A stretch of 64,000 bases of DNA, from positions 1 through 64,000 of the forward strand of contig JAGAJL010000008.1 of the NCBI GenBank assembly GCA_017626095.1, written 5' to 3'. Of this stretch, positions 1-64,000 are shown piece by piece. Under the pieces are notes generated by a model that worked only from the letters and a program-made list of their open reading frames with translations, had not been told where the DNA came from and made no database searches. Each line of letters opens with the position of its first letter. Position 1 is the first letter of the stretch. The position numbers and the translations under genes are program-made. Origin of the DNA: Lachnospiraceae bacterium (GTDB lineage Bacteria; Bacillota; Clostridia; Lachnospirales; Lachnospiraceae).

Positions 1-171
1 CTCTGTGTTTGGTAGATATTGTGTGGTAACTTTATTATACCAAAGAATAGGTGCTTTTTTATTGTCAATGCACCGTTTTATTCAATTATTTTACTTGAAA
101 AATCAAGCATTTATACCTGATTTACAGGTGGGAAAGTTGAGGTAATAATTAGGTAAATAATAATATTCCCT

Positions 172-1023
172 TCAGTTTTCTCGCTGTAATGAAACACTGT
201 CAACACAGTTTTTCATGAGCATAGCAATCGTCATTGGGCCAACGCCACCGGGAACAGGTGTTATTGCTGATGCGATTGTTTTGACCGATTCAAAATCAAC
301 ATCTCCGCATAATTTGTTATCTTCATTTCTGTGAATGCCTACATCGATAACAACCGCACCGTCTTTCACATAAGAAGAATCAACAAATTTCGGTTTCCCG
401 ATTGCAACAATTAATATGTCTGCCTGTTTTGTAATCTCTTTGAGATTCTTTGTTTTTGAATGTGTAACGGTAACCGTTGCATTTTCGCGTAACATAAGTA
501 AAGCCATAGGTTTACCGACAATATTACTTCTTCCGATCACCACACAATGTTTGCCGGAAATATCGACATTCGTGCGTTTCAATAATTCAATAATACCTGC
601 AGGTGTACAGGATACAAACCCCGGTTGTCCGATACATAAGGAACCTACACTCTGTGGATGAAACCCATCAACATCCTTCTTAGGACTGATTGCATTAATT
701 ATTGTTTTTTCATCAATATGCTTAGGAACCGGTAATTGTACCAGTATACCATTTACTTCTTTCTTTTGATTTAACTCTTCAATCAATGCAAGCAATTCTT
801 CCTGGGTTGTCTCTTCCGGTAATTCATAAGAAAGAGAATCGATACCAATGTATGCACAGGCTTTCTTTTTATTATTGACATATACCGAACTGGCAGGATC
901 ATTTCCAACCTGAATAACAGCAAGACAAATTGAAATTCCCTGCTTTTTATATTCGGCAACTTTTTCTTTACACTCATCTTTTATAATTGTTGATATTGTT
1001 TTCCCATCAATTATTTCAGCCAT
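172..1023 (-). CDS. folD: Bifunctional methylene-THF dehydrogenase/cyclohydrolase FolD
   Basis: Interconverts 5,10-methylene-, methenyl- and 10-formyl-tetrahydrofolate in the cytosol, using NAD(P). The protein of about 283 residues is the normal family length. Visible family marks are the Tyr48-x3-Lys52 active-site pair in YVNNKKKA, VDGFHP, the GRSNIVGKP nucleotide-binding loop and a C-terminal PGGVGPMT motif. Two adjacent ATG codons follow AAAGGAGA; the second (1023) has the better 7-base spacing and gives the usual MAEIIDGK start. The gene lies 127 bases downstream of fhs on the same strand, so the two enzymes of the C1-folate branch are probably expressed together. Product certain from motifs; exact start slightly ambiguous (1023 or 1026). 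Confidence 0.96.
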   Translation of the reverse strand: MAEIIDGKTISTIIKDECKEKVAEYKKQGISICLAVIQVGNDPASSVYVNNKKKACAYIGIDSLSYELPEETTQEELLALIEELNQKKEVNGILVQLPVPKHIDEKTIINAISPKKDVDGFHPQSVGSLCIGQPGFVSCTPAGIIELLKRTNVDISGKHCVVIGRSNIVGKPMALLMLRENATVTVTHSKTKNLKEITKQADILIVAIGKPKFVDSSYVKDGAVVIDVGIHRNEDNKLCGDVDFESVKTIASAITPVPGGVGPMTIAMLMKNCVDSVSLQREN

Positions 1024-1150
1024 CATAAATCTCCTTTCATTATGCAAATATGATACAAACAGTAAGCTAATATATACATGGTGTTTTGACCGGCTGAGAA
1101 CCTAATAAAATGTTCAACACTACACACAAAACACAATGTAAATTAGCATT

Positions 1151-2821
1151 TTAGAATAGACCGGTTATCACTCCGTCATCATTGACATCAATTCCGAATG
1201 CAGCCGGTTTTTTGGGCAGTCCGGGCATAGTCATGACTGCTCCGGTCAACACAACAACAAAACCGGCACCTGCAGACACATATACTTCCCTTACGGAAAT
1301 TTCAAAATTCTGTGGCCTTCCGAGCTTTGAAGGATCGTCAGAAAGGGAATACTGTGTCTTTGCCATACAAACAGGAAGATTTCCAAATCCAAGCTCCGTT
1401 AATTTCTGTAATTGTTTTAATGAAGCAGGGCTAAACTGAACACCATCAGCTCCATAGATTTCTTTTGCAACCGTTTCAATTTTTTCTTTTAACGACATTT
1501 CATCCGGATACAACAATTTGAAATGACTTTCCTTTTTCTCCAAAGTATCCAATACTTTTTGGGCAAGCTCTATTCCGCCTTCTCCACCTTTTTCCCAAAC
1601 AGTGGAAAGAGCGAATTCACAATTGCGTTCTTCACAAAATGACCGAACATAAGAAATCTCTTCTTCTGTATCTGTCATAAAGGAATTTAGAGTAACAACA
1701 ACAGGCACCCCATATTTCTGGAGATTTTCAATATGTTTTTCCATATTTACAATACCTTTTTTCAGTGCATCCAGATTTTCAGCATTCAAATCCTGTTTTG
1801 CAACTCCGCCATTATATTTAAGAGCCCGAATGGTAGCGACCAAGACAACAGCATCCGGTTTTAAACCTGCAAGTCTGCACTTGATATCAAAGAATTTTTC
1901 TGCGCCCAAATCGGCTCCGAAGCCCGCTTCCGTAATACAATAATCTGCAATGGAGAGCGCCGCATTGGTTGCTCTTACGCTATTACATCCATGTGCAATA
2001 TTGGCAAAAGGACCACCATGGACGAATGCCGGTGTGTGTTCTAATGTCTGAATCATATTGGGTAAAATAGCATCCTTTAATAATGCCGCCATGGAACCGA
2101 CTGCATTCAGAGCCTTGGCAGTTACGGGATTGCCATCCATATCATACGCAACAATGATTTTGGATAGTTTATCTTTTAAATCATTCATATCATTAGCAAG
2201 ACATAAAATTGCCATGATTTCCGATGCAACCGTAATGACAAAATGATCCTCTCTGGTAAAACCGTCTCCTTTGGCACCCAGACCTACGACAATATTTCTC
2301 AAAACTCTGTCATTCATATCAAGACATCGTTTCCATACAATTTGTCTGGTATCAATTCTCAATTCATTTCCCTGCTGGATATGATTATCTAATAAGGCCG
2401 CAAGCAAATTATTAGCCGAAGTAATTGCATGAAAATCACCGGTGAAATGCAAGTTTAAATCTTCCATGGGAACCACCTGCGCATAACCGCCACCGGCAGC
2501 ACCGCCTTTTATACCAAAACAAGGTCCTAAAGACGGCTCACGCAATGCTATCACTGCTTTTTTTCCAAGTTTACCAAAAGCCTGACCAAGTCCGACACTG
2601 GTAGTTGTTTTTCCTTCTCCGGCAGGAGTTGGATTAATCGCAGTAACAAGAATAAGTTTCCCTTTTTGATTATTTTTAACTGAATCCAGATACTTGTCGC
2701 TTAATTTGGCTTTATATTTTCCGTATAATTCCAAATCATCAACAGAAATATCCAGTTTCTTTGCAATTTCAGTTATCGGAAGCATGACTGCTTCCTGTGC
2801 TATTTCGATGTCAGTTTTCAT
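1151..2821 (-). CDS. fhs: Formate--tetrahydrofolate ligase
   Basis: ATP-dependent activation of formate to 10-formyl-THF, the entry step of the methyl branch of C1 metabolism. At 556 residues it is full length for the monofunctional bacterial enzyme. The P-loop [11 protein letters not shown] lies near residues 65-75, and long conserved blocks such as [12 protein letters not shown] and the C-terminal [11 protein letters not shown] are present. The start codon overlaps the stop of the upstream ftsK gene by four bases (ATGA), which implies translational coupling. folD follows downstream, completing formate to methylene-THF. Presence does not by itself show a complete Wood-Ljungdahl pathway, since fermenting Clostridia also use this pair for purine and serine metabolism. 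Confidence 0.97.
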
Positions 2822-5436
2822 GAATTTTCCTCCAACAGTTGTTCAAAATCTTCTTTTGTCATTAAAACTCTTCTTGGCTTGGTTCCTTCTTCAGGTCCCA
2901 CAACACCGACTTCTTCCAATTGGTCCATAATGCGTGCCGCTCTGTTAAAACCAATTTTAAAGACACGCTGAAGCATTCCGATAGATGCCTTTTCTTTATC
3001 GATAATAAATTTACCGGCATCCGCAAAATACTGATCCCTGTCTGATGCCGAATCGGTAAATCCTCCACCCGACATGGAATTTGTTGTAATACTTGATATT
3101 TTTTCTTCTATATCAGGTGCATATGTATTTCCAAGTGACTGCGATTTTATGAAATCAACAACCTCTGAAACTTCCTGATCGGAAACAAAAGCCCCCTGTA
3201 CCCTTTCGGGCTTGGTTTTGCCCTGAGGATAAAATAACATATCACCTTTTCCAAGAAGCTTTTCTGCTCCTACCATATCCAAAATCGTTCGCGAATCAAC
3301 GCCGGATGATACAGCAAAAGCAATACGGCTTGGCATATTAGCTTTGATCAAACCGGTAATGACATCAACGGAAGGCCTCTGTGTTGCAATCACAAGATGT
3401 ATTCCACAGGCTCTTGCAAGCTGCGCTAAACGACAGATGGATTCTTCAACTTCGTTGGATGCAACCATCATCAAATCAGCCAACTCATCTACAATAATCA
3501 AAATCTGAGGTAATTGCTCAGGAATGGGTTGTCCGTTGTTTTCTGTCATTTCACTGACTTTTTTGTTATATCCCTTTAAATCCCTGACATTCAGATCCGC
3601 AAATTTACGATATCTGTCTTCCATCTCCGCAACACCCCAGTGCAATGCAGCGGCAGCTTTTTTGGGGTCGGTAACAACCGGGATCATCAAATGTGGAATT
3701 CCGTTGTAGACACTCAACTCCACAACCTTGGGATCAATCAGGATTAGTTTCACGTCATCAGGCGAAGCTTTATACAAAATACTCATAATAATGGTATTGA
3801 TACAGACACTTTTTCCGGAACCGGTTGCTCCGGCAATCAGCAAATGCGGCATTTTTGACAAATCAGTCACAATAATGTTTCCGCCGATATCTTTACCGAC
3901 TGCAAATGATATTTTGGAATCGGCTTTTTTAAATTCCGGTGAATCAATGAGATCACGAAATGCAACAGCCGTATTTTCTGAATTTGGCACTTCAATACCA
4001 ACAGCGGCTTTTCCCGGAATGGGCGCTTCTATACGAATATCTGTTGCGGCCAGATTTAATTTGATGTCATCTGCCAAATTAACAATTTTTGAAACCTTAA
4101 CACCAACCTCCGGTTGCAGTTCATAACGGGTAACCGCCGGTCCCTGACTGATATCCGTAACCGTAACATCGACCCCAAACGTATGTAATGTTTCCTGCAG
4201 TCTGAGCGCTGTTTCGCGTAAAGACTGACCGTTATCTGTGTTGGATTTTTTCTTTCCTGGTGTCAGTTTATCGATTGGTGGAAATTTGTATTTTTGTTTT
4301 AGCTTAACAGGTTGTGGCTCAACCGTAATGGCAGGTATTTCGTTTATTTCCTTCGTTTCTTTCTTATCGACAGACGAAACATAAGGTTTTGAAACAACAC
4401 TTTTTTCCGGTTGAGGAGACGATGTCAAAACTGTCGGATTCTTTTCCGGCACATTTTGATCAACAGGCTGTCTGACCGTTTTTTTCTGACCAATCTCCAT
4501 TCCGAGTTCTCGTTTTTCAACATCATGAACTTGCGTATCATCAATCCCTCTGATTTTGATTTTGGATAAAGCCTCCATCGCCTGTTCCTTGGAATTTGTC
4601 TCGGATACTATTTCTTTGGATAGATCAGATACATCAACAGAATCATTGCAAACGGAATCTTTCACCGGTTTTACATTTAAAGATGAGGATGATGCAATAC
4701 CGGAAACTTTTTTATTCATGCGAAGATCCTTACCTGATTTATCTTCTAAATTGTCCGTTTCCTTTCTTTTCTCTTTTTGCAGCATCCGTTCTTCGCTGCG
4801 TTCCGCAGCAAGCATTCGTTTTCGATCCATGTCATCCTTGACATAATCAGCCAACATCATACTTCCGTTTCTGATTTTGTTGCGGAAGCTTCGCTCGGTC
4901 AAAAGAACCAGACAGATTATTATTAAAACAATTAATACTATCACGGTACCAACCATTCCTAAAAGCTGATACATACCATTTCCCAAGAATCCGCCGATGA
5001 TACCGCCGCCTTTTAAATTATCGGAAGAAAAATGATAAAAATCCTTAAGTGTAGTACCGATATTCTGTATACCACCAATAAGGGTAAAAAAAACACACAG
5101 CATGCAGAATAGAACAAAACCGGAAATCAGTTTTATACCGGCTACATGATTGCCCATATTGGCAATCCAGAAACAGACTCCAAAAAAGATAACTAACGGT
5201 GCCACATATGCCATATATCCAAACAAACCAAACATAAAAGAGCTTAAAATATCACCCAATTTGCCGATGATATGGAAATTGCATAAAAATAATAATATCG
5301 TTATAGCCAAGGACAACAGGAAAAAAACTTCGTCAATAATTGTATTTTCAAATTGTTCCATTGCCTTTTTTCTTTTACGGGATGTTGTATTTGATTTTTT
5401 CCCGGAAGAAGTCTTGCGACCCCCTGTTTGAGCCAT
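2818..5436 (-). CDS. ftsK: DNA translocase FtsK/SpoIIIE family
   Basis: Hexameric ATP-driven DNA pump that moves chromosomal DNA through the closing septum. N-terminal residues are Lys/Arg-rich, followed by about four membrane segments in the first 190 residues. Next comes a long charged, low-complexity linker (about 190-430), then the motor domain with Walker A GATGSGKS near residue 535, Walker [14 protein letters not shown], and a C-terminal winged-helix gamma domain that reads orientation sequences. The ATG at 5436 is chosen because it follows a strong GGAGG; the upstream in-frame codons lack such a site. tepA lies just upstream, an arrangement that recalls the ymfB-spoIIIE neighbourhood of Bacillus. 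FtsK and SpoIIIE roles cannot be told apart from sequence alone. Confidence 0.95.
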
Positions 5437-5493
5437 AATAAAAACCTCCGTATCCGCCTTGAATTTCAAGGCAAAACCTTTTTTATTATAGCA

Positions 5494-6213
5494 TTATTTT
5501 GTCCTTTTCTCAATAAGTTTATGGAGTTTCTTCAAGGCGTCTTTAATTCCGCCGACTTCATCGATAATTCCCTCTTTTACCGCCTCTTTTCCTACCAAAA
5601 TACTGCCGACATCTTTTGTCAAAACTTCCGTTTCCATCATCAGTTCCAAAAAACGTTTTTCACTGATCTTACAATGTGATGTCACAAATTTACTGATACG
5701 GTCTTGAATTTGTTTAAAGTAATCAAAGGTTTGGGAAACACCAATTACCATACCGTTTAGACGAACCGGATGAATCACCATCGTACCGGTTGGAACAATA
5801 AAAGAATAATCTGTACTGACAGCAATCGGAACGCCGATGGAATGGCTTCCGCCAAGCACAAGCGATACGGTTGGTTTACTGATGGATGCTATCATCTCCG
5901 CAATTGCAAGCCCCGCTTCCACATCACCACCCATTGTATTTAATAAAATAAGAACGCCGTCAATATTTTTATCATCTTCAATTTCAGCTAGTTTGGGTAA
6001 AATATGTTCATATTTGGTTGATTTTGTGGAACTGCTCAGACAATCATGGCCCTCTATTTCTCCAATAATGGAAAACATGTATATTTTATGATTTTCTTTG
6101 CTGGTACATAAATCAGATTGACCCGTTTTTTCAATTTTTTCATCGTTCTCATTTGAATATTCCTTATTATCTTTCTCTGTCTTTTCGTTTTTTGCTTTAT
6201 AATTCTGACTCAT
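5494..6213 (-). CDS. tepA: ClpP-fold protease, TepA/YmfB-like
   Basis: Cytosolic serine protease of the ClpP/crotonase superfamily, the type called translocation-enhancing protein TepA in Bacillus. The first 40 residues are charged and low-complexity. The ClpP fold follows, with GVLILLNTMGGDVEAGLAIAE as the oxyanion-side segment and a likely nucleophile serine in GGSHSIGVP near residue 125. A histidine in VIHPVRL is a candidate for the second catalytic residue. Length (239) agrees with the family. The ATG follows GGAGG with 7-base spacing. It lies 57 bases upstream of ftsK on the same strand. Substrates are not known from sequence. An intrinsic-terminator-like hairpin sits just upstream of its ribosome binding site. 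Confidence 0.85.
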   Translation of the reverse strand: MSQNYKAKNEKTEKDNKEYSNENDEKIEKTGQSDLCTSKENHKIYMFSIIGEIEGHDCLSSSTKSTKYEHILPKLAEIEDDKNIDGVLILLNTMGGDVEAGLAIAEMIASISKPTVSLVLGGSHSIGVPIAVSTDYSFIVPTGTMVIHPVRLNGMVIGVSQTFDYFKQIQDRISKFVTSHCKISEKRFLELMMETEVLTKDVGSILVGKEAVKEGIIDEVGGIKDALKKLHKLIEKRTK

Positions 6214-6230
6214 TTTGATACCTCCGAACT

Positions 6231-6259
6231 AAAAAAGAGCCTTAAAAAGGCTCTTTTTT
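6231..6259. terminator. Intrinsic terminator-like hairpin upstream of tepA
   Basis: A perfect 11-bp stem (6231-6241 with 6249-6259) encloses a 7-base loop and is flanked by A- and T-runs, so it could terminate in either direction. On the minus strand it could end transcripts leaving the 10.0-6.8 kb operon through the fold-back element. It also lies only about ten bases upstream of the tepA GGAGG site, so any tepA mRNA starting at the TATAAT at 6281-6286 would carry it in its leader. Confidence 0.8.
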
Positions 6260-6291
6260 ATTATGCACAATTCAAATATTATTATACAAAT

Positions 6292-6774
6292 CCATTTTCG
6301 GATTTATATTCCCACTATATATGTGTTGCAAGTGCGATATATGGGGGTTTTGACCTTAGATGCAGACTTTTATCTCTGCCATCGTTTCTCACTTTTTATT
6401 ATTCGCAACTTTGGGTACATAGCCAGTCACCCAAACAAAAATTATATATCTTTGCCCACGGAATTTAGCGAGGTTTTCTGGCATTTCTTAGCGGCATAAG
6501 CGAACAAAAATTATGCCCGGTTTCAACTGTCTGAAGACGAAGTCTGAGTTTTGAAACCGGGCATTTAATAAATACTTTGTGAGCATGCCGCTTAGAAATG
6601 CTGAAAACCGAAGTATGAAGCGGCAAAGATATATATTTTTGTAAGGGTGACTGCCATCCCGCAAAGATTGCGAACTTTGTGAGAAACGTGGCAGAGCGTC
6701 TGCATAATCGGTCTGCAAACCCCATATATCGCACTTACGGCACATTTCTTTAGGGAATACAAATCCGAAAACGG
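6292..6774. mobile_element. 483-bp fold-back (long palindrome) element, copy A
   Basis: This stretch holds no credible gene but is a single long imperfect inverted repeat. The outer ends (6292-6313 and 6753-6774) match in 20 of 22 positions as inverted repeats. Inner blocks also pair: 6331-6347 with the segment starting at 6720, around 6425 with 6645, 6484 with 6590, and a perfect 14-bp central stem 6513-6526 with 6551-6564. The unit is flanked on both sides by ACAAAT (6286-6291 and 6775-6780), a possible 6-bp target-site duplication. Three shorter relatives occur at 14.5, 16.7 and 40.3 kb. It encodes no transposase, so if mobile it is non-autonomous. A structured RNA or terminator role is an alternative. 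Confidence 0.75.
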
Positions 6775-6783
6775 ACAAATTAT

Positions 6784-6951
6784 TTATTCCACATCAAAAT
6801 CATCGTTTGGAAGTATCTCAATGTCATAATGCATTTTTTCTTCCGATACCGGAAAATCAAAATCCATTTCTTTTTTTACATGCCGTTTGGGCACAGGTAA
6901 CGGATTTTTAATAAATTGTGTATCACCATGTGGCATATTACGCATATCCAT
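6784..6951 (-). CDS. Small 55-residue protein of unknown function
   Basis: A short open frame starts 4 bases after the glycosyltransferase stop, with GAGGA nine bases before its ATG, so it looks like the last gene of the operon. The product is hydrophilic: an N-terminal stretch rich in Met, Asn and Pro (MDMRNMPHGD), a basic patch PKRHVKK near residue 22, and an acidic tail ending PNDDFDVE. There is no membrane segment, signal or known motif. The frame ends ten bases before the fold-back element. I do not recognise a family; the good ribosome binding site and tight spacing are the main support. Confidence 0.55.
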   Translation of the reverse strand: MDMRNMPHGDTQFIKNPLPVPKRHVKKEMDFDFPVSEEKMHYDIEILPNDDFDVE

Positions 6952-6955
6952 TTGG

Positions 6956-7915
6956 TTATTCCTCGCTTATTTTATGAGATAAAAGAGTTTCAATATTGTA
7001 TCTTGGACGATGCTTTACTTCAATGTAAATCTTTCCGATATACTGCCCAATTAGTCCAATTGCACAAAGTTGTAATCCTCCCAAAAACCAGACAGATAAA
7101 AGAAGGGAGGTCCATCCGGGTTCAACAGTTCCGAAAAAATAGGAAACAAACGCATATATTGCAGCCAAAACGCTCAGAAGCATGATGAGAAAACCAAGTC
7201 CAGTCACCAGACTAATGGGTTTGACTGAAAAAGAAGTAATTCCGTTCCATGCTAAAGCAAGCATTTTACTGAATGGATATTTGCTTTCTCCGGCAACGCG
7301 TTCTTTTCTTTCATAATAAACACAATCGGTCCGGTATCCGATTAACGGAACCATTCCTCTCAAATATAAATTATTTTCTTCGAATTTAGAAAATTGTTCC
7401 AGTGCGCGCTTGCTCATCAGACGAAAATCAGCATGATTATATACCGTCTTAACACCCATTAATGCCATGATTTTATAAAATCCCTGGGCGGTAGTTCTCT
7501 TAAACCACGAATCACTTTTCCTGTCATTACGGACACCATATACGATATCGTTTCCTGCATGGTATTTATCAACCATTTCCTCAATTACGGATGTATCATC
7601 CTGTAAATCCGCATCAATGGAAACAGCTATATCGCAAATGTCCTTTGCCGTCAGTAAACCGGCTGTCAGAGCAAATTGGTGTCCCACATTGCCGGCCAAC
7701 TTCAATCCAAAAACCATTTCACTTTCTCTATGCTCTTTTTCAATTAATTCCCATGTCCGATCTTTACTTCCATCGTTGACAAACAAAATAAAACTGTCTG
7801 AGGATATTTTCTGTTTATGAATTAAATCTGATAAAACACTCTTTAACTCTTTTGCAGATATTTCCAAAACCGCTTCTTCGTTGTAACATGGAACTACCAA
7901 TGCCAGTCTGTCCAT
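6956..7915 (-). CDS. Glycosyltransferase family 2, polyprenol-phosphate sugar type
   Basis: GT-A fold transferase probably making an undecaprenyl-phosphate-linked sugar, as in the GtrB/DPM1 group. Start MDRLALVVPCYNEE follows GGAGG (7915). The nucleotide-sugar site appears as VNDGSKD near residue 50 and the metal-binding SIDADLQDD near 100. Two membrane segments near residues 235-260 and 268-295 and a short cytosolic tail match the 320-residue GtrB layout. No flippase or acceptor-specific glycosyltransferase is adjacent, so the sugar and final acceptor stay unknown. It sits 19 bases after an unknown gene and just before the 55-residue ORF. Confidence 0.88.
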   Translation of the reverse strand: MDRLALVVPCYNEEAVLEISAKELKSVLSDLIHKQKISSDSFILFVNDGSKDRTWELIEKEHRESEMVFGLKLAGNVGHQFALTAGLLTAKDICDIAVSIDADLQDDTSVIEEMVDKYHAGNDIVYGVRNDRKSDSWFKRTTAQGFYKIMALMGVKTVYNHADFRLMSKRALEQFSKFEENNLYLRGMVPLIGYRTDCVYYERKERVAGESKYPFSKMLALAWNGITSFSVKPISLVTGLGFLIMLLSVLAAIYAFVSYFFGTVEPGWTSLLLSVWFLGGLQLCAIGLIGQYIGKIYIEVKHRPRYNIETLLSHKISEE

Positions 7916-7934
7916 GAAAATTCCTCCGTATTGA

Positions 7935-8378
7935 CTAATTCTGTATAATGGCACCAAACAATCTGGTTACAAAACCGGATTTGATTTCATCATAGGTGGC
8001 AGCAATAATCTGACTGTTTTTAAAGGTCTTGCTCCATTCTTTAGCCAGTTTATTTGCAAATTCTTTGCTGCTTTCACTATGCTCCATGAAAAATGGCAAA
8101 ACATAGGAAACCATATACATATTGTGTTTTTGCCTGGCTTCACTTTTTTGTAAAAATTTGAAACCTTTATACTGATCTAAATCCAATTGAAATACTTTTA
8201 TAAAATCAGAAAGCAGTATATTTTTTCCATCTTCATCCAGAAGATCAAATTTATTTATTAAATCTGATGCATGTGTCTGATAGTTTTGATAAGCACCTTC
8301 ATATGTCTTTTTTTGAAATAAGCGCATGGCTTCATCTTCATATAAAAGGATTTTAGAAAGTTCTTTTGAAAAATCCAT
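7935..8378 (-). CDS. Conserved-looking protein of unknown function
   Basis: About 147 residues starting MDFSKELSKI; the TGGAG ribosome binding site lies inside the last codons of yebC, and the start is 4 bases past the yebC stop, so the two are coupled. The product is soluble, mostly helical and charged, with aromatic-rich stretches (ALFQKK-type helix, YKGFKF, MYMVSYVLPFFMEH) and a hydrophobic C-terminus FVTRLFGAIIQN. No catalytic motif, metal site or membrane helix is evident. I do not recognise a named family. Position between yebC and a glycosyltransferase gives no firm functional hint. Confidence 0.7.
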   Translation of the reverse strand: MDFSKELSKILLYEDEAMRLFQKKTYEGAYQNYQTHASDLINKFDLLDEDGKNILLSDFIKVFQLDLDQYKGFKFLQKSEARQKHNMYMVSYVLPFFMEHSESSKEFANKLAKEWSKTFKNSQIIAATYDEIKSGFVTRLFGAIIQN

Positions 8379-8382
8379 CTGA

Positions 8383-9111
8383 TTATTCACTCCAGTTATG
8401 ATATACGGCTTGTACATCATCGCTTTCATCTAAAAGATCCAGTGTACGATTTAACTGTTTAATTGCATTTTCATCCGTTAATTCCACATAAGTCTGGGGA
8501 ATCATTGTGACTTCTGCAGAAACAAAAGAAATATTCTGTGCAACGAGGGCATCATAAACTGCCTGAAAATCGTCCGGAGCGGTTATAATCTCAAAACTAT
8601 CTTCTTCTTCAGAAAAATCTTCAGCTCCTGCATCCAAAGCAAGCATCATTAAATCATCTGCATCCAAATCACATTCTTCTTTATCGATAATCATTTGACC
8701 CTTTTCATCAAACATAAAAGAAACGCAGCCGGGTGTACCAATACTTCCGTTACCCTTTGTAAAAGCACTTCTTACATCTGCGGCTGTACGGTTTTTATTA
8801 TCGGTAAGTGTTTCTACAATAATGGCAATGCCGTTTGGACCATAGCCTTCATATGTAATATGTTCATAGTTTACGGCACCATCTTCTCCGGCAGCTTTTT
8901 TTATTCCTCTTTCAATCGTATCATTGGGCATATTGTTTGCTTTTGCCTTGGCAATAACCTGCGCCAGTTTAAAGTTATTATTTGGATCCGGACCGCCTTC
9001 TTTTACGGCAACAGCAATTTCACGACCGATAATCGTAAAAATTTTGCCCTTTGCAGCGTCATTTTTTTCCTTTTTGTGTTTGATGTTTGCAAATTTTGAA
9101 TGTCCTGACAT
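8383..9111 (-). CDS. yebC: YebC/PmpR family protein
   Basis: Cytosolic protein of the YebC/TACO1 family. Members were long annotated as transcription regulators and more recently linked to translation of difficult proline stretches. The 242 residues begin with the hallmark MSGHSKFANIKHKK, followed by the conserved KEGGPDPNNN and YEGYGPNGIAIIVETLTDNKNRT blocks, and end in the acidic C-terminal domain. The ATG follows AAAGGAG and begins one base after the stop of the CBS-domain gene, so the genes are coupled. Nothing unusual in length or composition. Confidence 0.95.
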   Translation of the reverse strand: MSGHSKFANIKHKKEKNDAAKGKIFTIIGREIAVAVKEGGPDPNNNFKLAQVIAKAKANNMPNDTIERGIKKAAGEDGAVNYEHITYEGYGPNGIAIIVETLTDNKNRTAADVRSAFTKGNGSIGTPGCVSFMFDEKGQMIIDKEECDLDADDLMMLALDAGAEDFSEEEDSFEIITAPDDFQAVYDALVAQNISFVSAEVTMIPQTYVELTDENAIKQLNRTLDLLDESDDVQAVYHNWSE

Positions 9112-9112
9112 T

Positions 9113-9964
9113 TTATTTTTCTCCTTCTTTTGTAGGATTTTTGGAAACCAAAACCCTTTTGATTATTTTATTTTCAACAGCCAGTATTTTAAAATTATAA
9201 CTGTTGAAATCCATTTCAAAATCTTCGTGTTCAGACGGAATGTGCTCTAACTTTGAAATCATCAATCCGTTTAATGTTTCAAATTCCAAATCAGAAAAAT
9301 CTATATCCAGCGTATCTCCCAATTCATCTAAAGGCGTTAATCCGTCAATTTCATAAGAATCTTTTCCTTTTGACTTAATAAATGCTTCTTCTTCGTCGTA
9401 TTCATCAAAGATATTACCGACAATTTCTTCCAAAATATCTTCCATGGTAAGCACACCGGATGTCTGACCATATTCATCGATAACAATCACAAAATGTGTT
9501 TTTAAAGACTGCATGGTTTTAAACAAAACATCAATTTTACGGGTTTCCGGAATAAAATTGGCATTGCGAAGCAGACCCTTTATCGACTTAACCGGTTTAT
9601 CTGCCTTCGTCTCATCCTGAAGCATCCGACAGGCATCCTTTAGATGCAAAACACCGATAATATGATCAATATTGTCAATATATACCGGATAACGGCTGTT
9701 GGCCTCTGAAAGCATAAAAGATACAACATCTTTTAAACATTCATTTCCGTCAATACCAATGATATTGGAACGATTTGTCATAATATCCTTTGCTTCTTTG
9801 TCGGAAAACTCAAAGATATTATTAATCATTTTTGCTTCCGTTGCCTGAAGGGCACCTGTTTCGTGACCTTCATTGACCATGGAAAGGATTTCATCTTCTA
9901 TGACATTATTTTCCTTTTGAAGACGAAAAAAATTAGCAAGATAATGAAATTTTGATTCACTCAA
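9113..9964 (-). CDS. CorC/hemolysin-like CBS-domain protein without membrane domain
   Basis: Contains a helical N-terminus, a CBS pair (about residues 65-185; IMTNRSNIIGIDGNE, VIDEYGQTSGVLTMEDILEEIVG) and a C-terminal CorC_HlyC domain (about 200-280; EIDGLTPLDELGD). Such CBS pairs bind adenine nucleotides in magnesium/cobalt efflux proteins. Here the DUF21/CNNM membrane domain of full transporters is absent, as in cytosolic CorC. The initiator appears to be TTG at 9964, because no in-frame ATG lies near the expected N-terminus; GGAG is rather distant (14 bases), so the start is uncertain. First gene of the run through yebC to the small ORF at 6.8 kb. Confidence 0.88.
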   Translation of the reverse strand: MSESKFHYLANFFRLQKENNVIEDEILSMVNEGHETGALQATEAKMINNIFEFSDKEAKDIMTNRSNIIGIDGNECLKDVVSFMLSEANSRYPVYIDNIDHIIGVLHLKDACRMLQDETKADKPVKSIKGLLRNANFIPETRKIDVLFKTMQSLKTHFVIVIDEYGQTSGVLTMEDILEEIVGNIFDEYDEEEAFIKSKGKDSYEIDGLTPLDELGDTLDIDFSDLEFETLNGLMISKLEHIPSEHEDFEMDFNSYNFKILAVENKIIKRVLVSKNPTKEGEK

Positions 9965-10036
9965 TTTTAATGATTTTACTCCTTAGAAATCTAAATAAGA
10001 CTATATCATTTTGTCATACGTTCGTCAATCAATTGC

Positions 10037-10378
10037 CTATGTATGCAGTTCCAAACTGATTTTAAGGCCTTTATCAATCTGTCCCATGATTTCGCCGTCC
10101 AAATGACAAATCTTTTCCTTTAAACGGGATTTATCAATGGTACGTAACTGTTCTAATAAAATCACAGAATCCCTGACCATATGATATCTGTCTGCGGAAA
10201 GCTCGATATGAGTCGGAAGCTTTGCTTTATTTAATTTTGATGTAACGGCTGCAACAATAATGGTTGGACTGTGAAGATTTCCAATATCATTTTGCACAAT
10301 CACAACCGGTCTGATGCCCCCTTGTTCCGAACCAATTACAGGTCTTAAATCTGCATAATATACGTCTCCTCTTTTCAA
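10037..10378 (-). CDS. mazF: MazF/NdoA family mRNA interferase
   Basis: Sequence-specific endoribonuclease of the EndoA/PemK family. [31 protein letters not shown] is the diagnostic N-terminal block (Arg and Thr/Ser catalytic region), with [16 protein letters not shown] and the central TIDKSRL also typical. An in-frame ATG exists at 10444, but it lacks a ribosome site and adds 22 unrelated residues. The TTG at 10378 follows AAAGGGG by about ten bases and gives 113 residues, the usual family size, so I take it as the start. It is the last gene after rex, an unknown gene, nnr and alr. No antitoxin reading frame is visible between alr and this gene, unlike alr-ndoAI-ndoA in Bacillus. Confidence 0.9.
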
Positions 10379-10446
10379 AGAATAACAACCCCTTTCATCT
10401 GTACAAAGAGTATTGCCAAATTTTAACGGTTGTATTCTATTCATTT

Positions 10447-11631
10447 TTATCGATAATCCGTATAATAGTCCTTGGTGTCTGTTATAATCCCGTTTTTATA
10501 ATAAACACGGGGAATTCGTTTTCCGAGATCACACGCCAGTTCATAATTAAATCTTTTGCTTAAATCTCCCAATTCTTCCATTGTAATACAGTCATTACCG
10601 TCCATACCGATCAAAGTCACTTCATCATATTCACAAGCACCCGGTATCTCTGAGACATCAACCATCATCTGATCCATACATACGCGGCCTAAAATCCTTG
10701 CACGCATGCCCCTGATTAAAACACTTCCTTTATTGGACAATCCTCTCGGATATCCGTCTCCGTAACCAACCGGAATGGTTGCTATTCTCATCGGTTTATC
10801 TGCCGTAAATGTTCCACCATAACTAACCTGCGTACCACATGTAATTTCTTTGATATAAACGATATGGCTTTTTAGAGATAGGACCGGTTTTAGATCTATA
10901 ATCTGTTTGGATACCTCTCCGGATGGCCATAATCCGTATAAGGTAATACCTGCACGTACCAAATCCATATTTGCATCCGGAATTTCAACAATTCCGGCAC
11001 TGTTCGAGCAATGCTTTATAGGGAAATGATATCCGGTTTCTTTTTCAACTTTATTTAAGAAATCCTGGTAAATATGTAATTGTTTCGTGACTGCCGTTTT
11101 GTCTAATTCATCCGCTTTCGCAAAATGCGTAAAAATACCTTCAACCAAAATATTCTTTTTGGACAGACAGTTTTTAATAAACGCCAGCCCATCTTCATCG
11201 GGCTTTATGCCAATGCGGCTCATGGCTGTATCAACTTTAATATGTACAATTGCTTTTTTCTTTTGTTTTTCTGCTTCTTCATCGATCTTATCCAGCATGT
11301 CATCTTTAAAAACCGAAATACGAATATCGTTTTTTATCAATTCCGGATAAGCATACGGAAACGTATATCCTAAAATTAACAAAGGCTTTTTAATCCCGCA
11401 GTGTCTGAGAATAAACGCTTCTTCTGCTGTAGCAAGTGCCATGCCAAATACATAATCCATCTGTTCCAGTTCTTTTGCAATCTGAACAGCACCATGACCG
11501 TAAGCGTCTGTTTTAATTACTCCCATCATTTTGGTATTGGACGATATATTCTGATGCATATGTTCCATGTTAAACCGGATAGCATCTAAATCGATATTTG
11601 CCCATACTCTTTCATAACCGTTCATTTTCAT
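10447..11631 (-). CDS. alr: Alanine racemase
   Basis: PLP-dependent interconversion of L- and D-alanine for peptidoglycan. The PLP lysine lies in [13 protein letters not shown] near residue 40 and the catalytic tyrosine in VSYGGTF near 270; C-terminal VGYGDGYPR and [10 protein letters not shown] blocks are present. Length of 392-394 residues is normal. Two in-frame ATGs (11631, 11625) follow GAGGAG, both overlapping the end of nnr, so translation is coupled. Upstream nnr and downstream mazF belong to the same strand run, a common Firmicute gene neighbourhood. Confidence 0.97.
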
Positions 11632-13123
11632 AATCTCCTCGTAATACGTATTTTAATGCCTCAATCAAATCGGATGCATTCAAGGAATAAGCATTGCTTT
11701 TATCTTTTACATAATCTCCGCACAATCCATGGATGAATACACCAAGCATAGCAGCTGTCTTTGTCGGAATCTTTTGCGCCAACAGTCCGGCAATCATTCC
11801 GGTCAATACATCTCCGCTACCGGCTGTACCCATTCCATGATTCCCGGATGAATTGATATATAACATGTCATCTGGAGTATAAACTCTGGTTGCCGAATCC
11901 TTACATACCAGGTAGATGCCATATTCTTTTGCTACATTAAACTCTACCTGATGTAAATCTAAATAATCCATTGGTAAAGAATAGCCTACAAAACGTTCAA
12001 GTTCTTTTTTATGCGGTGTCATAATAACATCATTGTGCTTTGCATAATCTTTTAACAAGATTTTTAACTCATCTGAACCGGCGATCAGATTAATAGCATC
12101 TGCATCTATCACAAGCTTGCAGGATGCATATTTTAATACGGATGCCAAAATTTCATGAGCATCTTGATTTGTTCCAATTCCCGGTCCGACTGCAATACAG
12201 GAGCAATCTGCCAGCGCATTCATATAATCTGATGAATTGGAATAAATCAATGCCTCCGGGATATGAAAAAGTACTGCATCTTTATTTGCATCATCTGTTA
12301 CCACTTTTGTATATCCAACACCCATACGCATGCAAGCTTTCGCAGCTAATACAGCACACCCTCCAATCTGTTTGTTACCGGCAATGATACCGGCTTTTTG
12401 AAAGGTTCCCTTATGCCCATCCAAAGCTCTTTTTGGTAAAAGCTTTGACACATCTGATTTCTCTAATGTATACGCATCCGGATAGTGTTCTCCAAATCCT
12501 TTTTGGGATATGCCAATATTCTTACACACAACTGTTCCACTGTATTTTTTTCCTTCATGAAGCAGGTGTCCCCGTTTTAAAAACGCAAAAGTAACCGTTA
12601 AATCAGCAAGGAAAGCTTCATAAAATACAGCACCGTGATCGGAATCCAGACCGGAAGAAATATCTATGGCAATTTTATATCCGTTCATATGATTAAGGTA
12701 TTGAATCCACTCGTCATAAATATCAGGTTTTTCCTTTTTATGAAAGCCGGTTCCTAAAATGGCATCTACAATAATATCATATTCATTTTGTGGAAAATCT
12801 GTGCGAACCGGTATCTGCAATCTGGAAAGAATTGCTGTTTGTAATTGGTTACCTTCGGAACAATGAGAAGAATTTTTAGCCCGGAAAAGATCAACCTGAT
12901 AGTCTCTTTCCAATAAGATTCTTCCAAGTGCATAGCCATCACCGCCATTGTTGCCGTTTCCGCATACGATACAAACTCTGGATTTATCAGAAAAGCGCTT
13001 TTCAATTTCCTCACACACGGCTAAAGCAGCCCTCTCCATTAATACCGGTGAGGCCAAAAGAAAGTATTCCGACGTGTAGTTATCCACCTGTTTCATTTGA
13101 TCAGCGGTAAGTAAATATTGCAT
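11612..13123 (-). CDS. nnr: Bifunctional NAD(P)H-hydrate epimerase/dehydratase
   Basis: Repairs NADHX and NADPHX, damaged hydrated forms of the nicotinamide cofactors. The N-terminal YjeF_N epimerase domain (about 1-215) shows GNGNNGGDGYALGR, and VDAILGTGFHKK. The C-terminal ribokinase-fold dehydratase domain (about 230-495) shows the GMGTAGSGDVLTGMIAGLL catalytic loop and MTPHKKELERF. Total 503 residues is normal for the fused enzyme. It sits in the same strand run as the NADH-sensing repressor rex, so cofactor repair and redox sensing are plausibly co-expressed. It overlaps alr by about 20 bases at its 3' end. Confidence 0.95.
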   Translation of the reverse strand: MQYLLTADQMKQVDNYTSEYFLLASPVLMERAALAVCEEIEKRFSDKSRVCIVCGNGNNGGDGYALGRILLERDYQVDLFRAKNSSHCSEGNQLQTAILSRLQIPVRTDFPQNEYDIIVDAILGTGFHKKEKPDIYDEWIQYLNHMNGYKIAIDISSGLDSDHGAVFYEAFLADLTVTFAFLKRGHLLHEGKKYSGTVVCKNIGISQKGFGEHYPDAYTLEKSDVSKLLPKRALDGHKGTFQKAGIIAGNKQIGGCAVLAAKACMRMGVGYTKVVTDDANKDAVLFHIPEALIYSNSSDYMNALADCSCIAVGPGIGTNQDAHEILASVLKYASCKLVIDADAINLIAGSDELKILLKDYAKHNDVIMTPHKKELERFVGYSLPMDYLDLHQVEFNVAKEYGIYLVCKDSATRVYTPDDMLYINSSGNHGMGTAGSGDVLTGMIAGLLAQKIPTKTAAMLGVFIHGLCGDYVKDKSNAYSLNASDLIEALKYVLRGDYENERL

Positions 13124-13132
13124 ATAAAACCT

Positions 13133-13741
13133 CTATTTTTTTAGTTTATTATCGTCCGGATTGTAGGTCATATCAAATATTTCAATGACTTCCGGTCCAA
13201 AGATATCATGCATATAAGCATACATTTCCTGATTTAACCATTCTTTTTCCTGCTTACGGATTACATTTTTTTTCAGTTCAATTCGAACCTTCGTAATCCA
13301 ATCGGAAATTCTTAAAATCTCTTCTGTATTTTCAGCCATAGCTTTATAGCAGATATCCATGGTCTGTACCATTAATTGAAAATTCAGCTCATCAATCTGT
13401 TTTGGCAGATCCAATAACGCATCCTGACTTGCATCTATTTTATCATTGCATTCATTGATCAAACGTTTATGATCTTCCATTTCTTTATCTGTCAATGGCG
13501 TATTATCAATTCCCGCAACAATCTCATCCATCAATTTCGATTTCAATTTTCGGATTTCTTTTACTTCCGTATTTAATTTCCCTTGTTTTGCAACCAAAGC
13601 CTTTAATTGTTCGGCAAGCGCATCCGTATCCGGATGATTGTTGTGTTGTGTAAAAAGCTGATACCATTTGTTGTCCAATGTTAATATGGGAAGTTTTTTT
13701 CCTTTTAATGCTTCTTTAAATTCATTTTCTTTTGACGCCAT
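13133..13741 (-). CDS. Coiled-coil protein of unknown function in the rex operon
   Basis: A 202-residue soluble protein with a strong GGAGG site nine bases before its ATG. After a short N-terminal region (KLPILTLDNKWYQLF) it is almost entirely charged helix from about 40 to 140, with heptad-like Leu/Ile spacing suggesting a coiled coil. A C-terminal region contains the EWLNQEMYAYMHDIFG segment. No enzyme motif, membrane span or signal. It lies 30 bases after rex and 9 before nnr, so it is transcribed with them. I do not recognise the family and give no function. Confidence 0.75.
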   Translation of the reverse strand: MASKENEFKEALKGKKLPILTLDNKWYQLFTQHNNHPDTDALAEQLKALVAKQGKLNTEVKEIRKLKSKLMDEIVAGIDNTPLTDKEMEDHKRLINECNDKIDASQDALLDLPKQIDELNFQLMVQTMDICYKAMAENTEEILRISDWITKVRIELKKNVIRKQEKEWLNQEMYAYMHDIFGPEVIEIFDMTYNPDDNKLKK

Positions 13742-13771
13742 CTTGCTACACCTCCCACGTAAAATCCGTTG

Positions 13772-14404
13772 TTATTTGCTTTTTCTGTGTATATTGTAAG
13801 ATAATTTCATCAGGCTTTCTGATAAATGGACATTCTCAACCAGAACATAGTCCGGCACATCCAAATCAACATGTGCAAAATTCCATATAGCATGGACCCC
13901 ACATGCAACCAAACGGTCTGCAACTTCTTTTGCCGCAGATTTTGGAATTGTTAATACACCGATATCAATGGCATTATCCTTTACAAATTGTTCTAAATCT
14001 GTCATGGGTAAAACAGTTATATCTTTAATCTTTTTGCCGATGATTTCTTTGTTAACATCAAATATTCCGGTAATCAGAAATCCGCGACGTTCAAAATTCA
14101 TATAGTTGGCAATTGCCTGCCCAAGATTTCCTGCCCCAATTAAAACCAGATGATGTTTTTCATGTAACCCCAGTATATTTGCAATTTCATTATATAAATA
14201 TTCCACATTATAGCCATATCCCTGCTGACCAAAACCACCAAAATTATTAAAATCCTGACGTATCTGTGAAGCGGTAACATGCATAATATCACTTAATTCC
14301 TGAGACGAAATCCGTTCTACACCGCTATCCTTTAATTCACCCAGATAGCGAAAATAACGTGGCAGTCTGCTGACTACGGCCTGAGAAATTTCTTTCGAAT
14401 CCAT
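13772..14404 (-). CDS. rex: Redox-sensing transcriptional repressor Rex
   Basis: Dimeric repressor that leaves DNA when NADH/NAD+ rises, controlling fermentation and hydrogen or butyrate genes in anaerobes. The N-terminal winged helix (about 1-80) includes VVSRLPRYFRYLGEL and SSQELSDIMHVTASQIRQD. The Rossmann domain begins with LVLIGAGNLGQAIANY near residue 88 and ends in a C-terminal swapped helix. Length of 210 is typical. A consensus promoter upstream overlaps a Rex-box-like palindrome, so autoregulation is likely. It heads the run rex-unknown-nnr-alr-mazF. Confidence 0.96.
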   Translation of the reverse strand: MDSKEISQAVVSRLPRYFRYLGELKDSGVERISSQELSDIMHVTASQIRQDFNNFGGFGQQGYGYNVEYLYNEIANILGLHEKHHLVLIGAGNLGQAIANYMNFERRGFLITGIFDVNKEIIGKKIKDITVLPMTDLEQFVKDNAIDIGVLTIPKSAAKEVADRLVACGVHAIWNFAHVDLDVPDYVLVENVHLSESLMKLSYNIHRKSK

Positions 14405-14435
14405 TCCGCAAATCCCCCTGTAACTTTATGCCTAT

Positions 14436-14464
14436 ATTATAAGCCTCTGTTAAATTCTTGTCAA
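14436..14464 (-). promoter_or_regulatory. rex promoter with overlapping Rex-box-like operator
   Basis: On the minus strand TTGACA (14459-14464) and TATAAT (14436-14441) are separated by exactly 17 bases. The palindrome CTGTTAAATTCTTGTCAA at 14447-14464 covers the -35 element and the spacer. It matches 11 of 14 defined positions of the Rex consensus TTGTTAA-N4-TTAACAA. The overlap predicts repression of the rex operon by Rex itself. Confidence 0.75.
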
Positions 14465-14496
14465 AAAAATCGAGTATACTGACTAAAACTTTACTC

Positions 14497-14703
14497 TTAG
14501 TGGCTTAGCGAACAAAGTCAATGCCCGGTTTCAACTGTTCGAAGACGAAGTCTGAGTTTTGAAACCGGGCATTTAATAAATATTTTGTGAACATGGCGCT
14601 TAGAAATGCTAAAAACCGAAGTATAAGGCTAGAAGGACATCTGATTTTCTGTAAGGACGGCTTGCGTCCGGCAAATTTTGCGCTGTTTGGTTTTGATAGT
14701 GGA
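14497..14703. mobile_element. Fold-back element, copy B (left arm truncated)
   Basis: Shares the central 14-bp stem with copy A (14521-14534 with 14559-14572), the loop with its internal hairpin, and the right arm out to about 14703. Beyond the core, the stretch 14647-14703 still aligns with the outer right arm of copy A, including TGTAAGG and GCAAA blocks. On the left, homology stops within about 25 bases of the core, just short of the rex -35 region. The copy sits between divergent rex and the ABC-F gene and may lie in their 5' leaders. No other gene is visible in the 375-base gap. Confidence 0.7.
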
Positions 14704-14779
14704 AATGCTGTGGAGAATTTAGTATAATTCCAAAAGGATACTTGTTATCTGTAATATTTCACAAAGGAATGGAGAAAAA

Positions 14780-16723
14780 ATGATTTTATCCTGTCACGAT
14801 TTATCAAAATCATTTCATGAAGAAATACTGTTTAGTCACTGCTCTTTTCATATTGAAGATAATGAAAAAGCTGCTATTGTTGGAATTAACGGTTGTGGAA
14901 AAACAACCTTAATTCGTATGATTCTCGGTTTGGAAAAGGCAGACGAAGGAACCATTACCTTTGCGAAAGATAAGACAATTGGCTACTTAGCTCAAAATCA
15001 GGACGATATGGAGCAAACAAATACCATTTATGACGAACTCTTAACCACAAAGGCTCATATCATTAAAATGGAACAGGATCTCCGTTTTTTAGAGAATAAG
15101 CTTCATACCGTTACGGATGAAAGTGAATTAAAATCTATCATGGAAAACTATGAAAATTTGTCGCATATTTTTCAGCTCGAAAATGGTTACGCATATCAAA
15201 GCGAAATAACCGGCGTATTAAACGGACTTGGCTTTACAAAAGAGGAATACAACCAGAGTATTGCAACACTCTCCGGCGGACAGAAAACCAGAGTTGCCCT
15301 AGGAAAAATACTGTTACAAAAACCGGATATTCTTTTTTTGGATGAACCAACCAACCATTTGGATATGGATTCCATCCGATTTTTAGAAAACTTTCTCTCC
15401 AATTACAAAGGTGCCGTTGTTCTGATTTCACATGATCGCTATTTTCTGGATAAAATATGTACCAAAATCATTGAAATTGATCATCACAATGTCACTGTTT
15501 TTACAGGTTCTTATTCCGACTATTCAGCAAAAAAGAAAATCTTAATTGCCAGCGCCATGAATGCTTATCTAAACCAGCAACAGGAAATTAAACATCAGGA
15601 AGAAGTCATTGCAAAACTAAAATCTTTTAACCGAGAAAAATCGGTAAAAAGGGCAAGAAGTCGTGAAAAAATGCTTTCAAAGGTTGAGCTGATTGAAAAA
15701 CCGGCAGAAATTCGTGATCAGATGCACTTTCAGCTCGTTCCGTCAAAAATAAGCGGAAATGATGTATTACATATGGAACATGTTGAAAAAACATATCAGA
15801 ACAAGACTTTATTTTCCAATCTTTCCATGGATATCAAGCGTGGAGAACATGTTGCAATTATTGGTAAAAACGGAACCGGTAAAACGACTCTGCTAAAAAT
15901 CATCAATGATTTAGTTACTCCCGAAGAGGGAAAAATCACACTGGGTACAAACGTTAACATTGGTTATTATGACCAGGAACACCATGTTTTACATATGGAT
16001 AAAAGTATTTTCGAAGAAATCTCCGATGATTATCCGGACCTGACCGGTACTCAGATACGCAATACGCTCGCTGCTTTTTTATTTACCGGAGATGATGTTT
16101 TTAAAAAAATCAAATCATTAAGCGGTGGGGAACGTGGTCGTGTCAGTCTTGCCAAATTAATGCTTTCCTCATCAAACTTCCTGATTTTGGATGAGCCGAC
16201 CAACCACTTGGATATTCAGTCAAAAGAAATATTGGAGCAGGCATTAAATCACTATGAAGGAACTGTTTTGTACGTCTCCCACGACCGCTTTTTTATCAAT
16301 CAGACTGCTCACAGAATTCTGGATTTAGAAGACGGTCAGTTAGTTTCTTATCTTGGAAATTACGATTATTACATCGAAAAACACGGAGATATTTATTGTG
16401 ATCTCAAGAAAAAAGAGGATGTCACTTCCTCTTTAGAACGAACAGACGTTACCGAAAATAAATTGAACTGGCAGGAGCAAAAGGAAAATCAGGCACAAAA
16501 AAGAAAACTGGAAAATGCACTGAAAAAAACGGAAGAATCCATTGAAAAAATTGAAGCCCAAATCAGTGAATTAGAAGAAGAAATGGCAAAGCCCGATATT
16601 GCAACGAATATTGGAAAATTGTCTGAGCTCTCACGCAAGTGTGAAACACAAAAAGAAGAATTAAACAACCTTTATGAAGAATGGGAAAAACTCTCCGAAG
16701 AGCTCGAAAATATCGGTGTATAA
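14780..16723 (+). CDS. ABC-F family ATPase
   Basis: Soluble tandem ATPase of the ribosome-associated ABC-F class. First ABC domain: Walker A GINGCGKTT near residue 36, signature LSGGQKTRVALGK and DEPTNHLDM near 190. An arginine/lysine-rich linker (about 250-300) would reach into the ribosome. Second ABC domain: GKNGTGKTT near 364, LSGGERGRVSLAK and DEPTNHLDI near 470. A C-terminal coiled coil spans about 560-640. Length of 647 and layout fit the YheS/Uup-like housekeeping groups rather than the short antibiotic-protection types, but the subgroup cannot be fixed by eye. GGAG lies upstream of the ATG at 14780. Fold-back copies flank it on both sides. Confidence 0.93.
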   Translation: MILSCHDLSKSFHEEILFSHCSFHIEDNEKAAIVGINGCGKTTLIRMILGLEKADEGTITFAKDKTIGYLAQNQDDMEQTNTIYDELLTTKAHIIKMEQDLRFLENKLHTVTDESELKSIMENYENLSHIFQLENGYAYQSEITGVLNGLGFTKEEYNQSIATLSGGQKTRVALGKILLQKPDILFLDEPTNHLDMDSIRFLENFLSNYKGAVVLISHDRYFLDKICTKIIEIDHHNVTVFTGSYSDYSAKKKILIASAMNAYLNQQQEIKHQEEVIAKLKSFNREKSVKRARSREKMLSKVELIEKPAEIRDQMHFQLVPSKISGNDVLHMEHVEKTYQNKTLFSNLSMDIKRGEHVAIIGKNGTGKTTLLKIINDLVTPEEGKITLGTNVNIGYYDQEHHVLHMDKSIFEEISDDYPDLTGTQIRNTLAAFLFTGDDVFKKIKSLSGGERGRVSLAKLMLSSSNFLILDEPTNHLDIQSKEILEQALNHYEGTVLYVSHDRFFINQTAHRILDLEDGQLVSYLGNYDYYIEKHGDIYCDLKKKEDVTSSLERTDVTENKLNWQEQKENQAQKRKLENALKKTEESIEKIEAQISELEEEMAKPDIATNIGKLSELSRKCETQKEELNNLYEEWEKLSEELENIGV

Positions 16724-16991
16724 GCCTGTCGCCCTAACAGAAATTATATATCTTTGCCCACTTCATACTTCGGTTTCTGGCATTTCTAAGCGGCATGCTC
16801 ACAAAATATATATTAAATGCCCGGTTTCAAAACTCAGACTTCGTCTTCAAACAGTTGAAACCGGGCATTATTTTTTGTTCGCCTATGCCGCTAAGAACTG
16901 CCAAGAAACCTCGTCAAATTCCGTGGGCAAAGATATATAATTTCTGTTAGGGCGACAGGCTATGTCCGTAAAATTACGAATAATAAAAAGC
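16724..16991. mobile_element. Fold-back element, copy C (reverse orientation)
   Basis: Starts one base after the ABC-F stop codon. A perfect 37-bp inverted repeat (16724-16760 with 16924-16960) encloses the same core as copy A in the opposite orientation, with central stem 16817-16830 / 16855-16868. The right flank to about 16991 still matches the outer left arm of copy A, so this copy is truncated on the ABC-F side. It lies between convergent genes, where the hairpin could also work as a bidirectional terminator. The 270-base gap holds nothing else. Confidence 0.75.
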
Positions 16992-16993
16992 AT

Positions 16994-18460
16994 CTATTTT
17001 CTTAATAAATTTAGATTGTCATTTAAGTCAAAGGCTGACATTTCTATCATTTCCCCCAGATATTTATCATAAATGGCAATATTAAATCCATCACAATTCA
17101 TCGAAAAATCTGTTCCGTTTATTATAATGGAACTCTGACCGTCCGTTAATGCCCCCGATGATTGAATATTTAAATCAAGCGGAGCATGCTCTCCATCAGA
17201 TAATAGCATGTGTGTCGAAATACCGGTCTCCGTTTTTTGTACACTTTCATTGGTATCAGAACTTTGTAATAAAACAGAGCCATCTTCTAATACCGCAAAA
17301 TATTCAGTCTGATTGTCTGGTTCAAATTGTAAATGCAATGTTTGGTTAAAATAATCCAAAGTTTTTTGATCCAGTGTATTACCAAATTCATTTTTATACG
17401 TAACAAAAATATAATAACCATCTCTTGTTAAAAGCGGCAGATATGTGTCAAATTGATTGGCACTTATAATTTCACATTTGTTTTTCTGTCTTTCAAATAA
17501 ATGAACGCTTTCTTTCCATTCATCATAGGCCGGATTATTTCTCTTATCTTCAAAGGTATAATGTTTAGTCAAATACTCTCCCATTAAAATAGAAACCTTT
17601 TCCGCCTGAAGAATATTGATGTGTGCCTGTCCGTCCAAAATGGTATTCATATTATAAAAAGGAGTATCGGTTTCATCCGCAAGTTCTTCCACGGAATTAT
17701 ATAATTTTTGTCTCTCGGCATTTCCGTTTGGAGTTTTAATCAAAACAAGAGGAATATTTTCTGTTTTACATAGATCAATAATCTTTATAAGCCATTCGGC
17801 AGCTCTTTCCGGTAAGGGTTCTTTTTCATTTTGCAATAATACTTCCTCTTTTGCACTTTCCTCGTATTCTCCGGCAAAAATGAAAGGCGAATATCCCTTA
17901 TACGGGTCTTTCTCATGATAAAAAGAGGCTTTAACCTTGTCCTGATATAAATCTGTCCATGTATTGTGATATTTAGCAATTGGAAAATAATAGGAATACC
18001 GCAACTCTTTTGGCACACCATCCTGAATGGCATGCATTTTATTACGATTCATCGGTAAATCATCTAGATTGATATGCATAACCCCTTCATCTTCATAATC
18101 GTCCCCATATACAGTAAAAACATCTAACACAATGACTTTCGGATGTTGCGTCCTGATTGCTTCTTTTATGTAATAATAAGATACCCATAAAGGCTGTTCA
18201 TTTGCACAGAAATCATAAGATGTAATTCCAAAACGATCAAATAATACAGCCGGCGCCATGTCAGCATACATTTGACTCGAACCGATAAAGACAACATCTA
18301 ATGTATCAGGCTCTTGTGCATAAAATCCATCAATTTTAACAGAAACATCATATTCCCCTTCCATCCACTTATCTCTTAAGTGTTCCTGTACAATGAAAAA
18401 CAAAAAAGAAAATATGATAAAAAAACATAAACATTTTGTCAGAAAACGTAACGCTTTCAT
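16994..18460 (-). CDS. SGNH/AlgX-like partner of an MBOAT acyltransferase
   Basis: A 488-residue protein with one N-terminal membrane anchor (about 7-27) and an extracellular SGNH-like region. DVVFIGSSQMYADMAP near residue 55 provides the GDSL-type serine. VIVLDVFTVYGDDYED and later segments resemble DltD/AlgJ/DHHW proteins that work with MBOAT O-acyltransferases. The C-terminal third is beta-rich with acidic loops and is not recognised. GGAGG lies inside the last codons of the MBOAT gene and the start overlaps its stop by one base (TAATG). The pair probably O-acetylates a surface polysaccharide or wall polymer; the acceptor cannot be told. Confidence 0.82.
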   Translation of the reverse strand: MKALRFLTKCLCFFIIFSFLFFIVQEHLRDKWMEGEYDVSVKIDGFYAQEPDTLDVVFIGSSQMYADMAPAVLFDRFGITSYDFCANEQPLWVSYYYIKEAIRTQHPKVIVLDVFTVYGDDYEDEGVMHINLDDLPMNRNKMHAIQDGVPKELRYSYYFPIAKYHNTWTDLYQDKVKASFYHEKDPYKGYSPFIFAGEYEESAKEEVLLQNEKEPLPERAAEWLIKIIDLCKTENIPLVLIKTPNGNAERQKLYNSVEELADETDTPFYNMNTILDGQAHINILQAEKVSILMGEYLTKHYTFEDKRNNPAYDEWKESVHLFERQKNKCEIISANQFDTYLPLLTRDGYYIFVTYKNEFGNTLDQKTLDYFNQTLHLQFEPDNQTEYFAVLEDGSVLLQSSDTNESVQKTETGISTHMLLSDGEHAPLDLNIQSSGALTDGQSSIIINGTDFSMNCDGFNIAIYDKYLGEMIEMSAFDLNDNLNLLRK

Positions 18461-19890
18461 TAAAATCCTCCGTATATAAACTGTGCAGAATCATAGCCGG
18501 GACCATATACACCGGTTATCAGAATTAGAAAAATCAAACATAGTAAAACAGCCCATCTGAAAAACAATGGTTGTTTGATAAAATAATCACGGATTGAGAT
18601 TTTCCTTTCGTGCAACAAAGCTACCACAATCATGACAATGCCGGATAATAACAACAATCCCCATTCCTCTTCTTTGATTCCAAGTGAATATAATTCTCCG
18701 GATACAAAAATCCATGGATTAAACTTTGTAAACATATGGAATACGATATAAACAGCCTTTTGAACCGATTCAGCACGAAAGAAAACCCATGCAATCATGA
18801 CAAGGAAGAATGTAAAACACCGACTGACAAAAAGATGTGTAAAACTGCCCTTTTCAGTCTTTGTGATTTTCATTAAAAAATCTTTAACAGGCTGCATTAT
18901 TTCTCCTGCCACCTGATAAAAACCATGCAAAAATCCCCAGACCATATAATGAAGACCTACACCGTGCCAGATACCGCTTACCAGAAACGTTATCATGATA
19001 TTCATATATTTCAAAAGTTTCCCTTTGCGGTTTCCACCTAAAGGAATATAAACATAATCTCTTAAAAAAGCACTCAGGGAGATATGCCATCTTCTCCAGA
19101 AATCTTTGATACTGACAGCAAAATACGGATGGTTAAAGTTCGGCTTTAAGTGAATTCCAAACATTTGTGCACTTCCCATTGCAATACAAACGCATCCGGC
19201 AAAATCCGTATATAACTGAATACTGTACAATACTCCACCTAAAATTAAAAAGAAACCTTCATACGAGGTATATTGTTCAAAAATATGATTTACAACAAGA
19301 TTACACCTATCGGCAATGACCATTTTTTGAAAAAGTCCCCATAGCAATAAATAAAACCCTTTTATAACTTCTTCTTCCGAAAAACTGTGTTCCCGGAATA
19401 GTTCTTCTTTTAAATCCGAATATCTGGGAATCGGCCCCTGCAATACCTGCGGAAAAAAAGTCATGAATAACAGATATTTAAAAATATTGTTTTCTGCCTG
19501 TATATGATTACGGTGTGCATCAACCATATAAGCTATAGACTGTAAGGTATAAAATGAAATTCCTACAGGAACAAAAACAGAAAAACGATTCAGATTATGA
19601 GAAGTAACAAATAAAAGATCAGAAGAAATCAGTTTTAGTAGAAATAAAATACTGATATTCATCAGTATTATCACAAACAAAAAACATTTGGAATTCTTTA
19701 AATAGCGTGCATAGAGAAATGTGGTAATGCAGGTAAACAGCATGAAAAACCACATTTTCCATGAAAATAAGGTATAAAAAATGATACTAAAAACAAGCAG
19801 TGAAATCCACTGCCTGTTCTTTGGTATCATATAGTACAGAATTAGTAAAATTGATAAAGAAACCAGATAGGTTACGGAAATAAAATCCAT
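18460..19890 (-). CDS. MBOAT family membrane O-acyltransferase
   Basis: A polytopic membrane protein of 476 residues with about ten to twelve hydrophobic segments. The family marks are PRYSDLKEE, the DFWRRWHISLSAFLRDYVYIPLGG-type block near residue 260 (split here by my quotation limit) and the invariant histidine in GIWHGVGLHYMVWG near residue 310. This places it with AlgI/DltB/PatA enzymes that pass acyl groups across the membrane. It begins only 5 bases after icd, with GAGGAAA inside the icd end, so it may be co-transcribed with that metabolic gene. No dltA/dltC genes are nearby, which favours polysaccharide O-acetylation over teichoic-acid D-alanylation. Confidence 0.9.
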   Translation of the reverse strand: MDFISVTYLVSLSILLILYYMIPKNRQWISLLVFSIIFYTLFSWKMWFFMLFTCITTFLYARYLKNSKCFLFVIILMNISILFLLKLISSDLLFVTSHNLNRFSVFVPVGISFYTLQSIAYMVDAHRNHIQAENNIFKYLLFMTFFPQVLQGPIPRYSDLKEELFREHSFSEEEVIKGFYLLLWGLFQKMVIADRCNLVVNHIFEQYTSYEGFFLILGGVLYSIQLYTDFAGCVCIAMGSAQMFGIHLKPNFNHPYFAVSIKDFWRRWHISLSAFLRDYVYIPLGGNRKGKLLKYMNIMITFLVSGIWHGVGLHYMVWGFLHGFYQVAGEIMQPVKDFLMKITKTEKGSFTHLFVSRCFTFFLVMIAWVFFRAESVQKAVYIVFHMFTKFNPWIFVSGELYSLGIKEEEWGLLLLSGIVMIVVALLHERKISIRDYFIKQPLFFRWAVLLCLIFLILITGVYGPGYDSAQFIYGGF

Positions 19891-19895
19891 TTTTC

Positions 19896-21101
19896 TTACA
19901 TTTCCTCAAATGTCTTTCGTATTTCTTTAATAAAGTTTTCACTATTTAAAACTGTAACATCTTTTAAAGATGTAATCAATGCCAAATCCTTGGTCATGCG
20001 ACCGGATTCAATGGTAGAAAGGGTTGCTTTTTCCAGTTTATCGGCAAATTCCATAAGTTCGCTAATACCATCTAATTCTCCACGTTTACGAAGCGCTCCT
20101 GTCCATGCAAAAATTGTTGCAACAGAGTTTGTTGATGTTTCTTCTCCATTTAAATGCTTATAATAATGACGTTGTACGGTTCCGTGTGCAGCTTCATATT
20201 CGTATACACCGGAAGGCGAAACCAAAACGGAAGTCATCATGGCAAGTGAACCAAACGCAGAGCTGACCATATCAGACATAACATCTCCGTCATAATTTTT
20301 ACAAGCCCAGATAAAACCACCTTTTGCTTTCATAACACGGGCAACCGCATCATCAATTAAGGTATAAAAATATTCAATGCCGGCAGCTTCAAATCTGTCT
20401 TTGTATTCTGCATCATAAATTTCCTGAAATATATCTTTAAAATTATGGTCATACTTTTTGGAAATGGTATCTTTGGTTGCAAACCATAAATCCTGTTTCG
20501 TATCCAATGCATAATTAAAACATGCTCTTGCAAATGAGCTGATGGATTTATCTGTATTGTGAATACCCTGAATAATACCCGGTCCGGCGAAATTATGAAT
20601 CAATTCTCTGATTTCATTTCCGTCTTCATCCGTAAATACAAGTTCTGCTTTTCCGGCTTTGGGGACTTTGATTTCTGAATTTTTATAAACATCACCATAT
20701 GCATGACGGGCAAGAGTAATCGGTTTTTCCCAATTTTTCACACAAGGCTCAATTCCCTTTACAACAATCGGTGCACGAAATACGGTTCCGTCCAAAGCTG
20801 CACGAATGGTGCCATTGGGGCTCTTCCACATTTCTTTCAGGTTGTATTCAGTCATACGCGCTGCATTTGGTGTAATGGTAGCACATTTAACGGCAACTCC
20901 GTATTTTTTTGTTGCCTCAGCACTGTCAATGGTAACCTGATCATTTGTTTCATTTCTGTGTACCAGACCCAGGTCATAATATTCGGTTTTTAAGTCAATG
21001 AAAGGAAGTAACAATTCATCTTTGATCATCTGCCAGAGAATTCTTGTCATTTCGTCTCCGTCCATTTCTACAAGGGGTGTTGTCATTTGAATTATAGCCA
21101 T
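19896..21101 (-). CDS. icd: NADP-dependent isocitrate dehydrogenase, IDH1/2 type
   Basis: Oxidative decarboxylation of isocitrate to 2-oxoglutarate. At 401 residues it belongs to the homodimeric type also found in eukaryotes: MDGDEMTRI at the start, [16 protein letters not shown], the substrate loop [16 protein letters not shown] (Ser and Arg contacts) and C-terminal ASVFAWT-like [10 protein letters not shown] and RKRGELDG. The ATG follows GGAGG. It lies 27 bases after a GntR-family gene that may regulate it. It probably supplies 2-oxoglutarate for glutamate in a partial TCA cycle, but no other cycle genes are in the window. Confidence 0.95.
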
Positions 21102-21128
21102 ACTTAAATCCTCCGTTTTGTAATTATT

Positions 21129-21803
21129 TTAATCCAATAGACCTTTCTTGCAAATATTGTCATATGCATTCAACATGTGTATTTTCGCAAGTTCGCAGGC
21201 TCTTTCACCATCTTTTTCTTTGATAGCTTCCATAATCTTTCGATGTTCATCATTGGAAGCACTGCTTCTTGCCCCCTGCGCAAGGGTCTGTTTCCGAATT
21301 CGATAAACGTACTGATGAAAATCCTTTAAAGAATGTTCCAGCATTTTACTCGCACAGGCTTCATACATGATTTCATGAAAACGATTATCTAACGATGCAA
21401 TTTGTTCGGTATGACCTTTGGCGGCATGAAATTCAGCCAAATATACATTTTCTTCCATTTCCTGCATTTGTGCTTCAGAAATGTGCTCTGTTGCCCATTT
21501 TGCACATAAGCCTTCTAACTGTGCCCGAATCATATAAATATCTCTGACATCTTTTGATGTAATTCCGGTTACATAAGCACCTTTGTTCGGAACAATATGA
21601 ATGAGTCCCTCTAATTCTAATTGGCGAAAGGCTTCCCTGACAGGTGTACGCGACACCCCCAGTTCTTCGCCGATTGCAGCCTCGCGCAATTCATCATGTT
21701 CTTTGTATTTACCGTTTAAGATATCATCCCTGATTTTGTGAAATACACGTCCCCGTAAGGAATATTTATCACTAATTTCATCTGAAAAAAATTTATCACT
21801 CAT
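21129..21803 (-). CDS. GntR/FCD family transcriptional regulator
   Basis: A 224-residue repressor-type protein: N-terminal winged helix (about 15-80; LREAAIGEELGVSRTPVREAFRQLELEGLI) and a C-terminal all-helical FCD ligand domain (about 85-215) with the expected metal/ligand residues spread over DNRFH and later His positions. The FCD group often senses organic acids. Directly upstream of icd on the same strand, so citrate- or 2-oxoacid-dependent control of icd is a reasonable guess but is not shown by the sequence. Confidence 0.92.
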   Translation of the reverse strand: MSDKFFSDEISDKYSLRGRVFHKIRDDILNGKYKEHDELREAAIGEELGVSRTPVREAFRQLELEGLIHIVPNKGAYVTGITSKDVRDIYMIRAQLEGLCAKWATEHISEAQMQEMEENVYLAEFHAAKGHTEQIASLDNRFHEIMYEACASKMLEHSLKDFHQYVYRIRKQTLAQGARSSASNDEHRKIMEAIKEKDGERACELAKIHMLNAYDNICKKGLLD

Positions 21804-21884
21804 AACATTCTTCCTGCCTGATGGATAAATGAATTGTTCTGTATCATTGTATACAATCTATGTATTTCTGTCAATGAAAGCCTT

Positions 21885-22805
21885 TTACGTTAAGGTATAT
21901 TTTTCAAATATTTTTTTACAGTCAATCATTCCGTATCCCTGCTGATTTCTTGGGGTATTTACACTTGTGGTTCCCATACGGATTTTATTAGCAATTGTGT
22001 CAACAGGAACATTTCCCAATAATTCCATTAAATCGGCTGCCACACCACTGATAATCGGACATGACATGGATGTTCCGCTTTTACTGGTATATCCGCGTCT
22101 GTTTTTTCCGGAACACGATACAATTTCGGTTCCCGGTGCAACCACATCCGGCTTCATCATGGAATAACAGGCATAACCTCTGCCTGAATATTGCTCACAT
22201 AATATATCTGACCTACTCTTATAATCACCGTCGTGGCAACCAACACAAAGTGTATGGTTCTGATTTCCCAGAATGGAAATACTGTTATTATCGGGGCCTT
22301 CATTTCCCGCTGCAGTGACAATCAAAATATTTCTTTCATGTAAACCATACAAAAGGTCTTTTAAATGAAATAGTTTTACCGGATCTGTATAAAGACTACA
22401 GTTTTTGGAAACGGAAATTGAAATATTTACAATCCGGATAGAATACTCATCACAATGCTCCAAAATCCACTCTAAAGCAGAAAGTAAGGTATCCACCTGT
22501 CCATTTCCCTGATGATTCAGCACCTTTAATACAATCAGATTACACCGAATTGCAATTCCTTTATATAAACCATTGCCGGCTTTTCCACTACCTGCCAGTA
22601 TTCCGCAAACATGTGTACCATGTCCACTGTCATCCCGAAGTCTATTAGTCTGTGTCTTTGTCAAATCCACAAACTCTATAATTCGGTGGTCAAAATCAAT
22701 ATGAGAACTGATGCCGGTATCCAATACACAGACATTGACACCTTTCCCTGTCAGCCCGAGCGTTTCAATATATTTATAATGTATTTGTTTTCGAACTCTG
22801 TCCAA
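21885..22805 (-). CDS. Subtilisin-like serine protease (S8), intracellular type
   Basis: The complete catalytic triad is visible: Asp in VLDTGISSH near residue 29, His in GHGTHVCGILAGS near 62, and Ser in GTSMSCPIISG near 245, with the oxyanion Asn in TAAGNEGPDNN. At 306 residues there is no signal peptide and little or no propeptide, so it resembles intracellular or AprX-like subtilases rather than exported ones. The start is TTG at 22805, since no ATG precedes the catalytic Asp. Its AGGAG site is part of the 3' arm of the terminator hairpin after the LRR gene upstream, which suggests coupling of expression to read-through. Confidence 0.9.
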   Translation of the reverse strand: MDRVRKQIHYKYIETLGLTGKGVNVCVLDTGISSHIDFDHRIIEFVDLTKTQTNRLRDDSGHGTHVCGILAGSGKAGNGLYKGIAIRCNLIVLKVLNHQGNGQVDTLLSALEWILEHCDEYSIRIVNISISVSKNCSLYTDPVKLFHLKDLLYGLHERNILIVTAAGNEGPDNNSISILGNQNHTLCVGCHDGDYKSRSDILCEQYSGRGYACYSMMKPDVVAPGTEIVSCSGKNRRGYTSKSGTSMSCPIISGVAADLMELLGNVPVDTIANKIRMGTTSVNTPRNQQGYGMIDCKKIFEKYTLT

Positions 22806-22809
22806 GCAA

Positions 22810-22848
22810 AAAAACTCCTGTTTTTGTTATCATATGACAGGAGTTTTT
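22810..22848 (-). terminator. Terminator hairpin overlapping the protease ribosome binding site
   Basis: A perfect 12-bp stem (22810-22821 with 22837-22848) with a 15-base loop follows the 928-codon-range LRR gene on the minus strand and is followed by seven T. The descending arm contains AGGAG, spaced nine bases from the TTG start of the subtilase gene. It can therefore act as a terminator and, in read-through RNA, mask the ribosome site. Confidence 0.8.
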
Positions 22849-22872
22849 AGATGCGATACACAAATATTCAAT

Positions 22873-25620
22873 TTAAGCAGTTTTCTTTTTTCTTCGTATC
22901 ACCGGATAGGTAAAACCTAAGAGCAGGAAAAAAGCGCCAAGACTGGATAAGCCAAGAATCAAAATTAATTTCATATTCACATAGTCCCCAGTATCCGGAG
23001 TCTGATCAAGTCCGGATAATCCGGAAGAATTGCTATTCTTTTGAACAATTCTATTTTTTAATTCGCCCTCCGGTACATATAAAGCAAACGGCGAAAAATG
23101 AGAAACATCAAACGAAACATATTGCTTACCATCTTTTGTATTCAAAGAGCCAAATAAAACTTCCGGTTTCTTATTTCTATCCAGCGTAACAACACATAAA
23201 TCTTTTCCTATCATTTGGCTTGGAACAGAAACCGTTATGGATATCGTATTTTTCCCCAACTTCTTAATCGGAATATGATTTGAGGGATCATTCATGGACA
23301 AATCAAAAAATACACAATTTGTATCATCTGTTTCACCATAGTATTGTTTGATTGCATCTGCCAATTCCAAAGAATTCTCATCTGCCTCTGAAAAATATAG
23401 ATGATATCCGGATAAATCAATGGTTGAACCGCTTTGTGACACAGAAACATCCTCTTTCTGCCACTGACTGTGACTTACACTCAATAAATCCTGCAGGGAA
23501 TTGTCAGAAACCGTATCTGTCATCTGTGCATATTGTACACTATCGTTTGATAAAACCTTGTAGTCTTTCCCATATACCCTTATACTGTCGGGCAAAATTG
23601 TTTCATCCTTTGATAAATTTGATAACATTAGTGATGCTGTTCCCGAATCGAAATCAGTATGAAATACCATTCCCTGAAATCCGGAAACATCTTTATCTAA
23701 TACTGTATTCAATAAAGAATCGGAAGTAATCGCCTCGTCAACAACTGCAACACTGATTCCATCAAATACCGGATTACGCTGTACGGATAGTCTGGTACTG
23801 GATTCCTCATAGGATAATTTAGGAACCGTGTCACCAAGAAAAATTACACTGTCAGAGTTAGAAGTTCCTCCGAATGCAGATACACCAATTTCACAAACAG
23901 AAGCCGGAATCCGAACCGTTGTGATAGGACATCCATAAAATGCACGGTCTTTAATAGCAGTCACTTGGTTCATACCGGTCACGGTTTCTAAAGCGGAACA
24001 GCCCCAAAAAGCATCCTCACATATCACAGATACACTATCCGGTATATTTACTTTTTGAATTTCTCCATGATTTTTAAAAACTCCGGCACCAACCTGTTTT
24101 ATTCCGGAGGGAATATTTATGCTATTTGCATTCCCTTTATATGCTAACAAAATTCCATCTCCAACAATCAGAAAATCATCTGCATCATCACTGTGATACC
24201 AGTTATCAAGCCATTTTGTATAAGAAAAAGCATCTTCTCCTATTTCAGAAACAGAATTGGGAATCGTAACTTTTTCCAAATAATCACAATGATAAAATGC
24301 TGCATTACCAATTTTTGTTATACCATAGGGAATATTGATTTCCAATAATCCGGATCTTGCAAAAGCAAAAGAATCAATTTTTTTGACAGAACCCGGAATT
24401 TGAATATTGGATATTGCAGAATCACAATAAAATGCTTTATAACCTATCGTATCCTGATTGACAATTGCACCATCCGGCAATACAAAAGTTGAATTATCGG
24501 AAACAGCGCCGGAATTCTCTCCTCCCAAAATCTCAGATTCATCTGTTTTCATAAGAACAACAGCCTGCCCCGAAACAATTTTGGAACGACCTAGAACGCC
24601 GGGACTGTCAACATCCCATTCAACATAATGCTCTACGTCGGATGCATAAGGAATATTCAACGCTTTATTATCCTGATCTTTTATCGGATTTGTAACAGTA
24701 TTATTCTGAGAAACAGAATCTTCATATTCCATATTAGCAGTAATCGATACCTCAAAATCATTTTTAAAGCGTTCACCTGCACTGCCGGATTCTGCAATAA
24801 TATTTAACGAGTAACATCCGTCAAATGCTGTTTCGTCTATCTGCGTCACAGAACCAGGAATTGTAACATCTTTTAAATGTCGACAGTCTTCAAATGCTTT
24901 TTGTCTGATTGCACGGACACTGTATGGTAAAACGATACTTTCCATTGCAGATGCATTGGAAAAAGCATAATCACCAATTTCCTTCAGATTACTACTGACA
25001 TTTACATTTTTTAAATTTAAACAGCCCCAGAAAGCATATTTTTTAATTTCTTCCACTGAATTCGGCATATTATACACCGAATTGGTTCTTCCGGATAAAA
25101 CCTGATAAATAATTGATTTTTTATTGTTATATAATACTCCGTCATCACATATAAAATTGGGATTACCGGCTGCAAGGTCGATGCTTTTTAATCGATCACA
25201 ACCGGCAAATACACTGGTACCTAACTCACTTAAGGAAGCAGGAATACTGATATATTCCAATTTATCACAATCAGCAAAAGCGCCATTTTCAATCGTTGTA
25301 CAGCCATCCGGAATAACAAGGCGACGCAGCTGTGTGCATCCGCTAAAAGCACCATTTTCAATCGTTTCTAATCCACTTGGAAACGAAATACTGCTTAACG
25401 ATATATTTTCCGAAAAAGCCTCTGCACCTATTGTTTTTACTCCATTAGGAACAGACACAGCATTTGCTGTGCCTGTATATTTTACTAACTTTGTGCCATC
25501 CATCATAAAACCATTATTGGCAGATGAAGATGCATTTGTTCCTAAAACCGGAATTTGAGTGCATACCAAAGCGGTTACTAAAAACAAGATTCCAATCAAT
25601 TTTAAAACTGTTTTTTTCAT
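22873..25620 (-). CDS. BspA-type leucine-rich repeat surface protein with sorting signal
   Basis: About 914 residues. The signal peptide begins MKKTVLKLIGILFLV (start 25620; a more upstream TTG is possible, neither has a strong ribosome site). Two blocks of LRR_5 repeats follow (about 35-290 and 390-620), with the repeated pattern of I-x-x-x-A-F-x-x-C-x-x-L and SI-x-IP-x-x-V. A beta-rich domain then precedes a C-terminal segment ending HFSPFALYVP. The end has TPDTGD, a membrane helix and an RRKKK tail, a cell-wall sorting signal. The sortase B gene lies 4.5 kb upstream on the same strand. Likely a wall-anchored adhesin or carbohydrate/host-protein binding protein. Confidence 0.88.
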   Translation of the reverse strand: MKKTVLKLIGILFLVTALVCTQIPVLGTNASSSANNGFMMDGTKLVKYTGTANAVSVPNGVKTIGAEAFSENISLSSISFPSGLETIENGAFSGCTQLRRLVIPDGCTTIENGAFADCDKLEYISIPASLSELGTSVFAGCDRLKSIDLAAGNPNFICDDGVLYNNKKSIIYQVLSGRTNSVYNMPNSVEEIKKYAFWGCLNLKNVNVSSNLKEIGDYAFSNASAMESIVLPYSVRAIRQKAFEDCRHLKDVTIPGSVTQIDETAFDGCYSLNIIAESGSAGERFKNDFEVSITANMEYEDSVSQNNTVTNPIKDQDNKALNIPYASDVEHYVEWDVDSPGVLGRSKIVSGQAVVLMKTDESEILGGENSGAVSDNSTFVLPDGAIVNQDTIGYKAFYCDSAISNIQIPGSVKKIDSFAFARSGLLEINIPYGITKIGNAAFYHCDYLEKVTIPNSVSEIGEDAFSYTKWLDNWYHSDDADDFLIVGDGILLAYKGNANSINIPSGIKQVGAGVFKNHGEIQKVNIPDSVSVICEDAFWGCSALETVTGMNQVTAIKDRAFYGCPITTVRIPASVCEIGVSAFGGTSNSDSVIFLGDTVPKLSYEESSTRLSVQRNPVFDGISVAVVDEAITSDSLLNTVLDKDVSGFQGMVFHTDFDSGTASLMLSNLSKDETILPDSIRVYGKDYKVLSNDSVQYAQMTDTVSDNSLQDLLSVSHSQWQKEDVSVSQSGSTIDLSGYHLYFSEADENSLELADAIKQYYGETDDTNCVFFDLSMNDPSNHIPIKKLGKNTISITVSVPSQMIGKDLCVVTLDRNKKPEVLFGSLNTKDGKQYVSFDVSHFSPFALYVPEGELKNRIVQKNSNSSGLSGLDQTPDTGDYVNMKLILILGLSSLGAFFLLLGFTYPVIRRKKKTA

Positions 25621-25714
25621 AAAAGCCAAGCTTTCTGCATTATTTTTGCAATATTTCAACTCTTTTACAGCTCCCGATAGGATAACAATTATGATTCGGG
25701 AATTGTAACATCAA

Positions 25715-28700
25715 TTAAATCGGTATCACTTTAACAACCTTTTTCTTACTTCCTTTTAGGAAGAATAAGATAACAGACATCAACCCAAGTCCAATGGATA
25801 AAAACCACTTCGGATGGATTGGATCACCAGTTGTCGGTGTAACATCCGAGCCGTTTAAGGATGCAGTCAAATTGTTTAAGTCCACATAAATGGTATACGG
25901 AGAAAAATGTTTTGCTACAAATGAAATACAAGGAACTCCGTCAATCGTCGTAAATCTTGCATCCAGTTTTTCCAATGTATCGCCATTTACAACCGAAGCT
26001 GCTTTATTATTTCCACCATACGATACCAAAGCATCGGGAATCGGCATGGTTATCGTAACCGATGTATTATCCAGATTTTGTATTTTACTGGTTCCGGTTT
26101 TATCATACAGACTAATGTCCATTGCAAAATAACGGATATCATCCAAACTGCCGTATTCATTTAACAATGCCTGCTCAACAGCAGCTTTCGCAGAATCACT
26201 ATCCGAAATTTTCACGACAAAATCATCTGTGGAACCACTAACTGATGCAGAAGCCAAATCCGAGTTGGATATTCCGGGTTTTGAAACAATAACATTTGTA
26301 TTTCCGTTTCCGGTGTTAGTTGAACTGTTTCCACTTTGGGTAGAATTAGAGGTTCCATTACTAGAACCATTTGTACCGGAATTACCATTTGCATTAGTAT
26401 TTCCTGTATTACTGTTGTTTGTATTTCCTGTATTACCGGCTCCTGCATTATTGGCATTATTGGCATTATTAGTATTATTTGGAGCTGAATTTTCGGGAGT
26501 TGGATTATTATTTGCATTGTTATTATTAGTACCCGATGAATTCGAATCTCCATTGTTTGAATTACTATTTTCGTTATTCGAATCCGAATTCTGATTATTG
26601 TTATCCCCTGAATTCGAACTATCAGATGACGAATTACTCTTAAACTGCGGATAAACATCTAAATCCGAAATAATATTATCATACTCAGGAAGCCATCCTG
26701 TGAAAGTATAGCCATCCATTTCCGGTGTGGTATTCGGTGGAGTTGCAGCAGCCCCCTCTTTTACTTTTTGTGTTTTAATAGCCATCGTTCCATCAGCATT
26801 AAAAAATCTTACTGTATAAACAGGTTTATTATCATCTTCATCATCAGTTGGTGGTGCCGTAACATATTTAGGATAAATTTTTAAATCGGATGTTACGTTT
26901 GTATAATCCGGCATCCATTTTTCAAAAACCATACCTTCTACTACCGGAGGTTCCGGAGGCACTGCATCCTCTCCTTCATAAACCTTTTGCACTTCACCTA
27001 AAGGATTATTATCATTGTCATAAAATTGCACATAATACGGATGCGGAATTCGATCCTCTGTTCCAAATCCATACTTCGTTGCAAACGTGTAAGCCGCTGA
27101 AGGAACTTCACATTGGACATTTAATCCCTTTAGCATACTATTATTAGAAACACTTCCTTCAGTAAATGCATTCTCCGGAATCAACACAACACTGGACGGA
27201 ATTCGAATATCAGATAATGCCGTATTTAAAAAGGCAAAATCACCAATTGCTTCTGTTTTATCCGAAACTTCACAATAGTTTAATTTCGTACAATCCGCAA
27301 AACAGTATTCCGGTATTTCTTTTATATCAGCATCACCAAAATATACCTGTGAAACATTGCCACATCCTCTAAAAGCTCCGGGTCTAATCTCCGTTACATT
27401 TTCAAATTCGTTTTCACGAACCTTTCCGGTACCGATTCTATCGCCTCTACTCTGCAGACATTCAATAATCGTCTTTGTCCCGTCTTCATTGATTTCATAG
27501 ATGATGGCATTTTCACTACAAGCAAAATTCGGATTATTACCACAATTTAATTCTGTCAAAGAAGGACAATCATAAAATGGAACAGCTCCCATCTCCGTTA
27601 ACGTATCCGGAAGGCTGACAGAACTCAGCTGAACACAATTATCAAAAGCATGATCTCCAATTCTTTCACCTTCTTCGGTATTGGAACTTCTCATGATAAA
27701 TGTCTGCATTTTTATACAGTCCTTAAATGCTTCATCCGGAACTTCCTGAATTGTATTTAAAACAACACTGGTAAGATAATCCCTTCCCTGATATACATCC
27801 GCATTCATTCCCATGACACCAGCCGGAACCGTTGCTCGCATAACCGCATCAATAACAGCCTGTTCGTCTTCGGTAGGTTCTCCACCGGATAAATACTTGG
27901 CATAGGCATCACGAACAAGCGTGTTTTCTTCATTGGCCTGCTCCGGATTAACATCACGTAAAAGACTGTATTCTTCGTTTCCACAAAATTGTTCAAACGA
28001 AGGTGCTTTAATGAGTGTAGGAATTGCCTTGGTAATCGTATTGGTCACGGGATCTTTTTCCACAACAAGCTCTACCTGCAAATTGGTAGGAAATGCACTG
28101 GTATAGGATATATATTTTGTTGTTGCAGATGACGCATTATAATTATTTTCCGGTTTCATGGCATAGTTAAATGGTACGCTGTCCGGAGAAATGGTACCGA
28201 TGAAACGCAGTGGAATATCGTTTTCAGTTTTTGTTTTAAACGCACCTTCTCCAATAGATGCTACATTTAATGCATTACCAAATTCAACAACCTGCAAACT
28301 TATACAACCCTCAAATGCATTTGCAGCAATGTCTGAAACAGTAGACGGTATATATAAATATTTAATTTGACTCTTCTGGTTGAAAGAAGAAAAAGTGTCT
28401 CCATCAATTGAATTAATGGAATGATTACCGACTGCTTCCGGAATTTCAACAATGGACGCATCCCCACTCTCTTTGTACAAACCAAAATGAATCAATTGAT
28501 TTTGTTCATTGACAGTAAAGAAGTAATTATTTTTTACACGCTCATACTGTCCTTCATATCCATCATCCAAATATCCAACCGAATATTCATGCTCACATGC
28601 ATAAACATAAGCATTTGAATTTCGGTAAGCTACAATGGTAAAACGGTCATCCACTTCATAATCATTAAATGGTGAAAATGAGCCCAGATTTTCCGCACCA

Positions 28701-30076
28701 AAGGTACAATGATCTGTCCGATTGATTTTATCAACATTGGATAAATCCGCATGTTTATAGCCATTTTTGGTACTAGACGGTGGTTGTTCAAAATTACAGT
28801 CAAATTTTGTGTCCCTGTTGGGAACCTCAACTCTAAGCAGATTAGAACAACCGGTAACATTTGTATAGGTTAAATCACCACCGTTTACAGACAAACCTAA
28901 TGTTTTTAAGCCGGTACAACCGTACAACAGATATTTCATAGCTGAAATATTAGCCGGATCCAGCTGGTTCGGCAAATAGATTTGTCCCAAAGAAGTACAG
29001 TTATAAAATACACCATCCCCAATATGTACCAGATTGGTATTACCATCCTGATTGGAACCATAGAGATTGGCAGCAGACAAAGCAGTACAATTCATAAAAC
29101 AGCCACTGCCAATCTGTTCTACCTGATCAGGAATGGAAATCGAAGTCAGATAAACACAGTTGGCAAATGCATAGGATCCAATTTCTCTTAAATCCGTAGT
29201 ACTACTGTTAGCAAGCGTAACTGTAGTCAAACGGTTACAACCATCAAATGCATGGTTTCCAATACTGACTACCTTATTTGCAATGGATACGGATGACATC
29301 TGACAGGATTTAAAGGCATTATTGCCTATCGCAAGAATATGCTCCGGAATTAATACGGAACTGAAATTTCTGGCTCCTTCAAACACACCGGTATTGCCGG
29401 AAACAGGATGCAGTTTATAATCACTTTGTACTTCATAGCTTTTAGAACCAATATATCGTACATTCAGTGCTAACTGTTCAGACGAAACATAGTCTGAGCC
29501 ACTCATTCTATATAAATTTTTCCCTTTCCACATATCATAATCAGTAGCCAGGCACTCTGCATATACAGCATCAGATACAGGAATACCATTTTCAGAAACG
29601 ACTGCTTCCTGCGCTACATAATATAAATATTCATCATCTGCATTGACTGCCTGCAGTTTATAGGATGAATTATATAAAAAGCAGAAAACATTATCAGGAA
29701 TAATCAGGTTAGAGGATGCATAAGAACTCTGACTGTCATAGTACACCAAAACACCGGCGATTTCCGCGCTTCCGGTACGCATAACACTGGCAACACCAAA
29801 TAATCCATCCTGACTAAAATAGGTTTTGGCTGAAGATGAAGAATAATCCGGAATCACACCGGTACCAGTACCACTGTCATAATCCGGATGCGCATCGTAC
29901 GCCTCTGTCCATGTTACGACCGGATCACTGGGATCAGCAGCCTGAGAAGGTTTAACCGGTATGAGCGCAACAATGATAGCAGAAACCATAAAAATAGCAG
30001 ACAATGTTCCTAAAACCGTCCTCCTAATTTTATGATTGGATTTTTTTACGGATTTTTCTTTTGCTCCCTTTGCCAT
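25715..30076 (-). CDS. Giant BspA-type LRR surface protein with B-repeats and sorting signal
   Basis: A 1453-residue wall protein. A basic N-terminus and membrane segment ending PSQAADP form the signal peptide. LRR_5 repeats occupy roughly 215-430 and 550-1040. Two Listeria-Bacteroides (InlB B) repeats follow near 1050-1190, recognisable by VEGMVFEKWMPDY and MDGYTFTGWLPEY. Next is a spacer of about 100 residues made almost only of Asn, Ser, Gly and Thr. A domain ending KHFSPYTIYVD follows, then TPTTGDP, a membrane helix and KGSKKK. AAAGGAG precedes the ATG, 15 bases after the sortase B stop. The C-terminal layout matches the 928-codon-range LRR protein downstream. The spacer probably lifts the LRR head through the wall. 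Confidence 0.9.
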   Translation of the reverse strand: MAKGAKEKSVKKSNHKIRRTVLGTLSAIFMVSAIIVALIPVKPSQAADPSDPVVTWTEAYDAHPDYDSGTGTGVIPDYSSSSAKTYFSQDGLFGVASVMRTGSAEIAGVLVYYDSQSSYASSNLIIPDNVFCFLYNSSYKLQAVNADDEYLYYVAQEAVVSENGIPVSDAVYAECLATDYDMWKGKNLYRMSGSDYVSSEQLALNVRYIGSKSYEVQSDYKLHPVSGNTGVFEGARNFSSVLIPEHILAIGNNAFKSCQMSSVSIANKVVSIGNHAFDGCNRLTTVTLANSSTTDLREIGSYAFANCVYLTSISIPDQVEQIGSGCFMNCTALSAANLYGSNQDGNTNLVHIGDGVFYNCTSLGQIYLPNQLDPANISAMKYLLYGCTGLKTLGLSVNGGDLTYTNVTGCSNLLRVEVPNRDTKFDCNFEQPPSSTKNGYKHADLSNVDKINRTDHCTFGAENLGSFSPFNDYEVDDRFTIVAYRNSNAYVYACEHEYSVGYLDDGYEGQYERVKNNYFFTVNEQNQLIHFGLYKESGDASIVEIPEAVGNHSINSIDGDTFSSFNQKSQIKYLYIPSTVSDIAANAFEGCISLQVVEFGNALNVASIGEGAFKTKTENDIPLRFIGTISPDSVPFNYAMKPENNYNASSATTKYISYTSAFPTNLQVELVVEKDPVTNTITKAIPTLIKAPSFEQFCGNEEYSLLRDVNPEQANEENTLVRDAYAKYLSGGEPTEDEQAVIDAVMRATVPAGVMGMNADVYQGRDYLTSVVLNTIQEVPDEAFKDCIKMQTFIMRSSNTEEGERIGDHAFDNCVQLSSVSLPDTLTEMGAVPFYDCPSLTELNCGNNPNFACSENAIIYEINEDGTKTIIECLQSRGDRIGTGKVRENEFENVTEIRPGAFRGCGNVSQVYFGDADIKEIPEYCFADCTKLNYCEVSDKTEAIGDFAFLNTALSDIRIPSSVVLIPENAFTEGSVSNNSMLKGLNVQCEVPSAAYTFATKYGFGTEDRIPHPYYVQFYDNDNNPLGEVQKVYEGEDAVPPEPPVVEGMVFEKWMPDYTNVTSDLKIYPKYVTAPPTDDEDDNKPVYTVRFFNADGTMAIKTQKVKEGAAATPPNTTPEMDGYTFTGWLPEYDNIISDLDVYPQFKSNSSSDSSNSGDNNNQNSDSNNENSNSNNGDSNSSGTNNNNANNNPTPENSAPNNTNNANNANNAGAGNTGNTNNSNTGNTNANGNSGTNGSSNGTSNSTQSGNSSTNTGNGNTNVIVSKPGISNSDLASASVSGSTDDFVVKISDSDSAKAAVEQALLNEYGSLDDIRYFAMDISLYDKTGTSKIQNLDNTSVTITMPIPDALVSYGGNNKAASVVNGDTLEKLDARFTTIDGVPCISFVAKHFSPYTIYVDLNNLTASLNGSDVTPTTGDPIHPKWFLSIGLGLMSVILFFLKGSKKKVVKVIPI
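26340..26640 (-). repeat. Low-complexity Asn/Ser/Gly-coding tract
   Basis: Within the 1453-residue LRR gene the DNA is a run of AAT/AAC, GGA/GGT and TCA/AGT codons giving an Asn/Ser/Gly/Thr-rich linker. Such tracts change length readily by slippage, so strains may differ here. The opposite strand gives long but meaningless Leu/Val/Pro open frames. Confidence 0.8.
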
Positions 30077-30091
30077 TTTAAAAATCTCCTT

Positions 30092-31186
30092 TTATTTCAC
30101 GCGTTTTGCAACAACTACAAAACGACCGTCTTTTTCCTCATAATCACATGTTGACAAGGTCAATAAATGATCCCCATATTCGGCTTTTACCCCGGTATCA
30201 TATAATGACAATGCTTCCATTTCTTTCATATACGATTGAAATTCTTCTTCTGAATTCGCATCATAAAACTGATAGTATTTAAAAACAATTTCATCCTGTT
30301 GATAGACACGGGAACGGAAAACATACATAACTTCATATGTTCCTTCTTCATAAATCGTATCAAACCGGATTTCTTTATGTTTTTCGTAGAAAGACTGATC
30401 GGCATACTTGTCTAATGAGCCAAACATCTTTCCGGATTTCATATTATGACCATAAACAATATAATTGGTTCCCGGATTGGTAATATCACAATTGGAATCT
30501 AAAAAAAGCGCACCGTTACGATCTTCCTCCAGTTGGATATTATGATTTAAATAATACTCATTATCATCCGTCTGCATAACAGGATAATCAATAATTGTAT
30601 CGGCAATATTCAGCCATCCGATTAGTGTCTTATTGGAATTATACAAAGATTTATACTGATCAAGTATTTTAAGCGTTTTCTTTTCTCCCCCACCGGAAAT
30701 TTCAATTTCTTGATCCGCATACATTCCATTAATAACCGTATTCTCTTTCAGTCTTGCAAGACGTTCACTTTCTCTGTCAACTTTCCAGGCATCATAACAG
30801 TAAAATGAAAAATAACCAAGACATAAAACAGATGTCAGAAATAAAAGAGCCAAAATCGTCTTTCGAATCCGCATTTCCTTTTTCGTTAATACAATGACTG
30901 TTTTCGTCGATTTTACAGTTTTTTTCTTCCTGTCCTGCTCTTTTTTATTTTTATTAACGCTTTTTTTTACACTTATATCTACACTTTTTTTATTTTTAAT
31001 TTCTTCGACTTTTTGATAAATACTGTCATCAAAGGATTTACCGATATCCGTCTCGAAACTGATATCTCCCGTTTGCATTTGTGAATATAAATTCAGGACA
31101 TCCTGTTCGTTTGTTAAATCATATTTCTTTTTTATAGCATCTATTTTTTTTAAATCTTCTTTTTGCTGTTCTCTATAGGAAGACAT
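30092..31186 (-). CDS. srtB: Class B sortase
   Basis: Membrane transpeptidase that cuts sorting signals and attaches proteins to peptidoglycan. The catalytic cysteine lies in LLTLSTCDYE near residue 345, the histidine in IVYGHNMKSGKMFG near 235 and the arginine in DGRFVVVAKRV at the end, with the class B helix before it. Unusually, about 130 residues of charged, lysine-rich cytosolic sequence precede the single membrane helix (about 132-155), so the 364-residue protein is longer than typical SrtB. It lies 15 bases upstream of the giant LRR gene. TPxTGD motifs in both LRR proteins resemble the (S/P)PxTG signals used by the Clostridioides difficile SrtB, so these are its likely substrates. Confidence 0.92.
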   Translation of the reverse strand: MSSYREQQKEDLKKIDAIKKKYDLTNEQDVLNLYSQMQTGDISFETDIGKSFDDSIYQKVEEIKNKKSVDISVKKSVNKNKKEQDRKKKTVKSTKTVIVLTKKEMRIRKTILALLFLTSVLCLGYFSFYCYDAWKVDRESERLARLKENTVINGMYADQEIEISGGGEKKTLKILDQYKSLYNSNKTLIGWLNIADTIIDYPVMQTDDNEYYLNHNIQLEEDRNGALFLDSNCDITNPGTNYIVYGHNMKSGKMFGSLDKYADQSFYEKHKEIRFDTIYEEGTYEVMYVFRSRVYQQDEIVFKYYQFYDANSEEEFQSYMKEMEALSLYDTGVKAEYGDHLLTLSTCDYEEKDGRFVVVAKRVK

Positions 31187-31380
31187 ATAAAAAGCTCCAT
31201 TCAGACATAATACTCACAATTTTATATATACTATTTCTATTTTACAATATCTTGAAATATTATCAAGCAAAAAATCTATATCTAGTTCATTTTTCATGAT
31301 TTTTTTTAGAAATAAATCTATGAAACAATGACATGCTGTCATCATAAGATAAAGCATAAGATATAATATGGAGGATTAAT

Positions 31381-31599
31381 ATGAGCGATTTAACGGCAAG
31401 TCAGTGTGGATGCAGTACAAATGACAACGGATGCTGCAATATTTTAATCTGGATTATTCTTTTGTCCTGCATTTGTGGAAAAGACAGCGGTGGCTGTGGC
31501 TGCGGAATGGGCAGAGGCTTTTTCGGAGATGGCTGTGGTTGTGGAGACAACAGCATTATCTGGATTATTTTATTGTTAGTATGCTGCTGCAATAACTAA
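31381..31599 (+). CDS. Tiny Cys/Gly-rich protein with two hydrophobic repeats
   Basis: A 72-residue protein with about 16 cysteines. It seems built of two similar units: a Cys/Gly-rich stretch followed by NILIWIILLSCICG (about 20-33), and again CGCG stretches followed by SIIWIILLLVCCCNN at the end. GGAGG lies eight bases before the ATG. It stands alone, divergent from srtB, with a strong terminator downstream. Similar small Cys/Gly proteins are often linked to spore surfaces or called high-cysteine chorion-like proteins by automatic annotation, but I cannot assign a family with certainty. An upstream CATAAGATA (31355-31363) resembles sigma-E/K type -10 elements. Confidence 0.75.
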   Translation: MSDLTASQCGCSTNDNGCCNILIWIILLSCICGKDSGGCGCGMGRGFFGDGCGCGDNSIIWIILLLVCCCNN

Positions 31600-31607
31600 T
31601 CCGGATT

Positions 31608-31695
31608 TGACAGCGATAAAATACGCTACGCGAATTTTATCAGCTGATGAGTAGCAGGCAAATGCAATTGCGAAAGCACATTGCACTTGCCTTGT
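31608..31695. repeat. Intergenic hairpin pair of possible repeat family
   Basis: Between the Cys-rich gene and its terminator are two adjacent hairpins. GATAAAAT pairs with ATTTTATC (around 31616-31650), and 31656-31668 pairs with 31680-31692. The second hairpin resembles one at 45502-45534 in both stem and AAGCACATT loop. No open frame is present. It could be a short palindromic repeat or a transcript 3' structure. Confidence 0.45.
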
Positions 31696-31702
31696 TACCA
31701 TT

Positions 31703-31746
31703 ACAAAAACGGGAAAGGAAGACCAATTTTCCTTTCCTGTTTTTGT
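31703..31746. terminator. Strong intrinsic terminator
   Basis: An 18-bp stem (31703-31720 with 31729-31746, one G-T pair) with an 8-base loop and T-rich descending arm. It would end the transcript of the Cys-rich gene before the next plus-strand gene at 31806. Confidence 0.85.
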
Positions 31747-31805
31747 CATAAGTAATTATATGATTCATACAATTAACATAGGACAAAGAAAAAGGAAGGC
31801 TCTTT

Positions 31806-32321
31806 ATGGAAAAGGATCCGATACTAACATTTGATACGCTTTTTTCATTCCCACATATTCAGATTATGAAAATTGCACTCCCTTTTCTTCCATGCGAATA
31901 TCTGCATACAATGGCAATTTATATAAAATTTGCCGAATTACTCTATACCATAAAAATGAAAGATGTTTCCTTGGGAAGCTTCTATTCCGATTTTCATAAA
32001 GAAAAAAAAGATGATGATTATGAAGATATCATTTCCTTATTTGATAGCATTTCTCCCTATATATCCGGTGCAGAAAAAGATCAGTTTAGTCGGATCAAAA
32101 ATCTGTTAAACTCTATGAAGCAGATGAAAGAAATGCAGCCTTTACTTGATATGATGATGGCAATGCAGGGAAATTCCGGAGGAATGAATAATGAAAGTAT
32201 CTTAAAACAATTTTTAAATGAAGACCAGATGGCAATGTTTCAGTTTTTTATGAATCAAAATGAAGAAGAAAACAATTCTGAAGGAGGATTTGATCATGGA
32301 ACATCAGGAATGGATGAATGA
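31806..32321 (+). CDS. Protein of unknown function, Met-rich C-terminal half
   Basis: A 171-residue soluble protein with AAGGAAGG upstream of its ATG. The N-terminal half includes FSFPHIQIMKIALPFLPCEYLHTMAIYIKFAELL-like hydrophobic helices (quoted in part), and the C-terminal half is acidic and rich in methionine and glutamine (MKQMKEMQPLLDMMMAMQ, then glycine/asparagine and a Glu/Asn tail). The C-terminus overlaps the next gene by 26 bases, so both are translated from one mRNA. I recognise no family. Its place between a possibly spore-linked small protein and leuS offers only weak clues. Confidence 0.7.
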   Translation: MEKDPILTFDTLFSFPHIQIMKIALPFLPCEYLHTMAIYIKFAELLYTIKMKDVSLGSFYSDFHKEKKDDDYEDIISLFDSISPYISGAEKDQFSRIKNLLNSMKQMKEMQPLLDMMMAMQGNSGGMNNESILKQFLNEDQMAMFQFFMNQNEEENNSEGGFDHGTSGMDE

Positions 32322-32568
32322 TTTACGTTTAAAAAATATAGATAACAAAAAACTTGATTTTTTGCAAAAACTGGTATTTGAAAGCAGTAATCTATCAGAA
32401 AAACAAAAAATACCTTTTTTAATGGCTTTGGCAAACAAAGCCCAAAAGGACAAAGTGAAATTTTCAAGAGAAGAAACCTTGGAAATTATTGAAGTATTAA
32501 AAGATTACAGCACGCAGGATGAATTGCAAAAAATAAACAGCATTTTAAAAGTTTTTCATGAAAGATGA
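32296..32568 (+). CDS. Small helical protein of unknown function
   Basis: About 90 residues from the ATG at 32296, which follows AAGGAGG with 8-base spacing; an earlier in-frame ATG at 32260 has no such site. The product is charged and helical (KKLDFLQKLVFESSNLSEKQKIPFLMALANKAQ), with no motif or membrane span. It overlaps the 3' end of the preceding gene, implying translational coupling and perhaps a complex of the two products. Family not recognised. Confidence 0.7.
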   Translation: MEHQEWMNDLRLKNIDNKKLDFLQKLVFESSNLSEKQKIPFLMALANKAQKDKVKFSREETLEIIEVLKDYSTQDELQKINSILKVFHER

Positions 32569-32640
32569 CACAATTTGTTACCTGATGAATGAAATCATGC
32601 TTTAACTTTTCTCTTTAATTACAATTGAAAAATGAAAATA

Positions 32641-32691
32641 AAAAATGACCACAGACTGTACTGAACAACAACACAATCTGTGATCATTTTT
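32641..32691. terminator. Bidirectional intrinsic terminator
   Basis: A stem of about 15 bp (32641-32655 with 32677-32691; one mismatch) with A-run and T-run at opposite ends lies between the convergent 32.5-kb gene and leuS and can serve both. The remaining bases to 32803 show nothing else. Confidence 0.8.
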
Positions 32692-32803
32692 ACTCTTTAT
32701 TTACAAAATCATACATGATACCAATGGATTACTATATACTTTGTGTACTTGAAATCCTAAAACATGAGAAATTCGCCCTGACCGAACTACTTTCTCATAT
32801 ATA

Positions 32804-35212
32804 TTATTTTGCTACAATGTTGATAATTCTGCCGGGAACATAGATTTCCTTTATGATATTTCCGGAAAGCTTATCTCCCAATGCTTCTTTACCCTGTGCA
32901 ATGGCATCTTCTTTTGCAATGTCTTTGGCAACAGAAATAACGACTTTGGTCTTACCATTAATCTGAACAGCAATCTCAACTGTATCTTCTACCGTTTTTG
33001 CTTCATCATATTCCGGCCAGGTCTGCTGATATAAACGACCGTCGAATCCGGCGATACTCCATAACTCCTCAGTAATGTGAGGAGCAACAGGATTTAACAT
33101 GATTAGGAATGCTTTATACTCAGCTTTATTAATAGCTCCTTTTTTGGCAATATCATTTAATAAAGTCATAAGAGCCGCAATTGCCGTGTTATATTTTAAG
33201 GATTCGTAATCATTGGAAACTTTTTTGATTGTCTGATGCATCTTGGTCATCAAATCATCAGAATATTCATCTCCATCAACTAAGATATCCTGTAATTTCC
33301 ATACACGCTCTAAGAATCTGCGACATCCCTTTACACCATTTTCAGACCAGGAAGCGCTTAAATCAAATGCACCAATAAACATTTCATAAGTTCTTAACGT
33401 ATCAGCACCGTAATCTCTGACGATATCATCCGGATTTACAACATTTCCACGGGATTTACTCATCTTTTCACCGTTTTCTCCAAGGATCATACCATGAGAG
33501 GTTCTCTTCTGATACGGTTCCGGACAAGGTACTACTCCCTGATCATATAAGAAACGATGCCAGAAACGGGAATATAATAAATGCAGGGTTGTATGTTCCA
33601 TACCACCGTTGTACCAGTCAACGGGCATCCAATATTTTAATGCTTCCTTACTTGCCAGCTCTTTATCATTGGTAGGATCGGTATATCTTAAGAAATACCA
33701 GGAAGATCCTGCCCACTGAGGCATGGTATCCGTTTCTCTCTTGGCCGGGCCGCCACAGCAGGGACAAGTTGTATTTACCCAGTCTGTCATGGCAGCAAGC
33801 GGTGATTCTCCATTGTCGGTAGGCATATAGCTTTCCACTTCCGGTAATAACAAAGGAAGTTCACTTTCATCAAGCGGGACATAACCACATTTTTCACATT
33901 TTACAATCGGAATAGGCTCTCCCCAATAACGTTGTCTGGAGAATACCCAGTCACGTAATTTGTAGTTGACCTTTGCATGACCGATACCGTTTGCTTCCAG
34001 ATATTCAATCATTTTTTCTTTTGCATCGGCCACATCCAGTCCATTTAAGAAGCCGGAATTTACCAGTTTGCCGGTTGCAACATCAGTATAAACTTCTTCC
34101 TGAACGTCTTTACCGCCTGCCACAACTTCAATAATGGGTAAATCAAATTTCTTTGCAAAATCCCAGTCTCTTTCATCATGTGCAGGAACTGCCATAATGG
34201 CACCGGTTCCGTAACTCATAAGTACATAATCTGATACAAAAATCGGAATTTCAACATCATTTAAAGGATTTATGGCTGTCAGGCCGTCAATGCAGACACC
34301 GGTTTTATCTTTTGCAAGTTCACTACGTTCAAAATCAGATTTTTTCGCAGCCTGATCTCTGTATGCGGTAACGTCATCCCAGTTTTTAATACGATCTTTA
34401 TATTTATCCAAAATCGGATGTTCCGGAGAAACAACCATATAAGTAACACCGAATAAAGTATCGCATCTGGTTGTATAAATCGTTAGTTTCTCATCGGTAT
34501 CTTTGATTTTGAAATCTACTTCCGCACCGGTAGAACGTCCGATCCAGTTTTTCTGGGAAACCTTTACTCTTTCTATATAATCAACAGAATCGAGACCGTC
34601 AATCAGCTTGTCTGCATACTCTGTAATTTTTAACATCCACTGGCTCTGTGCTTTTCTGATAACCTGAGAACCGCAACGCTCACAAACACCGTTTACAACC
34701 TCTTCATTCGCCAAACCGACCTTACATGAGGTACACCAGTTAATCGGCATTTCCGTTTTGTAAGCAAGACCTGCTTTAAACAGTTTCAAAAAGATCCACT
34801 GTGTCCAATGATAATAATTGGGGTCCGTTGTATTGATTTCACGATCCCAATCAAATGAATATCCTAAAGAGTGTAACTGATTTTTAAAACGTTTTACATT
34901 ATTCGCGGTAACAATCTTTGGATGAATTTTATTTTTGATCGCATAGTTTTCTGTAGGTAAACCAAAAGCATCCCAGCCCATAGGATATAAAACATTGTAT
35001 CCCTGCATTCTTCTCTTACGGGCAACAATATCCAGTGCCGTATAGGGTCTTGGATGACCTACATGAAGTCCCTGTCCGGACGGATAAGGGAATTCAACCA
35101 AAGCATAAAATTTCGGTTTTGAAAAATCTTCACCAACTTTAAAAGCCTTTTCATCATCCCAGACTTTCTGCCACTTGGTTTCGACTTCTTTATGATTATA
35201 TGGTTCTGACAT
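32804..35212 (-). CDS. leuS: Leucyl-tRNA synthetase
   Basis: Charges tRNA-Leu in the cytosol. The class I signature appears as [14 protein letters not shown] near residue 50 and KMSKSRGN near 570. The editing domain insert contains the TTRCDTLFG and [15 protein letters not shown] blocks. Four-cysteine pairs (CTSC, CERC; CEKC, CPCC) suggest structural zinc sites. The 802 residues are normal for the bacterial enzyme. GGAG precedes the ATG. Its own consensus promoter is present, and no T-box leader is visible in the short upstream region, unlike pheST. Confidence 0.97.
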
Positions 35213-35250
35213 GTTAAAACTCCTCTCTTATTACCTATTAAGCCTTGTTA

Positions 35251-35280
35251 ATTCTAGTCTATTTACTATAAGAATGTCAA
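35251..35280 (-). promoter_or_regulatory. leuS promoter
   Basis: Minus-strand TTGACA (35275-35280) and TAGAAT (35251-35256) are spaced 18 bases apart, giving a leader of about 30 bases before leuS. This is too short for a T-box. Confidence 0.65.
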
Positions 35281-35357
35281 GACTTTCAGCGGTTTAATTC
35301 GATTGCAACAAGTGTTAAATTGCAATATGAATCAATATGCATCAGCCAATATGTTTT

Positions 35358-35423
35358 ATTGTTTGAATATCAAAATGTTACATTGTTTGAATATCATTAT
35401 ATACATTGTTTGAATATCATTAT
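35358..35423 (+). repeat. Three direct repeats upstream of the tyrA promoter
   Basis: ATTGTTTGAATATCATTAT occurs at 35382-35400 and 35405-35423, and a variant ending CAAAAT at 35358-35376. The units start 24 and 23 bases apart, about 2.2 helical turns. They end seven bases before the -35 element of a promoter pointing to tyrA, as expected for a set of regulator sites, though simple tandem duplication is also possible. Confidence 0.6.
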
Positions 35424-35429
35424 GTCACG

Positions 35430-35458
35430 TTGACATTACAAAATAATACGAATAAAAT
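35430..35458 (+). promoter_or_regulatory. tyrA promoter
   Basis: TTGACA (35430-35435), 17-base spacer and TAAAAT (35453-35458) give a near-consensus sigma-A promoter. The predicted start near 35465 leaves a leader of roughly 100 bases before tyrA. Confidence 0.7.
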
Positions 35459-35568
35459 AAAGAGAGCAAAAGATAATATACTTAGTTGTACTAAATGTAC
35501 TAAAATTTGAATATTTTAATATCTAAAGTAACTATTGCCATACAATGACGGAGGTTTCCATACATATC

Positions 35569-36669
35569 ATGAAAAATAACACTTACGCTTTTGTCGGATT
35601 TGGTTTAATTGCAGGTTCCATTGCAAGATCCATCCGTGAAGACCATCCAAACGCAGAAATCATCGCTTTCAACCGCTCTTTACCATCTCTTGAGCTGGCA
35701 GCAAAAGAAGGCGTTTTAAACGAATATTATCAATGCCTTGATGAAACTTCATTATCAAAAATCGGACAATGTGAGTTTATTTTTTTATGTGCACCCGTAG
35801 AAGCCAATAACCGCAATCTGGAAGCTTTGGCTCCTTTTGTATCACAAGGCAGCATCCTTACAGATGTGGGAAGTGTCAAAAACAGCATTCATGCAAAGAT
35901 ACGCGAACTGGGCTTACAAAACCAGTTTATAGGCGGACATCCCATGGCAGGAAGCGAAAAAACAGGTTTTGCAAATTCCAATTCCAAAATTTTGGAAAAT
36001 GCGTACTATATTCTTGCTCCCGAACCCGGTGTAAACATTGAACGTGTGAATGCTTTGCGTTCTCTCACGTTAGAAGCACATGCGATCCCGCTTATCATCA
36101 AACCGGAGCTGCACGATTACATTACCGGAGCAATCTCTCATCTTCCACATGTGATTGCGGCTTCTCTCGTCAATTTTGTACATCAAAAAGATGATGATGG
36201 TTTTATGAAGCTGATTGCTGCCGGAGGTTTTAAAGACATAACCCGTATCGCTTCTTCATCACCTGATATGTGGAAATCCATATGTTCTTCCAACAAGGAT
36301 AATATTTTGCAATTACTGACGGACTATATTACATATTTAGAGCAAATCAAAGATACGATTCATTGTGAAGAATTTGATCAGATTTATTCCTTTTTTGATT
36401 CTGCAAAAAATTACCGCGATTCTTTCACCAATGTAGGAAGCGGTCCGATCAAAAAGACGTTTGTATTTTCTGTGGATGTGGATGATAAAGCCGGTGCGAT
36501 TGCTGAAATTGCAACAGTATTGGCAAAAGAAAATATTAATATCAAAAATATAGGTATTAATCACAACAGAGAAATCCAACAAGGGGCTCTTGCAATTGAA
36601 TTTTATGATGAAGCAGCCATGTTACTCGCAAAGCATATTTTGAAAGAAAATAGTTATTGTATCTATTAG
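35569..36669 (+). CDS. tyrA: Prephenate dehydrogenase with ACT domain
   Basis: NAD(P)-dependent oxidation of prephenate to 4-hydroxyphenylpyruvate in tyrosine synthesis. The N-terminal Rossmann motif is VGFGLIAGSIA; GGHPMAGSEKTGF near residue 115 carries the catalytic histidine region, and TGAISHLPHVIAASL is the conserved helical-domain block. The C-terminal 75 residues (VDVDDKAGAIAEIATVLAKENINI) form an ACT domain, suggesting tyrosine feedback. Start is uncertain: ATG at 35569 gives the natural protein start, but the nearby GGAGG is 14 bases away and an earlier in-frame ATG lies at 35545. The gene is single, with other aromatic genes absent here. Confidence 0.93.
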   Translation: MKNNTYAFVGFGLIAGSIARSIREDHPNAEIIAFNRSLPSLELAAKEGVLNEYYQCLDETSLSKIGQCEFIFLCAPVEANNRNLEALAPFVSQGSILTDVGSVKNSIHAKIRELGLQNQFIGGHPMAGSEKTGFANSNSKILENAYYILAPEPGVNIERVNALRSLTLEAHAIPLIIKPELHDYITGAISHLPHVIAASLVNFVHQKDDDGFMKLIAAGGFKDITRIASSSPDMWKSICSSNKDNILQLLTDYITYLEQIKDTIHCEEFDQIYSFFDSAKNYRDSFTNVGSGPIKKTFVFSVDVDDKAGAIAEIATVLAKENINIKNIGINHNREIQQGALAIEFYDEAAMLLAKHILKENSYCIY

Positions 36670-36716
36670 TTAAAGATAAAGATAAAGCATAATAACATAA
36701 TAATATCATTTAATAT

Positions 36717-36770
36717 AAAAGCCCAATCCTGATATACCATAAAGAAATAATATATCAGCGTCGGGCTTTT
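36717..36770 (+). terminator. Intrinsic terminator after tyrA
   Basis: AAAGCCC pairs with GGGCTTT (36718-36724 with 36763-36769), and an inner TGATATA/TATATCA block extends the stem across a small internal loop. A T-run follows on the plus strand. The rest of the gap to 36899 shows no gene. Confidence 0.8.
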
Positions 36771-36899
36771 TTAACTCGTTATCAATTTGGTACAATATTT
36801 GCACTCATCTCATAATTATCAATATCACAATATGCTGCAGCTATAGATGTAAATAATGCTGCTGACCATACTTTTTTTCCATATTTATCAGTGTATGCT

Positions 36900-39062
36900 T
36901 TACTTATTCAATTGCTCTGTTTTACTATATTTGGCATTAATCCGATCGATTTCTTCTTTGATGATATTTCCAAAGGTTCGTTCATCCATTTCTTGGCTCT
37001 CCATTGCAGCAACAGATTTGTCTGCAAAAGCGTCAAAAATGGCTTGTTTACTCTCTAAAGTTGACATTATCTTCTCATCAACTGTACCTTCGCACAAAAG
37101 TCTATACACAATAACATTTCTTGTTTGTCCCATGCGATAAGCCCTTGAAATAGCTTGATTCTCTATAGAGGGTTTGAATTGAGGCTCACAAAGAACCACA
37201 ACACTTGCTGATTGAATGTTTAATCCTGTTCCACCAGATTGAATTTGAGCAACAAGCACAGTTCCTGCAGGTGCTTTATCAAATTCGTCTATTATTTCCT
37301 GCCTACGTTGAGGTGTAACAGAACCGTTGATAGGATTTGTACATCTATCACCAAGCAACATTGACACCTTCCTAATCGTATCAAGAAAGAAAGAGAATAC
37401 AATCACTTTTCTCCCTTCAGATTCAGCCTCAGTCACAAGTTCTAACAAACGAGCTGCTTTAGAAGAGTCTTTCAAATCATCCACATTCCAGGAAACTCGT
37501 CTTGCTTCTGCATAGTTCTTAGATAAAACGGCTTGCTCGTAGGCAACTTCTTCGTTATGGGATAACGTGCACCATTCTTTACTTTCTATTAAATCCGGTA
37601 ACTCCGTAAGGACATCTTCTCGTTTTCGGCGATAATAAACTGGAGCAATTGCCTTTCGGAATTGTGGTGCTGCTGACATAAATGCCATTCCTTGAACCTG
37701 AGATGCAATACGCGGTTGCAAAACACGTATAAGAGAAATCATCTCATCAACTTTGTTTTCTAGCGCAGTACCAGTCATGAACAACAATCTCTCAGCGTGC
37801 AAGCTGATGTTCTTAACATTTACTGTTCTTCGTGCCTCTGGATTCTTTATATAATGCGCTTCATCAACAACCATGAGCTTAAATTTAAAGTCATCTGGCA
37901 AATTGAAATACGCTGTTGTTTCATACGTAGTAACAGCAACACCTCCACTCTTGACCCAAGATTGGAGAGCAGCTTTACGTCCTGCACCATGTATTTTGGT
38001 GACACTTAGCAAACTCATTTTTCTTATTTCGCGGCACCAGTTTGTAATAACACTTGCTGGACATACAACAACAAAATGAGTCCCGCCGGTATTGCGAAGA
38101 GATACCATGGTTGCAATTGCTTGAACAGTCTTTCCAAGACCCATCTCATCGCCTAAAAGAATTCTTTCCTGGTGGAGTGCATATTTAACTCCCCATTCTT
38201 GATATCTTCTTAATTCACAAAGGAGTCCATCTGGGAAGAAACATTCCTCTTGAATTTCTCTCGCAAGATCTTCCGGAAGTCCATACATAGCATCATCATT
38301 TCCAAGCACCCCTGGATTGATGTCTTCCAAATCATTGAAAAAACGAACCGAATTAGCTGAAAAGTCTTCCCAAGCTTCATTGCTTGAACTTCTATCAATA
38401 GTTTCTGCAATAGTAGTCTGTGCTTCTGCTTCGCGTCCATAGTTTCCTTCCAAAAGGGCAACCAGTGTATTATATGCATCTATCGCCTTCTGCTTTTTTA
38501 CTTTTGAAGAAAACAACCATTTCAAGCTTCCAGCCGCAGAATTCAGGTCTTCCTCGGCATATTCGACAGCTTGTTTATTCTTAGAAAGGAGCTGTCGGCA
38601 TTCATCAGCAACAGGTTGACTGCGACGATATTGGGATAGCGCAAGCACAAGTGCTGTGGCCTCTTTTGATCGGTTATCAGAGTTTAGCTTGATTTTAGTT
38701 TCTTGTCTTGCCTTCGATACAATATTGTTTACGATTATTTTAATTGAATATGCCGCATCCTCACTTATTCCATGAACGGAAGCAATTGAATATACTGATG
38801 CTGAAACGATATCAGCTATTGTTCTATATCCATGATCCCTTAATGCCTTTACACGAAAACCTCTTTTTTCTCGGTTAATCTCCTCAATTGGAATATCTTT
38901 GAGAACTTTCAGAACTTCCTTCGCTACCAATGCATCTGATGCCTCAATAACCTTTGCTCGATAAATTTTTACTGAGGAAGCAGCCTTATTAAGTTTTTCT
39001 ATAGTCTTTTGATGACTTTCGATTATTCGCTTCGCTTCAGTTGGACTGAATGGTCTTGCCAT
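36900..39062 (-). CDS. SNF2-family helicase-like ATPase with N-terminal helix-hairpin-helix region
   Basis: About 720 residues. The N-terminal 260 residues are helical and contain a likely helix-hairpin-helix (YRTIADIVSAS to VHGISEDAAYSIK, about 80-115). The SNF2 motor follows: GDEMGLGKTVQAIATM (motif I, near 310), VVDEAHYIKN (II), LFMTGTALENK (III), and C-terminal FSFFLDT, GTGLNIQSASVV and ISRAYRMGQT (VI). No nuclease, methylase or zinc-finger domain is fused. AGGAGGG lies just before two adjacent ATGs. Solitary SNF2 ATPases of this kind are accessory genes, often linked to defence or DNA remodelling. The divergent neighbour is an Rpn-type nuclease, but a joint function is unproven. Confidence 0.88.
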   Translation of the reverse strand: MARPFSPTEAKRIIESHQKTIEKLNKAASSVKIYRAKVIEASDALVAKEVLKVLKDIPIEEINREKRGFRVKALRDHGYRTIADIVSASVYSIASVHGISEDAAYSIKIIVNNIVSKARQETKIKLNSDNRSKEATALVLALSQYRRSQPVADECRQLLSKNKQAVEYAEEDLNSAAGSLKWLFSSKVKKQKAIDAYNTLVALLEGNYGREAEAQTTIAETIDRSSSNEAWEDFSANSVRFFNDLEDINPGVLGNDDAMYGLPEDLAREIQEECFFPDGLLCELRRYQEWGVKYALHQERILLGDEMGLGKTVQAIATMVSLRNTGGTHFVVVCPASVITNWCREIRKMSLLSVTKIHGAGRKAALQSWVKSGGVAVTTYETTAYFNLPDDFKFKLMVVDEAHYIKNPEARRTVNVKNISLHAERLLFMTGTALENKVDEMISLIRVLQPRIASQVQGMAFMSAAPQFRKAIAPVYYRRKREDVLTELPDLIESKEWCTLSHNEEVAYEQAVLSKNYAEARRVSWNVDDLKDSSKAARLLELVTEAESEGRKVIVFSFFLDTIRKVSMLLGDRCTNPINGSVTPQRRQEIIDEFDKAPAGTVLVAQIQSGGTGLNIQSASVVVLCEPQFKPSIENQAISRAYRMGQTRNVIVYRLLCEGTVDEKIMSTLESKQAIFDAFADKSVAAMESQEMDERTFGNIIKEEIDRINAKYSKTEQLNK

Positions 39063-39186
39063 CATGTCCCTCCTTGTTTTTGTTATAATTAAGATTTTAT
39101 CAAGAAAGTTTTTCCTTCTGATACTGTTTTATATAATTATGTCATATTTCTTTTATCATTGTAATATATACATACTATTTGTGTTT

Positions 39187-39253
39187 ATTATAACAGACTC
39201 TGATACTTTTTGTGAAAAAAATTCTAGACATTTTATAACTGCACTGATATAAT
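39187..39253. promoter_or_regulatory. Divergent promoters between SNF2 and Rpn genes
   Basis: Plus strand: TAGACA (39225-39230), 17 bases, TATAAT (39248-39253) toward the Rpn gene. Minus strand: TTCACA (complement of 39211-39216), 18 bases, TATAAT (complement of 39187-39192) toward the helicase gene. The two sets lie back to back in a gap of about 330 bases that holds no other recognisable feature. Confidence 0.5.
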
Positions 39254-39394
39254 CAATTCATTCTAGGAACATTTCTGACCATCTCGGTCGCAATTCCCAT
39301 GAAACAAAATATCTTATACAACCATCAAAAGACAGTTATAGTTTTTTATTATATGCCACTACTCTGTCTTCTCACAAAAGAAAGGAACACGTCT

Positions 39395-40282
39395 ATGATA
39401 GCACCTCATTTTAACTCATCTTCCAAATCAAATCAGATTATCATTACACTCGATCAGATAACCGGACCGGTACAGATTCCCATGACAAACGACTATCTAT
39501 TCCGTGCATTATTACAAAAGAATAATCATGTCTTAAAAGGGCTCATCTGCTCTCTTCTACATCTAAAACCGGAAGAAGTAATATCTGTCACGATTCTTAA
39601 TCCCATTGTACTCGGAGATTATATTGATAACAAAGATTTCGTTTTAGACATTCGCTGCCTGCTCAACGATAACACCATCATCAATCTGGAAATGCAGGTT
39701 GTTAATCAGCATAACTGGCCGGAACGATCCCTTAGTTATCTCTGCCGCTCTTTTGATAACCTTCAAAGCGGAGATGATTATATTCATGTAAAAACGGCCA
39801 TTCAGATTGGAATTCTTGATTTCACACTATTTCCGGATGCCCCGGAATTATATGCAACATACATGATGACAAATATCAGAAATCACCAAATCTACAGTAG
39901 CAAACTGCGGCTTTCTGTGCTAGACTTAACCCATATAGACCTTGCAACAAAGGAAGACCGGCTTTTTCATATTGATTATTGGGCTTCCCTCTTTAAAGCC
40001 ACAACATGGGAGGAAATTAAAATGCTTGCACAAAAAGATTCAATGATTAAAGAAGCATCCGATACGATTCTGCAGCTTTCACAGGACGAACAGATTCGCC
40101 AACGCTGTGAAGCAAGAGCCGACTATTTATTTTGGCAAAGAGTTGAGGAAGAATATAAAAAAGAACTGGAAGAAAAATATCAAAAAGTATTATCTGAAAA
40201 GCAACAATTGGAAAAAGAAAACATAGAAAACAGAGCTCGAATTAAAGAATTAGAGTCACAATTAGCTATAAATAATTCATGA
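39395..40282 (+). CDS. Rpn/PD-(D/E)XK transposase-like nuclease
   Basis: A protein of about 295 residues from the ATG at 39395, which follows GAAAGGAAC; the upstream in-frame ATG lacks a ribosome site. The PDDEXK core shows FVLDIRCLL and INLEMQVVNQ near residues 87-105, with the leading PMTNDYLFRALL block of recombination-promoting nucleases. A helical middle and a C-terminal coiled coil (YKKELEEKYQKVLSEK, about 245-295) match the family's usual 290-300 residues. Such proteins are common, multicopy and scattered in Clostridia; RecA-independent recombination is their reported activity. It lies next to a fold-back copy and a SNF2 gene. Confidence 0.85.
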   Translation: MIAPHFNSSSKSNQIIITLDQITGPVQIPMTNDYLFRALLQKNNHVLKGLICSLLHLKPEEVISVTILNPIVLGDYIDNKDFVLDIRCLLNDNTIINLEMQVVNQHNWPERSLSYLCRSFDNLQSGDDYIHVKTAIQIGILDFTLFPDAPELYATYMMTNIRNHQIYSSKLRLSVLDLTHIDLATKEDRLFHIDYWASLFKATTWEEIKMLAQKDSMIKEASDTILQLSQDEQIRQRCEARADYLFWQRVEEEYKKELEEKYQKVLSEKQQLEKENIENRARIKELESQLAINNS

Positions 40283-40309
40283 ATTTGTTAATACAGTATG
40301 TCATGTAAT

Positions 40310-40465
40310 AAGAAATATATCTTTACTCGTCGCATTTTACGCGGTTTTGTGCTTTTCTTAGTGGTATAAGAGAGCAAAAATAATGCCTGATTTCAACGGC
40401 TCGAAGACAAAGTCTGAGTTTTGAAATCAGGCATTTAATATTATTTTGATATATATTTTTTTGAA
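40310..40465. mobile_element. Fold-back element, copy D (diverged, right arm truncated)
   Basis: Retains the left arm and central hairpin of copy A: stem 40383-40396 with 40421-40434 and the loop containing GAAGACAAAGTCTGAG. Relative to copies A-C, the stem differs at two positions on each side (CCGG-type replaced by CTGA-type), all compensated so pairing stays perfect. The right arm ends soon after the core. It lies between the convergent Rpn and PilZ genes. Confidence 0.65.
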
Positions 40466-40479
40466 AACATGTATCTTTC

Positions 40480-40821
40480 TTACTGATTACTATTTACAGT
40501 TTCATAAATCTCAATTCTTGCAGCATCCATTTCCGGCATGCCGATAAAAATACCACCATATTTAAAAAAATCCTCATCTTTTTCGATGCGGACAATTTCG
40601 ACAAATGCATGAATGACTTCTTTTGTCCAAATTGTTAGATATGCTTCATAAACAGCTCCGATTTCCAATGGTACCGTACAATAAAAACCAAGTCCGGTTT
40701 TTGAAACATCGGAAACTTCTATTGCAACTTCCTGCTTTTCATCGGAATTATCCAATCTTTTTATAATAAGACGGGATGTTAATTCCAGACGTTTATTTCT
40801 TCTTCTTTCCATACCAGCCAT
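40480..40821 (-). CDS. PilZ-domain protein
   Basis: A 113-residue single-domain protein likely to bind cyclic di-GMP. The two ligand motifs are present: RRRNKR at residues 5-10 (RxxxR type) and DVSKTGLGF near 39 (D/NxSxxG), followed by the six-stranded barrel sequence. AGGAGG lies just before the ATG. There is no fused output domain, and no flagellar, cellulose or diguanylate cyclase gene nearby, so its target is unknown. It may act as a stand-alone adaptor. Confidence 0.88.
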   Translation of the reverse strand: MAGMERRRNKRLELTSRLIIKRLDNSDEKQEVAIEVSDVSKTGLGFYCTVPLEIGAVYEAYLTIWTKEVIHAFVEIVRIEKDEDFFKYGGIFIGMPEMDAARIEIYETVNSNQ

Positions 40822-40898
40822 AATTATCCTCCTAAATCACACATGACATCATACATTACATGTGTATATTTTATCGAAAAGATAAAAAAATTACAACA

Positions 40899-41936
40899 CT
40901 ATATTATAATCATGGCATCACCAAAAGAAAAGAAACGATATTTTTCTTTTACGGCAATCTCATATGCGTTTAATACATGGTCACGGCCTGCCAGAGCTGA
41001 AACCAGCATAATCAGTGTAGATTCCGGCAAATGGAAATTGGTAATCAGACCATCTAATACTTTAAACCGATAACCGGGATAGATAAAGATTTCGGTATTG
41101 TCACATCCGGGATGCACAAATCCACTCTCATCTGCTGCACTCTCAACCGTACGACAGCTTGTCGTGCCAACACAAATGATACGTCCACCATTCTTTTTGG
41201 TTTCGTTAATCAAATCGGCGGATTCTTTCGTAATCTCATAATATTCAGAATGCATATGATGATTAATCAGATTCTCTTCTTTGACCGGACGGAAGGTTCC
41301 CAGTCCAACATGTAAGGTAACCGGGGCGATTTTAACTCCCATAGCCTGAATTTGCTCTAATAACTCTTTGGTAAAATGTAAACCTGCAGTCGGTGCAGCG
41401 GCACTTCCTTCATACTTTGCATAAACCGTCTGATACCGGTTTTTATCCTGTAATTTGTGCGTAATATAAGGGGGCAACGGCATTTCACCAAGCGCATCCA
41501 GCACTTCTTCAAAAATACCTTCATATGAAAAATGAATTAAGCGGTTTCCTTCTTCCATGATATCAATAACTTCCGCTTTTAATAAACCGTCACCAAATAC
41601 GACTTTGGCCCCAATCTTCATTTTTTTACCGGGTTTTACAAGGGTTTCCCACATATCATTTTCTTTTCTCTTCAACAAAAGAACTTCAATCGTCGCACCG
41701 GTATCTTCTTTTACACCGTATAAACGTGCGGGAATAACCTTGGTATTGTTTAATACCAGACAGTCCCCCGGTCTTAAGAAAGTAGGAACTTCCTTAAAAA
41801 CATGGTGTTCTATTTCGCCCGTTTTTTTATCTAATTTCAATAATCTGGAACTACTCCGATCCTCCAGTGGGTCCTGTGCAATCAGTTCTTGTGGAAGATC
41901 AAAGTAGAAATCAGATTTTAATAATACTTGTTCCAT
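40899..41936 (-). CDS. queA: S-adenosylmethionine:tRNA ribosyltransferase-isomerase QueA
   Basis: Transfers the ribosyl part of SAM to preQ1 at the wobble base of GUN-anticodon tRNAs, making epoxyqueuosine. Length of 345 residues is normal. Conserved blocks include [40 protein letters not shown] and [13 protein letters not shown]. It begins ten bases after pheT with AAGAGG in the pheT end, so it is in the pheST operon, joining two functions that act on tRNA. tRNA-Phe is not itself a queuosine target. Confidence 0.96.
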
Positions 41937-41945
41937 AAAAATGAA

Positions 41946-44393
41946 TTAACCTCTTAATTCAACATCCAAATCATTCTTTAATGTGCGGCAAATCTTATCA
42001 ACGAATTTTTGAACGGAATCACCTTCAAACGGCTCTTCCTTGGGCATAAAGGTTACGGTATAAGCCATACTCTTCTTTCCTTCCGGAATACGATCGCCTT
42101 CATATACATCGAATAATTTCACTTCTTTGATATATTTATTTGCTTTGCGGATACAGTCTTCAACCTGTTTGAATGTAATTTCTTTATTCATGAGGAATGC
42201 AAGGTCGCGTTTTTCCTCAGCAAATTTTGCCAAAGGTTTAAAGGTTCTCTTTTTGCCATACCATACCGATAATGCATCCATGTCTAACTCCATGACATAT
42301 GCAGGAGTACGCATATCCAGTTCATCCTGAATATCATAAGCCACCTTACCAAAGAAACCGATATCTACTCCTTCACAAGATACACGAACAGCCTGATAAG
42401 GATGTAAAAATGATTTCTTCGTTTCTTCATATGCAAAGGTAATATCCATACTGCTTGCAATAGTCTCAGCAATGGATTTCATCGTATAGAAAGATTCTTC
42501 ATTACCGAATGTTGCAACACAAAGACGATTCTTTTCTTCCGGATACTCTGTTAAAGGTAAAGCTTTTGGAACAAAAATCTTTGCAACTTCGAATAATCTT
42601 CCGCTTAAAATACCATTCTTTTCGTTTCTGGAAACAGCATTGAGCATGGATGCAACCAATGTGGTACGCATCAATGACAAATCCTGATTAATCGGATTTA
42701 AAATTTTAATCGCATTTCTTTCCATGGCATCTTCGGGATATCTTAATAAATCCAAATCAGAAGGTGAGAAAAAAGAATAATGCATGCATTCATGAGCACC
42801 AGTCATGCAAAGTGTTTTCTTTAATGCAAGCTCTCCTTTTTGCTGTAAGTTCAAACCACCCATGGTAAGCTCTGCCGTAGGCATAAAGGACGGAACAATA
42901 TGGTCATAACCATACATACGAATAACTTCTTCCGCTACATCCGGATAACGCTCTACTTTGCTGTCTGCATTCGGAAGCATGTCTTCACGATATGCCGGAA
43001 TCTGAATGGTCAATGCATCACCGTCTACGGTAGGATTGAAATTCAGATCCTTCATAACCTTACAGATATCTTCTGTTGGTACTTCAATACCTAAAACACC
43101 GTTTACTTTTTTGATGCTGACTGTCATAGGTGTCGGTTCAATCGAATTACCGGTATTAACATCAACATGTGTAGATGAAACCTTACCTGCACCTAATTCT
43201 TCAATCAAATGAAGAGCTCGTTTCATACCTAAAACGGTAGAATATTCATCCACGCCTTTCTCATAACGGGAACTTGCATCGGAACTCTTTCCAAGACTTC
43301 TGGCAGTTTTACGCACATTGTCTCGTGCAAATTTAGCCGATTCAAATAAAACTGCTGTTGTCGTATCACGAATTTCGGAATTTAAACCACCCATAACTCC
43401 GGCTAATGCCACCGGTTTAACACCATCACAAATGACCAGATTGGCATCTGTCATACTGTATTCCTGTTCATCTAAGGTAACAATCTTTTCACCGTTCCCC
43501 GCACGTCTTACGACAATTTCATTTCCTTCCAAATAAGAGCAGTCAAATGCGTGCATCGGCTGACCGATTTCTTTTAAAACATAGTTCGTTATATCAACGA
43601 CATTGGAAATCGAACCCATTCCAACCAAGGCCAGACGACGTTTCATCCATGCCGGTGATTCTTCGATTTTTACATCATGTACATAATGAGCAGAGTATCT
43701 GGGGCATAAATCCGGTGCCTGTACCGTAACCTTAAATCCATCTTTTGTCACACCTGTTTGTGTATAATCGGTTGCAGGCATTTTTAATTCTTTGGAAAGC
43801 ATGGCAGCAACCTCTCTTGCCATACCCAGAATGCTCTGGCAGTCAGGACGATTTGCGGTTAATGCAATATCAAAAATCCACTCATCCAGTCCGGTAAGTT
43901 TTTTCACATCGGATCCGATTTCTGCATCGTCAGGTAAAACCAACAATCCATTGTACTCGGAACCGGGGTACAAATCTTCTGTAAGCCCCAATTCCACACC
44001 GGAACAAAGCATACCACAGGATTCATAACCACGTAATTTACCTTTTTTAATGGTCATAACACCTTCTACCGTCTTATGATCCTTTGCTGTCGCATAAACA
44101 CTTGCGCCAACCAGGGCCAACGGGAATTTTCCACCGGCTTTTACATTGTCTGCGCCACAGCAAACCTGCATTTTGCCATGTACTCCGGCATCCACCTGGC
44201 ATACATGTAAATGTGTTTCCGGAATCGGTTCACAGGATTCCACATAACCAACCACAATATTTGAAATATCTTTTCCTAATTCATATTTTTCTTCTACTTC
44301 AAAACCGGCGTCGAACATTTTCTTTTCTAATTCATCAACTGTTACGTCGCTAATATCAACATAGTCCTGAAGCCAACTCAATGGTAATATCAT
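41946..44393 (-). CDS. pheT: Phenylalanyl-tRNA synthetase beta subunit
   Basis: Large subunit of the alpha2-beta2 enzyme. The N-terminal tRNA-binding/EMAP-like domain (about 40-155), the B3/4 editing domain (about 210-390), the B5 domain (about 405-480) and the C-terminal ferredoxin-like anticodon-binding domain (about 720-815) are in the usual order; 815 residues is normal. It lies 13 bases after pheS on the same strand. MILPLSWLQDYVDI is the typical N-terminus. Confidence 0.97.
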   Translation of the reverse strand: MILPLSWLQDYVDISDVTVDELEKKMFDAGFEVEEKYELGKDISNIVVGYVESCEPIPETHLHVCQVDAGVHGKMQVCCGADNVKAGGKFPLALVGASVYATAKDHKTVEGVMTIKKGKLRGYESCGMLCSGVELGLTEDLYPGSEYNGLLVLPDDAEIGSDVKKLTGLDEWIFDIALTANRPDCQSILGMAREVAAMLSKELKMPATDYTQTGVTKDGFKVTVQAPDLCPRYSAHYVHDVKIEESPAWMKRRLALVGMGSISNVVDITNYVLKEIGQPMHAFDCSYLEGNEIVVRRAGNGEKIVTLDEQEYSMTDANLVICDGVKPVALAGVMGGLNSEIRDTTTAVLFESAKFARDNVRKTARSLGKSSDASSRYEKGVDEYSTVLGMKRALHLIEELGAGKVSSTHVDVNTGNSIEPTPMTVSIKKVNGVLGIEVPTEDICKVMKDLNFNPTVDGDALTIQIPAYREDMLPNADSKVERYPDVAEEVIRMYGYDHIVPSFMPTAELTMGGLNLQQKGELALKKTLCMTGAHECMHYSFFSPSDLDLLRYPEDAMERNAIKILNPINQDLSLMRTTLVASMLNAVSRNEKNGILSGRLFEVAKIFVPKALPLTEYPEEKNRLCVATFGNEESFYTMKSIAETIASSMDITFAYEETKKSFLHPYQAVRVSCEGVDIGFFGKVAYDIQDELDMRTPAYVMELDMDALSVWYGKKRTFKPLAKFAEEKRDLAFLMNKEITFKQVEDCIRKANKYIKEVKLFDVYEGDRIPEGKKSMAYTVTFMPKEEPFEGDSVQKFVDKICRTLKNDLDVELRG

Positions 44394-44406
44394 AATCTGC
44401 CTCCGT

Positions 44407-45444
44407 TTATTTTTCTGTAATCTGTTCTAATACTCTGATATCAGAATTGAATAATAATTTAATATTGTTAATACCGTATTTCAACATAGCAGTACGCTCA
44501 ATACCAATACCAAAAGCAAATCCACTATATTCTTCGGAATCAATTCCACAGTTTTCCAATACCTGTTTATTCACAACACCGGCACCTAATATTTCAATCC
44601 AACCGGTGCCCTTACATAAACTACATCCTTTTCCGCCACATTCAAAACAACTGCAGTCTACTTCTACAGAAGGCTCTGTAAAAGGGAAATAAGAAGGTCT
44701 TAATCTCGTTGTGGTATCTTCCCCGTAAATTTTTTTTACGAACACATCGAGCATTCCTTTTAAGTCACCTAAGGTAATTCCTTTATCAACGACAAGGCCT
44801 TCCATCTGGCTAAACATCGGAGAATGCGTTGCATCATCGTCTGATCGGAAAACTTTACCGGGGGATAAAATCTTAATCGGCGGCTGTTTTTTCTCCATTA
44901 CGTGAATCTGACCTGCAGAAGTCTGTGTACGAAGTAAAAATTCAGGGGATAAATAGAAGGTATCCTGCATATCCCTTGCCGGATGATCCTGCGGTGTATT
45001 TAAAGCTGTGAAGTTATAATAATCTGTCTCAATTTCACTACCTTCATAAATTTCAAATCCCATACCGGCAAAAATGTCGATCAACTGATTGCGAACCAGG
45101 GTAACCGGATGAAGATTGCCAATCTTTTGCGGTTCTGCAGGAATAGACAAATCAATTTTTTCTTTTTCGTATCGGTGCTGAAGTTCCAATGCTTTCATTT
45201 TTTCTTCCATTTCAGCAAAACGACCCAAAGCCCATTCTTTCAATTCATTGACGCTTTTTCCATAGCCTGCTCTTTCTTCCGGAGCAAGATTACGCATTTC
45301 CTTCATCAATTCACTGATTTTACTCTTTTTACCTTCCAGATAAACATTTTTGAATTCATAGAGCTCTTTTGAATTTTTCAAAACATTCAGCTCTGTTTCA
45401 ATCTTTGCTTTTAATTCAGCAAGATTGCCAGTTAAGTTTTCCAT
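44407..45444 (-). CDS. pheS: Phenylalanyl-tRNA synthetase alpha subunit
   Basis: Catalytic subunit, 345 residues. An N-terminal coiled coil for tRNA binding is followed by the class II core: [30 protein letters not shown], the Phe-site [11 protein letters not shown], and motif 3 [17 protein letters not shown] near the C-terminus. AGAGG precedes the ATG. A T-box leader upstream places pheST-queA under control of uncharged tRNA-Phe. Confidence 0.97.
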
Positions 45445-45501
45445 GCTCTTACCTCTTTCTATTATATTTTAAAATGCATTATGCAATTTCATATCATGTT
45501 T

Positions 45502-45534
45502 GCAAATGTAATTGTGTAAGCACATTACATTTTC
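45502..45534. repeat. Short hairpin related to that at 31.66 kb
   Basis: GCAAATGTAAT (45502-45512) pairs with ATTACATTTTC (45524-45534) around a loop containing GTAAGCACA. It aligns with the 31656-31692 hairpin, and a C/G pair there is a T/A pair here, so stem pairing is kept. It lies in the pheS leader between the T-box terminator and pheS. Confidence 0.4.
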
Positions 45535-45612
45535 CTCGTCGCCATAATCATTCAGACTACACTTAATTGATACATTCTTTGTATAACCACTTCCATTTCA
45601 CTACATAAAAAA

Positions 45613-45875
45613 TCCCATAGCACAAAACATGCTATGGGACGAAATATTCCGCGGTACCACCCAAGTTCCCGGAAACCGGGCACTCAAAACTCGATTAACG
45701 CTCGAACACGTTGTCTTCTACTACTGTGAGTACATTCAAAGACAAAGCTCAGATGGGAAATTCATTTTTTACGAGAACCGAAGGAAGCTTTCAGCCGGTG
45801 GCTTCCTCTCTCTGCCGGTGTATAAAAAACTACTGTGCATCTTCATCGCTTTTTATAAATTTGATTTATATAACA
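45613..45875 (-). promoter_or_regulatory. T-box leader of pheST-queA
   Basis: The minus strand carries the invariant T-box GGGTGGTACCGCGG (complement of 45649-45662), followed by a 12-bp terminator stem at 45613-45639 with a T-run. The antiterminator can form by pairing the T-box bulge with uncharged tRNA. Upstream is a long stem I region with a TTC triplet near 45755-45765, consistent with a Phe specifier. The downstream pheS gene supports this reading. Specifier placement was judged by eye. Confidence 0.9.
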
Positions 45876-45880
45876 CATTC

Positions 45881-45909
45881 ATTCTAATAATTCTATGAAA
45901 AAAAGTCAA
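45881..45909 (-). promoter_or_regulatory. Promoter of the pheS T-box transcript
   Basis: Minus-strand TTGACT (complement of 45904-45909), 17 bases, TAGAAT (complement of 45881-45886). It begins 14 bases after the stop codon of the upstream membrane-protein gene, so the T-box RNA starts near 45875. Confidence 0.65.
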
Positions 45910-45922
45910 GTTGCTTTTATTC

Positions 45923-46786
45923 TCATTTCATTTCCTGTAATTTCATTTCTTTTTTTTCACCAATTCGACCAATCAAAAATTCGGTTGCAGGCATCAGGAA
46001 CTTACTGAGCAAGGCACCTAAAAACAAAAGATAAAAACCAAAATAAAACCATAACATCAAAATAGCAATGGTAGACATGCTCCCATATATACTGGTGCCG
46101 GAAAAATATTTAACATAAACAGAAAAAGCATAGGAAAAACCGGACCATGTAATAGCCACAAATACAGCACCGACAACCTGTGTTTTCCAATCAATCTTTT
46201 TATTGGGAATATAGGTAAATAGTAATAAAAAAAACAAACACAGCAAAACAAAAATAACAACAATTTTTAGTTGAGAGAATAAAATATTTAAAAAGTTGAG
46301 CTCCGGTATTTTTTCACCAAATACTCTGGCAATACTTTCACCAAATACACCAACCACTAAAGAAACCAGTATTAATACAACCATAATAACCGTGTAGATA
46401 CTCGCTCTTATTCGTTGAAAAAAGTAATTATAAGGAGCATAGGAGTGATGAATCGCATTTAACCCTCTGATAATAGCAAGCATTCCCTTTCCGGCAGACC
46501 ATATGGTAACCAAAGCGGAAATAGATAAGACTGCCGGCGATTTATCAAAAACATCCGAAACGGTACTGACTGCAATCGGGACTAAGTTTTGAGGCAATAT
46601 TTGTGCCATTGCCGTCATCAGATCTGCTTCTGTTACAGGCGTATACGGTAAAATAGAGCATATTACCAATAACATGGGAATCAGCGACAAAAACATAAAA
46701 AATGCTGCTGAAGATGCATAAGCACAAATATGACATTTCGTTACCTCTGACGAAAAGTTTTTGGCCAATAAATATAATTTTTTCAT
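45923..46786 (-). CDS. YihY/BrkB-like membrane protein
   Basis: About 287 residues with six membrane segments, in the family once mistaken for ribonuclease BN. The start MKKLYLLAKNF (46786) follows GGAG with 7-base spacing and comes one base after the stop of the SpoIID-like gene, so translation is coupled. Typical blocks are AYASSAAFFMFLSLIPMLL, WSAGKGMLAIIRGLN and the glycine-rich loop near YGSMSTIAILMLWFYFG. Biochemical role is not established for the family; export of a lipid or polysaccharide has been proposed. Confidence 0.88.
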   Translation of the reverse strand: MKKLYLLAKNFSSEVTKCHICAYASSAAFFMFLSLIPMLLVICSILPYTPVTEADLMTAMAQILPQNLVPIAVSTVSDVFDKSPAVLSISALVTIWSAGKGMLAIIRGLNAIHHSYAPYNYFFQRIRASIYTVIMVVLILVSLVVGVFGESIARVFGEKIPELNFLNILFSQLKIVVIFVLLCLFFLLLFTYIPNKKIDWKTQVVGAVFVAITWSGFSYAFSVYVKYFSGTSIYGSMSTIAILMLWFYFGFYLLFLGALLSKFLMPATEFLIGRIGEKKEMKLQEMK

Positions 46787-46787
46787 C

Positions 46788-49271
46788 TTATAACTCCAAA
46801 ACTTCAGCATTTTCAAAAAAGAACTGCAAAATATCGTTGCAAAGCCAGCCCTTATTCGCCATAGCTTTTGCACCATTCTGGCTCATACCAATGCCATGCC
46901 CATATCCCCCACCGGTTACCCGATAAGCAGATATTGAATTGGATGTTTCATCTATGGTGACATCAATCACCGCAAATGCACTGGGTAACAGAGTAGATAC
47001 TGTACTCTGACTTTGATTTGCCCGGATCACATAGTCACAGTCATTGGCGAGTACAGCACGAACATTGTGTTCTCCGATGACTTTTATGCATCCTTCCGGT
47101 CCACTAAGAAGCAACTCGTCAATCACACCGCCGTCTTCTCTTTTTACAACTTCCATTCTTTCCAGTTTTGTAAAAACCGGAGGTGTTAATGGTTCATATT
47201 CTCCTGCTTCATTTAATGTCGCAACATTTTTCGAACCCGCTTCATATCTTTTTAACAGATTTTGGTTTAATCTGTCAATATTTAGCGCGGTTTCATAAGT
47301 CCATCTGTACCAACCTTCTTCGGATTCATAATCCGATGTCTGAATATTTGAAATATAATTCCGAAAGATATCTTCATTCGTAATATCATCCGACAAAGTA
47401 TCATCCGAAATATGTTTTGAAAGCATGTAGCGATATTGGTCTGCATTACTTCCATGCCATGCATCAATATCCGTTCCAAAACCACAAGACGTAGAATAAT
47501 AATACACTTCCGCCGGATGATTATCAATTGTCAAAACCCAATCTTTCGTCTCTCTAATTGCTAACGTCGTATTTTCATTTTCTTTGATATTATTATATAC
47601 CTGAAAAGCAGCACTATCGTCTACATGCGCTCCATAAGACATCAATCCAGAATGAACCATTTTACCATATGCATAGGTTCTTGCACAGATGGCCTGTGCT
47701 TTCAAAGCTTCTGAAGGATAAGATGCCGGCATTTCGGATGGAACAACGGAATAAAGATATTCCTCTAATAACACCTCATTGATTAACAGTAAGCCATCTT
47801 TGGTTTCTGTTATTTCAAAATTCCCTCTGTAAGACGGTATTCCCTGATCTCTTTGAATGGATAAAACAGAGGTTTTCGCGAGGTTTGTTTCCGGACGCAC
47901 AAAGATTCTACCGCTTTTTAAAATTTCATCTCCAATGGTAACAGTAAACTCCTCTCCTGCCATGTGTCTTTCATTATTAACCAAGTAATCCTGATCACAG
48001 GACAATGTAATACTTTCATGATAGGCAGAAGCAAAATTGGTTGTTTTTATGACAACACGGATATTATCCATATTTTCTTCGCGCGTGACTAAGGCCGCGA
48101 CAATGACACCATCTTTGTTTAATACAAAATCCGCAAAATCATATCCGATTTTCAAATCTGCCTTTGTATAGATTTCTTTGTTACCATATAACTTGTATAC
48201 CGGCAGTTTTTGATTATACGCATAGGTTCCCGCCCCTTCTAATTCAATGCTATCATCGGATATGCATAATAGCTTTCCGCTGACAAACTCTTTGTAAATT
48301 TCAAGATAGGAAATCCTTCCGTTTGCAAAAAATACATCCGCAATATTTTCAAATGAATCATATATTTCGCCGTTTTCTGTTTTAACCGGTTCAGAAAAAG
48401 TATGCAAATTCAGACGATAATCCTGATACTCAATGAATAATGCATCCGGTTGATTGGAAACAATAAATGCAGTATTAATCTGAAAATCTTTTTGCTTCAC
48501 ATCATAATATTTGGATATATCCAGCAAAATATAATGATTACAAAATAAATACTTTGTATTTTGATATAACTGATTTTGAACCAGCCCTTCCTGCAAATCA
48601 TATAATCCCTGCGTCAGGTTTCCAACCAGAATATTGTTTTCAGACTGCATATCATAATATGCCACAGATAAATCGTCCATCTGTACAAAAGAAGAAGTTG
48701 CTTCATCCAAAGTTTGAACATCTTTTCCATAGGCAAGCGGAATAATATCCTTTTTTGTTAATGCATTTTCTGCATGCAATGTATCCCATAGAGAATAAAA
48801 AAATGTAAAAAAGTCATCCGCAAGTATTTTTGATTGATCTTTGGAATAATCCACAAATGCAGCTTCTGTATTTTTTATGATATCACCTTCCGACAAGGGA
48901 TAAAGCTCTTTTAAAACTTCAATCATATATAAGACTTCTGATTTCGTTAAATAAAGAGGTGTTTCAGCCGGCTTAGGATCATTCTTTTGCTCCTCCTTCT
49001 GACCTACTTTTTTATCATCATTTTGAAGATTCTTTTCATCCGGATTCAGATATTCGGAAATTTCATTTGTATTGATTGATTTTGTATAGAAATCCTCGTC
49101 CCTACAACACAAATAGGCAAATAATATGTAGGCATCCTCTTTCTCCATTAATATCCCGGATTTTTCGGATACTTCTTTTCGTTTCATAAAAACAATAATC
49201 AGACTGATGAAAACAGCCAGCACAAATAAAATACCAACCAGCCATAGAATTGCTTTTTTGTTTTTTTTCAT
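46788..49271 (-). CDS. SpoIID/LytB-domain exported protein
   Basis: About 827 residues, starting MKKNKKAILWLVG after GGGAGA. A single N-terminal membrane helix (about 5-27) is followed by a charged Asp/Lys/Pro linker. A long unrecognised extracellular region follows to about 480. The SpoIID domain is C-terminal: LLLINEVLLEEYLYSVVPSEMP, YPSEALKAQAICARTYA, and finally GYGHGIGMSQNGAKAMA. SpoIID itself is a 330-residue lytic transglycosylase of spore engulfment; this larger form is likely a vegetative wall enzyme or amidase enhancer. It is not proof of sporulation. It is coupled to the BrkB-like gene downstream. Confidence 0.87.
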   Translation of the reverse strand: MKKNKKAILWLVGILFVLAVFISLIIVFMKRKEVSEKSGILMEKEDAYILFAYLCCRDEDFYTKSINTNEISEYLNPDEKNLQNDDKKVGQKEEQKNDPKPAETPLYLTKSEVLYMIEVLKELYPLSEGDIIKNTEAAFVDYSKDQSKILADDFFTFFYSLWDTLHAENALTKKDIIPLAYGKDVQTLDEATSSFVQMDDLSVAYYDMQSENNILVGNLTQGLYDLQEGLVQNQLYQNTKYLFCNHYILLDISKYYDVKQKDFQINTAFIVSNQPDALFIEYQDYRLNLHTFSEPVKTENGEIYDSFENIADVFFANGRISYLEIYKEFVSGKLLCISDDSIELEGAGTYAYNQKLPVYKLYGNKEIYTKADLKIGYDFADFVLNKDGVIVAALVTREENMDNIRVVIKTTNFASAYHESITLSCDQDYLVNNERHMAGEEFTVTIGDEILKSGRIFVRPETNLAKTSVLSIQRDQGIPSYRGNFEITETKDGLLLINEVLLEEYLYSVVPSEMPASYPSEALKAQAICARTYAYGKMVHSGLMSYGAHVDDSAAFQVYNNIKENENTTLAIRETKDWVLTIDNHPAEVYYYSTSCGFGTDIDAWHGSNADQYRYMLSKHISDDTLSDDITNEDIFRNYISNIQTSDYESEEGWYRWTYETALNIDRLNQNLLKRYEAGSKNVATLNEAGEYEPLTPPVFTKLERMEVVKREDGGVIDELLLSGPEGCIKVIGEHNVRAVLANDCDYVIRANQSQSTVSTLLPSAFAVIDVTIDETSNSISAYRVTGGGYGHGIGMSQNGAKAMANKGWLCNDILQFFFENAEVLEL

Positions 49272-49308
49272 TGTAATTCTCCCAAACCGTGCAAAGACAT
49301 TACTCATT

Positions 49309-49347
49309 CACTTATTGCGTATGCACTTATTGCCATTCACTTATTGC
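49309..49347. repeat. Three short direct repeats
   Basis: CACTTATTGC occurs at 49309-49318, 49324-49333 and 49338-49347, with spacings of 15 and 14 bases. They lie between the 6S RNA terminator and the SpoIID-like gene, in the leader of that gene. Function unknown; they may be a small tandem duplication. Confidence 0.5.
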
Positions 49348-49357
49348 ATAAACATGA

Positions 49358-49566
49358 AAAAACAGCCCATTCGAGCTGTTTTTCATTCGTTCCCAAAATG
49401 TCGGCTCACGTATTTTGACGCCTAGCTAACGCCAGGTGGGCGACCTCACCTTTACTTCTGAAGTCCACTACACTTAATGGGAGGCGTGTCATCCGTAAAG
49501 TTTATTGGAATCCCGTTCAAATTCAATGTAGGTTCAAAACAACATGAGTTATCGAACATTTCAGGT
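49358..49566 (-). ncRNA. ssrS: 6S RNA
   Basis: A minus-strand RNA of about 190-205 bases that fits 6S RNA, the promoter mimic that binds sigma-A RNA polymerase. It has GTTTTGAACCTACATT on the 5' side and a closing stem formed by AAATGTTCG with CGACATTT. A long irregular hairpin lies between, and a terminator (stem 49358-49366 with 49375-49383, T-run) ends it. A consensus promoter ends seven bases before the predicted 5' end. No open frame fits. Call rests on remembered family sequence, length and fold; a covariance-model search would settle it. Confidence 0.78.
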
Positions 49567-49572
49567 AGTTTT

Positions 49573-49601
49573 ATTATACGAAAAGATTACATAAAATACA
49601 A
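49573..49601 (-). promoter_or_regulatory. Promoter of the 6S RNA gene
   Basis: Minus-strand TTGTAT (complement of 49596-49601), exactly 17 bases, then TATAAT (complement of 49573-49578). The predicted start is 49565-49567. Confidence 0.7.
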
Positions 49602-49608
49602 CCGTTAA

Positions 49609-50694
49609 TTATCGGTTTTCTTTGACAATTTTTAACACCAAACGCCCTGTTTCCTTAAACAACTCCTTCGATTCGGGATCCAATTTTTTGACTGAATCGA
49701 TTAATCCGGCGAGATTTTTAAGCCGGATATCTCCAAGCTTTTTCGCTTCCGTTGCTTCTAATGCATCAAAAATGATACCGACAAACTGTTTGCGCTGTTC
49801 CAGTGTTAATTTATCCATACATTCACTGATTGCAAGGTGTGCAAGGGTCGCTTCTTTGGAAAGTTCTTTTTCCCTGACAAAGGAATTCCGGTTCAAACAC
49901 CACGACAGCGGATTATGTTGCAGAATGCCTTTTGCTGTACTCTTAACAACTACTTCATTTGTTCCATGCGTCAAAACATTTCCAATGATTGACTCATATG
50001 GTAAATACCAAAAGATTTTTTCACTGATATTTTGATAAGAATCGCAGGAAAAAAAATCTTCCGAAAATCCCGGGCCATCCAGACAATACACCTTTAGCAG
50101 TCTTTTTTGTCCGAGTTTGCCCCCTCTTACAGCACTATATACGGATAAATTTCCGCCTTTGGAATGTCCCATGATACGAACTTTACCCTTTAGCGAACGT
50201 AACACTTCACGATAGTATAATGTAGCTTCTTTTTGAGCCGGCAACACATCTAAAAAAGCCATATTAAAATCTTCACGCCAACCGACAATGGTATCATCCG
50301 TCCCTCGATAAACGATGTAGAGTTCTCCGTTATCATTCTGAAAGGTAACTGCTGCAAACTGTTTTTCATTTTCTTCATCAATATGATTAATATAACCTGA
50401 TAAACGCAAATTTTTATATCGGTTGCACTGTGCCAAAGTCAGAAAAAGTGTAATTACCTCTTCCGGGATAATCAGGCCGGTTTTATGATATTTCTTTTCT
50501 TCCAAATGTGTTGTCAGTAATTCTGCGGCTTGATAAAAAGGAATCTGTTCCATTAAATCAGATGATACGATTCTGTCTAATTCAACATATGTGGCCATAC
50601 TAAGAGCTAATGCATCAACCTCATTAAATGGGTCTTGAAAAAATGTCAAATCTCCTCTCCAATTGAGATAATCATTGATCTTATTTGTCATCAT
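49609..50694 (-). CDS. DUF2974/Mbeg1-like alpha/beta hydrolase
   Basis: About 361 residues from paired ATGs at 50694/50691, which follow GGAG; the upstream in-frame part has no ribosome site. The core contains YIVYRGTDDTIVGWREDFNMAF and the lipase-like nucleophile elbow GHSKGGNLSVYSAV near residue 190, typical of DUF2974 proteins. No signal peptide or membrane helix. Substrate unknown; a cytosolic lipase or esterase is the family guess. It is a single gene between thrC and the 6S RNA gene. Confidence 0.85.
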   Translation of the reverse strand: MMTNKINDYLNWRGDLTFFQDPFNEVDALALSMATYVELDRIVSSDLMEQIPFYQAAELLTTHLEEKKYHKTGLIIPEEVITLFLTLAQCNRYKNLRLSGYINHIDEENEKQFAAVTFQNDNGELYIVYRGTDDTIVGWREDFNMAFLDVLPAQKEATLYYREVLRSLKGKVRIMGHSKGGNLSVYSAVRGGKLGQKRLLKVYCLDGPGFSEDFFSCDSYQNISEKIFWYLPYESIIGNVLTHGTNEVVVKSTAKGILQHNPLSWCLNRNSFVREKELSKEATLAHLAISECMDKLTLEQRKQFVGIIFDALEATEAKKLGDIRLKNLAGLIDSVKKLDPESKELFKETGRLVLKIVKENR

Positions 50695-50825
50695 TATCAC
50701 TCCAATTTTCATGTTTATGACAAAGTGCGTAGCAATCCTATCACTTATATTATATACATAAGTGAGTGGAAAAAACTTTTCCCACTCACTCAACAATAAC
50801 TCTCTTATTCACACATATTTATCAA

Positions 50826-52313
50826 CTAAATTCCAAGAAATTTCTTGACAACCGATTCCATTTCTTCTTTTTCGCAGACTGTATCATGTAAAACAGGTGC
50901 TGTCCGGATTTCTTCAATTGCACGAGGAACATCCGTATTCGAAATCTTGGATAATTCATCAACCAAAGCAAAATCTTCCATAGAATCATACTTTTTGTCA
51001 ATGGCCTTCATCACACTTCTTGTGAATTTATAAGGACTTGCCGTTGAAGCAATGATAGTTTTGGTTTCATCCTTTGTTTCTTCACGATACTTTTTATAAG
51101 CTGCCGCTGCAACAGCCGTATGTGTATCAATCACATAACCATATTGTTCATATAATTCCCTGATCATGGAAAAACATTCCTCTTCAGAAGCATAACCACC
51201 GACAAAATCCTGAAGTTTCGCTCTCATATCAGATGTAATTTCATATTTCCCGTTTGTTTTTAAGGATTCCATTAATTCTGCGTTTTTAACCGGATCATCT
51301 CCTGCGATACGATAGATTAAACGTTCGAGATTGGATGAAATCAGAATATCCATCGAAGGGGAACTCGTCAAAATAAACTCACGGTTTCTGTCATATTTAC
51401 CGCTGGCAAAAAAGTCAAATAACACTTTATTGTCATTGGAGGCACAAATCAATTTCTGAATCGGAACACCCATATTTTTTGCATAATATGCCGCAAGAAT
51501 ATTTCCAAAGTTTCCGGTTGGAACCACAACATTAATTGCCTCTCCGTTTTTTATGCGATCCTGACCCAAAAGCATTGCATAAGAATAAACATAATAAACA
51601 ATCTGGGGCACCAGACGTCCGATATTGATGGAATTGGCAGATGAAAACTGAAAACCTGCAGCATCCAGTTCTTTTGCAAGCTCTGCATCTCCAAATAAAT
51701 TTTTCACTCCGGTCTGGGCATCGTCAAAATTGCCGTGAATACCAACAACATATGTATTAGCACCTTTTTGAGTGACCATCTGTTTTTCCTGAATCGGACT
51801 TACTCCGTTTTTGGGATAGAAAACAATAATACGTGTACCTTCTACATCAGCAAATCCGGCTAAAGCTGCTTTTCCGGTATCTCCACTGGTCGCAGTCAGA
51901 ATGACAATTTCATTTTTTACTTGATTTTTCTTTGCGGATGTCGTTAAAAGATGAGGCAAAATCGATAAAGCCATATCTTTAAATGCGATTGTCGCACCAT
52001 GATAAAGCTCCAGATAATAAGCGTTGCCGGCTTCCGTCAATGGTGCAATTACTTCTGTATCAAACTTATCATCATAGGCTTTGTTTATACAGGATTTTAG
52101 TTCCTCTTCTGTAAAATCGGTCAAAAATAACTTCATAACTTCATATGCAACCTGCTGATATGTCATATCTGCCAGTTTTTCCAAAGAAACATCCAAAGTC
52201 GGAAGCTGCATAGGTACAAATAAACCGCCATCATCAGCAAGTCCTTTTAAGATTGCCTTTGATGCTGTTACAGGTTCACTGTTACTTCTGGTACTTTTGT
52301 ATAAAATCTCCAT
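50826..52313 (-). CDS. thrC: Threonine synthase
   Basis: PLP enzyme converting O-phosphohomoserine to threonine. At 495 residues it is the longer class also found in yeast and E. coli-type lineages. The PLP lysine lies in GATIAFKDMALS near residue 105, the N-terminal FVP(M)QLP block and the GDTGKAALAGF phosphate loop (near 145) are present, and GNFGNILAAYYAK near 270. ATG at 52313 follows GAGGA by eight bases. No other threonine genes (hom, thrB) are adjacent. Confidence 0.96.
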   Translation of the reverse strand: MEILYKSTRSNSEPVTASKAILKGLADDGGLFVPMQLPTLDVSLEKLADMTYQQVAYEVMKLFLTDFTEEELKSCINKAYDDKFDTEVIAPLTEAGNAYYLELYHGATIAFKDMALSILPHLLTTSAKKNQVKNEIVILTATSGDTGKAALAGFADVEGTRIIVFYPKNGVSPIQEKQMVTQKGANTYVVGIHGNFDDAQTGVKNLFGDAELAKELDAAGFQFSSANSINIGRLVPQIVYYVYSYAMLLGQDRIKNGEAINVVVPTGNFGNILAAYYAKNMGVPIQKLICASNDNKVLFDFFASGKYDRNREFILTSSPSMDILISSNLERLIYRIAGDDPVKNAELMESLKTNGKYEITSDMRAKLQDFVGGYASEEECFSMIRELYEQYGYVIDTHTAVAAAAYKKYREETKDETKTIIASTASPYKFTRSVMKAIDKKYDSMEDFALVDELSKISNTDVPRAIEEIRTAPVLHDTVCEKEEMESVVKKFLGI

Positions 52314-52434
52314 AATCAAATCCTCTAATCGTATTTATTTTACGGCGATATTATAACACAGGGTTGTTTTAAAGGCAATGAAAAGGAATAAAATGTATCG
52401 CTTTTCAACCTATCTGATATCTTTATTCAAATCT

Positions 52435-53064
52435 CTATTTAAAAAAGCTATGCCTTCCATAATCAAACACATGGTTTAATTTTGTATAAAACCAACTGCT
52501 TTTTTCCGGTGAAACGGCAGCGGAGGAAATAAAGTACAACGCACCTTTTGAAATGTCCTCCCCATATAGAGCCCTTTTTACTGCTTCTTTCGTTTCGTTT
52601 GATACTTTAACACTTTTAATTCTACCGTTATATGCCGTTGAAAACTGCACTTTTCCTCCGTTTGACTGGTATACAACATCATATACATTGGATGGAAATT
52701 TCTCACTGTTAACACGATTTAATACAACATTTGCAACCAAAAGCTTTCCGTTTTCATCCTCACATCCTGCTTCTGCTTCCACCACCCGTAATAAAGTATC
52801 ATAATCTAAATTTGATAATTCATAGACATATTCCCTCGTCATAACATCCGATTCGATAATATGTGCTTTGGAAGCCAAAGCCGGAGTATCAACCTGATCC
52901 ATTTGAAAACCATCTGAACCATCATCTCCATATTCAATAATCATCTTTTCCTGTTCCTTCTCCTGTTTCATCGTGTGTATTTTCTGTGTTGTTATCTCTA
53001 TGGTAAAGATACTTAAGAATGCCACATAACAAAAAACCATGACATTCAAATATTTCTTTTTCAT
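52435..53064 (-). CDS. SleB-type cell wall hydrolase
   Basis: About 209 residues from the ATG at 53064, five bases after GGAGA. An N-terminal membrane anchor (about 5-25) and a short linker lead to a Hydrolase_2 domain. Key blocks are LLRVVEAEAGCEDENGKLLVANVVLNR, with the catalytic Glu, and the C-terminal ALYFISSAAVSPEKSSWF and LNHVFDYGRHSFF. Homologs include the SleB/CwlJ lytic enzymes of spore cortex, but anchored versions also act in vegetative cells. The peptidoglycan-binding domain of true SleB is missing. Confidence 0.88.
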   Translation of the reverse strand: MKKKYLNVMVFCYVAFLSIFTIEITTQKIHTMKQEKEQEKMIIEYGDDGSDGFQMDQVDTPALASKAHIIESDVMTREYVYELSNLDYDTLLRVVEAEAGCEDENGKLLVANVVLNRVNSEKFPSNVYDVVYQSNGGKVQFSTAYNGRIKSVKVSNETKEAVKRALYGEDISKGALYFISSAAVSPEKSSWFYTKLNHVFDYGRHSFFK

Positions 53065-53163
53065 AGATTCTCCTTTTTTGAAAAATAATTCCAATTAATA
53101 CTACACTAATAGTTTATACAAGCTCTTTGTAAAATATTACAAAATTATTACCAAAATTTTATA

Positions 53164-53294
53164 TAATTATTCAGAACCACTTTCGCAAAAAGAAAGCTCT
53201 TTTGCGAATGTGGTTTTCTCGCCATATAAAATTAGTCAAAATGTTCTTTGCAAGCAAAACATTTTGGCCAATTTTATATGGCTCTGAATAATTA
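53164..53294. repeat. 131-bp three-way-junction palindromic element
   Basis: Terminal inverted repeats of 12 bp (53164-53175 with 53283-53294) are perfect. Between them stand two independent hairpins: about 53176-53190 with 53200-53215 (one mismatch), and 53221-53233 with 53270-53282 extended by an inner CAAAATGTT/AACATTTTG stem. The whole would fold as a three-armed structure in RNA or as a cruciform in DNA. It ends five bases before the promoter of the AP2-like gene. It resembles a small MITE or structured intergenic repeat. No second copy is in the window. Confidence 0.65.
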
Positions 53295-53298
53295 CAAA

Positions 53299-53327
53299 TT
53301 GAGATATTAGAAAGGTATTGTTATAAT
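53299..53327 (+). promoter_or_regulatory. Promoter placing the AP2-like gene start codon at +1
   Basis: TTGAGA (53299-53304), 17 bases, TATAAT (53322-53327). The ATG begins seven bases after the last base of the -10 element, so transcription should begin at or next to the start codon, leaving no ribosome binding site. Confidence 0.65.
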
Positions 53328-53333
53328 TAGGAT

Positions 53334-54125
53334 ATGAAAAAAGAATGCGGAATCTACTTTACGACAAAAAAAGACAAAACTCCATATTACAGAGTAAGCA
53401 TTACCTTTCAAAGAAAACATATCAGTCTGGGAAGCTTTATGGATAAGCAGGAGGCTCAGAATGCTTATTGGGAAGCAAAAACAATATTATCGGACGCTTC
53501 CCTTTTACCGGATGAATATACTCCCCGGTTTCTGAAATTCGAGAAATGTATTACACTGATGAATTTTCGTGATCATGGGATCTATATAAAAAATCCCATC
53601 TACATCATGCCACGTTTCTTTTATTATTACTATACGAAAGAAACCGTTTTTACATTTGATATTGATGATTTGTTTTATTATGCTAATCACAAAATCATGA
53701 AGCGTGGACGTCACCTTTTTGTTTCAGATTATGGCATGCAAGTCAATATTCTGAATCGATACGGCATACGAAATTATGCAGTACAAGATCGGGATTACTA
53801 TTTTGCCAATCACGATTCCAATGATTTCAGATATTCCAATGTCATTTGTATCAATCCCTATTTTGGTGTCAGTCAGATCAAAAACAAAGCCGGAATATTC
53901 CAATATAAAGTCAAAATACATATAAATGGGGATTATGTGGTAGGAATTTATGATGAGTTATCTCAGGCTGCAATTGCATATAATAAAGCCGTAGATATTG
54001 TTAAAAAACAGGGTTTTAACAAAAACTACGACTTTAATTACGTGGAAGGAATTAGTCCTTCCGAATATGCAGAAATATATACCAATTGCCGGATTTCCGA
54101 AAAATTATATCATCTCATGGTATAA
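53334..54125 (+). CDS. AP2-HNH-AP2-like protein with degenerate nuclease core
   Basis: A 263-residue protein with two AP2-like segments: YYRVSITFQRKHISLGSFMDK plus EAQNAYWEA (about 18-48, quoted in two parts) and GVSQIKNKAGIFQYKVKIH followed by SQAAIAYNKA (about 178-219). The middle (about 105-172) has the order of an AP2-type HNH homing endonuclease, FDIDDLFYYANHK, RHLFVSDYG and YYFANHDSNDFRYSNVICIN. The canonical HH-x-D residues are only partly kept (NHDSND). It may be a domesticated or dead homing endonuclease acting as a DNA-binding protein. The gene has its own promoter, a predicted leaderless start, and overlaps the convergent GH25-like gene by 16 bases. Assignment is by eye only. Confidence 0.6.
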   Translation: MKKECGIYFTTKKDKTPYYRVSITFQRKHISLGSFMDKQEAQNAYWEAKTILSDASLLPDEYTPRFLKFEKCITLMNFRDHGIYIKNPIYIMPRFFYYYYTKETVFTFDIDDLFYYANHKIMKRGRHLFVSDYGMQVNILNRYGIRNYAVQDRDYYFANHDSNDFRYSNVICINPYFGVSQIKNKAGIFQYKVKIHINGDYVVGIYDELSQAAIAYNKAVDIVKKQGFNKNYDFNYVEGISPSEYAEIYTNCRISEKLYHLMV

Positions 54126-55267
54126 TCCACAAAACTCATACACATCGTAACATTTTTACTGATACCTTTTACTTTTGCATCATGATTATAATCCCACATC
54201 ACAAACTGATAGGGATAATCCGGTACATCTCCGTCCTGAGACAAATTGATGTTATACATAAGTAACTGTGTTAAATCAAGTTTTCTTAAAAGCCAATATT
54301 TATCGCCATAAATCAAAGGCGTATAACCATAATTTTTGATTGTATCACAGAAAGCTTTTGCAATATCTGTTAATTGTTGCTTGGTCAGATCTTTTGTTCT
54401 GCTTTCATCTCCAATCACATATTCCATTTCAAAAACAATGGGATAATCCGGTGTAACCCCATAGTTCTGCAAGGCCATAACCACAAGATTGGCTTCTTCC
54501 ACAGCCTCTTCTATGCTGACAGCCTGAGAATAAAATGAAACACCAACAGACAAACCTGCTTCTTTTGCCGAAGCAGCATAATCAGAAAAATTAGCATCAT
54601 ACGTAACTGCACCGGTAGAATATCCTCGCTTTCCGATACGTAGAATACAAAAATCGATACCTTCTTTATCTAATGTCTCAAAATTAACATTGCCAAAGCT
54701 ATCATCGAGTTTAATCCCCTGCTTGGATATTTTTTTCGCATTCACATAATAACGCATAAACGGTTCTTCACACACTAATCCGGTGTAATCATAAGTATTT
54801 TTATCAATATATGCATTGATCATCACCCATTGTGAAGTACCGTCCGGCAAAATGACTTCTGTTTTCGTTCCGTTTTCAGATAAATCGTTTTCTTTTTCCT
54901 TCTCTGCTTCTTCTTTTTCCAATTGCTTTAATTTTTCGGAATAATCAACACTCTCAACAACATCCTTTTTTTCTTCAAAAGAATGGTCTTCTTTATACAT
55001 ATCCCAAAAATCAAGATCATCGGATACCAGATCAGAATGACTGATCAAATCATTTGCAGATAAATTTGTCTGAGATTGTGTGGCACTTTCCGTCTGTGTA
55101 TTCAAAGGTTCGGATATGGGATTGTTATTTCCGGCAAATTGTTTTTTGTTTGCCAAAAGAACAGCTGCCACAACAATACCGACAAAAAATAAAACCCCCA
55201 CAATCATGGTGCCCAATGAAATACCTGATTTAATATGTTCGTTATCAAAATCATCTGATAATTTCAT
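54110..55267 (-). CDS. Membrane-anchored GH25-like (lysozyme-fold) protein, probably catalytically altered
   Basis: A 385-residue protein with a short cytosolic N-terminus, one membrane helix (about 18-42), a charged Ser/Thr/Glu linker and a C-terminal GH25-type TIM barrel (about 185-380). Fold marks include FCILRIGKRGYSTGAVTYDANF, AGLSVGVSFYSQA and YQFVMWDYNHDA. The usual catalytic Asp of GID-V-S is replaced (GIKLDDS), and the second-site D-x-E appears as E-x-E (VFEMEY). Activity is therefore doubtful; binding of wall glycan is an alternative. It is divergent from apbE and overlaps the AP2-like gene by 16 bases at the 3' end. Confidence 0.75.
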   Translation of the reverse strand: MKLSDDFDNEHIKSGISLGTMIVGVLFFVGIVVAAVLLANKKQFAGNNNPISEPLNTQTESATQSQTNLSANDLISHSDLVSDDLDFWDMYKEDHSFEEKKDVVESVDYSEKLKQLEKEEAEKEKENDLSENGTKTEVILPDGTSQWVMINAYIDKNTYDYTGLVCEEPFMRYYVNAKKISKQGIKLDDSFGNVNFETLDKEGIDFCILRIGKRGYSTGAVTYDANFSDYAASAKEAGLSVGVSFYSQAVSIEEAVEEANLVVMALQNYGVTPDYPIVFEMEYVIGDESRTKDLTKQQLTDIAKAFCDTIKNYGYTPLIYGDKYWLLRKLDLTQLLMYNINLSQDGDVPDYPYQFVMWDYNHDAKVKGISKNVTMCMSFVDYTMR

Positions 55268-55295
55268 AATTTCTTCGTCCTAACTATTTATTTTG

Positions 55296-55304
55296 TGCTA
55301 TGAT
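55296..55304 (+). promoter_or_regulatory. Extended -10 promoter immediately before apbE
   Basis: TGC-TATGAT at 55296-55304 is an extended -10 motif (TGn before the hexamer) with no good -35. Six bases separate it from the ATG at 55311, so the mRNA probably starts at the initiation codon, as for the AP2-like gene. Confidence 0.5.
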
Positions 55305-55310
55305 AATTCT

Positions 55311-56345
55311 ATGAAACACAAATTATTTTACACCTTATTACAACTGATTATTTTCTCTATGTTTATTCTGATGACCGGATGTTCCAAAGCACCATCCGAT
55401 ATTCCGCTTGCAACCGGAACCTCACTTGCTTTTGATACCATTATAAGCATAACCATATATGAAAACACTTCCGATTCCCCTCTTACGAAAGAAGATGCCG
55501 AACTTGTTATCAATCAGGTTAATTCTTTATGCACAGAGTATGAAAACATGTTTAGCAAAACCATAAAAGGCAGTGACATTGATCAAATCAATCATGCAGA
55601 CGGTCAACCGATATGTGTTCATCCGGAAACATTCATGCTCATAAAAGAGTCAATTAAGTATAGCGAAAAAACCAATGGTCTGATTGATATTACCGTCTCA
55701 GGTGCAAAAGCTCTGTGGGATTTTTCCACACAGGATGAAAATGCCGATTCTACAACAATTCCTTCTGACAGCAAAATTCAAAAAGCACTGAAACATGTTG
55801 ATTACCATATGATAACTTTAGACGAATCATACAATACCGTCACGTTATCTGATCCGGATGCGCAAATCGACCTGGGTTTTATTGCCAAAGGTTATATTGC
55901 AGACAAAATCAAAGAATACCTGATTGAAAACGACATTGAAAATGCCATCATTAATCTTGGTGGCAACGTATTAACATTAGGGCAAAAACCTTCCGGTCAG
56001 GCGTTTATAGTAGGCATCGAAAAACCTTTTGATAAAGAAACCTTTATTGATAAAATTCCGGTTTCCGGCCGGTCTGTTGTTACCAGCGGCATATACGAAA
56101 GATATTTCAAAGCAGAAGGTACTCTTTATCACCATATCATCGATCCCCAAACAGGCTATCCGGTTAACACAGACTTGTTATCGGCAACCATCATTGCCGA
56201 TACTTCCATGCAGGCAGATGCGCTTAGCACAACCTGTATCTTATTGGGAAAAGAAAAAGCGATGGAATACTTAATAAATCAGCCGGAGGTTTCTGCCATT
56301 CTGGTAACCAATGATTATGAAATCATTAAAATTAATATAAAATAA
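55311..56345 (+). CDS. apbE: FAD:protein FMN transferase ApbE (lipoprotein)
   Basis: Flavinyltransferase that attaches FMN from FAD to threonines of exported redox proteins such as Rnf and Nqr subunits. The signal MKHKLFYTLLQLIIF with lipobox LMTGCS (Cys near 26) marks a lipoprotein. Family blocks are the FDTIISITIYE start, SGAKALWDFS, IDLGFIAKGYIADKI, INLGGNVLTLG, SVVTSGIYERYF, YHHIIDPQTGYPVN and MQADALSTT (Mg-binding Asp/Thr region). No rnf genes are in the window. No ribosome binding site precedes the ATG; an extended -10 lies directly upstream. Confidence 0.95.
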   Translation: MKHKLFYTLLQLIIFSMFILMTGCSKAPSDIPLATGTSLAFDTIISITIYENTSDSPLTKEDAELVINQVNSLCTEYENMFSKTIKGSDIDQINHADGQPICVHPETFMLIKESIKYSEKTNGLIDITVSGAKALWDFSTQDENADSTTIPSDSKIQKALKHVDYHMITLDESYNTVTLSDPDAQIDLGFIAKGYIADKIKEYLIENDIENAIINLGGNVLTLGQKPSGQAFIVGIEKPFDKETFIDKIPVSGRSVVTSGIYERYFKAEGTLYHHIIDPQTGYPVNTDLLSATIIADTSMQADALSTTCILLGKEKAMEYLINQPEVSAILVTNDYEIIKINIK

Positions 56346-56457
56346 GATAATTATCATCCTATCATTGATTCCAAAACACATTCATTCAGCCTATTAGTTC
56401 AGTCATTTTTAATGCATAAAATCAATGCATGAATTCAGTGCACTGGACAACCAGAAA

Positions 56458-57255
56458 TTAAAACTCAAATAACGTCGACGGTTCACTTCGTTTTGCCACT
56501 TCAATATCAAAATCCGATGCCTGATAAGGATTGTTTCCCATCGTTATTTCCAGCCTCACTGCCTCATAAGCAAGCTGTGGCAAATTATTTTCCTGGCTTA
56601 GATGCCCCAGATATATTTTTTTCAAATCATCATGTGCAATGCGACTTAACAATCTTCCGGCAGCTTCATTGGATAAATGTCCCTGATTCCCCAAAATACG
56701 TTGTTTGAGATAATATGGATAGGAACCGACCTGCAACATCTGAATGTCATGATTTGACTCAAGAAGCAGCAAATCCATCCCACATAATTTTTCTTCATTC
56801 TCTTCTGTTACATAACCAAGATCCGTCGCAATTGCAGCTTTTTTATTGCCGTCAAAAAATCGATAACAAACCGGATTAACAGCATCGTGAGAAATTTTCA
56901 TAGGTTCAATTTTCATATCTCCAATACAAATTTCTTCATTTGGCATAATCGAAATAAACTGCTCATGGTTAAGCTTTCCCAGAGAAGGATCTCTCAAAAT
57001 ACTGCAAACCGTTTCTTTTGTTCCGTAAACAGGCGCCTGACACTTTCTGGTCAAAACACCAATTCCACCAATATGATCTTTATGTTCATGCGTAACAAAA
57101 ATGGCTGATAAATCCGCTACCGTTAATCCGATAGAATTCAATCCTGATTCAATTCTTTTTTTGCTGATTCCGGCATCAACCAGAATATGTGTATGATCAT
57201 TGCCGATATAGATGCAGTTTCCGCTGCTTCCGCTGGCAATACTTAACATTCTCAT
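56458..57255 (-). CDS. MBL-fold metallohydrolase, YycJ/WalJ-like
   Basis: A 265-residue cytosolic hydrolase. The metal site appears as THEHKDHIGG near residue 58, with further ligands in ISHDAVNPV and the C-terminal LGHLSQENN. MLSIASGSSGNCIYI is the typical YycJ N-terminus, and the group has 5'-exonuclease or nucleic-acid activity and, in Bacillus, lies next to walRK. Here no two-component genes are adjacent; the gene follows the FtsA-like gene by 21 bases, so it may be in the same operon. Confidence 0.9.
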   Translation of the reverse strand: MRMLSIASGSSGNCIYIGNDHTHILVDAGISKKRIESGLNSIGLTVADLSAIFVTHEHKDHIGGIGVLTRKCQAPVYGTKETVCSILRDPSLGKLNHEQFISIMPNEEICIGDMKIEPMKISHDAVNPVCYRFFDGNKKAAIATDLGYVTEENEEKLCGMDLLLLESNHDIQMLQVGSYPYYLKQRILGNQGHLSNEAAGRLLSRIAHDDLKKIYLGHLSQENNLPQLAYEAVRLEITMGNNPYQASDFDIEVAKRSEPSTLFEF

Positions 57256-57276
57256 AAGTCATCTCCAAGTTGTATA

Positions 57277-60048
57277 TTAGTCTCTCCAGTATATCTGAAG
57301 TTCATCACCATTTGACAATGGTTCGACATATTGCGCATCCCGTCCGTTAATCATCGTCACAACAGCTTTTCCCTGTGGCTTTGATAAATCAAATTCATAA
57401 AATTCAAAAACATCCACATAAATATAATCTGCTTTGCCTTTCAGCGTAACGGGTTGACCATTTACTAATACATGTATGGTCTGCGTAGTTTTTCCATTGA
57501 TGATTTCCACTGTAGGCGGTGGCAGAATCGGTGGCGCCGTTTGTACATTGTCTGCTTTCATTGTTTCTTTTATTGCTTCTTTATGATCCGATTCGTCTCT
57601 TTCTTTGCCGATTTCAGTATGAATCAAAGAAGAATCTTGCATAACTGCATGTTTCTGTATCTGTGAACGATCTTGCACACTTGTTTGTTTCCTGATTTGT
57701 GTATTATTTCCTCTGTTTATATCTTTCGAAATATGAGAATTATCATCCTCGATTGCTTCCTTTCGGATTTGTACAATATCCTCTCCGCTCTTAATCCGAC
57801 TGATATTACTCTGAATACTGCTATATAACTCTTTTGCACTTTTATTGATTTTTAGAGGTGCAGCTTTCACACTTATTTTATCAGAATCGGTATCGGAAGT
57901 CTTTGCACTTTCCGGGTTCATGGCCGATTGTATCATGGCCATCAAACTCTCTTCTGCTTGTTCAAACTGTAATTTTTCGATTGTCTGTTGCGCACTCTGT
58001 TTTGCCTTTTCCAATGCAGAAAGTGCAGATGTATCATTATTTTTTTCTGCGGTTTGTGATAATTCTGATTTTACAGTATGATTGATGCTTGTACTATCGT
58101 TTGCAGTTTTAACGCCGGTTGTATTATTTATTGTTGTTTCATTTTCAGTTGTTTTGTTTACGACTGTTTCGTTTTCAATTGTTTCATTTTCGGTTGTTTC
58201 ATTTTCGATTATTTCATTTTCAGTTGTTCCGTTTACAGTCACTTCTCCGTCTAAATCCAACTCCATATCAACATCCAAATCATCTTTCATCTCAAAAGAA
58301 ACAGAGAAATTATGATAAACTTTCGTATCCAGTCCGGCTTTTTCGTGATTAACCCAAACAGACTTGATACTTTCAGCGGAAACATCCATAAATTCTGCAA
58401 TTTGAAGAACCGTATAATAATCCATCAGCTCAACAACATCGCCATCCTGAATCTGATAATATGCTGATTGCAGTTTTCCGTTAACACTTGCTAACTTCGG
58501 AAGAATCATCTCACTTTCTTCCAACTTAATCGTCAGATTACCATTATATCCAGGCAATTTTGACACAACCATGGAAGCCTTTTCACCTACAGTCGACGGA
58601 ACAACACGGATAATGTCATTACTGCGTATGGATGCATGGATATCAGCCTCTTCTCCGTTTAGCCATACGGTTGCGGATTCCCCTCTCTTACCTCTTAGTG
58701 ATATCGCCTGTCCGTTTAACGTAAAATCTAATGATTCACCGCGTTTTGGAAAGAGATCTTCGTTAGGAAACTCAGCTAAAATGGCTGCATCTACAATGGC
58801 TAAATGATTATTATCATATAATTTAATACGTTTTTCATTGAAATTCACAAAGATAAAGTTGTTACTCTGCTCATAAAAATTAAGACAAATACCTATCGGA
58901 GTGACCAAAAGTGAATCTTTCACGACATCTTTTTCCATAAAATCCACTTTTGTCATTACTTCTTCTCCTCGAACAGCACACCGCTCAGGTGCAATTCCAA
59001 GATGCTTAGCAACACGTTCGGTATATGTATCAATCTTTCCGCCACCACCGACAACAAATACGGCACTTACCGGTTTATTTCCATTTAATTCTTTTATCTT
59101 TTCAGCGGCAAGCCGTGACATATTCTCAAGATTATCGGAAATCACGGATAAGACTTCCTCTTTGGATATCTTTTGGGGAATTCCCATAATATCTTTATAT
59201 TCTACGATATCCTGCTCTGTAATGCCACGTTTAATTGTTTCTGAAGTTTTAAAATCAACCAAACAATGTCTGGCAATATCTTCGGTAAGGCAATCACCTG
59301 CAATGGGAAGCATACCATAGGCAATAATGCTGCCGTCTTTGGTAATGGAAATATCCGATGTTCCGGCACCGACATCAATTAATGCTATGTTTAGCATGCG
59401 ATACATGTCGGGAATTGCAAGCTCAATTGCTGCAATCGGTTCCAAAGTAAGATTTGCAACCTCTAACCCTGCCAGTTCAACGGACTTATATAAACCGTCC
59501 ACCACATCATCCGGAAGAAATGTAGCAATCAAATCAGCGGATATCTCTTTTGCCTTATGATTTTCCAACTGATTCATCGGATAACCATTCATAAAATAAT
59601 GCATAACGGAATAACCGACGCAATAAAACTTCATGTTTTCATCGAAATCATCGCTTTTGGAAAACGTTTCATATGCTTTTTCAATCCCCAGAGAATCCAA
59701 GGCAAAAATATCTTCTTTTGAGATCGTTTTTTCACCTTCTAAGTCCATATCAACATGAACCGTGACAGTCTTTAAAACACGACCTGCGGCCGCAATACAA
59801 ACCTGCTTTAACGGTTGTTTAATACGTTCTTCCAAGATATCAGTCACTTCACGAATGGTTTCACTGACCGTATTAATATCGTGAATCTGACCATCTATCA
59901 TAGCCCTTGATTCATGTTCAATGGATTGCTGTGCAACGACAACGAAACGATCCTTTTGACGATATCCGACCGTACCCACAATACTACGGGTGCCAATGTC
60001 AAGACCATATACATAATTTCCTGTTTTTGCATTTTTATCAGTAGCCAA
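57277..60048 (-). CDS. Oversized FtsA-like cell division protein with C-terminal beta-rich domain
   Basis: A 923-residue actin-fold protein about twice the size of FtsA (about 410). The N-terminal 370 residues carry the FtsA fold: GLDIGTRSIVGTVGY, the insert domain with QVCIAAAGRVL, IDVGAGTSDISITKDGSI (phosphate 2) and FVVGGGGKIDTYTE (adenosine). A second beta-rich part (about 390-590) follows. Then comes a Thr/Asn/Glu tandem tract (about 603-646), a charged disordered region, and a final 70-residue domain (IHVLVNGQPVTLKGK). No FtsZ-binding C-terminal amphipathic helix is evident. The start is TTG at 60048, directly after the coaE stop, with GGAGG eight bases before it. Coupled to coaE; role in division is inferred. 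Confidence 0.82.
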   Translation of the reverse strand: MATDKNAKTGNYVYGLDIGTRSIVGTVGYRQKDRFVVVAQQSIEHESRAMIDGQIHDINTVSETIREVTDILEERIKQPLKQVCIAAAGRVLKTVTVHVDMDLEGEKTISKEDIFALDSLGIEKAYETFSKSDDFDENMKFYCVGYSVMHYFMNGYPMNQLENHKAKEISADLIATFLPDDVVDGLYKSVELAGLEVANLTLEPIAAIELAIPDMYRMLNIALIDVGAGTSDISITKDGSIIAYGMLPIAGDCLTEDIARHCLVDFKTSETIKRGITEQDIVEYKDIMGIPQKISKEEVLSVISDNLENMSRLAAEKIKELNGNKPVSAVFVVGGGGKIDTYTERVAKHLGIAPERCAVRGEEVMTKVDFMEKDVVKDSLLVTPIGICLNFYEQSNNFIFVNFNEKRIKLYDNNHLAIVDAAILAEFPNEDLFPKRGESLDFTLNGQAISLRGKRGESATVWLNGEEADIHASIRSNDIIRVVPSTVGEKASMVVSKLPGYNGNLTIKLEESEMILPKLASVNGKLQSAYYQIQDGDVVELMDYYTVLQIAEFMDVSAESIKSVWVNHEKAGLDTKVYHNFSVSFEMKDDLDVDMELDLDGEVTVNGTTENEIIENETTENETIENETVVNKTTENETTINNTTGVKTANDSTSINHTVKSELSQTAEKNNDTSALSALEKAKQSAQQTIEKLQFEQAEESLMAMIQSAMNPESAKTSDTDSDKISVKAAPLKINKSAKELYSSIQSNISRIKSGEDIVQIRKEAIEDDNSHISKDINRGNNTQIRKQTSVQDRSQIQKHAVMQDSSLIHTEIGKERDESDHKEAIKETMKADNVQTAPPILPPPTVEIINGKTTQTIHVLVNGQPVTLKGKADYIYVDVFEFYEFDLSKPQGKAVVTMINGRDAQYVEPLSNGDELQIYWRD
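58110..58240 (-). repeat. Tandem Asn-Glu-Thr-coding repeats in the FtsA-like gene
   Basis: About seven short units coding for variants of (I/T)ENET run in tandem, e.g. NETTENETIENET. Their DNA units of 12-15 bases differ by a few substitutions, so the array could change length by slippage. On the opposite strand they give a spurious Ser/Val/Phe-rich frame. Confidence 0.75.
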
Positions 60049-60642
60049 TTATTCTTCCTCCAAATGACTGTCTATTTGAAAATAAAGATATTCTACATCT
60101 GAATCATTGTTAATCATGACTTTACAATGTTTGCGAAATTCTTCTTCCGATAATTGGGACGACATAATTCCTGAAATTTTTTCTTCGGAATAATTACGGC
60201 TTTCCTTTAATCGGGTACTACGGACATCCGGACTGGCATACACATACCACAACTCATCCAGAATTCGATCATAATGATCTTCTATTAAAAGCGCTGCTTC
60301 TAAAATAAAATAATCTATTTTACCTTTTTTTCGTTCCTGCTCAATTTCGGATAGAACAAATTGTTTTACAGCAGGATGAATAATGGCGTTTACTTTTTCA
60401 AGCAAATCCTTTTGTGAAAATATTTTTTCTGCCATTTTATTTTTGTCAATGGTTTTATCTTCACACAAAACATCTTCACCAAGCAGACTGACAATATCCC
60501 GATAACAAAGATTGCCGGGAAGCTTTAACGTATTGGCTATTTCATCTGCCAAATAGACTTTTGCCCGATAATGCTTTTTTATATAATCCAAAACCAAAGA
60601 TTTTCCGGCACCAACACCGCCGGTAATTCCAATTGTTTTCAT
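60049..60642 (-). CDS. coaE: Dephospho-CoA kinase
   Basis: Last step of coenzyme A synthesis. P-loop GITGGVGAGKSLVLDYI at the N-terminus, the CoA-binding ADEIAN, and the LID region with VRSTRLKESRNYSEEK are all seen; 197 residues is typical. It starts nine bases after polA and its stop touches the TTG of the FtsA-like gene. The polA-coaE order is common in Clostridia. Confidence 0.95.
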   Translation of the reverse strand: MKTIGITGGVGAGKSLVLDYIKKHYRAKVYLADEIANTLKLPGNLCYRDIVSLLGEDVLCEDKTIDKNKMAEKIFSQKDLLEKVNAIIHPAVKQFVLSEIEQERKKGKIDYFILEAALLIEDHYDRILDELWYVYASPDVRSTRLKESRNYSEEKISGIMSSQLSEEEFRKHCKVMINNDSDVEYLYFQIDSHLEEE

Positions 60643-60651
60643 AGACGTTTC

Positions 60652-63297
60652 CTAATGTGCATCATACCATGTAGATCCGACATTCAAATCAATTTCCATC
60701 GGTACCGCCAATGATACAGCATGCTGCATTTTATCAGCTAATATTTCTTTAACCTGTTCTAATTCATCTTCATATGCTTCAATCAATAATTCATCATGAA
60801 TCTGCAAGATTAGTTTGGACTTCAAGCCGGCATCTTTCAAACCATGATATACATCAATCATCGCAATTTTTATGATATCGGCCGCTGTTCCCTGAATTGG
60901 TGCATTCATCGCAGCACGTTCACCGAATTGGCGTATCATATGATTGCTGTTTGATAACTCGGGCATAGGTCTTCTACGGTCAAACAAAGTGGTGGTATAG
61001 CCCTTTTCCTTTGCATCAGAAACCGTCTGTTCCAGATATTTTTTAACATCAGGATAGGTTTCAAAGTACTGCTTCATATACTGAGCCGCTTCTTTTTGTG
61101 AACAGTTGATATCCTGACTTAATCCAAAGGCACTAATTCCGTATACAATTCCGAAATTAACAGCTTTCGCGTTTCTTCTTTGCAGGCTCGTGACTTCATC
61201 AAGCGGCACATGAAACACCTTGGATGCAGTAATACGGTGAATATCCGTTCCGGACTGATAGGCGGCAATTAATTCCTGATCGTTGGAACAATGTGCCAGA
61301 ATACGAAGTTCAATCTGGGAATAATCCGCATCAACCAAGACACACCCATCTTTTGCCTTAAAGACTTTTCGTATCATTCTGCCCATTTCCGTACGCATGG
61401 GAATGTTTTGCAAATTGGGTTCTGTCGATGAAAGTCGTCCGGTTGCGGTTATCATTTGATTAAATGATGTGTGAATCCGGCTGTTTTCATCAATATAGGT
61501 AACGAGTCCGTCAGCGTATGTGGATTTTAACTTCGTCAAAGCACGGTATTCCAAAATATCCGCAACAACAGGATAATCTACTGCGAGTTTCTCCAATACA
61601 TCTGCCGCAGTCGAATAACCTGTTTTTGTTTTTTTACCGCCCTTTAACCCCATTTTTTCAAATAATATTTCACCTAACTGCTTGGGCGAATTGATATTAA
61701 AGGTTTCACCGACCTGATCATATATCTTTTGCTCTATCTCATCTATTTTCCCACCAAGCTCAATACTATAATTTGCAAGATCATTTCCATCTACCCGAAC
61801 GCCTTCTTTCTCCATGTCATACAAAACATAGGTCAGAGGAAGATCAATTTGATAGTAAAGAGTTAGCATATTGTAATCTACAAGCATTGTGCGAAGCGGT
61901 TCATAGGATGCTAATAAAGAGATTGCCCTTAATCCCATAAAATTTAAAAATTCCTGATTGCTGTCAGATACAATCGTTTCCGGCTTTTCTTTTCCAAAAA
62001 CCGTTTTATAATCCAGACAATTTATTTGCGCATAATCTCCGGCAATATCTTCCATCTGATATTCCTTGTGATTGGGATTAATCAGATACGCCGCAAGCTT
62101 GGCATCAAAATATTTGGATGTTTCCGTTGCAATGGAATAAGGATACAGTTTTTTTACATCAAAAACAATCAGCGGATGCTCTTTGTCGGCAGTTTCCGAC
62201 AACGTACTAATTTTATTTTCAAGATAATTCTGCGTTATAAAATTTTCTATGAAGATGACATATGCTTTTCCCGGTTCACAGGAAACGGAAAGAGCCAGCA
62301 TACTGTGATTTTGTTCAAAGACAAATAGAGAAGCCTTTTTCTTTTTTTCACATTGTGCAAAAACAGAATCAACCTCCAAAATATCCGTAACGGGAATCAT
62401 TTCAAAGGGTTCCTGTTCCACAACAGAAGTTGTATCAAATCTATTCATCATATTTTTAAAATTCAGTTTGACACACCAGTTATATGCCTCTTTTGTAAAC
62501 AAATCATCCATTTTGGCATCTTCAAGAGTAAAAGGAATCTCCGCATCAATACAAATGGTAGCAAGCTTTAAACTCAGATAAGCAAGCTCTTTGTTTTCCA
62601 CCAGTGTTTCTTTGATACTCTTTTTGGTAATTTCTTCGACATGTTCATAAATACCATCCAAAGACCGGTATTCTACCATCAAAGAAGTTGCCGTCTTTTC
62701 ACCGACTTTGGGAACGCCGGGAATATTGTCGGATGCATCGCCCATAAGCGCTTTTAATTCGATAAACTGCAAAGGTGTTACCTGATATTTTTCCAACACA
62801 TCTTTTGCATAATAATCTTCTATTTCGGTCCGGGCTCCCTTTGTCTTGGGAATCCTGATTTTGATATGTTCGGAAGCAATCTGCAATAAATCCCTGTCAC
62901 CGGAAACCAATGATACTTCATAGCCCTCTTTTTCTGCCCTTTTTGCCATGGTTCCCAAAATATCATCTGCTTCATAGCCTTCTTTTTCCATAATCAGGAC
63001 ATTCATGGCCTTAAGTACCTCTTTCATAACAGGTACCTGCTCTCTCAATTCATCCGGCATTCCTTTTCTGGTTCCCTTATATGCGTCATACATCTTATGA
63101 CGGAATGTAGGTGCAGATAAATCAAAAGCAACAGCTAACGCATCCGGCTTTTCTTCATCTAAAAGCTTGAACAGAATATTTAAAAAACCATAGATGGCAT
63201 TGGTATGAAGTCCCTCTGAATTTGTCAATTCCGGAACTCCGTAAAATGCTCTGTTTAAAATACTGTGACCGTCAATTAAAACTAACTTTTTTGCCAT
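60652..63297 (-). CDS. polA: DNA polymerase I
   Basis: An 881-residue repair and Okazaki-processing polymerase from the ATG at 63297, which follows AGAGG. The 5' nuclease domain (about 1-290) has SGDRDLLQI and LMGDASDNIPGVP. The middle domain (about 300-470) lacks the D-x-E exonuclease residues, so proofreading is probably absent, as in many Firmicutes. The polymerase domain shows motif A VDADYSQIELRILAH, motif B RRNAKAVNFGIVYG and motif C QIHDELLIE. It follows the zinc-finger protein gene by 11 bases. Confidence 0.96.
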   Translation of the reverse strand: MAKKLVLIDGHSILNRAFYGVPELTNSEGLHTNAIYGFLNILFKLLDEEKPDALAVAFDLSAPTFRHKMYDAYKGTRKGMPDELREQVPVMKEVLKAMNVLIMEKEGYEADDILGTMAKRAEKEGYEVSLVSGDRDLLQIASEHIKIRIPKTKGARTEIEDYYAKDVLEKYQVTPLQFIELKALMGDASDNIPGVPKVGEKTATSLMVEYRSLDGIYEHVEEITKKSIKETLVENKELAYLSLKLATICIDAEIPFTLEDAKMDDLFTKEAYNWCVKLNFKNMMNRFDTTSVVEQEPFEMIPVTDILEVDSVFAQCEKKKKASLFVFEQNHSMLALSVSCEPGKAYVIFIENFITQNYLENKISTLSETADKEHPLIVFDVKKLYPYSIATETSKYFDAKLAAYLINPNHKEYQMEDIAGDYAQINCLDYKTVFGKEKPETIVSDSNQEFLNFMGLRAISLLASYEPLRTMLVDYNMLTLYYQIDLPLTYVLYDMEKEGVRVDGNDLANYSIELGGKIDEIEQKIYDQVGETFNINSPKQLGEILFEKMGLKGGKKTKTGYSTAADVLEKLAVDYPVVADILEYRALTKLKSTYADGLVTYIDENSRIHTSFNQMITATGRLSSTEPNLQNIPMRTEMGRMIRKVFKAKDGCVLVDADYSQIELRILAHCSNDQELIAAYQSGTDIHRITASKVFHVPLDEVTSLQRRNAKAVNFGIVYGISAFGLSQDINCSQKEAAQYMKQYFETYPDVKKYLEQTVSDAKEKGYTTTLFDRRRPMPELSNSNHMIRQFGERAAMNAPIQGTAADIIKIAMIDVYHGLKDAGLKSKLILQIHDELLIEAYEDELEQVKEILADKMQHAVSLAVPMEIDLNVGSTWYDAH

Positions 63298-63308
63298 TCC
63301 AAACCTCT

Positions 63309-63629
63309 TTATACAAATAATATCAATAATGTCAGACATAATACGATAATTGAAAATATCTCAATATTACGACATATTAAATCAATTTTATTGCGTAATC
63401 GCACAATTCGGGATGCTTTTCCAATCTTTAAGGATAATTCTTTATCCAAAGAAAAAGATGCTCCTTTTTCAAGACGTATCAGACCTTCTGTAGTCAAATA
63501 TTGAATTGCCAGTTCTTCTTCGCAATCCTTGCAATGCTTGACATGATCCACAAAATCCGGTAACAGCCTTTCTTCCAGATTATCATGAATAAAACATGGA
63601 ATTTCTTTTTCAAACTCTTTACAATTCAT
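63309..63629 (-). CDS. Putative zinc-finger membrane protein (anti-sigma-like)
   Basis: About 106 residues. The N-terminal part contains a zf-HC2/anti-sigma type motif, CxxF-x(9)-IHDNLEERLLPDFVDHVKHC (in outline) with H-x3-C-x2-C in HVKHCKDCEEE. A basic helical segment follows, and a single membrane helix at the C-terminus (IFSIIVLCLTLLILFV). Such proteins usually hold a sigma factor, but no sigma gene lies next to it. ATG at 63629 is preferred; a GTG nine bases upstream is possible. It is the first gene of the polA-coaE run. Confidence 0.78.
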   Translation of the reverse strand: MNCKEFEKEIPCFIHDNLEERLLPDFVDHVKHCKDCEEELAIQYLTTEGLIRLEKGASFSLDKELSLKIGKASRIVRLRNKIDLICRNIEIFSIIVLCLTLLILFV

Positions 63630-63679
63630 TCCAATCACCCACAGTTATTGTAACAAATAATATAGAAATTTACCATCTT

Positions 63680-63708
63680 TTCATATATAAAACTCAATCG
63701 AAAGTCAA
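63680..63708 (-). promoter_or_regulatory. Promoter upstream of the zinc-finger/polA run
   Basis: Minus-strand TTGACT (complement of 63703-63708), 17 bases, TATGAA (complement of 63680-63685). The leader to the gene at 63629 would be about 45 bases. The short open frame in the 63.6-63.8 kb gap has no credible start. Confidence 0.55.
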
Positions 63709-63847
63709 TTAAAAAAGTTTCTAAAATTTTTTCTATAAATTTTTGCAAAAAAATAAACCGATTTATGGTCGATTTATCTTTAGTAGCACTTACACAAGAC
63801 TCTCCTTTCCTGTGTATTTTGTTTAAAGTAATCATGCTAAAAATGAA

Positions 63848-63873
63848 AAAACACCGAATTTATCGGTGTTTCA
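63848..63873 (-). terminator. Terminator after tRNA-Leu
   Basis: AACACCGAATTTATCGGTGTT-type hairpin (arms near 63850-63857 and 63863-63870) with a T-run on the minus strand, a few bases after the tRNA 3' end. Confidence 0.8.
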
Positions 63874-63876
63874 TAC

Positions 63877-63959
63877 TGCCGGTGGCGGGACTTGAACCCG
63901 CACGTGGTTGCCCACAACAGATTTTGAGTCTGCCTCGTCTGCCATTCCGACACACCGGC
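63877..63959 (-). tRNA. tRNA-Leu (anticodon CAA)
   Basis: An 83-base class II tRNA. The acceptor arms GCCGGTG and CACCGGC pair fully, with A as discriminator. The anticodon loop CTCAAAA gives CAA, reading UUG. The variable arm GTTGCCCAC-type stem-loop and the TPsiC arm (GGTTCAAGTCC on the tRNA strand) are present. CCA is not encoded: the base after the discriminator does not match. It is transcribed leftward and followed by a terminator. Confidence 0.95.
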
Positions 63960-64000
63960 ATGTTGTTTTCACAACCGAAAATTATCTTAACACAACCGGA

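Follow-up and report, generated by a model that had tools for sequence, protein, structure and literature searches.

Dispersed palindromic repeats of one family, with a terminator-like core hairpin, in Lachnospiraceae

The long palindrome near the start of the window (the whole 64,000-nt stretch of Lachnospiraceae DNA that was analysed) belongs to a family of dispersed palindromic repeats, and this identity is firm. In the fuller reading, which we consider probable, it is one of the copies of a non-autonomous repeat whose range is limited to one clade of a Lachnospiraceae genus and which carries a hairpin of terminator form on its minus strand. The repeat unit has three modules: its ends are inverted repeats, its long arms are complementary and changeable in length and sequence, and its apical hairpin is fixed. 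With support from the comparisons described below, we infer both a termination role for the apical hairpin and the upkeep of the arms by template switching.

Structure of the focal palindrome

The focal fold-back is real: the aligned inverted repeat covers 485 nt at 6291-6775, with 87% complementarity over the aligned arm positions and a 24-nt central loop, and its RNA fold of -236.9 kcal/mol compares with -115.2 +/- 6.0 kcal/mol for shuffled sequences (n = 100; z = -20.35), none of which equalled it. The first-pass annotation had placed the palindrome at 6292-6774, with outer arms matching at 20 of 22 positions, ACAAAT on both sides and a small hairpin nested within the long one, and all of these observations were reproduced; the 20 of 22 matches hold for 6292-6313 against 6753-6774, the flanking words lie at 6286-6291 and 6775-6780, and the small hairpin, with strands at 6513-6526 and 6551-6564, is the core (Table 1). 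No convincing gene was found inside the palindrome, whose only ORFs, of 89 and 96 aa and both on the minus strand, are mechanical, in agreement with the earlier view that it encodes no protein. Its description as a MITE-type fold-back is apt in that it is a non-coding repeated unit with defined inverted ends and thus has the general form of MITEs and REPINs. Elsewhere in the window, Rfam models placed a T-box leader (45632-45855), a 6S RNA (49386-49570) and a tRNA (63877-63959) on the minus strand.

Table 1. Features of the focal repeat, its surroundings and related loci. Plus and minus orientations of repeat copies are set by the core motif GAAGACGAAGTCTGAG.
Feature	Position	Strand	Basis or remark
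Focal copy of the repeat, long class	6291..6775	+	inverted repeat; fold z -20; 87 own-genome matches
Left terminal inverted repeat	6292..6313	+	family consensus TTCCCTTTTCGGATTTGTGTTCCC
Right terminal inverted repeat	6753..6774	-	
Left arm, varying between size classes (approximate limits)	6314..6482	+	inverted repeat and size classes
Conserved core region	6483..6605	+	basis of covariance model R1
T tract, minus-strand AATTTTTGTT, terminator-like	6503..6512	-	abuts the core hairpin in minus-strand reading
Core hairpin	6513..6564	+	14-bp stem 6513-6526/6551-6564; inner AGAC(GAA)GTCT hairpin 6535-6545
Right arm (approximate limits)	6606..6752	+	inverted repeat and size classes
ACAAAT left flank	6286..6291	+	probably no target duplication
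ACAAAT right flank	6775..6780	+	
ClpP-like gene, left neighbour	5494..6213	-	named by eye
Native intrinsic terminator beside the element, T runs on both sides	6230..6260	.	conserved in G003 and G008
Small predicted gene, stop codon facing the element's right end	6784..6951	-	home-made ORF score, alignment
Further family copy	14495..14682	+	
Further family copy, shorter	16728..16990	-	
Further family copy, core and part of left arm	40315..40440	+	
ppiB-like/amtB-like intergenic palindrome with diverged core	L238:1432-1706 (G001); L110:4450-4758 (G003); L259:2699-3003 (G000)		gene names by eye

Copy number and range of the family

A 495-bp query gave 87 matches, merged by eye to 40 places, in the genome to which the window belongs (G000; 55 contigs totalling 2.74 Mb, 87% complete). 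Copies of the 23-nt core motif, counted at no more than one mismatch, numbered 77 in G000 and, in two sister species, 64 in G003 and 68 in G008 (100% complete); at the same threshold none were present in the other six of nine same-genus genomes. The carriers are thus a small number of related gut bacteria. With two mismatches allowed, the motif matched in 2 of 397 family genomes, both of the same genus, in a sample that was drawn without G003; the whole element matched in 3 of 61 relatives, and a further MAG, JAQXTA, holds at least one copy. Searches of plasmids, phages and viral contigs with the element gave no match. The earlier statement that the element could not be matched to a named repeat family stands insofar as no named family was found, and no description turned up in an open-access literature search of limited extent, but a family does exist, with about 75 copies in this genome. 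Nine G000 contigs (C17, C18, C22, C23, C31, C44, C46, C48 and C51) end within the element, which thus interrupts the assembly, so identical recent copies could be missed.

Ends, size classes and core

Intact copies have the consensus ends listed in Table 1, with AT-rich DNA beyond them. Both ends, at no more than 5 mismatches of 19 each, were recognised in 37 of 166 core copies; the others are truncated, have diverged or run off a contig or locus. Lengths counted from TTTT to AAAA fall at 227-234 nt for 28 of these two-ended copies and at 466-477 nt for six, including the focal one; the remaining three measure 181, 332 and 346 nt. Coreless copies (L030, L031 and L039), cores that abut an end, and 30-nt end-only hairpins were also seen. 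The end folds by itself (CCCTTTTCGG-loop-CCGAAAAGGG), and among 20 end-only loci that were read, six held a singlet and one a 54-nt doublet. At the orthologous loci L158 and L080, an end copy adjoins an AT-rich stretch with DnaA-box-like words, which we take to be possibly an origin region.

In 38 aligned core copies, the upper stem and the inner AGAC(GAA)GTCT hairpin were nearly invariant, and two pairs of the lower stem varied in a compensatory manner. Copies were chosen via the core motif, so the invariance of the motif is in part a product of that choice, but the half of the stem beyond the motif is about equally conserved. This near-invariance of inner hairpin and upper stem suggests protein binding or a role as RNA. 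A K-turn reading of the apical loop was weighed by eye and dropped.

Candidate routes of mobility

The ACAAAT words had been taken as a possible 6-bp target duplication, a reading that found no support, as the focal copy is alone among 40 in having a 6-nt repeat at its offset. Flanking direct repeats of at least 6 nt occurred at 10 of the 40 copies (the left end of one, L030, being approximate), while 300 shuffles gave 5.1 on average and never more than 11. Repeats of 9 nt at symmetric offsets reached a best z of 2.1 among 34 copies, the set left when L030 and five near-duplicate orthologues were dropped. These counts lean against a classical MITE, moved by cut-and-paste by a DDE transposase in trans and flanked by target duplications that have since decayed. 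Such an origin would fit the conserved inverted ends of about 24 bp, the AT-rich flanks, the dispersed copies and a few long direct repeats near the end boundary, such as 10 nt (AAAAGAATAA) in L066 and 9 nt in L212. However, no autonomous element was recognised among the facing end pairs of the three genomes, nor was a clean empty site found, and we regard a MITE in this strict sense as unlikely.

A transposase with matching ends, for which the first-pass annotation had proposed a search, was not recognised with the Y1 family model (PF01797), among facing ends or, by eye, at end-only loci. Facing end pairs 0.8-6 kb apart, with ends at no more than two mismatches and interiors that were read in part, numbered only four in the three draft genomes; three of these have a nearer end between them, and the fourth, of 4.3 kb on G000 C15, links two loci with a partial copy each. 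Inspection by eye of the 20 end-only loci revealed no transposase. In three other Lachnospiraceae (G663, G683 and G696), end-like inverted pairs were considered as possibly linked to the present ends; between them, L232 has an ORF of 205 aa and L234 one of 319 aa, neither of which looked like a transposase by eye. The pairs at L231, L232 and L234, CCCTTTTCGGAATTGTGTACCC and CCCTTTTCGGAAAAGTGTTCCC about 600-1300 bp apart, possibly represent a cassette-like element family.

A second route would be REPIN-like, with two inverted REP-like hairpins moved as single-stranded DNA by a Y1 (RAYT) transposase that leaves no duplication. The independent folding of the end, the singlets at 6 of 20 end-only loci together with the single 54-nt doublet, and the lack of a consistent duplication are all in keeping with it. 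Against it, PF01797 (Y1) matched neither G000, which is 87% complete, nor G008, which is 100% complete, and the single match in G003, in the 2.3-kb locus L176, has no end-like motif at up to 5 mismatches, so a Y1 transposase was rejected as the present mobiliser. In addition, the singlet site L172 is occupied by a core-bearing copy in G003, and singlets may therefore be collapsed copies. A REPIN-like origin is thus rated as quite improbable.

Shared sites and the age of the spread

Sites for which both flanks could be compared carried a core in both genomes in 24 of 25 cases for G000-G003, 27 of 31 for G000-G008, 24 of 28 for G003-G000, 26 of 28 for G008-G000, 15 of 18 for G003-G008 and 15 of 15 for G008-G003, fractions that are biased upward by the choice of most loci for carrying a core. 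The sharing of sites suggests that the main spread took place before the species split. The copies at shared sites often differ in size: among 131 core-in-both comparisons (both directions), 41 agreed within 5 nt in length and 71 differed by more than 40 nt. At one locus with the same flanks, G003 has a short-class copy, G008 a long-class copy and G000 a long copy without core, and at L116 in G008 the centre is missing from a copy that is present in G003, which fits a deletion between ATTTT repeats.

Some copies are found in a single species, among them one in G008 (L090) and one in G003 (L062, near 3752), the latter a mini copy of about 90 nt made up of core plus end; neither has a counterpart in G000, where L192 corresponds to the G003 locus. 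No clean empty site was found; L221 against L077 was considered as one and rejected, the flanks being too different and a deletion in G008 equally likely. The closest G000 paralogues are about 97-99% identical over roughly 150-270 nt, and orthologous flanks are mostly 87-99% identical. Since the paralogues are no less alike than the orthologous flanks, copying may be more recent than the split, and some copying or conversion may have continued after it.

At the focal site, G003 has a short-class left end that halts just past the core, and G008 has the core only; both have AATGACCGG...CCGGTCATT in place of ATGCCCGG...CCGGGCAT in G000. Sites in relatives, where the left half or the core alone is found, do not end at 6292/6774, which goes part of the way to refuting the transposable unit of the first-pass annotation by its own test. 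In G001 there is no copy, and the gap of 154 nt, against 637 nt in G000, is 483 nt shorter; this does not constitute a clean empty site, as the intergenic DNA of G001 cannot be aligned exactly. At the place of the native terminator beside the element, G001 has a different terminator-like hairpin (by eye). Given the forms in G003 and G008, a copy was probably already present at this site in the ancestor of the three species. Either the long copy in G000 arose by replacement or conversion, or the G003 and G008 forms are remnants.

A diverged relative of the core lies between ppiB-like and amtB-like genes in G000, G003 and G001, being in G001 the single core relative (69 bits with model R1). At this locus G003 carries the core in the opposite orientation to that in G000 and G001. 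Outer arms are alike in G000 and G003, those of G001 gave no BLAST match in G003 and no alignment with G000 or G003, and each genome's set pairs almost perfectly. In a tree of these three cores and 40 dispersed ones, the ppiB cores formed their own group with a support of 1.00, about equidistant from the dispersed cores (means of 72%, 72% and 70%). The ppiB-amtB copy was therefore rejected as the direct founder and is regarded as a sister locus rather than a demonstrated founder. G001 also has a second, unrelated palindrome of 260 nt without core beside an hrcA-like gene (by eye; L262:13936-14195).

Linked changes in the arms

Comparisons of arms between orthologous copies revealed that the two sides change together. 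In 3780 comparisons (both directions) from 19 orthologous pairs, 69 double changes were counted, 59 of them to Watson-Crick pairs, against 2.0 expected from the one-sided rate; only Watson-Crick pairs common to the folds of both strands entered this count. Among the one-sided changes, 65 produced G-U and 48 produced A-C (p = 0.35). Linked change without a clear strand preference fits copying between arms at the DNA level. Other counts of G-U over A-C (232:156, 705:611 and 142:89) lean towards a plus-strand structure but carry a bias, either from choosing pairs by the fold or from common ancestry; the last of these drew several pairs from the same locus and included three whose alignment was poor (identity 0.60-0.66), and the 19-pair count dropped these.

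In a further explanation, the repeat would be a plus-strand structured non-coding RNA amplified for a cellular function, for example as a protein-binding hairpin in 3' UTRs. The near-invariant apical hairpin, with its Y-G pair, adjoining G-A positions and GAA triloop (a motif noted by eye), and the compensatory changes in the lower core stem speak for such an RNA, as does the greater stability of the plus-strand fold in 90% of 106 copies, by a mean of 7.0 kcal/mol. On the other hand, the strand-neutral count gave no significant G-U excess, Rfam produced no match within the element at the gathering threshold and only two chance-level matches up to E = 10, and copies are surrounded by genes in both orientations. 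Amplification for an RNA function is viewed as unlikely.

In the preferred reading, that of a non-autonomous repeat, template switching from one inverted repeat to the other as the DNA is replicated would preserve the complementarity of the arms, and would also invert the core and swap the arms. Deletions between direct repeats in the arms would help to produce the size variants. Sharp and Leach reportedly described palindrome-induced deletion in ERIC sequences.

Direction of the terminator-like core and gene context

The T tract beside the core is one-sided. At least five T residues within 8 nt past the core stem were present on the minus strand in 150 of 163 copies and on the plus strand in 20 of 163 (69 and 11 of 73 in G000 alone), and it is on the minus strand that the form of an intrinsic terminator, a stem with a GC block followed by a T tract, is found. 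Typical terminators have loops shorter than the 24 nt of the core hairpin, and this loop contains an inner hairpin that is superfluous for a terminator and counts against the terminator reading.

The copies are situated after the ends of genes. Neighbouring genes, called by a home-made ORF score, were available on both sides for 149 of 166 copies and were convergent in 70, divergent in 11, (-,-) in 38 and (+,+) in 30 cases, with two copies inside called genes and 15 at edges; an earlier pass over 128 copies agrees. These counts include orthologues, counted apart, and represent fewer events than copies. In G000 alone, 65 copies with both neighbours gave 30 convergent, 6 divergent, 15 (-,-) and 14 (+,+), with two inside genes and nine at edges. 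Background gaps of at least 80 nt in seven long stretches comprised 11 convergent, 14 divergent and 27 co-directional ones. In the 60 nt on either side of the core centre, right-hand minus genes contributed 26 stop codons and left-hand plus genes 9, and start codons numbered 2 (9, 4 and 1 in G000 alone). A neighbour's intrinsic terminator pointed into the element at 13 of 74 flanks, three of these being orthologous repeats, and away from it at one, compared with a mean of 1.0 and a maximum of 3 inward-pointing terminators in 50 shuffles.

Judged from these sequence features, the core would terminate transcription, stopping that of the gene that enters from the right, and copies at the 3' ends of genes would for this reason be tolerated or kept. 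At L090/L049, the G008 core copy occupies the position at which a terminator-like hairpin (by eye) lies between the same two genes in G000. The upstream gene at L062 appears to take its final codons and its stop from the mini copy.

A different account would dispense with a transposase of the repeat's own altogether: as a mobile terminator, the one-way hairpin within its palindromic arms would replace native 3' intergenic DNA and be copied and rewritten, with arms swapped, core flipped and length changed, through replication template switching and ectopic conversion. We hold this to be rather improbable. The non-autonomous repeat that we favour would have undergone its main spread before the three species split, by means of an enzyme now lost or unrecognised, followed later by some copying or conversion.

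The family forms a natural series that can be compared site by site across three or four species, with conserved cores, arms that change as matched pairs and lengths that step between classes, and thereby makes the origin, persistence and shrinkage of long bacterial palindromes directly testable. It also suggests a route by which transcription terminators could be replaced genome-wide.

Comparison with known systems

Among bacterial repeats, BOX elements are modular. Like the present family, the SPRITE, BOX and RUP elements of Streptococcus pneumoniae are described as interspersed repeats that are small, limited in phylogenetic range, rich in secondary structure and slow in their present turnover (PMC3049150), and SPRITE, expanded as 'rho-independent terminator-like element' (PMC10969869), is a terminator-like member and shares that feature. 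The present family, compared with them by description rather than by sequence, differs in its long fold-back and in the inverted ends around the terminator-like hairpin. REPINs and REP singlets, as portrayed in PMC3116915, also comprise inverted doublets that have a spacer and form hairpins, together with singlets, and are extragenic; they are tied to RAYT, whereas no Y1 transposase was found in two of the three carrier genomes studied here and the spacer is a long palindrome with a conserved core.

The ERIC, NEMIS and YPAL families are similarly intergenic, with long and short forms, and ERIC folds as a single long stem-loop (PMC2267715). In the available part of that source they measure about 70-170 nt, against mainly about 235 or 480 nt here, and a one-sided T tract goes unmentioned. 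QMITE1/2 and the Chunjie MITEs, according to the available part of PMC10969869, resemble the present family in their inverted ends, strong size variation and truncated REP-like copies, but keep direct repeats, of which none are consistent here, where no related IS was recognised either.

The closest parallel for the arms is a mutation mechanism rather than an element family. Template-switch mutation at inverted repeats, as treated in the available parts of two sources, was studied in yeast coding DNA and in RNA genes; arm homogenisation and spacer inversion have been attributed to it (PMC8604942), and it is able to create and maintain hairpins (PMC8794818). The likeness lies in that homogenisation and inversion, which fit the linked arms and inverted cores of the repeats described here.
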